IMG/VR virus record: IMGVR_UViG_3300025889_000966
Location: 1-23,527 of that record
Length of the DNA: 23,527 nt
Source: a virus
Direction: 5' to 3' (one strand)
The notes beneath the pieces were generated by a model. That model ran no database searches and was not told where the DNA came from. It worked only from the letters and a program-made list of their open reading frames with translations. A program made the position numbers and the translations under genes. Positions 1 to 23,527 of this stretch are shown here, one piece after another (position 1 is the first letter of the stretch; the number at the start of each line of letters is the position of its first letter).

Positions 1-303
1 CTTGCTACTCTCGGGCTGCGAGCCAATGGCGGCCCGGTGAACGCTGGCACGCCCTACGTCGTCGGCGAGAAGGGGCCAGAGGTCATCGTCCCCGGCCGCA
101 GCGGCGTCGTCATTCCCAACAGCAAGTTGAGTGGCGGTGGCGAGACTGTGATCGTCAATCAGACGATCAACGTCAGCACGGGCGTGCAACAGACGGTTCG
201 GAACGAGATCAAGCAGATGATGCCGATGTTGGCTGACAACGCGAAAGCGGCTGTCCTCGATGCCAAGCGGCGCGGCGGTACATACGGGAGAGCGTTCGCA
301 TGA
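1..303 (+). CDS. Tape measure protein, C-terminal end (partial)
   Basis: The frame is open from base 1 and ends at TGA 301-303, so only about the last 100 codons are present. The segment GGPVNAGTPYVVGEKGPEV followed by VPGRSG is the hallmark near-C-terminal motif of phage tape measure proteins. The tape measure sets tail length during assembly and is ejected with the DNA. The final residues are basic (DAKRRGGTYGRAFA), as is common in the family. The gene overlaps the next by ATGA, and the following genes follow the usual long-tail tip order. An internal GTG at 37 is not a real start, since the frame continues upstream of it without a stop. The main uncertainty is the missing N-terminus. Confidence 0.9.
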   Translation, partial: LATLGLRANGGPVNAGTPYVVGEKGPEVIVPGRSGVVIPNSKLSGGGETVIVNQTINVSTGVQQTVRNEIKQMMPMLADNAKAAVLDAKRRGGTYGRAFA

Positions 304-899
304 GCATTGTTTATCCCCTCTCGCTGTTGACGCATACAGGGATCAAGTCAATCAGTTTTCGCGCTGTGAATGCTGTTGCTGTCAACAGGTCGCCATTTAC
401 TTTCCAGAGCCAGACGCAGGTCTACAGCGGGCAGATGTGGCAGGCTGACGTTTCGCTGCCGACGATGAAACGCGCAGATGCAGAGCAGTGGATCGCTTGG
501 CTGCTTTCACTGAACGGGCAACGCGGGACCTTCTTGCTCGGCGATCCCCTATCAACGGCTATTCGTGGGACAGCGACAGGTCTCACTGTGACTGGAGCAG
601 CCGGCGATAGTACTGTTTCAGCCACCGTGACGGCCGGACAGACGTTGCTTCCCGGTGATATGTTCCAGCTTGGCAGCGGCTCTGACGCGACAATGCACAA
701 GGTTTTAGTCTCATATTCAGGAACCGGCGTGGCGACCAATCTAGAGATCTGGCCTGCGCTAAGAAAAGCGAGATCATCTGTTGCTGCCGTTCTTGCTGCT
801 CCGCAAGGTGTATTCCGTCTCGCATCGAATGAGCAATCTTGGGATGTGAATGAGGCTTCTGCTTACGGCATCACCTTCGGCGCGATGGAGGCCATCTGA
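300..899 (+). CDS. Distal tail (Dit)-like minor tail protein
   Basis: A 199-residue protein starting at an ATG that overlaps the tape measure stop (ATGA), with GGGAG about 10 bases upstream. It sits directly after the tape measure and before a DUF2163-like protein, the slot taken by the distal tail protein (DUF2460 type) in the Rhodobacter gene transfer agent and many alphaproteobacterial phages. The order of features fits such proteins: an N-terminal beta-rich part (SRSPFTF-like, VYSGQMWQADVSLP), an AEQWIAWLLSLNGQRGTFLLGDP helix and turn, a central Gly/Thr-rich insertion, then WPALR and a C-terminal ITFGAMEAI strand. The role inferred is a ring joining the tail tube to the tip. I see no catalytic motif. 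The exact family is inferred mainly from context. Confidence 0.65.
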   Translation: MSIVYPLSLLTHTGIKSISFRAVNAVAVNRSPFTFQSQTQVYSGQMWQADVSLPTMKRADAEQWIAWLLSLNGQRGTFLLGDPLSTAIRGTATGLTVTGAAGDSTVSATVTAGQTLLPGDMFQLGSGSDATMHKVLVSYSGTGVATNLEIWPALRKARSSVAAVLAAPQGVFRLASNEQSWDVNEASAYGITFGAMEAI

Positions 900-1531
900 T
901 GTCGGTGACGATCAATTCACCGACTGCGGGCGTGGGCATCTCGGCCATCGCGCCGAGCATCAATCCCAATCGTCTGCCAAGCGCGCTCGCGGCGGCCGTC
1001 GCATCTGCCGATGTCTTCCCGTTTTATGCGCTCGAACTTGCCTTCGACAGTGGCACGATCCGTCTCTGGACTGGCATCGGCGACAAGATCATTCACGGCG
1101 AGACCTACACAGGAACTGGCAGGCTTCTAGAGATCGGCGAATTGCAGGAGGTCGGCGATCTATCTGCTCAGAACCTGTCTGTCAGTTTGGCAGGTCTGGA
1201 CGCGGCGATCATCAGCTTGGCATTGACCGAGAACTATCAAGGTCGCACGGCTCGGCTGCTTTTCGGCGCCCTTAACGCGAACACCAACACGGTGATCGAC
1301 GCCTACGAGATCTTCGCCGGCCTGATGGATGTGATGACGATCCAGCATTCGGCTAACACGGCGACGATCTCGCTCACAATCGAGAGCAAGCTGGTTTCCT
1401 TGCAGCGGCCTAATGTCAGGCGCTACACCAGCGCCAATCATAAAATGCGGCACCCCGGCGACACGTTCTTCGACTTCGTGCAGCCGCTGCAAGACAAGGA
1501 ACTCGCATGGGGCCGCACGATAGCCTCGTGA
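899..1531 (+). CDS. DUF2163-like tail tip hub protein
   Basis: A 210-residue protein whose ATG overlaps the previous stop (TGATG), with GGAGG just upstream. The segments RLWTGIGD, a GTGRLLEIGELQEV stretch, LALTENYQGRTARLLFGAL, the EIFAGLMDVM strand, TIESKL and RRYTSANHK then PGDTFFDFVQPLQDKELAWG follow the conserved blocks of the DUF2163 family (hub protein, g13 in RcGTA) as I remember them. The hub closes the tail tube and links it to the tip. The RcGTA relative carries a Cys-based iron-sulfur site; I find no cysteine in this sequence, so that feature is absent. The gene overlaps the following DUF6950-like gene by 25 bases. Confidence 0.75.
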   Translation: MSVTINSPTAGVGISAIAPSINPNRLPSALAAAVASADVFPFYALELAFDSGTIRLWTGIGDKIIHGETYTGTGRLLEIGELQEVGDLSAQNLSVSLAGLDAAIISLALTENYQGRTARLLFGALNANTNTVIDAYEIFAGLMDVMTIQHSANTATISLTIESKLVSLQRPNVRRYTSANHKMRHPGDTFFDFVQPLQDKELAWGRTIAS

Positions 1532-1926
1532 AGTATTTCCGCGCGCAGCGAGGGCGTCGGTTCAGGCTCGGCGAGCATGACTGCCTGACGTTTACGAATG
1601 GGGCGTGGAGGCTGATGCACGGGCATGGGTATGCCGATCCAATCAATGGCCTCTACGGCTCTCTCAGCGCCTCACAGACGGCAGACCTCATCAGGCGTCA
1701 CACTGGGGCAGCAAACATGATCGAGGCGCTGGATGGTCTTTTGACGCGCTGCGACGGGCATCCTCCTCGAGGCGCGCTGGTTGTGACAGATCAGATCCGG
1801 CGGTCAATCGTTCCTTTTGCGCTCGGCATCGCCTTCGGAACGAGGGCGGTGTTCCTTGGTGCCAAAGATGTGGTATATCTGCCAATGGAGCGCGTCATGG
1901 GAGCGTGGATAGAGTGCCGCAGGTAG
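1507..1926 (+). CDS. DUF6950-like protein (tail tip, NlpC/P60-related position)
   Basis: A 139-residue protein starting inside the previous gene, with AAGGA seven bases before the ATG. The segment RFRLGEHDCLTFTNGAWRLM (C26) resembles the Cys-containing start of NlpC/P60 peptidases, and the later part (IAFGTRAVFLGAKDVVYLPM, then GAWIECRR) matches the DUF6950 pattern. I cannot find the catalytic His of true NlpC/P60 peptidases, so it may be a non-catalytic or altered relative. In RcGTA-type tails this slot holds the peptidase that helps pass the cell wall during DNA entry, and its placement between hub and large tip protein supports such a role. Confidence 0.7.
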   Translation: MGPHDSLVKYFRAQRGRRFRLGEHDCLTFTNGAWRLMHGHGYADPINGLYGSLSASQTADLIRRHTGAANMIEALDGLLTRCDGHPPRGALVVTDQIRRSIVPFALGIAFGTRAVFLGAKDVVYLPMERVMGAWIECRR

Positions 1927-4394
1927 CCATCCCGTTCATCGCCACCACTTTGGGCACCAGCACTTTTGTCGCTGGCGCGATTTACTATGTGGGCACAACG
2001 GTTTTGACCGCAGCCGCGTTGAGTGCTTTGGCGCCAAAGCCCGGCGCAGGAGCGGCCAGCGGGCAGCTAGTCAATGTCAGGGATGCCATTGGGCCGCAGG
2101 AGTATGTCTACGGTCAAGTTCGCAAGGGCGGCACGATAGTCTTCGCCGAGACGACCGGCGCGAACAACAAGTTTCTGCATCTCGTCATCGCCCTCGCCGG
2201 TCATCCCGTCGAAGAAGTCGGCGACATCTACATCAACGACGAGATCGTGACGATCTCCTCGAACTTCGTCACCGGCGCGCGCTGGGACTCCAAGGTGCGG
2301 ATCAAGAAATACGACGGCACGCAGACAGCGGTCGATCCCGATCTGCTCGCGGAAACAAGCTGGCCGGCGACGGCCGTCGGGACCGGGATCGCTTATATTT
2401 ATGCGCGGCTCGAATACGATCAGAACGTATTCAGCGGCGGCCTTCCGACGATCACGGCGGTCGTGAAGGGCAAGAAGGTCGAGAACACATCAGGCGTGGC
2501 GCAGACCTATCCGGCATCGGCCAACGCCTCGTTGGTCATCAGGGACTATCTCAAATCCGCTTACGGCTTGAACGACACGGGTCTCAACGAGACCTACTTC
2601 GCGACCGCTGCCAATGACTGCAACGACGACATACCGCTGGCGGCGGGTGGAACGCAGAAGCGATACACCATCGACGGGGTGGTAAATGCCGATCAGGCCA
2701 TCGGCGACGTGCTGCAAAATATGCTGACTGCCTGCAACGGCACGCTTTACTATTCCGGGGGCGAATGGCGGCTGCGGGTCGGCGTCTACGAGCCGTCGAT
2801 CATGTCGTTCACTCTTGATGACATCAGGTCCGACATCACGTTGCCCACGCGCGTCTCGCGGCGTGATAATTTCAACCGCGTCGTCGGGACGTTCTCTGAC
2901 GCTTCTGGCGATTGGATCGAGGCAGATTATCCTCCTGTCGTGAGCGCGAACTTCTTGGCGGAAGACGCCAACATCGAGAACAGTCTCGATCTGCAACTGA
3001 CCTATGTGACCAACGGGTCTCGAGCGCAGCGTGTCGCCAAGCAGGTTCTATTCAGATCGCGAGAGCAGATGACGTTCTCGGCAGACTTCAGCCTCAAGGC
3101 GATGGATGTCGAAGTCGGCGACATCGTGGATCTGACCATTACCGAATATGGCTGGTCGGCTAAGGAGTTCGAGGTCGTCAACTGGCGAATGACGATTGAT
3201 GCCGAGCGCGGCGCGCAGGTAAGCATGACGCTCAGGGAAACCAGCCAAGCCGCCTTCGATTGGGACGCAGAAGAAAGCGCGCTGGCTGCGAACAACACGA
3301 CGCTGCTTCCTTATTATGAGGCTGTCGCGGTGGGCATCAGCCTCGCGACGGAAGCGATCATTCTCTCGGAGAAGCTAATCAACCGGCTCGACATCACGGT
3401 ATCCTCGACTTCTCCCGAGCAAGTCGCCTTCGCCGAGGTCGAGTTCAAGAAATCCAGCGACAGCACATGGATCAAGGTGGGGATCGGCGAACTGGGCTTG
3501 TTTAACGTGTTCGACCTCGAGCGGGCAGATTACGATGTCCGCGCGCGATCAATCAACCCGTTCGGCGTTCGCGGCGCGTGGGCGACGGTCTCCGACTTCA
3601 ATGTCGATGCCACGGCCGGCGCCCCTGCTGATGTCGATGGCTTTTCGTTCGAGGTCGTCGGGAACCAGTTGAACCTCTCATGGGAGCCGGTGCCGGATCT
3701 GGATCTATCCTTCTATCGCGTGCGGCATTCCATCTCGCAGACCGGGGCATCGTGGGCAGCGGCCACGACGGCCATCGACAAGGTGGCAAGACCCGGCGTT
3801 AGCGCGTCTCTGCCTCTTAGATCGGGCAGCTATCTCATCCGCGCCTATGACAAGAGCCTCGTGCCGAGCGATAACTACACGACCGTCGTGGTGCCTGTGG
3901 ATTATCTGCCCAGCTACACGACGACGACGACGCAGACCGAAGATCCAAGCTTCACCGGCAGCAAGACTGGTGTTTCGGTTGTGTCCAGCGCGCTCAGGCT
4001 GACATCGCCTATCACCGCAGGCGACAGCGGAACCTATGATTTCTCGACCTACATCGACACGACATCTGCCCGGCTCGTCTGGGCGAGGATCGAAGCAGCG
4101 GTCACTCGGCAAAACGATGCCGCCGGCCTGTTTGATGATCTGCCCGGCCTGTTCGATGCCCTCGCCGGTCTGTTCGACGATCTAGGTAACCAGCAGTTCG
4201 ATGATCACAACGTCCTGTTTTACATCAGCACAACGAATGACGACCCAGCCGGCACGCCAACATGGTCTGCCTATCAGTTGTTCCGAGCCGGCAACTTCTA
4301 CGGCAGGGCCTTCCGTTTCCGCGTCGTGCTAACAACGCAGACCGACCAAATCTCACCGAACATCACGGCTCTAGACGCCATCGTGGAGTATTGA
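1914..4394 (+). CDS. Large tail tip / host-specificity protein (J- or megatron-like)
   Basis: I place the start at GTG 1914 (GGGAG about 10 bases upstream), giving 826 residues; the open frame further upstream is only the shadow of the DUF6950-like gene. The N-terminus has a hydrophobic stretch (AGAIYYVGTTVLTAAALSAL) and then an ALAPKPGAGA linker, as in lambda gpJ/phage tip proteins. Next come beta-rich hub-like domains (QEYVYGQVRKGGTIVF, GHPVEEVGDIYIND, LLYSGGEWRLR-like). From about residue 560 there are fibronectin III-like domains (VEFKKSSDSTWIKV, LSWEPVPDLDLSFYRVR), and the C-terminus holds a GLFDDL-type triple repeat. Such proteins cap the tail and contact the host surface. The downstream gene begins one base after the stop. 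The family is clear from size, order and domains; receptor specificity is unknown. Confidence 0.85.
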   Translation: MPQVAIPFIATTLGTSTFVAGAIYYVGTTVLTAAALSALAPKPGAGAASGQLVNVRDAIGPQEYVYGQVRKGGTIVFAETTGANNKFLHLVIALAGHPVEEVGDIYINDEIVTISSNFVTGARWDSKVRIKKYDGTQTAVDPDLLAETSWPATAVGTGIAYIYARLEYDQNVFSGGLPTITAVVKGKKVENTSGVAQTYPASANASLVIRDYLKSAYGLNDTGLNETYFATAANDCNDDIPLAAGGTQKRYTIDGVVNADQAIGDVLQNMLTACNGTLYYSGGEWRLRVGVYEPSIMSFTLDDIRSDITLPTRVSRRDNFNRVVGTFSDASGDWIEADYPPVVSANFLAEDANIENSLDLQLTYVTNGSRAQRVAKQVLFRSREQMTFSADFSLKAMDVEVGDIVDLTITEYGWSAKEFEVVNWRMTIDAERGAQVSMTLRETSQAAFDWDAEESALAANNTTLLPYYEAVAVGISLATEAIILSEKLINRLDITVSSTSPEQVAFAEVEFKKSSDSTWIKVGIGELGLFNVFDLERADYDVRARSINPFGVRGAWATVSDFNVDATAGAPADVDGFSFEVVGNQLNLSWEPVPDLDLSFYRVRHSISQTGASWAAATTAIDKVARPGVSASLPLRSGSYLIRAYDKSLVPSDNYTTVVVPVDYLPSYTTTTTQTEDPSFTGSKTGVSVVSSALRLTSPITAGDSGTYDFSTYIDTTSARLVWARIEAAVTRQNDAAGLFDDLPGLFDALAGLFDDLGNQQFDDHNVLFYISTTNDDPAGTPTWSAYQLFRAGNFYGRAFRFRVVLTTQTDQISPNITALDAIVEY
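4120..4185 (+). repeat. Triple GLFD(D/A)L repeat in the tip protein
   Basis: Within the C-terminus of the tail tip gene, three closely spaced units read AGLFDDL, PGLFDAL and AGLFDDL. At DNA level each unit repeats ggcctgttygatga or a close variant about every 21-24 bases. It may be a flexible acidic/hydrophobic linker before the terminal domain. Confidence 0.7.
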
Positions 4395-4395
4395 C

Positions 4396-5043
4396 ATGGC
4401 AACCCATGACTATGAGATCGCCAACCAGACGCCGGCCAACCTTCGCGCCGACCTGAATAACGCGCTGCTTGCCATCGTCACGCAGAACTCGTCGGCCACG
4501 GCGCCTGCGACGACCTTCGCGAACATGCTGTGGTATGACACCGCGAACAATCAGATCAAGAAGCGGAACGAAGCTGACAGCGCGTGGATAACGCTGGGCA
4601 CGGTGGACGAAGGGACAGGCAAGTTCACACCGAATGCGGCCATCACAACGAGCGAGATCGCGGCGGCCACGCTGGTCACGGCATCAGACACCATCGCGTC
4701 GAACGACAACGATACGACCATTCCAACTTCGGCTGCCGTGAAGGATTATGTTGACGCCCTGACGCCGGTGCAGACTTGGACGAGCGTCATCGGATCTAGA
4801 TCCTCCGGCACTACCTATACCAATTCGACAGGGCGTCCGATCTATATCTCCGTCATCGCAGAATATGGCAACCAGACCGGCGATCTCTATCTCACCGTCG
4901 GCGGTAACATCATCCAGCGATACTATAACAACCCCGACAACAGCGACATGAAGCTGTCGGTCAGTGGCCCGATCCCGGCCGGGGCTACATACTCTGTCAC
5001 TAACGTCGGCGGCAGCATAACGACGTGGTATGAGATGCGATGA
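4396..5043 (+). CDS. Tail fibre-like structural protein
   Basis: A 215-residue protein starting one base after the tip protein stop, with GGAG upstream. The block TAPATTFANMLWYDTANNQIKKRN, broken here into MLWYDT, KKRNEADSAWI and LGTVDEG, is a short motif I know from many phage fibre proteins of alphaproteobacterial and marine phages. It is followed by a Thr/Ser/Ala-rich stretch (AATLVTASDTIASNDNDTTIPTSAAVKDYVD), typical of trimeric fibre shafts or register segments, and a beta-rich C-terminal domain (RPIYISVIAEYG, GDLYLTVGGN) that may be a small carbohydrate- or receptor-facing domain. Placement directly after the tip protein supports attachment to the tip. No enzyme motif is visible. Confidence 0.6.
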   Translation: MATHDYEIANQTPANLRADLNNALLAIVTQNSSATAPATTFANMLWYDTANNQIKKRNEADSAWITLGTVDEGTGKFTPNAAITTSEIAAATLVTASDTIASNDNDTTIPTSAAVKDYVDALTPVQTWTSVIGSRSSGTTYTNSTGRPIYISVIAEYGNQTGDLYLTVGGNIIQRYYNNPDNSDMKLSVSGPIPAGATYSVTNVGGSITTWYEMR

Positions 5044-5068
5044 CAATGCTGCGCCGTTAATGTAGACT
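5040..5068 (+). promoter_or_regulatory. Candidate sigma70-type promoter
   Basis: ATGACA at 5040-5045 and TAGACT at 5063-5068 are separated by exactly 17 bases in one of the few gaps of the late region. A transcript starting near 5075 would give a short leader containing AAGGAGG before ATG 5096. Matches are five of six and four of six to the consensus. It could give extra expression of the following structural genes. Confidence 0.35.
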
Positions 5069-5095
5069 GCTTACGTTCAACCCAAGGAGGCCGCG

Positions 5096-5527
5096 ATGGC
5101 TGTCACGATCTCGCTCTACAATCACACGGCCAAGTTGTTCGCCGAAGGCAGCAACGCGGCCGCCGACACCTACAAGGTGAAACTATATGCCTCGGCGACG
5201 TTCAGCGCGGCTGACACGACCCTCGCCGGCATCACAGGCACGGAGGCCACCACAGGCACCGGCTACACGGCTGGCGGCGCTGCGCTGGCTAACGTGGCAG
5301 TGACCACCGTGACCACCAACGACGCCAAGTTCGATGCTGACGATGTGACGTGGACGGCTTCTGGCGGCTCGATCACGGCTTCCTACGCGGTCATCTACAA
5401 CGACACCGATGCCAACGATCCTCCGCTTGCCTTCATCGACTTCGACGGCTCGCAATCGGCCGGTGACGGCACCGACTTCAAGATCGTCTGGAACGCGAAC
5501 GGCATCTTCACCTTCACTGTTGCATAA
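5096..5527 (+). CDS. Phage structural protein, small beta-rich (unknown function)
   Basis: A 143-residue protein with a strong AAGGAGG ribosome site 7 bases before the ATG. The composition is Ala/Thr/Asp-rich with almost no Lys/Arg after residue 30 and regularly alternating hydrophobic strands (YKVKLYASATF, ITASYAVIYND, FKIVWNANGIFTFTVA), as in small phage virion beta-sandwich proteins. I recall similar small proteins beside tail fibre genes in alphaproteobacterial phages, but cannot name a function. The next gene follows after 21 bases and has a similar composition, so the two may be assembled together. Decoration or fibre-associated protein is the most likely reading. Confidence 0.6.
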   Translation: MAVTISLYNHTAKLFAEGSNAAADTYKVKLYASATFSAADTTLAGITGTEATTGTGYTAGGAALANVAVTTVTTNDAKFDADDVTWTASGGSITASYAVIYNDTDANDPPLAFIDFDGSQSAGDGTDFKIVWNANGIFTFTVA

Positions 5528-5548
5528 TAATAGACCGGAGGCGCGGCT

Positions 5549-6154
5549 ATGGTTGTTCTCGTAAACCGTGCCAAAATGGGCACCGCGACGACCGGAACCG
5601 GGACGATCACTCTCGGTTCCGCTGAAACCGGCTATCAGACATTTGCTGACGCGGGCGTGACTGATGGTCAGGTGGTGCGCTATGTGATCGAGGATGGCAG
5701 CGATTGGGAGATCGGCACGGGCACCTACACAGCGTCTGGCACTACCCTGTCGCGCACTGTCAGCGAGAGCAGCAATGCCGACGCTGCGCTGAACCTAAGC
5801 GGCTCTGCGGTGGTGTATGTCTCGGCTACTGATGCTGACTTTCGAGAGGAAACAGTCGGTGACATCGCATCTAGCACGCTCGACCTGTCTTCGGGCAACG
5901 TGTTCTCGGATGCACCCTCTGCCAACGTGACGTATGTGTTCAGCAACCCGCCCGCCTCTGGCACTGCCTACGGCTTCACGCTCAAGGTGACGCCCTCTGC
6001 GACCGTGACTGTGACTTGGCCTGCCTCGGTTGACTGGGCTGGTGGCACGGCTCCTGACGCCCCTGCCAGCGGCGAGACGGATGTGTATGCGTTCTACACG
6101 CAGGATGGCGGCACCACCTACTACGGCTTCCAAGCTGGGGATGCGATGGCATGA
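5549..6154 (+). CDS. Phage tail fibre-associated structural protein (unknown function)
   Basis: A 201-residue acidic protein with GGAG before its ATG. The N-terminal block ([24 protein letters not shown], then a [22 protein letters not shown] segment) is a recurrent module in phage fibre and neck-fibre proteins, with the sequence [17 protein letters not shown] close behind. A second beta domain with [19 protein letters not shown] and [18 protein letters not shown] follows; it resembles a C-terminal module found on many marine phage fibres. The stop overlaps the ATG of the repeat protein (ATGA), implying coupled expression. I infer that it is an adaptor or base for the next protein, but this is unproven. 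Confidence 0.6.
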
Positions 6155-7752
6155 GCATTGCGAGGCTGATGCAGATGGGTGCGGCTGGAAAAACCCGTGA
6201 AGGGTGGGACATCTCCACTGCTACGTTTAATGGCGCAAACTATAATGCGTTCAATTTTTCAAACCAAGACGCAACACCGGGGGGTGTTTTTTTTAAGCCA
6301 GACGGAACGAAACTTTACATGGTTGGCCAGTCAAATGATAGTGTTTATGAATACAATCTTGGCACAGCTTGGCAAATAAACACTGCATCATACGTTCAGT
6401 CTTTTTCTGTTACTTCTGTAGAAACAGCGCCGACTGCTGTATTCTTTAAGTCGGATGGAACAAAGATGTATGTGTTGGGCTATGCCGGAGATACTGTCCG
6501 TGAATACGATCTTGGCACGGCGTGGGACATTTCCACTGCATCACTTAACCAGTCGCTTAGTGTTGGCGCTCGTGATGCTGCTCCAAGGGGTTTGTTCTTC
6601 AAGCCAGATGGAACAAAGATGTATGTTCTTGGTGATGTCGGCAACAACGTCTACCAATATGATCTAAGCACTGCTTGGGATATTTCCACTGCGTCATACA
6701 TTCAAGCCTTTAGCGTTACGGCAGAAGAAGCTACTCCGTTTAGTCTGTTTTTCAAGTCAGACGGCACAACAATGTATGTCCTTGGTCAGTCTGGAGACGA
6801 CGTAAACGAATACAGCCTATCAACTGCGTGGGATGTAAGCACAGCGGCGTATGTGCGAAACTTTAGTGTGGGTTTTCAAGACAATTTTCCGTCTGGTCTT
6901 TTCTTCAAGGACGATGGCACTGTTATGTATGTTGTTGGGTATGAGGCTGACAACATTTATCAATATAGCCTAAGCACCGCTTGGAATGTAAGCACGGCAT
7001 CGTGGTCGCCTCCAACAACAGAATACTTTTCTGTATCTGCTCAAGAAACATCTCCGTTAAGCCTCTTTATTAAACCTGATGGGACAAAGTTTTACATCCT
7101 TGGGACTGTTGGCGATGACGTAAACGAATATGATCTAAGCACTGCTTGGGACATTACCACAGCGTCCTATGTTCAAAACTTTAGTGTCAACAGCCAAGAC
7201 ACATCGCCAGCCAGTCTTTTCTTCAAAGAAGACGGAACATCTATGTTTGTGGTTGGTTACACTAATGATAACGTCTATCAATACAGCCTAAGCACTGCTT
7301 GGGATATATCTACAGCTTCTTATGTTCAAAGCTACAGTGTAGCTACTCAAGAATTAACGCCACAAGGTTTGTTCTTTAAGCCTGATGGATTAAAAATGTA
7401 TATCGTTGGGACTGCCGGCGATGAAGTTAATGAATATAGCCTATCTACAGCGTGGGACATTTCCACCGCATCCTATGTTCAAACCTTTTCTGTTGCTTCT
7501 GAAGACTCAAATCCAGTTGGACTATTCTTCAAACCGGATGGAACCAAGATGTATATCTCAGGTGTAACAAATGATAAAGTTTATGAATACGCCCTAAGCA
7601 CTGCTTGGGATATTTCTACTGCATCCTTATCTCAATCAAAACCAGTTTATGCTCAGTGCCGAGCGCCACAATCGGTGTTTTTCAAGCCTGACGGACTTAA
7701 AATGTATATCATTGATTCTATTAGTGACGCCATATGGGCCTACGACCTCTAA
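6151..7752 (+). CDS. Tenfold-repeat beta-propeller-like protein, candidate receptor-binding adhesin
   Basis: A 533-residue protein made almost entirely of ten units of about 50 residues, each of the form [13 protein letters not shown]---(D/E)[21 protein letters not shown]. The [10 protein letters not shown] strand resembles YVTN/NHL-type beta-propeller strands. The units alternate between two types, GDDVNEY in even units and ND/DNVYQY in odd ones, so the ancestor was probably a two-unit module. No signal peptide, membrane segment or catalytic motif is visible. The base composition is much more AT-rich than its neighbours (mid-40s % GC by eye), suggesting recent acquisition or a diversifying receptor gene. 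It follows fibre genes and precedes an assembly chaperone, the usual place of an adhesin. Receptor binding is inferred. Confidence 0.65.
6205..7750 (+). repeat. Ten tandem ~150-bp coding repeats (5 x ~300 bp superperiod)
   Basis: Each unit starts near a WDISTA-like segment and ends near EY-L. Counting the FFKPDG-like strand gives ten copies. The alternation of VNEY and VYQY endings between successive copies shows a higher-order period of two units. Copies are diverged at DNA level but retain stretches such as ctaagcactgcttgggat. Confidence 0.85.
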
Positions 7753-7766
7753 CAGGAGACCTCTAA

Positions 7767-8285
7767 ATGTTCGTCAAACTCACAAACGGCCAGCCCAGTC
7801 AATTCCCTTACAGCGTTGGGCAACTCCGCCGTGATAACCCGCAGACCAGCTTCCCAAAGGTTGTGCCTGACGAGATCATGCGGCGTCATGGGATGTTCCC
7901 TGTAGAGGAACTGGCAAGGCCCGCTTTTGACCCTTTGGTGCAGAATCTCAAGCGGGGCGACATGCCGCACAAAGAGGTGATCCGCCTCAAGACTGAGGAA
8001 GATGCCACCGATCCGATCACAGGTGATGTAGACCAAGCGCAGGTCGGTCAGCCCATCTACGGCAACAAGTGGCTGATCGGCTACACTGTCGCCAACAAGC
8101 CGCAGGATGAGGCAGAGCAGGCGGTGCGTAACCAGCGTGATCGACTGCTGTCGGATAGCGACTGGCGCGCTCTAAGCGACAACACGCTGTCGCCAGCTTG
8201 GGCATCGTATCGCCAAGCACTTCGTGATATAACGGGGCAGGCAGGCTTTCCCTACGCCGTGACTTGGCCTGTCAAACCGGAGTAA
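7767..8285 (+). CDS. Tail fibre assembly chaperone-like protein (Phage_tail_APC type)
   Basis: A 172-residue protein with AGGAG ten bases before the ATG. The C-terminal third (RNQRDRLLSDSDWRALSD, then PAWASYRQALRDITGQ and FPYAVTWPVKPE) is the signature of the phage tail assembly chaperone domain, with the DW, W-YRQ-LRD and WP landmarks all present. The N-terminal part (FVKLTNGQPSQFPYSVGQLRRDNPQTSFP) is also typical of these proteins. They help fold or attach tail fibres and are normally encoded next to the fibre they serve, which here is the tenfold-repeat protein just upstream. It is not expected in the mature virion. The family assignment is strong; the client is inferred. Confidence 0.85.
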   Translation: MFVKLTNGQPSQFPYSVGQLRRDNPQTSFPKVVPDEIMRRHGMFPVEELARPAFDPLVQNLKRGDMPHKEVIRLKTEEDATDPITGDVDQAQVGQPIYGNKWLIGYTVANKPQDEAEQAVRNQRDRLLSDSDWRALSDNTLSPAWASYRQALRDITGQAGFPYAVTWPVKPE

Positions 8286-8289
8286 TTAG

Positions 8290-9213
8290 ATGCTCGGTTT
8301 CTCCCCATTAGCCTCTGCGCCCCTAGCGGATGATGGGGTAATCGCAGGGGTCGGCGTTACAATTGACTCCCCAGCGGCAGACATCACCTTAGCCGTATCC
8401 GCCCCGAGCATCTCGCTTGGTGCCGCCGTTCTCTCCCCTGCCGCTGACACCACGTTGGCCGCTCAGGCTCCTGCGGTCAGCGCTGGCAAGTCTGTCTCGA
8501 TCCCTGCCGCCGACATCACGTTGGCCGGTCAGGCGCCGCTCATCTCGATCACCACGCAGGTCGTCGTCCCTGCGGCAGACATAACCATCGCGGCCAACGC
8601 CCCTGCGATCAACGCCGGTAAGAGCCTTGCAATCCCGGCGGCGGATGTTGCGATTGCAGGGTTGGCGCCGGCGATCAACGCAGGCAAGCGGATCGATGCG
8701 CCGGCGGGCGACATCGGCTTTGGCATCCTTGCGCCGCAGGTGCAGAGCGGCAAAGCGCCCGTCGTCCCTGCCATCGATTTCGTCATCGGGCCGCAGACGC
8801 CGGCGATCAGGGCCGGCAAATCCATCGCGCCTCCTGCCGCCGATGTAGCCCTGGCCGGCACCGCACCGACGATCTCGACCGGCGTTGCCATCTTCGCGCC
8901 GGTTGCCAACATCAATGCGGCTCCTGTTGCGCCGACTGTTTCGACAGGCGCGAGCGTGTCGGCTCCTGTCGCGGCGGTTTCCATAGCTGGCATCGCGCCG
9001 ACGATCTCGACAGGCGCTTCCGTCTCGGTCGGATCTGTCAGCATCACCATCGCCCCTGTCGCCCCGGTGGTCACGATCAGCTACAGAAAGGCTGTTCATG
9101 TGACGGGGATTTCTGCTAATATCGTGACTGTGAACGCCACCCCGAACGATGCCGAGATCGACGTAACGACGCCCAACATCGTGGTCGTGAGCAAGCAAAA
9201 CGAGGCCGCCTGA
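8290..9213 (+). CDS. 22-residue-repeat virion-associated protein
   Basis: A 307-residue protein, poor in charged residues, with GGAG upstream and a start four bases after the previous stop. The N-terminus (MLGFSPLASAPLADDGV) resembles the short GF-x-PL leader of several alphaproteobacterial phage tail-associated proteins. Residues 27-268 are eleven copies of a 22-residue unit, (I/V)PAADITLAGQAPAISAGKS-like. The C-terminal 40 residues (ITGISANIVTVNATP-like, IVVVSKQNEAA) leave the pattern. Alternating strand-forming and Pro/Ala/Gly positions suggest a repetitive beta structure such as a rod or solenoid. It could be a fibre shaft or a tail surface protein. There is no enzyme motif. The stop overlaps the next ATG (TGATG). 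Confidence 0.6.
   Translation: MLGFSPLASAPLADDGVIAGVGVTIDSPAADITLAVSAPSISLGAAVLSPAADTTLAAQAPAVSAGKSVSIPAADITLAGQAPLISITTQVVVPAADITIAANAPAINAGKSLAIPAADVAIAGLAPAINAGKRIDAPAGDIGFGILAPQVQSGKAPVVPAIDFVIGPQTPAIRAGKSIAPPAADVALAGTAPTISTGVAIFAPVANINAAPVAPTVSTGASVSAPVAAVSIAGIAPTISTGASVSVGSVSITIAPVAPVVTISYRKAVHVTGISANIVTVNATPNDAEIDVTTPNIVVVSKQNEAA
8368..9093 (+). repeat. Eleven tandem 66-bp coding repeats
   Basis: The period is exactly 22 codons for all eleven units by my reading (PAADI--A---AP-I--G----). The best-conserved positions are Pro2, Ala3, Asp5, the AP pair and a Gly. Units 9-11 drift to PVAxVxIA. Confidence 0.85.
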
Positions 9214-9536
9214 TGTCCACCTTCTACATGAAGCAGAACGACACGCAGCCCCGAATGCTGGCAACGCTGCAAGACGGCGACGGCACGGCGATCAATCTGA
9301 CGGGCGCGAGCGTGCGGTTTCATATGCGGACGCTGGGCGGGTCTACGGTGGTCGATGCAGCGGCAACCATCATCACGGCGGCCAGCGGGCTGGTGCGCTA
9401 CGATTGGGTGGCGGCCGACACCGATACAGTGGGCAGCTATCAGGCCGAGTTCGAGGTGACCTATCCCGACACGACGGTCGAGACCTTCCCGAACAGCGGC
9501 TACATCCGCGTCGAGATCACTGATGATATTGCGTGA
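9213..9536 (+). CDS. BppU-like baseplate upper protein domain
   Basis: A 107-residue protein beginning FYMKQNDTQPRMLATLQDGDG and continuing INLTGASVRFHMR, then a V-Y-W segment (SGLVRYDW) and GSYQAEFEVTYPDTTVETFP-N-GYIRVEI. This is the standard pattern of the short BppU N-terminal-like domain proteins found in phage baseplates and tails: an immunoglobulin-like fold with the consensus 'D-P-l-v-l-d-dG-pi-L-ga-v-f-m'. It usually stands alone in phages of this kind. The start overlaps the upstream stop. It likely forms part of the tail periphery. The family is fairly certain, its exact place in the particle is not. Confidence 0.75.
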   Translation: MSTFYMKQNDTQPRMLATLQDGDGTAINLTGASVRFHMRTLGGSTVVDAAATIITAASGLVRYDWVAADTDTVGSYQAEFEVTYPDTTVETFPNSGYIRVEITDDIA

Positions 9537-9543
9537 GGCCGCG

Positions 9544-9768
9544 ATGGAACTTTTCGACACGGTGATGCAGTGGATCGTCGCGCCGGTCACGGGCTTCGTG
9601 ATCTGGATGTTCAACCGGCAGCAGCGGCATGAGACCGAGATCGCCGTGATCCGCGCCACGATGGCCGAGCAGAAGAACTCCCATGACCGCGAGTTCAAGG
9701 AAATGCGCCGCCTGTTCGAGGCGGTCTTCGCCAAGCTGGACAGCATCGAACAAGCCCTGCGGAAATAG
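9544..9768 (+). CDS. Small membrane protein with coiled coil (lysis-region)
   Basis: I choose ATG 9544 (GAGG eight bases upstream) over an earlier in-frame ATG at 9523 that lies inside the previous gene; this gives 74 residues. An N-terminal hydrophobic helix (WIVAPVTGFVIWMF, about residues 10-23) is followed by a long charged helix (QQRHETEIAVIRATMAEQ, then REFKEMRRLFEAVFAKLDSIEQ) with heptad-like spacing. The architecture is one membrane anchor with a cytoplasmic or periplasmic coiled coil. It opens the membrane/lysis block and may be an accessory holin or antiholin, but no family is recognised. Confidence 0.6.
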   Translation: MELFDTVMQWIVAPVTGFVIWMFNRQQRHETEIAVIRATMAEQKNSHDREFKEMRRLFEAVFAKLDSIEQALRK

Positions 9769-9780
9769 GCGGGCCATGCG

Positions 9781-10248
9781 GTGGACCCCGTAAGCATCAT
9801 TGCCGCCGCGACGACCGCCTACAACGCGCTCAAGAAGGGCATTGAGATCGGTCGCGAGATCCAAGACATGGGCGGCCAGCTTGCGACATGGGCCGGCGCT
9901 GTTTCTGACATCGACTTCCTTGAACGCAAGAACGAAGACCCGCCGTGGTATAAGGCTTTCAGCCAGTCGGTTCAGCAGGAAGCCATCGCGATCTTCACCG
10001 CGAAAAAGCAACTCGAACAGCAGCGCAACGAACTCCGCACCTACATCCAGTTCTCGATGGGTCAGTCGGCGTGGGACGAACTCCTGCGGATCGAGGCGAA
10101 GGTCAGGAAGCAGCGCGCCGACCATGAGCATCGGAAGGCCGAGATCAAGGAGGCCATCGTCTCGGCTCTGCTGATCCTTGTGATGGTCACGAGCGTGACA
10201 GGATTTCTGACCATCGTGGCATGGCTGTGGATGGAGAATAACAGATGA
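9781..10248 (+). CDS. Conserved phage membrane protein of the lysis region
   Basis: A 155-residue protein starting at GTG. The N-terminus (MDPVSIIAAATTAYNALKKG, then IEIGREIQDMGGQL) and the basic helical middle (KKQLEQQRNELRTYIQFSMGQ, a KVRKQRADHEHRKAEI segment) match a protein I know from marine alphaproteobacterial phages and pelagiphage-like genomes, where it precedes the lysis genes. A single C-terminal membrane helix (VSALLILVMVTSVTGFLTIVAWLW) ends the protein. The 4-base overlap with the EF-hand gene (ATGA) implies joint translation. The function is not known to me; topology would allow a regulator of holin or endolysin timing or a virion-internal protein. Confidence 0.6.
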   Translation: MDPVSIIAAATTAYNALKKGIEIGREIQDMGGQLATWAGAVSDIDFLERKNEDPPWYKAFSQSVQQEAIAIFTAKKQLEQQRNELRTYIQFSMGQSAWDELLRIEAKVRKQRADHEHRKAEIKEAIVSALLILVMVTSVTGFLTIVAWLWMENNR

Positions 10249-10583
10249 CACCGAAGCGGCTTGAGCCTGACAGCATCCTCGACGTGGCCGACCTCGACGG
10301 CGACGGCGTGCTGACGAATGGCGAGATCAATAAGCACGAGCGGCTCACGCGGATCGAGAACTGGGACAAGCAGCAAGACCAGCAGCGTCATATGGCATGG
10401 GTGGCGATGGTCAGCATGGTGGGGCTGACGGCGGCGCTCATTCTTCCGATCCTGTCGACGGAACGCATCGAGGCCCTGAGTGGGCTGATGACGATGTTCT
10501 ACACCGCGCAGATGGGCGTCGTCGCCGCTTTCATGGGCGCGTCGGCCTATGTCCGCACGCGGGAGCGGGATGATGAAGGGTAA
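10245..10583 (+). CDS. EF-hand membrane protein, holin candidate
   Basis: A 112-residue protein with a complete EF-hand calcium loop at residues 16-27 (D16, D18, D20, G21, L23, E27) followed by a charged helix and two hydrophobic helices (about residues 50-69, MAWVAMVSMVGLTAALILPI, and 80-100, LMTMFYTAQMGVVAAFMGA). GGAG lies upstream, and the start overlaps the previous stop. Its place between membrane proteins and the spanin/endolysin genes fits a holin. A calcium-binding loop on a holin-like protein is unusual, though I recall similar proteins in marine phages. Calcium binding is predicted from the perfect loop; the holin role is inferred. Confidence 0.65.
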   Translation: MTPKRLEPDSILDVADLDGDGVLTNGEINKHERLTRIENWDKQQDQQRHMAWVAMVSMVGLTAALILPILSTERIEALSGLMTMFYTAQMGVVAAFMGASAYVRTRERDDEG

Positions 10584-10908
10584 GGCGCTCGCATTGGCCG
10601 TCGTGCTGACGGGCTGCGGCGCTTTGCCGCTGGGTATGCTCGGCGGCGGCGGGCCGAATGTCGCGGCCAACGTGCAGGCGGGCAAGGAGAACACTCAGCA
10701 ACTGGTCGCAAATCAGGAGCGGACCGAGGCCGGCCGTGACATCATCACGGAGACGAAGCAGGTCGAGGCGGCGGCGGTCGAAAGCGTGACGATCAATAAC
10801 GTTCAGGATATACCCATTTGGGTATGGATCGCGCTTGTCGTCGGCTGGGTGTTGCCATCGCCCGGCGAGATGGCCCGAGGTTTCATCGGGCTTTTCAGGA
10901 GAAGGTAA
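10570..10908 (+). CDS. Lipoprotein with C-terminal membrane helix, u-spanin candidate
   Basis: I start at ATG 10570 (112 residues; ATG 10573 is equally possible), with GGGAG upstream; the earlier ATG at 10549 lies within the previous gene. Residues 1-16 are a lipoprotein signal with lipobox LTGC (Cys16). A Gly/Ala-rich linker (LGGGGPNVAANVQAGKEN), a helical middle and a C-terminal membrane helix (about residues 82-96, PIWVWIALVVGWVLP) follow, ending in a basic tail. A lipid-anchored N-terminus plus an inner-membrane C-terminus is the architecture of unimolecular spanins (phage T1 gp11), which fuse inner and outer membranes at lysis. It overlaps the EF-hand gene and is followed directly by the endolysin, as expected for a lysis operon. 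Confidence 0.65.
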   Translation: MMKGKALALAVVLTGCGALPLGMLGGGGPNVAANVQAGKENTQQLVANQERTEAGRDIITETKQVEAAAVESVTINNVQDIPIWVWIALVVGWVLPSPGEMARGFIGLFRRR

Positions 10909-11364
10909 ATGGGTTTCTCGCTATCGAAGAAGTCGCTCGCCAAGCTGGAGGGCGTGGACAAGGATCTGGTCGCCATCGTGCGCTACGCCATCACGGCGAC
11001 GAAGATCGACTTCGCGGTCATCTGCGGCCTGCGGACCATTGAGGAGCAGCGCAAGCTGGTCGCCAGCGGTGCGAGCCAGACGATGAACAGCAAGCACATC
11101 GGCGGCAACGCGGTCGACCTGATGGCCTACATCGGCGGCCGGGCGTCGTGGGAGTTGAACATCTACGACGAGATCGCCGACGCGATGAAGGAAGGCGCGC
11201 AGCAAGTCGGCGTTGGTGTTCGCTGGGGTGCAGCCTGGCACATCGACGACATCCGCCATTGGAAAGGCAGCATGGAAGACGCGATGAACCAGTATGTCGA
11301 CGAGCGGCGAAAGCATGGCAAGCGGCCCTTCATCGACGCGCCGCATTTTGAGTTGGCTCAGTAA
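10909..11364 (+). CDS. M15-type L-alanyl-D-glutamate peptidase endolysin
   Basis: A 151-residue protein with AGGAGAAGG before the ATG, starting at the base after the spanin stop. It carries the peptidase M15 (phage T5 endolysin/VanY-like) metal-site motifs: SKHIGGNAVD (H63, D70) and, near the C-terminus, PHFE (H146, E148). R42/T43 in GLRTIEEQ and the GVRWGAAW turn are also typical. It would cleave the peptide part of peptidoglycan in the periplasm. I see no signal peptide, so release would depend on the holin. The insert (residues 110-140) is longer than in the shortest members. It overlaps the convergent nuclease gene by 7 bases. Confidence 0.85.
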   Translation: MGFSLSKKSLAKLEGVDKDLVAIVRYAITATKIDFAVICGLRTIEEQRKLVASGASQTMNSKHIGGNAVDLMAYIGGRASWELNIYDEIADAMKEGAQQVGVGVRWGAAWHIDDIRHWKGSMEDAMNQYVDERRKHGKRPFIDAPHFELAQ

Positions 11365-11720
11365 AAGAATTTCTGGATCGACTCGACCATCGCTTCCTTG
11401 GTCATCGCCTCCGACCTGATCTTGCGGCGCTTCGACATGCTGGCCTCGCAAAGGAACAGGCCGGCGTCGAGGGCGACGAAGGCGTAGACATCCGGCGACC
11501 AACTCATGCTGTTGTTCGCGAAATCATAGACGGTGCCGGCGTGATGTGGGACGGCGGCGGCGGTGGTCTTCACCTGCACGCTGACGAGCCTGCCGGTCGG
11601 CGTGCGGCACCAGAGATCGTGCCCGCTGACGTTGGCATGGGAGACACGGATGTCATGCGACTCGAGGACATGCGCCACGAGATATTCGCCTGCCCGCCCG
11701 ATGGTCTCGATGCTTTTCAT
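11358..11720 (-). CDS. PD-(D/E)XK-fold nuclease, RecB/Holliday-resolvase-like
   Basis: I choose ATG 11720, giving 120 residues; longer frames upstream run into the divergent gene. The catalytic pattern is complete: E12 in GRAGEYLVA, D35 in SGHDLWCRTP, and Q49-V-K51 in VSVQVKTT. That spacing is typical of small single-domain PD-(D/E)XK endonucleases (the PDDEXK_5/archaeal-resolvase-like group). The C-terminus is basic (SKRRKIRSEAMTK). The gene lies alone on the minus strand between the lysis block and a small + strand gene. I find no ribosome binding site before its ATG, so the transcript may be leaderless. It may be a nuclease for host DNA breakdown, recombination or packaging, or a remnant of a homing or defence module. 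Confidence 0.75.
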   Translation of the reverse strand: MKSIETIGRAGEYLVAHVLESHDIRVSHANVSGHDLWCRTPTGRLVSVQVKTTAAAVPHHAGTVYDFANNSMSWSPDVYAFVALDAGLFLCEASMSKRRKIRSEAMTKEAMVESIQKFFY

Positions 11721-11738
11721 GCTGTTATCAATAGCATG
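11718..11738. promoter_or_regulatory. Inverted repeat in divergent promoter region
   Basis: CATGCT (11718-11723) and AGCATG (11733-11738) form a perfect 6-bp inverted repeat around a 9-base A/T-rich centre (gttatcaat). It overlaps the nuclease start codon. On the minus strand, TTGTTG and TATTGA are 17 bases apart and place transcription at the ATG itself, so the repeat could be an operator. Prediction only. Confidence 0.35.
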
Positions 11739-11768
11739 GATATGTGAATGCAACAACACGAGGGAACC

Positions 11769-11945
11769 ATGAGCGACCGAGCCTACATCAATCCGACGTG
11801 GCGAATAGACGAAGACTGCACGCTGCGGGTGTATCTCAAGGGCGACGAATTGTTCGCCCTCGAGATGACACCCAGCCAAGCGATCAAGATGGCGGCCGAG
11901 TTGATTATCGCCGCGCGCCGCCCGAGGCCATCGACAGTCGCATGA
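11769..11945 (+). CDS. Small hypothetical phage protein
   Basis: ATG 11769 has AGGGA five bases upstream and gives 58 residues; an ATG 21 bases earlier lacks such a site. The C-terminal helix LEMTPSQAIKMAAELIIAARR is a pattern I know from many short phage proteins, and the N-terminal part (INPTWRIDEDCTLRVYLKG) is beta-rich. No function is known. It is transcribed divergently from the nuclease and converges on the leftward operon, overlapping its last gene by 41 bases. Confidence 0.55.
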   Translation: MSDRAYINPTWRIDEDCTLRVYLKGDELFALEMTPSQAIKMAAELIIAARRPRPSTVA

Positions 11946-12279
11946 CGGCGGCGATCAGCATCTCGCGCTGGCCGGGTGTCGCCCGCTTCGAGACCCATCG
12001 TTCGATCTGGTTGCGGGTGATGCCGAGGGCTTCGGCGGCCTTCTTGCGGCTCGGGAACGTCATGGGGCCTATCTGCAACGGGCGGGCGTTATTCTGATTG
12101 CCGCGCGCGCCATACTTTCGCAGGCCGCAGCCTTCGAGATGGCCCTTTTTCGTCAGCATTCGACTGACGGCCGACTGCGTGACGCCAAGGGCCGCCGCCG
12201 CCGCCCGCTGCGACGGGTAATGCTGGCCCCGGATGACGACAGGCATCGCGTTGAAATGCGGGATCGGTTCAGTCGCCAT
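11905..12279 (-). CDS. Two-HTH DNA-binding protein
   Basis: I start at ATG 12279 (124 residues), which overlaps the preceding gene by 11 bases like its operon neighbours. It contains two similar helix-turn-helix motifs, about residues 22-45 (PSQRAAAAALGVTQSAVSRML) and 76-97 (PSRKKAAEALGITRNQIERWV), separated by a basic linker. The first arms read 'VIRGQHYPSQR' and 'IGPMTFPSRK', so the halves are clear duplicates of about 54 residues. These resemble NUMOD1-type helix-turn-helix modules seen alone or with homing nucleases; no nuclease motif follows here. It is the last gene of the leftward operon and may be its regulator. Confidence 0.7.
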   Translation of the reverse strand: MATEPIPHFNAMPVVIRGQHYPSQRAAAAALGVTQSAVSRMLTKKGHLEGCGLRKYGARGNQNNARPLQIGPMTFPSRKKAAEALGITRNQIERWVSKRATPGQREMLIAAVMRLSMASGGARR

Positions 12280-12490
12280 CCTGCCAATCCTCGATAGCAT
12301 CCCGCAGCGCCCGCACCTTCTCCGGGCTGGTGGTGAACACCGTGTCGAAGGCGGGATCAAGCTGCATCACGCGGTTGGCCGCCTTCTGCCACAGCTTCTC
12401 CCAATGCTTGCTGCTCGCTCGCCAATAGTTGACCTGTCGTTGCAGGTCTTGGATCTGGCGGCGAAGGTCGTCGATGTTTTCCTCACTCAT
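12269..12490 (-). CDS. Small coiled-coil protein (unknown)
   Basis: A 73-residue protein, ATG 12490, with AGGA a few bases upstream. The N-terminal half (LRRQIQDLQRQVNYWRA) has heptad spacing, and the C-terminal half has no recognised motif (SSKHWEKLWQKAAN, EKVRALRDAIEDW). It overlaps neighbours by 8 and 11 bases, so it belongs to the operon. Short Trp-rich coiled coils of this type are common phage accessory proteins without known function. Confidence 0.6.
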   Translation of the reverse strand: MSEENIDDLRRQIQDLQRQVNYWRASSKHWEKLWQKAANRVMQLDPAFDTVFTTSPEKVRALRDAIEDWQDGD

Positions 12491-12770
12491 CTATCCTGCA
12501 CTCCCCGGCGATGGCAGCATAAGCCGCCGCGTCGATGTAGTTGTCCTCATGATAGCCGTCGGCGCCGGATCTCGCCATCTTCAACAGCACCATCATCCAT
12601 GCGGCATCGTCGGCGGTGATGCAGACCTCGCAGGCGAGATAGGCCGTCCACAGGTCGGCGATCCGTTGCATGTTCAGCCGCACGGGGCCGTAGCTATCCT
12701 GCCGTTCGCCGCCAGTTACCTCAGCGGCGCGGGCGAGAATGTGTAGGCGGGTGGGGGTGTCGTCGGTCAT
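12483..12770 (-). CDS. DUF6378-like phage protein
   Basis: A 95-residue protein with GAGGAGGGG before ATG 12770, overlapping the upstream stop by ATGA. The landmarks ARAAEVTGGERQDSYG, then RIADLWTAYL, ITADDAAWMMVLLKMAR and DNYIDAAAYAAIAGE follow the DUF6378 pattern (x-YG-x-N-x-IA-LW-x-YL; LK-aR; D-x-iD-x-aGYaa-xGE). This small all-helical domain is widespread in phages, and its role is unknown to me. The family match is strong by these blocks. Confidence 0.8.
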   Translation of the reverse strand: MTDDTPTRLHILARAAEVTGGERQDSYGPVRLNMQRIADLWTAYLACEVCITADDAAWMMVLLKMARSGADGYHEDNYIDAAAYAAIAGECRIDE

Positions 12771-13027
12771 GGCTTCCCCTCCTCAACCCCTACTGACAGG
12801 ACCGGATGCACGATGCAGAGTGTGACGCGAATCTGATCGTATGGCGGCTTGGATCGACGCAGTTTGTCGACGTGCTGCCTCGCCTTATGCTCTGCCTGCG
12901 GGCCGCCGAGGGCCTTGCAGTCGAACTCCGTCTCAATCACCGAGAAGTCTGCCGATCGACGTGCGTAGACGCTGTAAAAGCGCAGGACACCATCGTCTGC
13001 GGGCCTAATGCGGGCAACATCACTCAC
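12767..13027 (-). CDS. Hypothetical phage protein
   Basis: An 86-residue protein beginning at GTG 13027 with AGGAGGG about 8 bases upstream; its stop overlaps the DUF6378 start (ATGA). The middle is beta-rich with a basic helix (HKARQHVDKLRRSKP) and a C-terminal strand (IRVTLCIVHPVL). No family is recognised. It is listed because it has a good ribosome site and tight coupling on both sides. Confidence 0.55.
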   Translation of the reverse strand: MSDVARIRPADDGVLRFYSVYARRSADFSVIETEFDCKALGGPQAEHKARQHVDKLRRSKPPYDQIRVTLCIVHPVLSVGVEEGKP

Positions 13028-13146
13028 AGCCTTCCCTCCTCCATCTTCCTGAACACGATCCTAAAAGCCTCGATCACGGCCGCTTCAATCCGGCGGGCCT
13101 CGGCGGCGGGATCAGCACCGGCTGAAATCTGGTCACCGTATCGCAC
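13024..13146 (-). CDS. Possible small overlapping ORF (40 codons)
   Basis: The frame ending at TGA 13024-13026 overlaps GTG 13027 by GTGA, as seen between neighbours, and encodes a helical C-terminus (AVIEAFRIVFRKMEEGRL). The start is uncertain: GTG 13146 gives 40 residues but has no clear ribosome site and overlaps the signal-peptide gene by 73 bases. Included because it would close the only large gap of the operon. Weakly supported. Confidence 0.3.
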   Translation of the reverse strand: MRYGDQISAGADPAAEARRIEAAVIEAFRIVFRKMEEGRL

Positions 13147-13289
13147 ACCATGATCGCGGTCGGGTCGAGGTGCTTGATGTATATATCCTGCATTTCCTTG
13201 CATTGATCCATGTCCCTGTAAACGCCAACGTAGCCTGTGTCGGCGGTGATGCTTGTGCTTGCGACGACTGCGAGAACGACCAGCTTCAT
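13074..13289 (-). CDS. Small secreted protein (unknown)
   Basis: ATG 13289 gives 71 residues and overlaps the upstream stop by ATGA; an ATG 12 bases earlier would extend it by four residues only. The start MKLVVLAVVASTSITADTG is a clear signal peptide with a likely cleavage near SITA-DTG. The mature part has two cysteines (C35 and C53) in a YRDMDQCKEMQDIYI and IMVCDTV context, suggesting a disulfide in the periplasm. I recall similar short exported proteins in alphaproteobacterial phages but no function. A periplasmic role such as superinfection exclusion or lysis tuning is speculation. Confidence 0.6.
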   Translation of the reverse strand: MKLVVLAVVASTSITADTGYVGVYRDMDQCKEMQDIYIKHLDPTAIMVCDTVTRFQPVLIPPPRPAGLKRP

Positions 13290-13612
13290 GCGAGCCTCCA
13301 TCCGATATTCGTCTTCCCCATGCGGTCGGGGATGTAGACGGTGCGCGCAACGCCCGACGCCTTAAACCGCCGGAGCGCATTCCCGATGGCATCATGCTTG
13401 CTGGGGTCAACGGCCTGCACGATCTCTCGCAGGACCAGCGGGCGGGTTGTCTTCCGCAGCACCTCGAAGATAGCATCCTCGAGCATCTGGCGGCGCTCGT
13501 GGGCCTGCTCCGACTGCCATGCGGCCAGCGTGTCGGTCTTCGGTAGAAGCGCCCTGTGGCCCTCTCTCAGAGCCTGCGCGCGCATGAGTTCACCTAGTTG
13601 GGCTTCGGTCAT
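13286..13612 (-). CDS. Winged-helix-like phage protein
   Basis: ATG 13612 is the start: it overlaps the upstream stop by ATGA and gives 108 residues. The N-terminal half is helical and charged (MTEAQLGELMRAQALREGH); from residue 52 the sequence RQMLEDAIFEVLRKTTRPLVLREIVQAVDPSKHDAIGNALRRFKASGVARTV, in pieces here, has the helix, helix, recognition-helix and beta-wing spacing of a winged HTH. It likely binds nucleic acid. The first nine residues recur in a 12-codon mini-ORF 240 bases upstream. Confidence 0.6.
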   Translation of the reverse strand: MTEAQLGELMRAQALREGHRALLPKTDTLAAWQSEQAHERRQMLEDAIFEVLRKTTRPLVLREIVQAVDPSKHDAIGNALRRFKASGVARTVYIPDRMGKTNIGWRLA

Positions 13613-13818
13613 GGCTGGCGCTCCCAAGGCTGCACGATAGGCTCTGCCGTGATCTTGATGATGTCGCCGTTGTAATTGTGATCGACGACCCAGACAGCCC
13701 TGCGGGGATCGCCGAGCAAGGGCTTTCTGATGCTCTTCGCAGTCTGGTCGGCGACCTTGCGAGATGCACACATCTTACTCGTCGTGCCGTCGGCGTAGTA
13801 GTTGATGTAGCCTAGCAT
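13609..13818 (-). CDS. Hypothetical phage protein
   Basis: ATG 13818 has GAGGGG six bases upstream and overlaps the mini-ORF stop (TGATG); it encodes 69 residues. A GTG just before it would add one residue. The protein is basic and beta-rich (LGYINYYADGTTSKMC, KPLLGDPRRAVWVVDHNYNGDIIKITAEPIV). Two Cys/His-poor segments and no motif are visible. Function unknown. Confidence 0.5.
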   Translation of the reverse strand: MLGYINYYADGTTSKMCASRKVADQTAKSIRKPLLGDPRRAVWVVDHNYNGDIIKITAEPIVQPWERQP

Positions 13819-13856
13819 CACCAGCCCCTCAGTTCGCCTAGTTGAGCCTCGGTCAT
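13818..13856 (-). pseudogene. 12-codon mini-ORF, truncated copy of a neighbouring gene start
   Basis: It reads MTEAQLGELRGW. The first nine residues are identical to the start of the winged-helix-like gene at 13612 (MTEAQLGEL), with near-identical codons. It has its own good ribosome site (GAGGAGATCGAA before the ATG), overlaps the transporter stop (ATGA) and the next gene's ATG (TGATG). It looks like the remnant of a duplication followed by deletion, possibly kept as a coupling leader. Confidence 0.6.
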
Positions 13857-14365
13857 TTCGATCTCCTCATCCAATAGATGACAGCCGCGCCGAGGAGGCT
13901 GAACCATACTTTGCCAACGATCTGGCCCGCGATGAAATCAAGAGAGCCGAAAGCCAAGAACAAGAAGACGGCGCTGTCTATCACCGCGCCAACAGCCCCA
14001 GACAACGCTACGGCCAACGCGAGCCGGCGGCGCGCAAGAGGGGCATACACCGCGAAGTCCGCGAGTTCTGAAAGAAGGAATGCAGCCACGCTGGCGATCA
14101 CGATGGCCGGCGGCGAGATGCCGGCAGATATGATAGCGCCGACAGCGATGGCAGCGAGTGCATACCGCGCGCCCAGTGTCTGATGAACGGCATCACGAAG
14201 GACCAGCGCGGCTCCGACCATTAGGACGCCAGATGGCGCCATGAGACCAAAGCCGACCGGGATCAAACATGGCCCATCTGGGACACAAGTCCCTACGTTG
14301 GCGATCATCCAGTTGGCGGCTGGTATCGTCGCGATGTATCCGGCTAGTGCAGCATATCGTTTCAC
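13853..14365 (-). CDS. VUT-family membrane protein, queuosine-precursor transporter-like
   Basis: I start at GTG 14365, which has GGGAG upstream and overlaps the preceding stop (GTGA), giving 170 residues; ATG 14401 would add 12 residues but lacks a ribosome site. Five or six hydrophobic helices and the segments APSGVLMVGAALVLRDAVHQ, AFLLSELADFAVYAPLARRR and IDSAVFLFLAFG match the VUT (DUF165, YhhQ/QPTR) family, which imports queuosine precursors such as preQ0 and preQ1 in the inner membrane. The landmarks RD-x-hQ, SE-aDf-vY and D-x-F-L are present. Its partner, coupled by overlap, is a TGT/DpdA-like protein, so it probably supplies the 7-deazaguanine base. The transporter family is confident; the exact substrate is inferred. 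Confidence 0.8.
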   Translation of the reverse strand: MKRYAALAGYIATIPAANWMIANVGTCVPDGPCLIPVGFGLMAPSGVLMVGAALVLRDAVHQTLGARYALAAIAVGAIISAGISPPAIVIASVAAFLLSELADFAVYAPLARRRLALAVALSGAVGAVIDSAVFLFLAFGSLDFIAGQIVGKVWFSLLGAAVIYWMRRSK

Positions 14366-15042
14366 AGCAGCATCTCCCTTTGCTGAGGTCTCATTTTCCA
14401 TCGTATCGGGTTCTGAATGGCATCTATTCTTCGAGCCATTCTTTCTGGGCAGAGGTCGTCATCCTTGTAATTGCGCGCGACGTTCACGCTGTCGGCGCTG
14501 GCGAAGGGCCATCTGTCGCCGCATAGCGCAAGTCCGCGCAGCATATGCACCCAAGGCAACTCACCGCGAGAAGCGAGCGCGTTGAATGCTTCATCAACCC
14601 GACGCTCCCATATCTCAGAGCCTACTTGCCAATATGCCTTAGAACTCCCGAAGCATATTTTAGCGAAGCCCATGCCGCATAGATCAAGAAGATGCTCGAT
14701 GGGTTCGTGCAGGTGCCAAACAACGGCGGCCAAGCCTCTGGTGTGAGGCCATTCGGATATCAGTCGCAGATTGTCATCAACTTCGCCATTTATGACATCC
14801 GGCACAACCGCCCAGTGTGGATGTCCCAAGCGTGGCTCGACCCAAGCATAGAACTTCGACCAATCCCCAGCGTCCTTGGCGTCACGCAGGCTGAAAGCAC
14901 CATTATCCCACATCACCGATTGACCATGAGCAAGACACCAGTCGCCATCTTCTGGTCTGGCGAAGCTGACGCAAAAGCATTTGCCGGCCATCTTTAGCAG
15001 TTCAGATCGCGGCGTCAGTGGCGTGCCATGATAGTGCAGCAT
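14362..15042 (-). CDS. TGT/DpdA-like protein, candidate DNA deazaguanine transglycosylase
   Basis: ATG 15042 is chosen over an ATG 36 bases earlier because it overlaps the upstream stop (TGATG) and has a GGGGG site; the protein has 226 residues. It belongs to a phage family I know with blocks YHGTPLTP, QSVMWDNGAF (D46), WAVVPDV (D82), VVWHLHEP, CFGSSKAYW, WVHMLRGL and FASADSVNVARN. The repeated beta-strand/Asp blocks and the order DNGAF, PDV, GSS, H-ML, SADS fit a TIM-barrel of the tRNA-guanine transglycosylase superfamily, with D46 and D82 as candidate base-recognition and nucleophile residues. DpdA enzymes of this superfamily insert 7-deazaguanines into phage DNA. Coupling to a VUT transporter supports this. 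A function as an unrelated TIM-barrel enzyme cannot be excluded. Confidence 0.55.
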   Translation of the reverse strand: MLHYHGTPLTPRSELLKMAGKCFCVSFARPEDGDWCLAHGQSVMWDNGAFSLRDAKDAGDWSKFYAWVEPRLGHPHWAVVPDVINGEVDDNLRLISEWPHTRGLAAVVWHLHEPIEHLLDLCGMGFAKICFGSSKAYWQVGSEIWERRVDEAFNALASRGELPWVHMLRGLALCGDRWPFASADSVNVARNYKDDDLCPERMARRIDAIQNPIRWKMRPQQREMLL

Positions 15043-15203
15043 CACCACCCCCACGAGATGATGACCGCCGCGAGCCACGGCACCACGGTGATGCCGAGGG
15101 CGCCGGCCGCCGCACCTGCCAACAGGCAGCGCAGGCGGGGCTTCGTCGGGTCTGCTTTCAAGTTCTCGAAGTGCTGTGCCATTCTGCCAAGATCCTCACG
15201 CAT
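15042..15203 (-). CDS. Small single-span membrane protein
   Basis: ATG 15203 has GGAGG eight bases upstream and overlaps the upstream stop by 8 bases; 53 residues. Residues 1-24 are charged (MREDLGRMAQHFENLKADP) and the rest is hydrophobic (CLLAGAAAGALGITVVPWLAAVIISWGW), probably one or two short membrane passes. The unrelated longer frame upstream is a shadow of the next gene. It lies just upstream of the deazaguanine pair; a link is not shown. Confidence 0.55.
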   Translation of the reverse strand: MREDLGRMAQHFENLKADPTKPRLRCLLAGAAAGALGITVVPWLAAVIISWGW

Positions 15204-15477
15204 GAAACCGGCCTCCGTTCCACTCATTGTTCGACCGCCAGTTGCGGTAGCCGTCATCGTCCCACCATGCCTCGGCCCGCTTGATGATGTCGGCCATCGC
15301 CTGCTTGCCGATCTGCTTCTCGATGATCGAAGCGTGATAGATGCAGCCGTCGATGCTGATCGTCTCAAGTTCGATCCAGTGATCGCCGGGCTGCACCCGG
15401 AAGCAGGCGGTCGCGTCCCGTTCGACATACATGCCGCCGTCGAGGACGACTTTCCATTCGACCCAATAGTCAATCAT
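15196..15477 (-). CDS. Hypothetical phage protein
   Basis: A 93-residue protein, ATG 15477, overlapping the coiled-coil gene stop (ATGA). Strand-rich N-terminus (YWVEWKVVLDGGMYVERDATACFRV) with a C-terminal Trp/Asp/Asn-rich helical end (AEAWWDDDGYRNWRSNNEW). No known family is recognised. Start and end couplings to both neighbours make it a credible gene. Confidence 0.55.
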   Translation of the reverse strand: MIDYWVEWKVVLDGGMYVERDATACFRVQPGDHWIELETISIDGCIYHASIIEKQIGKQAMADIIKRAEAWWDDDGYRNWRSNNEWNGGRFHA

Positions 15478-15626
15478 GCTTGCTCTCCCAGCTTGCTTTT
15501 GAGGACGAGAATGTCGCGGTGCATCTGTAGTTTGTCGAGCGCCAACTCGGCCACCTTCTGCTCAAGGCGGGCGATCTCCGAACGCTGCTTGGCGACCTTG
15601 CTTTTGAGGATGTCGATCTCGGTCAT
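15474..15626 (-). CDS. Small coiled-coil protein (50 residues)
   Basis: This short gene runs from ATG 15626, overlapping the methyltransferase stop (TGATG), to TGA overlapping the next ATG (ATGA). The 50 residues are one heptad-patterned helix (ILKSKVAKQRSEIARLEQKV, ELALDKLQMHRDILVLKSKL). A 14-base direct repeat, cttgcttttgagga at 15492-15505 and 15597-15610, encodes LKSK at both ends, an in-frame duplication 35 codons apart. Function unknown; the coupling on both sides and lack of internal stops support it. Confidence 0.65.
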   Translation of the reverse strand: MTEIDILKSKVAKQRSEIARLEQKVAELALDKLQMHRDILVLKSKLGEQA

Positions 15627-16873
15627 CACATCACGCTCCTGATGAATGTCGCGGCGACTTGCGGGACGATGGCATTGCCGTAACCCCGCAGTCGTCCCAC
15701 GCGGGCGGGTAGCCCATGAGCCAGCGGGAATGTGCCGGGTTCAACTGGCCGCCACCGCTCATCGCGGCAGAAGAGCCAGTCAGCATCTCGCCAGAAGCCG
15801 TTAGTCGGGCGGGGCCATGCGGCGGCAGATGCGACTTGTCCCCAAGCTGATTGATCGTAACCGTCGTCATGCTCTCCTGTGTGCCCTTCTTGCCGTTGCT
15901 GCGGTTCTGGTAACCCCTCCTGGCCTCTTCCGCTTCTGGCGTCGGCCAGCCCGCCATCGCCGCTCGCTGCGGCAGAGGAATGCCCGTGTCCTGCGGCCTG
16001 ATCGTCCCGTTGCCGCGCGATCCGTCCTGCGCTGTCGGCGTCGGCCAGCCGGCCATCTTGCCCATCTGCGTCAGGCTGACGCCGGTCATCCCCTCCGTGA
16101 TCCCCGATCCGCTGCGCTCCCCGTCCGAGGCCGCTGGCGTCGGCCAGCCCGTCATTTTTTCCTGCATCCGGCGCGATGGCTTCCCCAACATCGCCTTCGC
16201 CATTTCTGGCAGTGGTGCCTGCGATCCCGTGTCTGTCGTCGTCGGCGTCGGCCAGCCTGTCATTGCTGCCGTCAATGCCACCGCTGGATACGGTGACGTG
16301 GCGAACTTGGCCTGCCGATACTCCAGCGATCCCCGGTCCAGATTGACATCCGCCACTTGCGGCGTCGGCCAGCCGCTCTCCGACGAACCAGAGCCGCTGT
16401 CTGATATGCGGCGCGCCGATGCCCGCAGCGCACAGATCTGCCGCCCCGATGGCGTAGCCCGTGGCTTCCATGTCAGCACATACAAGGTCGAGCCAACCGA
16501 GGCCGTCCTTGCTCGCAACTTGCTCTCCAAAGACGATTGCAGGCTGGCACTGGCTGATGAGGTGGTGCCAATGCGGCCAGAGGTGCCGCTCGTCAGCAAC
16601 CCCCGCTCTTCTGCCTGCCGCGCTGAAAGGCTGGCACGGACAGGATCCCGTCCAAACAGGGCGGTCGTCGGGCCATCCGGCGAGGCGCAAGCCGAGGCTC
16701 CAGCCGCCGATCCCTGCGAAGAAGTGGCATTGAGTGTATCCACCCAATCTATCTGGGTCCACGTCTCTGATGTCGGTCTCATCCACATCTCCATCCGCGA
16801 TCAAACCGCGCTTGATGAGTTCACGCAGCCACGCAGCCGCCTTCGGGTCTAGTTCATTGTAGTAGGCTCTCAT
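15626..16873 (-). CDS. C5-cytosine DNA methyltransferase
   Basis: A 415-residue protein, ATG 16873 overlapping the upstream stop (ATGA). The start [20 protein letters not shown] is typical of a phage/alphaproteobacterial Dcm group. Motif [12 protein letters not shown] (51-61), motif IV with catalytic Cys in SCPCQPFS (C80), motif VI as GEQV (E117; canonical ENV), motif [16 protein letters not shown], and motif [16 protein letters not shown] are present. Between about residues 167 and 335, where the target recognition domain would lie, the sequence is an odd low-complexity stretch with five LADA units. It would methylate cytosine in phage DNA against host restriction. Nearly the whole gene is also open in a second frame (WPTP ORF), which probably explains the odd middle. 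Confidence 0.88.
15631..16782 (-). CDS. Overlapping-frame WPTP-repeat protein nested in the methyltransferase gene
   Basis: I start at ATG 16782 because GGAG lies six bases upstream, which the ATG at 16794 lacks; this gives 383 residues in a different frame of the same strand as the methyltransferase. I recognise the blocks [26 protein letters not shown] then [25 protein letters not shown], and near the end [38 protein letters not shown] and [10 protein letters not shown] as a protein family often predicted in phages and metagenomes, of unknown function. Five GWPTP-A-D units occur at the DNA repeats that also give LADA in the other frame. No enzyme motif is visible. Translation is not proven, but the long frame, good ribosome site and conserved family blocks argue for it. 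Confidence 0.65.
15938..16374 (-). repeat. Five copies of GGCTGGCCGACGCC, dual-frame coding repeats
   Basis: The + strand copies of ggcgtcggccagcc are at 15938-15951, 16037-16050, 16136-16149, 16244-16257 and 16361-16374. Spacings are 99, 99, 108 and 117 bases, all multiples of three, so the phase is kept in both frames. They encode LADA in the methyltransferase frame and GWPTP in the nested frame. Confidence 0.9.
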
Positions 16874-17061
16874 GCAACCAGCCCCAACTGCGCCGCCTTG
16901 CGACCGCGCAAATACCAGCCGTAACCAACCGGCTCAAACTCCCCGTGCCGCATGTAGCTGGGGACGCTGTTGCAGTGGCCCTCGCGCTGGTCGCGCATCC
17001 CGTCGTGATACGCGCACTCGGCGTAGAAGTCGGGGAATGTCAGGCTGTCGATCTTGGTCAT
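16870..17061 (-). CDS. Small hypothetical protein, first gene of leftward operon
   Basis: ATG 17061 has GAGGAGAGACCGA upstream and gives 63 residues; the longer frame contains the promoter and is rejected. The sequence DFYAECAYHDGMRDQREGHC, then PVGYGWYLRGRKAAQLG, shows a short Tyr/Arg/Gly-rich basic protein with conserved-looking blocks but no family that I recognise. It lies directly after the predicted promoter, and its stop overlaps the methyltransferase ATG. Possibly an early expressed DNA- or RNA-binding or host-takeover protein; unproven. Confidence 0.6.
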   Translation of the reverse strand: MTKIDSLTFPDFYAECAYHDGMRDQREGHCNSVPSYMRHGEFEPVGYGWYLRGRKAAQLGLVA

Positions 17062-17104
17062 CGGTCTCTCCTCTGTGGGCTTTGCCCGTTGCTCTATGAG
17101 AACC

Positions 17105-17132
17105 ACCATACAGCGTCCAGCGGCGCAGTCAA
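17105..17132 (-). promoter_or_regulatory. Sigma70-like promoter of the leftward operon
   Basis: On the minus strand, TTGACT (17132-17127) and TATGGT (17110-17105) are separated by 16 bases, five of six and four of six to consensus. The predicted start lies near 17098, 37 bases before ATG 17061, whose leader holds GAGGAGAGA. It lies in a 164-base gap between divergent genes, one of the longest gaps in the window. Confidence 0.6.
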
Positions 17133-17174
17133 CAGTCATTTATCTGTCCTGCGAAAAAAATTGCACGCAGCCCG

Positions 17175-17203
17175 TTGCCAGCCGCGCGAGATGCGGTTAG
17201 GGT
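17175..17203 (+). promoter_or_regulatory. Weak candidate promoter of the early rightward block
   Basis: TTGCCA at 17175-17180 and TAGGGT at 17198-17203 are 17 bases apart, upstream of the HTH gene with GAAGGAGGGCC before its ATG at 17226. Matches to consensus are modest. An A/T-rich run (gcgaaaaaaattgc) lies just upstream and could act as an UP-like element. A promoter must lie here, but this exact one is a guess. Confidence 0.3.
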
Positions 17204-17225
17204 CTCGGTCGAAGGAGGGCCAGAC

Positions 17226-17402
17226 ATGCTCTACACCATGCAACAGCTTCGCGAGCGGCTCGGCGACCGGCGGCTCACCGTCGTCGCGCAGGCGACCGGC
17301 ATCGCATACGACCGCCTCTGGCGGCTGATGACGGCCAAGCAGGAAGCAACCGAAAGCGATCTTGCCGCCCTGACGGCTTATGTCGAAAGGCAGGCGGCAT
17401 GA
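17226..17402 (+). CDS. Small HTH protein, Cro-like regulator candidate
   Basis: ATG 17226 has GAAGGAGGG upstream and yields 58 residues; the longer frame upstream covers the promoter region and is rejected. QQLRERLGDRRLTVVAQATGIAYDRLWRLM has the spacing of a lambda-Cro-type helix-turn-helix (helix 2 TVVAQATG, helix 3 YDRLWRLM), followed by ATESDLAALTAYVERQ. It is the first gene of the rightward early block beside the divergent promoters, a classic place for a regulator. The stop overlaps the resolvase start (ATGA). Confidence 0.7.
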   Translation: MLYTMQQLRERLGDRRLTVVAQATGIAYDRLWRLMTAKQEATESDLAALTAYVERQAA

Positions 17403-17833
17403 TCATCCTCGGGATCGACCCCGGCAAACAGGGCGCTTTCGCCGCTCTCGACGTGACCGAATGGAGCGTGACGACCTACGACATGCCCGACACAATCGAC
17501 GGCCGGCGCGAACTGCTCTCGGCCATCGGCAAGGTGTCCGTCGCGTGGGTCGAGCGCCCTTTCTACCCGCACAAGATCGGCGTCAAGCATGTCGCCACCA
17601 TCGCCGAGGGCTTTGGCATTCTGCAAGCCTGCCTCGCCTTTGCCGGCGTGCCGACCCGCTTCGTCGAGCCTTCGGCATGGAAGAAATCCCTGCGCCTGTC
17701 GGCCGACAAGGCGGCCAGCCGGCAGCTAGCGTCGATGACGTGGCCCGACGATGCCGACCAGTGGAAGCTGGTGAAGCACGATGGCCGCGCCGAGGCCGCC
17801 CTGATCGCACTCTACGGATGGAGCAAAAGATGA
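17399..17833 (+). CDS. RuvC-like Holliday junction resolvase
   Basis: A 144-residue protein with the RNase H-fold acidic residues of RuvC: D7 in LGIDPGK, E52 in WVERPF, and the C-terminal HDGRAEAALIAL (D128, E132). FGILQACLAFAGV and VEPSAWKK also follow the RuvC pattern. It would cut branched DNA intermediates during phage recombination or resolve replication forks before packaging. The gene is coupled to its neighbours by 4-base overlaps, and the next gene is a RecE-like exonuclease, so both probably act in one recombination pathway. Confidence 0.85.
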   Translation: MIILGIDPGKQGAFAALDVTEWSVTTYDMPDTIDGRRELLSAIGKVSVAWVERPFYPHKIGVKHVATIAEGFGILQACLAFAGVPTRFVEPSAWKKSLRLSADKAASRQLASMTWPDDADQWKLVKHDGRAEAALIALYGWSKR

Positions 17834-18615
17834 TCCGACACGACATGACGAACGAGGCCTACCATCTCGACCCTGCCATCAGCAGTTCGGACGTGAAGAC
17901 GGTCTATCTGAAATCCCTGCGGCACTGGAAATACGAGGTCCGCAAGGGGTCGGCCGCCTTCGACCTCGGCAGCGCGGTCCACGCGATGGTCCTCGAGCCG
18001 GAAAAGGAACTCGTCCGTCGCGGGCCTGCCGACCGCCGTGGGGACAAGTGGCGCGATGCCAAGCTGGCCGCCGACCTCGACGGCATCATCCTGCTCCCCG
18101 ATGCCGAATACGACCTCGCCGAGACAATCTCGGCGGCGGCCATCGCGCAGATGCCGGAATGGATGGATCGCCCGCGCATCACGGAGGCCAGCTTCTTCGC
18201 GCTCGACAGCATCACCGGCATGAACATCAAGTGCCGGCCCGACATTTACATCGAAAGCGAAGGGCTGGTCGTCGATCTGAAGACATGCACGTCGGCCAGC
18301 CCGCGCCTTTTCTCTCGCGATGTCCACACCTACGGCTACGCGCTGCAAGCGGCCTTCTACCTTCGCGTCCTGCAAGAGGCCGGCTTCGACGCCCGTCGCT
18401 TCGTCTTCCTCGCGGTCGAAAAGGAGGCGCCATTTGCCGCTTGCGTTCACGAGATCGATCCCGACTACATGCTCGTCTGCGATGCGATAATTACGCAGAC
18501 CCTGATCAACATCCAGCAGGCCGACCGCAGCGGAGACTACCCCACCGGCTGGCCCGAGGTGAACATCATCGGACGGCCATCGTGGGTGACCGCCGACGAA
18601 GACACCGACTTTTGA
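17830..18615 (+). CDS. RecE-like PD-(D/E)XK exonuclease
   Basis: ATG 17830 overlaps the resolvase stop (ATGA), and GGAG lies 7 bases upstream; 261 residues. The N-terminus (NEAYHLDPAISSSDVK), GSAVHAMVLEP (H51), CRPDI (D138), VVDLKT (D149, K151) and YGYALQAAFYL (Q173) match the exonuclease VIII C-terminal domain/DUF3799 exonuclease group. It would resect double-stranded phage ends 5' to 3' for single-strand annealing. No RecT-like annealase is visible; the SSB is next. The long open frame upstream of 17830 is a shadow of the resolvase. Confidence 0.85.
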   Translation: MIRHDMTNEAYHLDPAISSSDVKTVYLKSLRHWKYEVRKGSAAFDLGSAVHAMVLEPEKELVRRGPADRRGDKWRDAKLAADLDGIILLPDAEYDLAETISAAAIAQMPEWMDRPRITEASFFALDSITGMNIKCRPDIYIESEGLVVDLKTCTSASPRLFSRDVHTYGYALQAAFYLRVLQEAGFDARRFVFLAVEKEAPFAACVHEIDPDYMLVCDAIITQTLINIQQADRSGDYPTGWPEVNIIGRPSWVTADEDTDF

Positions 18616-18639
18616 CAACCCGCCACAAAGGAGAGACCG

Positions 18640-19305
18640 ATGGCTAATAGCGATGACTTCCTCAAACTGGTGATAAAGAACGTCAAGTTCGTTTATCCAA
18701 AGCTGGACAAGACCTATCGTTTCAACACCGCGAAGAAGCAGTCGGAAGCCTGCCCGCCGACCGCACAGGGCGCGGCATGGTCCATCGGCTTCGAGATGCC
18801 CGTGGCCGAGGCAACCGCGATCCGCGCGCAGGTCAAGGCCCATTACGAAGCCTGCCAGCCTCGCAACCCGAAGCTGCCGGCGTTCAGCAAGATCTTCGGC
18901 GCAAAGAAGACAGAGGATGGCAAGAGCGTCATCATGGTGGCGAAGCGCAGCGGAACCCGCTCGGACGGCACCGCCAACAGCGCGCCGAAGGTCGTGGACG
19001 GCCAGAAGAACGACCTCGACAATCTCGCCATCTGGTCAGGATCTACAGGCAGCGTGATCGTCAACGCCTTCCCCGCCGTCGATCCAGAGGGCGTCGGCGG
19101 CATTAGCATGATCCTCAACGCCGTTCAGGTCGTCGAAGCAATCTACGGCGGCGACACCCTAGACGACTTCGACACCGTGGCGCCGGCCGCGAATAGCCGC
19201 TCGGATCTCGACGACTTCGGGCCGTCGCCCGTTGCCAGCGCACCACCTCCTGCGGCAGTGTCGAAGCCTCTGAACGAGGTGTTGGGAGACGACATCCCGT
19301 TCTGA
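18640..19305 (+). CDS. ssDNA-binding protein, Enc34/gp2.5-like
   Basis: A 221-residue protein with AAGGAGAG before ATG 18640. The opening LVIKNVKFVYPKLDKTYRFN and the later WSIGFEMP, PAFSKIFGAKKT and GGISMILNAVQVVE resemble the phage ssDNA-binding (DUF2815/Enc34) family. The tail from residue 170 is acidic and Pro/Ala-rich and ends LGDDIPF, the type of acidic C-terminus that bacterial SSBs and gp2.5 proteins use to recruit partners. It follows the exonuclease and precedes the primase-helicase, so it probably coats single-stranded DNA in both recombination and replication. The family is likely, not certain. Confidence 0.75.
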   Translation: MANSDDFLKLVIKNVKFVYPKLDKTYRFNTAKKQSEACPPTAQGAAWSIGFEMPVAEATAIRAQVKAHYEACQPRNPKLPAFSKIFGAKKTEDGKSVIMVAKRSGTRSDGTANSAPKVVDGQKNDLDNLAIWSGSTGSVIVNAFPAVDPEGVGGISMILNAVQVVEAIYGGDTLDDFDTVAPAANSRSDLDDFGPSPVASAPPPAAVSKPLNEVLGDDIPF

Positions 19306-19315
19306 CGGTAAAAAA

Positions 19316-19348
19316 GACCCCGGCGGCGGGGAGGGCGCTGCCGGGGTC
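19316..19348. terminator. Hairpin, possible transcription terminator
   Basis: A perfect 9-bp stem, GACCCCGGC (19316-19324) with GCCGGGGTC (19340-19348), has a 15-base loop. The A run (taaaaaa) lies before the stem on the + strand, so a U run would follow the hairpin only on minus-strand RNA. On the + strand it could instead limit read-through or protect the SSB transcript. Confidence 0.4.
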
Positions 19349-19387
19349 AGGAGGATGCACAAGCAATGCAGATGGGAGAGACCTGCG

Positions 19388-19447
19388 ATGCACAAGATAA
19401 AGCAGGCCAAAGGGGCTGGCAACACTAGATATTGGGGCAACACATGA
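19388..19447 (+). CDS. Possible short leader peptide (19 residues)
   Basis: ATG 19388 follows GGGAGAGACC and reads MHKIKQAKGAGNTRYWGNT, ending in TGA that overlaps ATG 19444 (ATGA). An ATG 36 bases earlier keeps the same frame. It is basic and short. It may be a coupling leader for the primase-helicase or merely a chance ORF. Confidence 0.3.
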   Translation: MHKIKQAKGAGNTRYWGNT

Positions 19448-21771
19448 CGCCCCGCTTTCTGCTGGCTCATGGAGCGCGCCAAACGCTCATCGATAAGCCC
19501 GGCGCAGAATACGACAGCATCGACTTCACCGGCATTATCGCCCGCGTGAAGGAGCCGACCGCCGTCGAGAAGACGGTGGCCGACTTCATCATTCCCTCGA
19601 CCTATAGGCAACACGATGGCCGCTCCCATGACGCCCAGCGCCAACGCGGCAGCTACCGAATGCTCGCCATCGACATCGACACCGGCCATCCGAAGAAAGA
19701 AGATGTCGTCGAGGCCATCGAGGCGGTCTGCGGCCGTGTCGCCATGCTCGTCTACTCGTCCTCGAGCGCCACCAAAGAGCAGCCGAAATGGCGCGCGCTG
19801 ATCCCGCTAAAAGGCACGCTGACCGGAGCCGCCTACGAGGACGCGCAGGCCGCCCTGTTCGATCTGCTCGCCGCCCGTGGCATCCAATGCGACCCGGCTC
19901 TCGCCCGCTGCGGCCAGCCCGTCTTCCTGCCCAACATTCCCCCGGACCGCCGCAAGCCAGACGGCAGGCCGATCTTTTACGACACCTACATCCAACGCGA
20001 CCGGGCCTTCGAGATCGAAGGCAGCCGGATCGAGGTCGAGATCCAAGCCCGCCAACAGCGCGAGCAGGAAGCCGCCGCGCAGGCCGCCGCCGAGCGAGCA
20101 GCCCGTGAGCAGGAGCGCGCCGCGCGTCGGCTCGAGCGCCCGCAGGAGGTCGATCCTGTCGAGGAGTTCAACAGCCGCCACACCATCGCCGACCTGCTCG
20201 CCAAATACGGCTACGACCGGCGCGGGTCGTCTTCACACTATCGCTCGCCGATGCAGTCGTCAGGCTCCTACGCCACGCGAGATTACGTCACCCATTGGGT
20301 CAGCCTCTCGTCGTCCGACGCTGGCAATGGCCTCGGGCGGGCAAAGACCCTCGGACCGCACTCCTACACTTGGGGCGATGCGTTCGACCTATTCGCCTAC
20401 TTCGAACACGGCGGCGACATGAAGGCGGCGGTCCGCGCCTACGGTGCCGAAATACGGGCGCAGACCCTTCTGCCGGCCCCTGAGCCGCGCGCCGACAGCC
20501 TCGATGATTTCGACTATGTGCCGACCGCCGCCGCCGAGGATGCCGCTCCTGCGGCCGCTCCTGAAGCCGACGACGGCTTCGACGACATCCCGGCCGCCGA
20601 CCCGCCGCCCGACGACGCCTGGCCTACGCCGTTCACCCGCTTCGACGCTGCCGGCATCCCGAAGCGGCGGTGGGTCTATGGCTACGACTACGTTCGCTCC
20701 TATGTCAGCGTGCTGGCGTCGGCCGGCGGCATCGGCAAAAGCAGTCTCGTCACCGTCGAAGCCCTCGCCATCGCCACGGGGCGCGAACTGCTCGCGACAA
20801 AGGTCAAGGAGCGGGCTAACGTCTGGCTCGTGAACTTGGAAGATCCCGTCGACGAGATGCATATGCGAACGCTGGCCGCCATGAAGCACTACGGCCTGAA
20901 GCCCGCCGACGTGGCAGGCCGCCTGTTCATCGACGGCGAGGACACTTTCCAGCTGACGCTCGCCGCCGAGAGCCGCGACGGGCTGCTCAAGAATGACGCC
21001 ATGCTCGAGGCCATGATCGCCCGCGTGCGGAAGCACGAGATCGGCGTCGTCATCTTCGACCCTTTCGTTTCGACGCATCTCGTCAACGAGAACTCGAACG
21101 GGTCGATCCAAGCCGTCGTCGCCATGCTGCGGAAGCTGGCACGCGATGGCGACTGCTCGGTGATGCTTGTCCACCATGTCCGCAAAGGCAACGGCGATGA
21201 CGCATCCATCGACAGCGTGCGAGGAGCCGGCGCGCTCATCGGCGCAGCCCGCGCAGCCCGTGTCGTCAATCGCGTGTCCGAAGAAGACGCCCTCAAACTC
21301 GGCGTCGATCCCGGCGAAGCCCGTGGCATCTTTCGCGTTGATGACGGCAAGGCCAACCTCGCGCCGCCGTCGCACGCAGCCGTCTATCGCAGGATGGCCT
21401 CCGTCGAACTGGAGAATGGCGAGTGGATCGGTGTTTGCACACCATATGATCTGCCAGATGAATGGAGCGGAATGTCGGATAAAGTCGTCAATGAAATGCT
21501 GCGAATGATTGAAATCGGAATGAAAACAGACGACGGATCGGAAGAATACTATTCAATCAGGCCGCAGGATAAAGACCGATTCGTCGGGAGCGTCATCACC
21601 AGCTACAAATTCGACAATCCAGACGACACCAAGAACGACGCTCAGGCAAAGCGCATCGTGAAGATGTGGCACGAGCGCGGGCTGCTCGAGGAGTTCGACT
21701 ATCGGTCGGAAAAGCAGCGGAAGGACCGTCGTGGGGTGCGGCCAACAGGGCGCGTTGGAGAGCAGTTTTGA
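19444..21771 (+). CDS. Primase-helicase (AEP-like N-terminal and RecA-like AAA_25 domain)
   Basis: ATG 19444 (GGGG six bases upstream) gives 775 residues; a TTG 12 bases earlier is weaker. An N-terminal domain with RMLAIDIDTGH (D77, D79), then SSSSATKEQPKWRALIPL and PVFLPNIPP, fits an archaeo-eukaryotic-type primase/polymerase. An Ala/Glu/Arg-rich coiled segment (~200-235), a second small domain and an acidic linker follow. The C-terminal domain has Walker A GGIGKSS (~427-433), Walker B VVIFDPF (~536), and VMLVHHVRKG, as in RepA/AAA_25 helicases. It likely primes and unwinds at the origin-like region just downstream. The 21440-21620 part is lower in GC than the rest, suggesting a mosaic origin. 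Confidence 0.8.
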   Translation: MTPRFLLAHGARQTLIDKPGAEYDSIDFTGIIARVKEPTAVEKTVADFIIPSTYRQHDGRSHDAQRQRGSYRMLAIDIDTGHPKKEDVVEAIEAVCGRVAMLVYSSSSATKEQPKWRALIPLKGTLTGAAYEDAQAALFDLLAARGIQCDPALARCGQPVFLPNIPPDRRKPDGRPIFYDTYIQRDRAFEIEGSRIEVEIQARQQREQEAAAQAAAERAAREQERAARRLERPQEVDPVEEFNSRHTIADLLAKYGYDRRGSSSHYRSPMQSSGSYATRDYVTHWVSLSSSDAGNGLGRAKTLGPHSYTWGDAFDLFAYFEHGGDMKAAVRAYGAEIRAQTLLPAPEPRADSLDDFDYVPTAAAEDAAPAAAPEADDGFDDIPAADPPPDDAWPTPFTRFDAAGIPKRRWVYGYDYVRSYVSVLASAGGIGKSSLVTVEALAIATGRELLATKVKERANVWLVNLEDPVDEMHMRTLAAMKHYGLKPADVAGRLFIDGEDTFQLTLAAESRDGLLKNDAMLEAMIARVRKHEIGVVIFDPFVSTHLVNENSNGSIQAVVAMLRKLARDGDCSVMLVHHVRKGNGDDASIDSVRGAGALIGAARAARVVNRVSEEDALKLGVDPGEARGIFRVDDGKANLAPPSHAAVYRRMASVELENGEWIGVCTPYDLPDEWSGMSDKVVNEMLRMIEIGMKTDDGSEEYYSIRPQDKDRFVGSVITSYKFDNPDDTKNDAQAKRIVKMWHERGLLEEFDYRSEKQRKDRRGVRPTGRVGEQF

Positions 21772-21773
21772 CC

Positions 21774-21887
21774 TGCGCCACTGGATTTCAAAAGGGCGTT
21801 TCAGTGGCGCGCCAGTGGCGCAAAGGGGGTCTGCGCCACTGGCCGTTCCCCTATAGGGTAAACCCAGCGGCGCATGGCGCGCCACTG
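21774..21887. repeat. Five TGCGCCACTGG-type repeats, iteron-like
   Basis: TGCGCCACTGG at 21774-21784 and 21832-21842 flank inverted copies CAGTGGCGC at 21802-21810 and 21813-21821 (11 bases apart). A fifth partial copy, GCGCCACTG, is at 21879-21887. They lie in a 208-base gap between primase-helicase and next gene. Such arrays bind replication initiators or regulators. Confidence 0.7.
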
Positions 21888-21941
21888 CCGCCTGCCTTGC
21901 GGCGCGGCAGCGGCGCACCGCGCTGGGTCTACACCCTATAG
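21849..21941. other. Large palindrome, origin-like structure
   Basis: CTATAGGGT (21851-21859) pairs with ACCCTATAG (21933-21941), and ACCCAGCG (21862-21869) with CGCTGGGT (21921-21928). An inner stem CTGCCGC (21885-21891) pairs with GCGGCAG (21904-21910). CCCTATAGGG (21849-21858) is itself a perfect palindrome. The whole 91 bases can form a long imperfect hairpin directly beside the repeat array. I see no U run, so it is not a simple terminator; an origin or cruciform is the best guess. Confidence 0.6.
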
Positions 21942-21979
21942 CAGGGCGAGCAGCGCGGGCGATGGAAGGGAAGAGGACG

Positions 21980-22567
21980 ATGGCGAAGACAGCACCACGA
22001 CGGCCCCCTGAGTATCAGCGCAAGCATGACCGCATCCTGCACCTCGCCGCGACGGCCCGTGAAATTGAATGCGATCTAATTCTCGCTCCGTTGCAAAGGC
22101 GAATTGAATTGGCCGACGCGAAATATGGATATGACATGCTGCCTCTATTGGTATCGCCCGACACGGCGGCCAAATGGGCGCGGGCGACGGCCGGCCTCCA
22201 TGAGGCGGTCAGCGAGCAGGATGTCGAGAAGGCGCGGGCATGGGTGCAGGTCTGTTTGCGCGGCCTCAATACAATGGACGCAGAGGCCGAATTAAATCCC
22301 GACAATCTATTGCCGCCGCAAATATGGGATTGCGAGGTCGACGGCGATACCTTCTGCGTCATCCGCGACGGTAGGCAGCACCAGCGCGCCGCGCGCCTGC
22401 GGCCCGGCAGTAGGATCTACACGATGCGCGAGGTCGCTGTCGCGCTCAAGGCAATGCAGACGGCGGTGGTCGATAGCGTCAAGGACATCTTCCCCGGCGC
22501 CGAGATCGTCGGCACGAAGAAGACCGAGCGGCCGATCGATGACAGCCTTGACGGGCTGTTCGACTGA
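21980..22567 (+). CDS. Hypothetical early-region phage protein
   Basis: ATG 21980 has AGAGGA upstream and gives 195 residues; ATG 21962 is possible but has no good site. The N-terminus is basic (MAKTAPRRPPEYQRKHDRI), the middle helical (TAAKWARATAGLHEAVSEQ, KARAWVQVCLRGLNTMDAEAE), then IWDCEVDGDTFCVIRDGR and an acidic C-terminus ending DSLDGLFD. I do not recognise the family. The acidic tail resembles that of the ssDNA-binding protein, hinting at contact with replication proteins. Alternating GC-rich and AT-rich codon patches suggest mosaicism. The position after the origin-like region suits a replication accessory or small packaging protein. Confidence 0.6.
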   Translation: MAKTAPRRPPEYQRKHDRILHLAATAREIECDLILAPLQRRIELADAKYGYDMLPLLVSPDTAAKWARATAGLHEAVSEQDVEKARAWVQVCLRGLNTMDAEAELNPDNLLPPQIWDCEVDGDTFCVIRDGRQHQRAARLRPGSRIYTMREVAVALKAMQTAVVDSVKDIFPGAEIVGTKKTERPIDDSLDGLFD

Positions 22568-22578
22568 TCGTTTCCAGC

Positions 22579-22607
22579 TTGACGGACATTTGCACGAGGT
22601 CTAAAGA
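22579..22607 (+). promoter_or_regulatory. Weak candidate promoter before a terminator
   Basis: TTGACG (22579-22584) and TAAAGA (22602-22607) are 17 bases apart. The product would run about 50 bases into the strong terminator at 22631-22661, through a short inverted repeat AAGAGG (22604-22609)/CCTCTT (22620-22625). It could express a small RNA or be a chance match. Confidence 0.25.
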
Positions 22608-22630
22608 GGCTGTGTCGTACCTCTTGACCT

Positions 22631-22661
22631 GACCCGCCGCTTGTTCGGCGGGTCTTTTTTT
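22631..22661 (+). terminator. Rho-independent terminator
   Basis: GACCCGCCG (22631-22639) and CGGCGGGTC (22646-22654) form a perfect 9-bp stem with a 6-base loop, followed by seven T residues (22655-22661). It closes the rightward early transcript. Confidence 0.92.
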
Positions 22662-22688
22662 GCCATGATGCCGGCAGGAGGTGGCGCG

Positions 22689-23417
22689 ATGTCAGTCAAG
22701 ATCACGATCAAGACGGACATGCCAGAGTACGCCAAGAAGCTGCAATCGATGATCGAGAGCAGGGTGCCGGCTGCGATGGCGCTGGCCCTCACTGACAGCC
22801 TGGTCGATGTTCGCGACCATGAGTTGATGGCGGCCTACAAGCAGTTCTTCACATCCCGCAACCAGGCGTTCCCGAAGATCGTTCACAGCGTGGCGGCATC
22901 GAGCATCGAACATGCTAAGAGGTCGAAGATCGCGATCGGCTCGATCCAGCGTTACGAGGCGACACGGCCTGTTGGCACGCTGCAACCGCGTCAGGTGGGC
23001 CGGCGTCCCGCTTCGACAGAGTTCATGGAGCGTCACGTCAGGGGCGGCATGAAGTCGCCCAAAGGCGGCAGAAGCATCGCCGTGCCGCAGGAGGCCAACA
23101 TCTCGCGCAGGAAGGGCGGCGCCAAGGCGGGCGCAGTCAACAAGTCCTATGACCCGCGCAACCTGCTCAACAAGAAGGATCACTTCATCATCACGTCGAA
23201 GAAGACCGGGCGGCGCCTGATCGTCAAGCGCCGGTCGAAGCGTGATCGATCGAAGCTGAAGGTGTTCTATTCGTTGCGGCCATTCGTGAACATCAAGGGC
23301 GGCTATGATCCCGAGCGCGCGGTCATGGTCGGCATGGCGCGGGCATTCGAGCCTGCGTTCGGTCGGCGGTTGCGATCTGCCATTCAATGGTTAGCTGACA
23401 AGAAGCCCTTCGGCTGA
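22689..23417 (+). CDS. Basic phage protein, possible minor tail/tail-completion type
   Basis: ATG 22689 has AGGAGG six bases upstream (22677-22682) and gives 242 residues; the longer open frame covers the terminator. The N-terminus SVKITIKTDMPEYAKKLQSM and ESRVPAAMALALTDSLVDVRD resemble the start of lambda gpZ/gp10-like tail-completion proteins. The middle is very basic (ISRRKGGAKAG, SKKTGRRLIVKRRSKRDRSK), and the C-terminus (YDPERAVMVGMARAFEPAFGRRL) returns to the amphipathic pattern of that family. It stands between a terminator and a repeat array, so it could begin the late operon. The family match is tentative. Confidence 0.5.
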   Translation: MSVKITIKTDMPEYAKKLQSMIESRVPAAMALALTDSLVDVRDHELMAAYKQFFTSRNQAFPKIVHSVAASSIEHAKRSKIAIGSIQRYEATRPVGTLQPRQVGRRPASTEFMERHVRGGMKSPKGGRSIAVPQEANISRRKGGAKAGAVNKSYDPRNLLNKKDHFIITSKKTGRRLIVKRRSKRDRSKLKVFYSLRPFVNIKGGYDPERAVMVGMARAFEPAFGRRLRSAIQWLADKKPFG

Positions 23418-23419
23418 TC

Positions 23420-23515
23420 TGCGCCTTTCCATCGGAGGGGTGCGCTTTTCCATCGGAGGTGGCCGGCGAGGTCTGCGCCTTTCCATCGGAGGGGTGCGCC
23501 TTTCCATTGGAGGGG
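23420..23515. repeat. Four copies of a 21-bp repeat
   Basis: TGCGCCTTTCCATCGGAGGGG occurs at 23420-23440 (exact), 23441-23459 (one T for C, then truncated), 23474-23494 (exact) and 23495-23515 (T for C). They form two abutting pairs separated by 14 bases, just after the basic protein and at the window end. Fixed spacing suggests a protein binding array such as a packaging or regulatory site; the function is unknown. Confidence 0.85.
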
Positions 23516-23527
23516 GGGTGGCGGGCG

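Follow-up and report, generated by a model that had tools for sequence, protein, structure and literature searches.

A transporter gene overlapping a DpdA-like enzyme gene on a virus contig: a candidate salvage-fed module for deazaguanine modification of phage DNA

The stretch of DNA analyzed here, which we call the window, is a virus contig from IMG/VR of 23.5 kb (23,527 nucleotides) that bears tail, lysis, and replication–recombination genes. No terminase, portal, or capsid/packaging gene was recognized in the window, and the record is probably an incomplete fragment. On its minus strand lie two genes, one for a short DpdA/TGT-like enzyme and one for a transporter of the VUT/QPTR (YhhQ, COG1738) family, and the two share the four bases GTGA, exactly as had been predicted from the letters of the sequence (Table 1). 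An upstream in-frame GTG at 15078 is also open to the enzyme ORF, and we prefer the ATG at 15042 because relatives of the enzyme start at the same M-L/I-H-Y-H-G-T-P; the transporter gene has an alternative in-frame ATG at 14401 that would yield a protein of 182 residues. A neighboring DNA-modification gene encodes a C5-cytosine methyltransferase, a putative member of any module that the pair may form. The original prediction placed this gene two genes away from the pair, but three small ORFs apparently separate it from the enzyme gene. Another frame runs open through nearly the whole of the methyltransferase gene (15631–16794, minus strand); the 387 residues that it encodes contain repeated GWPTP-type blocks and have conserved relatives of their own (PHROG 1008, E 8e-41, 194 phage records), and this frame is possibly a true overlapping gene. 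Elsewhere in the window (6151–7752, plus strand), a 533-residue protein consists of numerous tandem repeats ([11 protein letters not shown] / [12 protein letters not shown]) and has weak PHROG matches only; it is likely to be a virion or receptor protein resembling a beta-propeller.

Table 1. Features of the transporter–enzyme locus (window coordinates; residues numbered in the 226-residue enzyme)
Feature	Position	Strand	Basis and remarks
DpdA/TGT-like enzyme gene, 226 aa, PHROG 887; predicted short (beta/alpha)8 barrel	14362..15042 (15042-14362)	-	sequence, PHROG, AlphaFold2, VIA
VUT/QPTR (YhhQ, COG1738) transporter gene, 170 aa, GTG start	13853..14365 (14365-13853)	-	Pfam Vut_1, PHROG 4899, TIGR00697 near miss
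GTGA start/stop overlap of enzyme and transporter genes	14362..14365	-	sequence; genes in relatives likewise adjoining or overlapping
C5-cytosine methyltransferase gene (PHROG 363), 415 aa, neighbor	15626..16873	-	TIGR00675 dcm 41.4 bits, below cut-off 100.65
DNGAF, residues 46-50	14893..14907	-	D46-N47-G48 invariant; Asp ends a predicted barrel strand
PDV, residues 81-83	14794..14802	-	P81 and D82 each retained in 95% or more of 61 relatives
GSS, residues 132-134	14641..14649	-	G132 and S133 conserved; lines up with GGST in PHROG 15826, the third family
HML(R), residues 166-169 (HML 166-168)	14539..14547	-	H166 and R169 conserved
SADS, residues 182-185	14488..14499	-	D184 invariant, ends a predicted barrel strand

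The assignment of the transporter to the VUT/YhhQ family holds up. Its match to Pfam Vut_1 (PF02592) scores 45.6 bits, where the cut-off is 27.2, and its match to PHROG 4899 has an E value of 3e-36. The score against TIGR00697, 'queuosine precursor transporter', is 47.8 bits, just below the cut-off of 50.95, and for this reason we describe the protein as a Vut_1 family member and withhold the equivalog claim. Chromosomal relatives, which are 57–72% identical to the phage transporter, come mostly from alphaproteobacteria. What do these relatives sit next to? In 53 of 80 cases, queC adjoins the VUT gene on the same strand, with VUT downstream of queC in 52 of these, and in two loci tgt is near; the queC genes were detected by targeted search, open neighbor clustering having been swamped by spurious frames. 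These loci show that a VUT of this kind commonly lives in preQ0 makers, and the queC/tgt context supports, strongly, a preQ0-type cargo. For the phage transporter, we infer as the substrate preQ0, preQ1, or both, or else a compound closely derived from them. A quick VUT tree has many weak forks and long branches, and reading the origin or direction of transfer from it was given up on that account; explaining how phage and chromosomal labels are spread over this tree takes five changes, two of them forced by its starred branches.

The enzyme matches PHROG 887, 'queuine tRNA-ribosyltransferase', with an E value of 2e-33 over 191 residues. Pfam and NCBIfam scans gave no match, including to DpdA (PF23859) and TGT (PF01702), so we name the protein DpdA-like and not a member of PF23859, and a PDB sequence search with either the enzyme or the transporter found no relevant match. 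From 42 aligned proteins, drawn from the window and the loci, AlphaFold2 predicts eight strands alternating with helices in a (beta/alpha)8 barrel (pLDDT 89.1, pTM 0.86). After VIA re-alignment of Foldseek candidates from the PDB, the best 50 listed rows are all of the TGT family, with archaeal arcTGT (1iq8; Z 15.3, 3.3 Å over 208 residues) at the top and with Z scores of 14.7 for Cap10 (9ntn) and about 14.5 for the TGT of Zymomonas mobilis. Foldseek alone put generic TIM barrels ahead of TGT, with E values no better than 5e-3, and when the enzyme family was compared with Pseudomonadota TGTs by hhalign, the probability was under 1% with shallow or broader alignments; the case for TGT kinship is therefore built on the PHROG match, the structural re-alignment, and the motifs. 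Among the predicted viral structures of BFVD (E up to 1e-3), most of the named matches are phage queuine tRNA-ribosyltransferases. A TGT-type barrel, the fold that had been suspected, is thus well supported as the predicted structure of the enzyme.

The five sequence blocks on which that suspicion was based were all confirmed on the DNA. D46 and D184 are invariant across the 42 aligned proteins and conserved in 61 relatives, and each ends a strand of the modeled barrel; together with D82, H166, and R169, they are near-invariant in the 61 relatives, enteric phages among them. From motif order and strand position, we propose that D46 and D184 correspond to the two catalytic aspartates of TGT, such that D46 of the DNGAF block would be the counterpart of the base-recognition Asp in the DSGGF motif of TGT, and D184 would be the nucleophile, at the position of FDCVLPTR. 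The GSS block is likewise a proposed counterpart of the GG(L) block of TGT. The enzyme ends about 42 residues past D184, and the cysteine cluster of the TGT zinc site is absent from this segment.

How tightly are the two genes tied to each other in other phages? The transporter-seeded set comprises 80 IMG/VR loci and four GenBank phages with the pair or a variant (84 in all, the window and its duplicate L001 being left out), and a TGT-like gene stands beside VUT in 83 of them. The partner is a PHROG 887 enzyme adjoining VUT on the same strand in 74 of the 84, a few of these with one small ORF between, and an adjoining PHROG 15826 protein in eight; in one, Sinorhizobium phage phiLM21, the partner overlaps VUT by one base and is a curated Pfam DpdA (PF23859, E 2e-43). 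The sole exception, L027, is a contig cut just upstream of VUT. Seeding with the enzyme instead, we found VUT on the same strand within ∼411 bp in 77 of 80 loci, with the genes in one order in 63 and in the other in 14; of the three loci without VUT, L244 stops at the gene, and 449 bp remain in L210. Both scans lean to close relatives of the window and contain many near-copies, so counts by cluster are fairer, and for the enzyme-seeded set these are 49 of 52 when clustered at 95% identity and 25 of 27 when clustered at 80%. Divergent PHROG 4899 VUT genes are also paired with PHROG 887 enzymes in phages of Klebsiella, Escherichia, Enterobacter, Pectobacterium, and Acinetobacter. Co-occurrence of enzyme homologues with precursor transport genes, on which the original prediction hinged, is in other words the rule in both scans: the pairing is beyond chance, reciprocal, near-obligate among close relatives, and found in two gene orders.

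Among enteric and Vibrio phages, many of the PHROG 887 enzymes have no annotated VUT alongside, and none is annotated beside the enzyme in MED16, SI22, HK106, SfI, BTP1, Vibrio D105, or Epa33. From the transporter side, a rule that phage VUT always comes with TGT was rejected with Escherichia coli phage mEp021 as the counterexample: its PHROG 4899 VUT gene overlaps a C5-methyltransferase-like gene (L308, 2492–3759), and a search of the first 50 of its 54.7 kb turned up no TGT-like gene, which suggests either an unrecognized partner or another use of VUT. Other arrangements were seen along the way. In Pseudomonas phage Epa33, the PHROG 887 enzyme gene is followed directly by a C5-cytosine methylase gene (L276, 2501–5330), an arrangement reminiscent of the methyltransferases that lie close to the pair in the window, phiLM21, and RHph_N3_2. 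In Microcystis phage Mae-JY30, a PAPS-reductase-like gene (PHROG 424) overlaps the enzyme gene, and no transporter is found there (L090, 5174–6681). Several phages have, between or beside the enzyme and VUT genes, a small ORF with a match to the N-terminal part of PHROG 9572 (L085, 7741–8001; L087, 8528–8773; L089, 6723–6977).

The enzyme part of the pair is modular, in that PHROG 887, PHROG 15826, and Pfam DpdA proteins are all found paired with VUT. PHROG 15826 is a family whose function is unannotated. Its protein has the same block order (DNG, PDV, GGT, HxGR, DS), and profile comparison with the window enzyme family gives E values of 5e-7 to 8e-8 with the motifs aligned; its model is a barrel (pLDDT 89.3), for which the VIA list is led by pyruvate kinases and does not include TGT. 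We take this candidate TGT-like family to be one of probable base-exchange enzymes.

Where would the precursor come from? The original prediction took the lack of folE, queD, queE, and queC in the window as a sign that the precursor is imported. This lack proves little because the record is a fragment without recognized packaging or capsid genes, and we dropped it as evidence in favor of searches of the whole records of relatives. QueC was found in none of 43 whole records searched and FolE in none of 34; QueD was found in two of 43, both enzyme carriers without VUT (L003 and, weakly, Caulobacter phage DMCA), and radical-SAM matches were limited to three large enzyme-only records. L003 presents an alternative partner, with a QueD (PTPS) gene directly after an enzyme gene of the same family and no VUT (9998–11052). 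In four complete phages that bear the pair, Pam5, RHph_N3_2, RHph_X2_30, and phiLM21, searches for QueC, QueD, FolE, and radical-SAM proteins detected none. The salvage-fed part of the prediction is strengthened by these four genomes; the claim that import is the source was too strong. Microvirga alba, the one lysogen host that was checked for que genes, harbors the pair within what is likely a prophage (L138), and its genome (G037) has queC twice, tgt, and three VUT genes, i.e. the prophage copy and two others, one of which lies directly beside queC. Because this host has queC and VUT genes of its own, import need not be the sole source and may supplement host preQ0.

That many phages share the pair yet lack genes to make the analogue suggests that their DNA is decorated with a scavenged base. 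We favor, as a probable but by no means secure reading, that the pair constitutes a minimal 7-deazaguanine module in which import is followed by base exchange in phage DNA; the substrate, the DNA acceptor, the protection, and the catalytic roles in this scheme are those that we infer. During infection, VUT/QPTR would bring preQ0, preQ1, or both, or else a close derivative, into the cell; the phage, making no precursor itself, would rely on the environment and on any host-made supply. The short TGT-fold enzyme would then excise guanine from phage DNA and insert the deazaguanine, as DpdA does, with D46 serving in base recognition and D184 acting as the nucleophile during the exchange, and the modification would probably blunt host nucleases. 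Of the relatives whose virion DNA has been measured, the nearest is Pantoea phage MED16, which has no preQ0 genes and whose PHROG-887-type enzyme is 37.6% identical to that of the window; its DNA contains dADG at ∼0.13% of G,(PMC8306585) a very low level at which the tested restriction enzymes were not visibly impeded.(PMC8306585)

We also put forward, more as speculation than as expectation, a broader reading in which the pair is a two-gene mobile cassette that takes its enzyme from at least three TGT-like families, such that an imported micronutrient sets the identity of a DNA base as a widespread strategy. If so, phage modification and nuclease resistance would depend on preQ0/preQ1 from neighboring bacteria.

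Other explanations of the pair deserve consideration. The one that survives best is that host-made preQ0 is the working source for DNA modification and that VUT is secondary, serving as a top-up or for recapture of leaked base, denial to others, or export. The M. alba genome fits this explanation, as do the cellular VUT relatives, which mostly sit in the queC loci of preQ0 makers, and the enzyme-bearing MED16, which still has dADG without a VUT.(PMC8306585) Nevertheless, we regard it as rather unlikely; the near-obligate linkage within the clade argues that VUT matters to the enzyme, and E. coli uses QPTR as an importer.(PMC5372724) Could the enzyme act on tRNA of the host or phage instead, such that the pair boosts queuosine-type modification and favors phage translation? 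Boosting of tRNA was earlier suggested for phages that carry preQ0 genes and lack DpdA,(PMC6884629) and both the TGT fold and the name of PHROG 887 are in keeping with it. This possibility is quite unlikely given a protein that stops so soon after D184 without cysteines for the TGT zinc site, a gene location in a phage DNA-metabolism region near the C5-methyltransferase, and the pointers to DNA from MED16 (PMC8306585) and from the pairing of VUT with Pfam DpdA in phiLM21. Lower still, at the level of a long shot, we place an enzyme that attaches or handles deazaguanine on protein, perhaps in counter-defense, like Cap10 of type IV CBASS: Cap10 is among the closest structures and protein deazaguanylation is documented,(PMC11996544) but no Cap9/QueC-like partner lies near the pair, QueC is missing from all 43 records, and an unsystematic look showed no nucleotidyltransferase partner. 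Finally, phage accessory genes do shuffle freely and mEp021 has VUT without a detected TGT-like gene, but an accident that left two unrelated accessory genes side by side is scarcely credible in the face of reciprocal linkage in 77 of 80 and 83 of 84 loci, in two orders, and across three enzyme families and divergent VUT lineages.

If the import-and-exchange module is the correct reading, what would it mean? In the survey of Hutinet et al. (PMC6884629), phages with a DpdA-like enzyme and no precursor genes made up the biggest class of presumed deazaguanine modifiers, and their modification status was hard to predict. A near-obligate VUT partner gives one clade of such phages a plausible supply route, and VUT linkage predicts which phages may need an external precursor. 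The pair would also link protection of the phage genome to a micronutrient that is exchanged between microbes. Additionally, the unannotated family PHROG 15826 is now marked as a probable base-exchange enzyme.

Several known systems resemble this locus in part. The DpdA-only phages, which form the third group of Hutinet et al. (2019) and include Salmonella phage 7-11,(PMC6884629) share with MED16 and with the window pair a TGT-like enzyme without preQ0 synthesis genes; MED16 differs from the window in that no VUT is seen beside its enzyme. Uptake was suggested for DpdA-only phages, and YhhQ correlated with no phage group in that study,(PMC6884629) whereas within the one clade described here the linkage is nearly complete. 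Transporters for preQ0/preQ1 are known from within phage que clusters, for example in Vid5,(PMC6266253) in EC151 and Seuratvirus,(PMC8310023) and in the haloviruses HCTV-1 and HCTV-16,(PMC8651126) and salvage of preQ0 by phages has already been proposed for Pantoea phage Vid5,(PMC6266253) Enterobacter phage EC151,(PMC8310023) and the DpdA-only phages.(PMC6884629) As in the window, VUT/YhhQ in Vid5, EC151/Seuratvirus, and HCTV-1/-16 is tied to a deazaguanine DNA-modification pathway; unlike the window, where VUT and the short enzyme stand alone, these viruses carry most or all of the preQ0 synthesis genes. Salvage by QPTR/YhhQ is known from bacteria,(PMC5372724) in which QPTR–TGT fusions also occur.(PMC11130926) Like the window pair, these fusions couple an importer to a TGT-fold base exchanger, but they are cellular, serve tRNA, and contain a full-length zinc-containing bTGT, unlike the short enzyme of the window. 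Cap10 shares the TGT-family fold (Z 14.7) and acts on the N terminus of a 7-amido-deazaguanine-modified protein together with the QueC-like Cap9,(PMC11996544) a partner of a kind not seen here. A limited literature search found no description of a stand-alone transporter–enzyme pair. Thus, phage preQ0 transporters themselves are already known, and what is new here is their reciprocal, near-complete linkage to a TGT-like enzyme and the modularity of the enzyme part.

Follow-up and report, generated by a model that had tools for sequence, protein, structure and literature searches.

A phage cytosine-5 methyltransferase gene whose nested second frame probably supplies the target-recognition part

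In the C5-methyltransferase M.EcoHK31I, the coding sequence of the small subunit lies within that of the large one, in another frame. The enzyme consists of two polypeptides: the larger carries motifs I–VIII and X, the smaller motif IX (PMC3404938). The published account predicts that the recognition domain lies in the larger subunit. In phages of Bacillus, multispecific C5-methyltransferases carry tandem recognition domains within one coding sequence and one frame (PMC8936443). A search of the literature outside subscription journals found no paper describing a nested arrangement of this type in phages, and in the passages found, the article about Edwardsiella phage eiAU deals with the enzyme frame only. 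The nested ORF is, however, already annotated as a 'putative Mte8-like protein' in phage K1G and as 'Mte8-like' in fTaEco03, so noticing it is not new. We take the Mte8 label to refer to the small subunit of M.EcoHK31I (UniProt MTE8_ECOLX, target YGGCCR).

The window, that is, the whole stretch of DNA analysed, is a 23.5 kb IMG/VR virus record. An ORF termed alpha and a second ORF nested in it, termed beta, both lie on its minus strand (Table 1). We consider it probable, at roughly 0.86, that two overlapping frames on one strand of this locus give rise to the two subunits of a DNA cytosine-5 methyltransferase with the M.EcoHK31I layout. As in M.EcoHK31I, motifs I–VIII and X are in the larger protein, a likeness drawn from the published description rather than from sequence. 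Here too the smaller ORF is nested in the other frame of the larger, the M.EcoHK31I side of this likeness being general background together with the Mte8 label. Motif IX probably falls in the smaller protein, as judged by its pattern and by single-frame relatives rather than by an independent profile match. Unlike M.EcoHK31I, where recognition is predicted to reside in the large subunit, this locus has its recognition region in the nested frame, according to the pattern of selection, and its beta protein belongs to a family with up to six tandem modules. Because of this placement of the recognition region, we regard the enzyme as a variant working like M.EcoHK31I and not as a plain member of that type. 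M.AquI is also a two-polypeptide C5-methyltransferase split in the variable region, but its small subunit holds both motifs IX and X, whereas motif X is in alpha here. The tandem modules recall those of the Bacillus phage multispecific enzymes, although here they occupy a separate nested ORF. Out-of-frame coding within a phage methylase gene is also seen in the hidden HNH insertion of ShiLan (PMC11855218); that element is a homing endonuclease, while the second frame here would be part of the enzyme.

Table 1. Positions of the two ORFs and their features in the window
Feature	Position	Strand	Description
Alpha ORF	15626..16873	(-)	415 aa; putative C5-cytosine methyltransferase catalytic subunit, motifs I–VIII and X
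Alpha catalytic domain, residues 1–170	16364..16873	(-)	folded; AF2 pLDDT mostly >80
Alpha spacer, residues 171–355	15809..16363	(-)	LADA repeats; dNN/dSN 1.23; pLDDT ~45, predicted disordered
Alpha C-terminus with motif X	15629..15703	(-)	182 nested loci have motif X in frame 0; AF2 helix 404–414
GGAG Shine-Dalgarno-like core	16789..16792	(-)	upstream of beta ATG 16782; from sequence
Beta ORF	15631..16782	(-)	383 aa, lies within alpha in the +1 frame; proposed target-recognition and motif IX subunit
Beta N-domain, P0002 80–130	16405..16557	(-)	helix and hairpin, over alpha motif V–VIII region; AF2 pLDDT 78–90
Four complete WPTP modules, P0002 142–282	15949..16371	(-)	39, 36, 33 and 33 aa; proposed recognition cassettes
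Fifth WPTP module with the linker that leads to motif IX, P0002 283–348	15751..15948	(-)	from sequence comparison
Beta motif IX, P0002 350–366	15697..15747	(-)	near-invariant in 78 relatives; opposite alpha fourfold divergence of 0.04

The proposed mechanism is as follows. Alpha would supply the catalytic Rossmann domain (motifs I–VIII) and motif X. Beta would start separately, about 30 codons inside alpha, be read in the +1 frame, and supply an N-terminal domain, a string of WxTP modules of ~33–40 residues and motif IX, the two proteins together amounting to the parts of one ordinary C5-methyltransferase. Both would be made and would bind each other, with the N-domain of beta docking on alpha. 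Target choice would fall to the modules, each perhaps with a target of its own, and the assembled enzyme would methylate phage DNA and protect it against host restriction.

The first-pass annotation had described a gene open in a second frame with its own GGAG-spaced ATG, and the ORFs, the 16782 start and the 383-residue translation were all found. The beta frame is open from an ATG at 16794 (387 aa) to the stop at 15631, with ATGs at 16794, 16788 and 16782, of which the last is the preferred candidate on account of the GGAG and its six-base gap. Across relatives, a start preceded by a Shine-Dalgarno sequence was present in the +1 frame of 114/174 loci and in the +2 frame of 9/174.

The openness of the +1 frame was compared with chance by shuffling synonymous codons. 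For the alpha ORF of the window, 1 of 5000 shuffles produced a +1 ORF with 389 codons or more. The same shuffling across 91 loci, whose members are relatives and not independent, reached the observed +1 length in 291 of 23000 cases. The mean shuffled +1 length was 168 codons, reflecting an intrinsically rather open +1 frame in this GC-rich gene, and ORF length alone is therefore moderate evidence. Conservation and selection, rather than length, are decisive for the reality of the nested frame. In those 91 loci the median ORF length was 349 codons in +1 and 73 codons in +2. When 80 viral loci were gathered using the alpha protein only, the +1 frame was open across most of the gene and contained a match to beta in every one of them; homologues whose second frame is broken up by stops, which had been named as an observation that would refute the idea, were absent from this set (80/80 open). 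The nested overlap is also present in the named phages epsilon15, Haboob and K1G and in Xanthomonas phages. In bacterial contigs 263 relatives were found and 80 kept, mainly from Pseudomonadota. The +1 overlap occurred in 89/92 further loci, where a match to the beta profile was missing from L135, L136 and L138; L135 and L138 have motif IX in +1 all the same, and L136 has it in the alpha frame. Overlaps of low similarity were seen in Paenibacillus and Lactobacillus phages (L133, L134) and in mycobacteriophage Zerg (L131). At one bacterial locus, in Consotaella salsifontis (L146, 4841–6052), a stop interrupts the alpha spacer at 5471–5473 and beta is intact.

Alpha matches PF00145 (2e-13, residues 75–167) and, over its full length, phrog_363 (3.8e-82), and it falls in the HhaI family both by profile (4e-17) and by fold (7.8e-8; folded part). 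The motif IV PCQ is present, and the motifs through VIII follow the order expected for a C5-cytosine DNA methyltransferase (PF00145). The motif-II-like segment, however, occupies residues 1–45, ahead of motif I (FFAGIGG from residue 51) and the catalytic PCQ (79–81), and the distance from motif I to motif IV is ~25 aa rather than 62–70 (178 loci). The motif order is thus probably permuted, as if motifs II–III had moved to the N-terminus, with hhalign giving a P value of 0.001 and a probability of just 22%. Such a permutation is a rearrangement inside the C5-methyltransferase family and leaves membership unaffected. An earlier description of motifs I–VIII and X as intact holds for their presence but not for their canonical order, since the motif-II-like segment precedes motif I. 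The form YYNELDPxAAxWLR of this segment was observed before motif I in the window (16739–16873, minus strand) and in 178 main-clade loci. AF2 modelling of alpha gave a confident fold for residues 1–170 and the C-terminus only, and left the spacer disordered. This stretch had been noted as low-complexity at the place where a recognition domain is expected; what looks low-complexity there is the beta modules read out of frame, as a shadow in alpha.

The repeat behind that shadow is GGCTGGCCGACGCC, with five exact copies at 15938, 16037, 16136, 16244 and 16361 on the minus strand and none in a reversed-pattern control. Its spacings are 99, 99, 108 and 117, and it translates as LADA in the alpha frame and as GWPTP in the beta frame, so the copy number, spacings and double reading that had been reported all stand. 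Cutting beta at WxTP across relatives yielded 473 modules with a median of 40 aa and none to six per protein. There were 39 module clusters represented in at least three loci; 35 of these were seen at two or more positions, and 30 had at least two different right-hand neighbours. Every nucleotide match in the variable region was in frame (555/555), and 367 were displaced by at least 60 bases. From these sequence comparisons the WxTP modules appear to be tandem and exchangeable, resembling recognition cassettes, and we infer a role for them in recognition. Beta matches phrog_1008 (8e-41) and phrog_31772, both labelled DNA methyltransferase, and a Pfam search found no family that covers it; the family is thus not wholly of unknown function, as the earlier remark on its recurring blocks had supposed. 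Pfam and PDB sequence searches gave no match to its motif IX, which is putatively assigned from its pattern, its place and the single-frame relatives. The AF2 model of beta was poor (mean pLDDT 56) and confident in the N-domain only, and a fold search with Foldseek gave no match.

Selection differs between the two frames along the gene. A global alignment of alpha across the variable region gave noise because the modules are not collinear, and was replaced by ungapped nucleotide matches and then by independent pairs. In the ungapped matches, alpha codon positions 1, 2 and 3 changed at 0.405, 0.192 and 0.140, as expected of a gene whose reading frame is +1. Beta had a dNN/dNS of 0.21 (0.20–0.22) and alpha a dNN/dSN of 1.23 (1.18–1.29), where the bootstrap intervals treat the matches as independent, which they are not. 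The test on independent pairs uses each locus only once and is free of this problem. Divergence at alpha positions 1, 2 and 3 was then 0.374, 0.167 and 0.110, and position 1 changed more than position 3 in 38/38 pairs (p = 7e-12). This codon-position pattern means that beta is constrained in the variable region (dN/dS ~0.21) and alpha is not (~1.2). Purifying selection on the nested frame, which had been proposed as a check, is accordingly strong just where the recognition region should lie. Divergence at alpha fourfold sites was 0.64 in the alpha-only head, 0.23–0.26 over alpha 106–150 (the beta N-domain) and 0.04 opposite beta motif IX. The constrained frame is alpha over the catalytic motifs and motif X, and beta over the modules and motif IX; over the beta N-domain both frames carry constraint. 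The suggestion that the nested protein constrains the enzyme is only partly right, in that in the spacer alpha follows beta and not the reverse.

In some relatives the same parts are found in one frame. The actinophage enzymes of WillSterrel (L137) and Gudmit (L136) continue past motif VIII in a single frame with modules of WxTP type, a stretch resembling motif IX (LNPAFPEWMMGWPTGW in WillSterrel) and motif X. The single chain of the WillSterrel methylase matches both phrog_363, the alpha family, and phrog_1008, the beta family (1.3e-57). Since modules, motif IX and motif X share one frame in actinophages, the C-terminal half of beta is taken to be the displaced recognition region of an ordinary C5-methyltransferase. 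A census of frames found motif IX in +1 and motif X in frame 0, the layout of the window, in 182 loci, both in frame 0 in 29 and both in +1 in 4; the pattern used missed motif X in 23 loci with motif IX in +1. In an unrooted tree of a catalytic stretch of ~105 residues, the main single-frame set clusters together and adjoins nested relatives. Four loci in which both frames are shifted together (L038, L039, L194, L203) fit single indels and were left out of the evidence. In the actinophage-like loci L240, L243, L244 and L247, the +1 ORF holds the modules, motif IX and motif X, an M.AquI-like division.

Some dual-frame genes contain HNH-endonuclease-like inserts, at L063, L066, L042 and L183 (motif IX site) and at L181 (catalytic region). 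Alpha is open throughout, and in L063/L066 and in L042 the insert re-creates the end of beta motif IX. The design of these inserts resembles that of the ShiLan element (PMC11855218), and no Rfam intron was found at those of L042, L063, L066 and L181.

We have shown that both frames are open and conserved in place, that selection along the gene is opposite in the two, that the parts occur in one frame in relatives and that the modules are shuffled. The +1 frame might nevertheless be open merely because the gene is GC-rich and alpha itself is conserved: under shuffling the frame is intrinsically rather open (mean 168 codons), and some stretches at the N-terminus of beta reflect conserved motifs of alpha. 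This is hardly credible for the variable region, where alpha is unconstrained and beta conserved, and the codon-position pattern refutes it; it also has to face the frozen alpha fourfold sites opposite motif IX, an open frame in 80/80 relatives and the homologues of the beta C-terminal part that are read in the alpha frame in actinophages. A different possibility is that beta is real but is not a methyltransferase subunit; it could, for instance, bind DNA or counter restriction in some unrelated role and simply use the locus. Beta has no fold or Pfam match that would speak against this, and its partnership with alpha is a proposal, but in actinophages the modules and motif IX sit inside the methyltransferase chain, between motifs VIII and X, and alpha has no folded region there. 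We judge such an unrelated function to be very unlikely.

The two frames could also be joined into one chain by programmed ribosomal frameshifting from alpha to beta, and back again for motif X. The single-frame relatives do suggest that the parts can work as one chain, and the stretch of modules and motif IX sits between alpha motifs VIII and X. Such a scheme requires two shifts, though, and it leaves aside the Shine-Dalgarno-preceded +1 start near the beginning of beta in 114/174 loci, the selection acting on the beta N-domain upstream of any useful shift site, and the making of M.EcoHK31I as two polypeptides; we think it unlikely, if somewhat less so than the unrelated function. Two separate, overlapping proteins, with the nested one serving as specificity or partner subunit, as the first-pass annotation had supposed, is the reading supported by conservation, selection and the single-frame relatives, and within it the partnership would follow by inference.

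Near the methyltransferase gene lie genes for a Vut_1/YhhQ-like transporter (13853–14401, minus strand) and a queuine tRNA-ribosyltransferase-like protein (DpdA-like, phrog_887; 14362–15078, minus strand). A pair of this kind is linked to the 7-deazaguanine DNA modification pathway. Its presence suggests 7-deazaguanine modification of the phage DNA and fits a DNA-modification island. Among the 25 best-represented of 44 Pfam families in 117 neighbour proteins of the genomic loci, no restriction enzyme family was found.

The two-subunit enzyme proposed here is of a known kind; what is new is the recognition region in the nested frame, the tandem cassettes and the breadth of the arrangement in phages. 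In many phage and prophage records a single ORF of the pair is annotated, usually under the name 'DNA cytosine methyltransferase', and an enzyme cloned on that basis would, on our reading, be without the half that recognises the target. The usual explanation of overlapping genes is that a novel protein has been overprinted on an older one, whereas here the parts of one enzyme appear to be split between frames. Single-frame, partly split and fully nested relatives coexist, so the path between these states is traceable. A more tentative extension, to which we give slightly less than even odds, is that this is a widespread class of phage cytosine methyltransferases in which the whole recognition apparatus is held in a hidden second frame as exchangeable cassettes. 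Shuffling would then rewrite the targets, alpha would tolerate any sequence there as a disordered linker, and each cassette may add a target. The arrangement suggests that a phage could vary its methylation targets while leaving catalysis untouched.

What the first reader, a model, noticed from the sequence alone, without database searches (positions are those of the whole stretch)
15626..16873. Dual-frame gene: C5-methyltransferase and a 383-codon WPTP-repeat ORF on one strand
Seen in the sequence: almost the whole methyltransferase gene is open in a second frame (15631-16782) with its own GGAG-spaced ATG. Five copies of GGCTGGCCGACGCC, spaced by 99, 99, 108 and 117 bases (all multiples of three), give LADA in one frame and GWPTP in the other. 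Motifs I-VIII and X of the enzyme are intact, but the stretch where its target recognition domain should be is low-complexity. Recalled knowledge: the nested protein's blocks ([22 protein letters not shown] region, [24 protein letters not shown]) recur in phage proteins of unknown function. Inference: two real overlapping proteins, perhaps with the nested one acting as a specificity or partner subunit, or constraining the enzyme.
Basis: partly seen in the sequence, partly recalled or inferred. Interest (0 to 1): 0.87.

Follow-up and report, generated by a model that had tools for sequence, protein, structure and literature searches.

The report
Split methyltransferase encoded in overlapping frames
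One stretch of phage DNA encodes two proteins in two reading frames: the catalytic part of a DNA-cytosine methyltransferase and, inside the same gene, what looks like its missing DNA-recognition part; the same arrangement recurs in hundreds of phages and prophages.

Summary
The dual-frame gene is real; both ORFs lie on the minus strand. Frame 1 (15626-16873) is a C5-cytosine methyltransferase with motifs I-VIII and X; it lacks motif IX and a target-recognition domain (TRD). Frame 2 (15631-16782, 383 aa) overlaps it in 199 of 203 related loci and is stop-free in 74 of 80 loci picked by the methyltransferase alone (9 stops against 1008 in the third frame). Canonical C5-methyltransferases have 4-14 stops there. 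In the TRD region the freely varying codon position moves to the nested frame's wobble (0.318/0.147/0.108 by methyltransferase codon position, against 0.153/0.120/0.428 outside the overlap), so the nested frame is the one conserved there. Four-fold synonymous sites are suppressed over two nested blocks. Mycobacteriophage relatives carry the same TP-modules and motif-IX-like block in ONE frame, between motifs VIII and X, which identifies the nested protein as TRD array plus motif IX. Best explanation: a two-polypeptide C5-methyltransferase whose recognition subunit is overprinted on its catalytic subunit. It works like M.EcoHK31I alpha/beta but with the TRD array in the nested subunit. There is no expression or activity evidence.

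The parts
15626..16873 (-). Alpha frame: C5-cytosine methyltransferase catalytic polypeptide, 415 aa (motifs I-VIII and X; no motif IX)
   Evidence: PF00145 E 2e-13, phrog_363 E 3.8e-82; AF2 model matches M.HaeIII/M.HhaI
15631..16782 (-). Nested (beta) frame: proposed DNA-recognition subunit, 383 aa, start ATG at 16782 (ORF open from ATG 16794)
   Evidence: phrog_1008 E 8e-41; overlap in 199/203 related loci; selection in the nested frame
16789..16792 (-). GGAG Shine-Dalgarno-like sequence 6 nt before the nested ATG
   Evidence: sequence read directly
16414..16557 (-). Nested conserved N-terminal element ([35 protein letters not shown]): helix plus beta hairpin, overlying alpha motifs VI-VIII
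   Evidence: only part of the nested AF2 model with block pLDDT around 80-91; four-fold site variation falls from 0.659 to 0.302 over this stretch
15814..16371 (-). Nested module array: five WPTP modules of 33-48 aa (alpha frame here reads LADA-rich low complexity)
   Evidence: codon-position rates show the nested frame is the constrained one; modules recur in other phages at other positions
16361..16374 (-). GGCTGGCCGACGCC copy 1 (LADA / GWPTP)
16244..16257 (-). GGCTGGCCGACGCC copy 2
16136..16149 (-). GGCTGGCCGACGCC copy 3
16037..16050 (-). GGCTGGCCGACGCC copy 4
15938..15951 (-). GGCTGGCCGACGCC copy 5
15697..15750 (-). Nested motif-IX-like block [18 protein letters not shown]
   Evidence: best motif-IX PSSM site in the nested protein but not significant alone; aligned with the in-frame block of single-chain mycobacteriophage methyltransferases; synonymous variation 0.157 here
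15653..15703 (-). Alpha motif X ([17 protein letters not shown]), beginning under the end of the nested motif-IX block
   Evidence: invariant columns; AF2 helix 404-414 confident
16382..16732 (-). Alpha motifs I-VIII (HFFAGIGG ... GSCPCQPF ... GEQV ... [11 protein letters not shown])
   Evidence: alignment; AF2 block pLDDT mostly 80-97 up to residue 170
16870..17139 (-). Upstream small gene overlapping the alpha start by 4 nt (ATGA), suggesting translational coupling
   Evidence: ORF list; no PHROG match

Best explanation
The locus encodes one split DNA (cytosine-5) methyltransferase as two polypeptides read from the same DNA in two frames. The alpha frame makes the catalytic large domain (motifs I-VIII, then motif X), joined by a long passive linker. 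The +1 nested frame makes the small domain: a conserved N-terminal element, an array of about 38-aa WPTP modules that act as target-recognition domains, and motif IX. The two chains would assemble into one enzyme that methylates phage DNA at the site or sites set by the modules, probably against host restriction. Shown: both frames are conserved as coding, and the nested modules plus motif-IX block are homologous to the TRD-to-IX part of single-chain C5-methyltransferases. Inferred: translation of both chains, assembly, DNA recognition by the modules, multi-specificity and the anti-restriction role.
For: Same relative frame overlaps in 199/203 loci; 74/80 methyltransferase-picked loci fully open, 9 stops against 1008 in the third frame. 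Canonical C5-MTases with motif IX in frame have 4-14 stops in +1 and no LNP..LMG block; those without motif IX have 0-3 stops and mostly carry the block. Independent-pair codon-position rates in the module region 0.318/0.147/0.108 against 0.153/0.120/0.428 outside the overlap. In mycobacteriophages, where the modules are in the catalytic frame, the same region gives 0.154/0.087/0.312. Synonymous suppression peaks at nested residues ~81-132 and motif IX. The window and its own close relatives show the same shift. Mycobacteriophages carry motif VIII, LPTP modules, IX and X in one frame; the nested profile hits these at E 1.5e-8 to 1.4e-6 with no hit in reversed sequences; PHROG 1008 covers both. 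AF2: alpha residues 175-340 mostly disordered, large domain and last helix confident. Precedent: M.EcoHK31I, two polypeptides with motif IX in the small one (PMC3404938).
Against: No proteomic, ribosome-profiling or activity data. The nested model has low confidence outside residues 80-127 and no PDB match. The motif-IX PSSM score is not significant alone (18% of unrelated ORFs score as high) and hhalign against canonical enzymes found nothing. For M.EcoHK31I the TRD was predicted in the large subunit (PMC3404938), not the small one. The nested start at this exact ATG is seen in fewer than half of the homologs.
Confidence: 0.85

Rival explanations
1. The nested ORF is a by-product of GC-rich coding and of conserved methyltransferase motifs; only the methyltransferase is made.
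For: The region is GC-rich (median 0.63 over homologs), which lowers stop frequency; parts of the nested conservation lie over conserved motifs VIII and X.
Against: Nested identity exceeds synonymous shuffles in 74/74 pairs for regions I-VIII and X and 70/74 for modules. Wobble moves to the nested frame in modules. Isolates of about 50-57% GC stay open, while canonical MTases of 40-60% GC do not.
Confidence: 0.02
2. Two real proteins, but the nested one is a separate protein (for example an inhibitor, anti-restriction factor or toxin) that borrows the locus, not a subunit of the methyltransferase.
For: No physical evidence of assembly; an extra conserved N-terminal element has no counterpart identified in canonical enzymes.
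Against: It would not explain why motif IX and TRD are missing from the alpha frame exactly where the nested frame is present, nor why modules plus the motif-IX block lie in the catalytic frame in mycobacteriophages.
Confidence: 0.1
3. A fused product made by programmed ribosomal frameshifting joins the catalytic frame to the nested TRD/IX frame.
For: A few loci (L033, L034, L194, Krischvirus LF73P4 L285) have an indel that changes which frame carries which part.
Against: Restoring the order I-VIII, TRD, IX, X would need two shifts; no slippery site was looked for; the nested ORF has its own start, with a stop directly before it in close relatives.
Confidence: 0.03

Closest known systems
M.EcoHK31I (YGGCCR) alpha/beta C5-methyltransferase (Lee, Kam and Shaw 1995, described in PMC3404938)
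   Same: Large polypeptide with motifs I-VIII and X; second polypeptide carries motif IX. From my own recall, the second is translated from an alternative frame within the first gene.
   Different: There the TRD was predicted in the large subunit; here the region between VIII and X is conserved in the nested frame. Its sequence is not held here, so homology was not tested.
M.AquI alpha/beta (PMC3404938)
   Same: Naturally split C5-methyltransferase with part of the variable region and motif IX on the smaller chain.
   Different: In M.AquI motif X is also on the small chain, so the split is a simple cut; here motif X stays on the catalytic chain and the coding is interleaved.
Mycobacteriophage single-frame methyltransferases (L326, L328, L333; Jarcob gp69/gp70)
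   Same: Homologous modules and motif-IX block.
   Different: There the array and motif IX share the frame of motifs VIII and X; only a short N-terminal element with a first module is in the +1 frame.
Multispecific C5-methyltransferases of Bacillus phages (SPbeta group; recalled)
   Same: An array of about 40-aa recognition modules between motifs VIII and IX.
   Different: Those modules are in frame; no functional test of the modules here.
Hidden HNH endonuclease in mycobacteriophage ShiLan methylase (PMC11855218)
   Same: A second protein read out of frame within a phage methylase gene.
   Different: That is a mobile insert; here the overlap spans the conserved motifs of the methyltransferase itself.

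Membership tests
C5-cytosine DNA methyltransferase (PF00145) | Motifs I, IV, VI, VIII and X present in the catalytic chain | tested here: met
   Pfam E 2e-13, alignment with invariant motif columns, AF2/PDB match
C5-cytosine DNA methyltransferase (PF00145) | Motif IX and TRD in the same chain between VIII and X | tested here: not met
   No motif IX in the alpha frame (PSSM -3.8), region disordered; filed as a split enzyme, not a canonical monomer
M.EcoHK31I-type two-polypeptide methyltransferase | Large chain has I-VIII and X without IX | tested here: met
M.EcoHK31I-type two-polypeptide methyltransferase | Second chain encoded in an overlapping alternative frame | tested here: met
   (that M.EcoHK31I has this feature is from recall)
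M.EcoHK31I-type two-polypeptide methyltransferase | Second chain carries motif IX | tested here: inconclusive
   PSSM not significant alone; supported through homology to single-frame relatives where the block precedes motif X
M.EcoHK31I-type two-polypeptide methyltransferase | Sequence homology to M.EcoHK31I | not testable with these tools
   No record named M.EcoHK31I was met in any search; original paper not held
M.EcoHK31I-type two-polypeptide methyltransferase | Both chains needed for methylation | not testable with these tools
   needs experiment
Multispecific C5-methyltransferase | Several contiguous TRDs each giving a separate specificity | not testable with these tools
   Array present (1-6 modules per gene, median 38 aa); specificities unknown
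Out-of-frame homing insert (ShiLan type) | Mobile insert encoding an HNH endonuclease | tested here: not met
   No HNH family match for the nested protein; overlap spans core motifs in 199/203 loci

The most novel reading that the evidence does not exclude
The nested frame is an overprinted, recombining target-recognition array: modules of about 38 aa are exchanged between phages, perhaps through the repeated GGCTGGCCGACGCC boundaries, which suit both frames, giving a multispecific methyltransferase. The frame that carries the array and motif IX has differed between phage lineages, so one enzyme domain has changed reading frame in evolution.
Probability: 0.5. Interest if true: 0.92.

Novelty: new variant of a known kind. 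Interest (0 to 1): 0.8.

Why it matters
If true, hundreds of phage and prophage 'DNA methyltransferase' genes are annotated with half of the enzyme missing: gene callers choose one frame, and expressed alone that protein may be inactive or misread. It also gives a large, natural data set on overprinting in which one domain of a known enzyme lies in different frames in different lineages, and it makes the recognition array of a whole class of phage methyltransferases directly testable by swapping modules.

Tried and rejected
GC-rich by-product: rejected by codon-position rates, synonymous shuffles and canonical controls. Zero stops was discarded as evidence because the ORF span was chosen stop-free; two searches were used instead. 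A free-standing nested gene was looked for in 203 loci and not found. hhalign of nested against canonical C5-methyltransferases found nothing and the motif-IX PSSM was not significant; single-frame mycobacteriophage genes settled the point instead. Fold search of the nested model gave nothing. PDB profile search of the nested family: no match. The M.EcoHK31I paper was not held and no record carrying that name was met among the listed hits. Literature searches found no description of this overlap in phages; records show only separate annotations such as 'Mte8-like protein'.

Full report
OBSERVATION. Both ORFs exist and lie on the minus strand: the methyltransferase at 15626-16873 (415 aa) and the nested ORF at 15631-16794, with a likely start at 16782 (383 aa). 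GGAG stands six bases before the ATG at 16782, and relatives L001-L004 have a TAG directly before the same ATG. The five 14-base repeats are at the stated spacings. The methyltransferase belongs to PF00145 and PHROG 363; the nested protein has no Pfam match but matches PHROG 1008 and 31772, both labelled 'DNA methyltransferase'.

HOW COMMON. tblastn finds the nested protein in 196 phage records. Of 203 loci, 199 have the nested frame over the methyltransferase in the same relative frame; the rest are truncated, decayed or shifted. Two groups had already annotated both ORFs: Escherichia phages K1H and fTaEco01 ('C-specific methylase' or 'DNA cytosine methyltransferase' plus 'Mte8-like protein') and Xanthomonas phages PhiXhv-5/-28. 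Most records show one.

IS THE SECOND FRAME CODING? Four lines of evidence. (a) Openness: in 80 loci picked with the methyltransferase, 74 nested frames have no stop, 9 stops in all against 1008 in the third frame. In a control set, every canonical C5-methyltransferase with motif IX in its own frame has 4-14 stops in +1, while those lacking motif IX have 0-3. (b) Synonymous shuffles that keep the methyltransferase protein and codon use: nested identity 0.487 against 0.313 over motifs I-VIII, 0.620 against 0.316 over motif X (74/74 pairs each), 0.252 against 0.166 over modules (70/74). (c) Codon-position rates on independent pairs (methyltransferase pos1/pos2/pos3): 0.153/0.120/0.428 before the overlap, 0.169/0.129/0.328 over I-VIII, 0.318/0.147/0.108 over the modules, 0.140/0.094/0.198 over motif X (all-pairs version). 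Methyltransferase pos1 is nested pos3, so over the modules the nested frame is the conserved one. The window compared with its own nearest relatives shows the same pattern. (d) Four-fold sites differ in 0.659 of comparisons outside the overlap, 0.302 over nested residues ~81-132 and 0.157 over the nested motif-IX block.

WHAT THE NESTED PROTEIN IS. In the window's alpha frame the stretch between motifs VIII and X is low-complexity and predicted disordered (AF2 pLDDT mostly below 50 for residues 175-347; large domain and last helix confident), and motif IX is absent. Mycobacteriophage relatives give the key: L326, L328 and L333 carry motifs I-VIII, two to four LPTP modules, the block L-[AN]-P-A-F-S-E-W-M-M-G-W-P-A-G-W and motif X in one frame. 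Jarcob gp70 carries VIII, modules, IX and X as a separate gene after gp69 (motifs I-VI). A profile of the nested family matches these single-frame proteins at E 1.5e-8 to 1.4e-6, aligned over modules and through ...[14 protein letters not shown], with no hits in reversed controls. PHROG 1008 covers both forms, while the same single-frame proteins also match PHROG 363 and 116. Pfam PF00145 runs along L333 from position 1 to 314 of 324. In mycobacteriophages the module region wobbles at the catalytic frame's pos3 (0.154/0.087/0.312): the wobble follows whichever frame holds the modules. So the nested protein is the TRD array plus motif IX of a C5-methyltransferase, with an added conserved N-terminal helix-hairpin element. 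Weak points: the motif-IX matrix is not significant alone, hhalign found nothing, and the nested model is not confidently folded by itself.

MODULES. 534 modules in 167 genes (1-6 per gene, median 38 aa); families of modules recur in different genes at different positions, as expected if they are exchanged. The largest cluster (309) comes from single-linkage clustering and mixes several types, so counts per family are rough. The 14-base repeat in the window encodes LADA and GWPTP at the same place and keeps both frames in register, so exchange at it would be harmless to both; recombination there is inference.

MECHANISM. In M.HhaI and M.HaeIII the small domain with variable region and motif IX is inserted between motif VIII and X (PMC3404938). 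Here that domain is encoded in the +1 frame of the same DNA and would join the catalytic chain as a second polypeptide. M.EcoHK31I is an experimental precedent for a C5-methyltransferase of two polypeptides with motif IX on the smaller (PMC3404938; the overlapping frame is from recall). There the TRD was predicted on the large chain; the selection data here place the variable region on the nested chain. Multi-specificity and an anti-restriction role are inferred from general knowledge of phage multispecific methyltransferases.

NOVELTY. Two-chain C5-methyltransferases are known; a widespread phage family with the recognition array overprinted on the catalytic gene, and in different frames in different lineages, was not found in the literature searched (open PMC only). 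Rated as a new variant of a known kind.

Noticed in passing
L037 1635-4130 (EBPR siphovirus 2): The methyltransferase is 840 aa and carries an intein-like insert (CFPAGALVLTKRGY...VVHN) that splits catalytic motif IV between PC and CQPF.
   Followed up: no
L033, L034, L194, L285 (Krischvirus LF73P4): A single indel changes which frame carries which part of the gene; in L033, L034 and L285 nested N-terminus and alpha C-terminus share a frame. Could be sequencing errors or real rearrangements.
   Followed up: partly
window 8290-9213 (+): 307-aa protein made of about 22-aa repeats (PAADITLA-type) with long ORFs on the opposite strand and no PHROG match.
   Followed up: no
L326 2792-3157 and similar mycobacteriophage loci: A partial overlap persists in mycobacteriophages: the nested N-terminal element plus a first LPTP module is open in the +1 frame over motifs IV-VIII (0 stops in 486 codons).
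   Followed up: partly
L288 (Paenibacillus phage Bloom), L324 (Lacticaseibacillus phage R23.9), L325 (Porphyromonas phage): The same overlap with LNP/LSP...MG-x-P block occurs at about 49-55% GC in phages of Gram-positive and Bacteroidetes hosts.
   Followed up: partly
window 14362-15078 (-): ORF matching PHROG 887 (queuine tRNA-ribosyltransferase, E 9e-34), and 13853-14401 (-) matching PHROG 4899 of unknown function: possible DNA or tRNA modification genes next to the methyltransferase.
   Followed up: no
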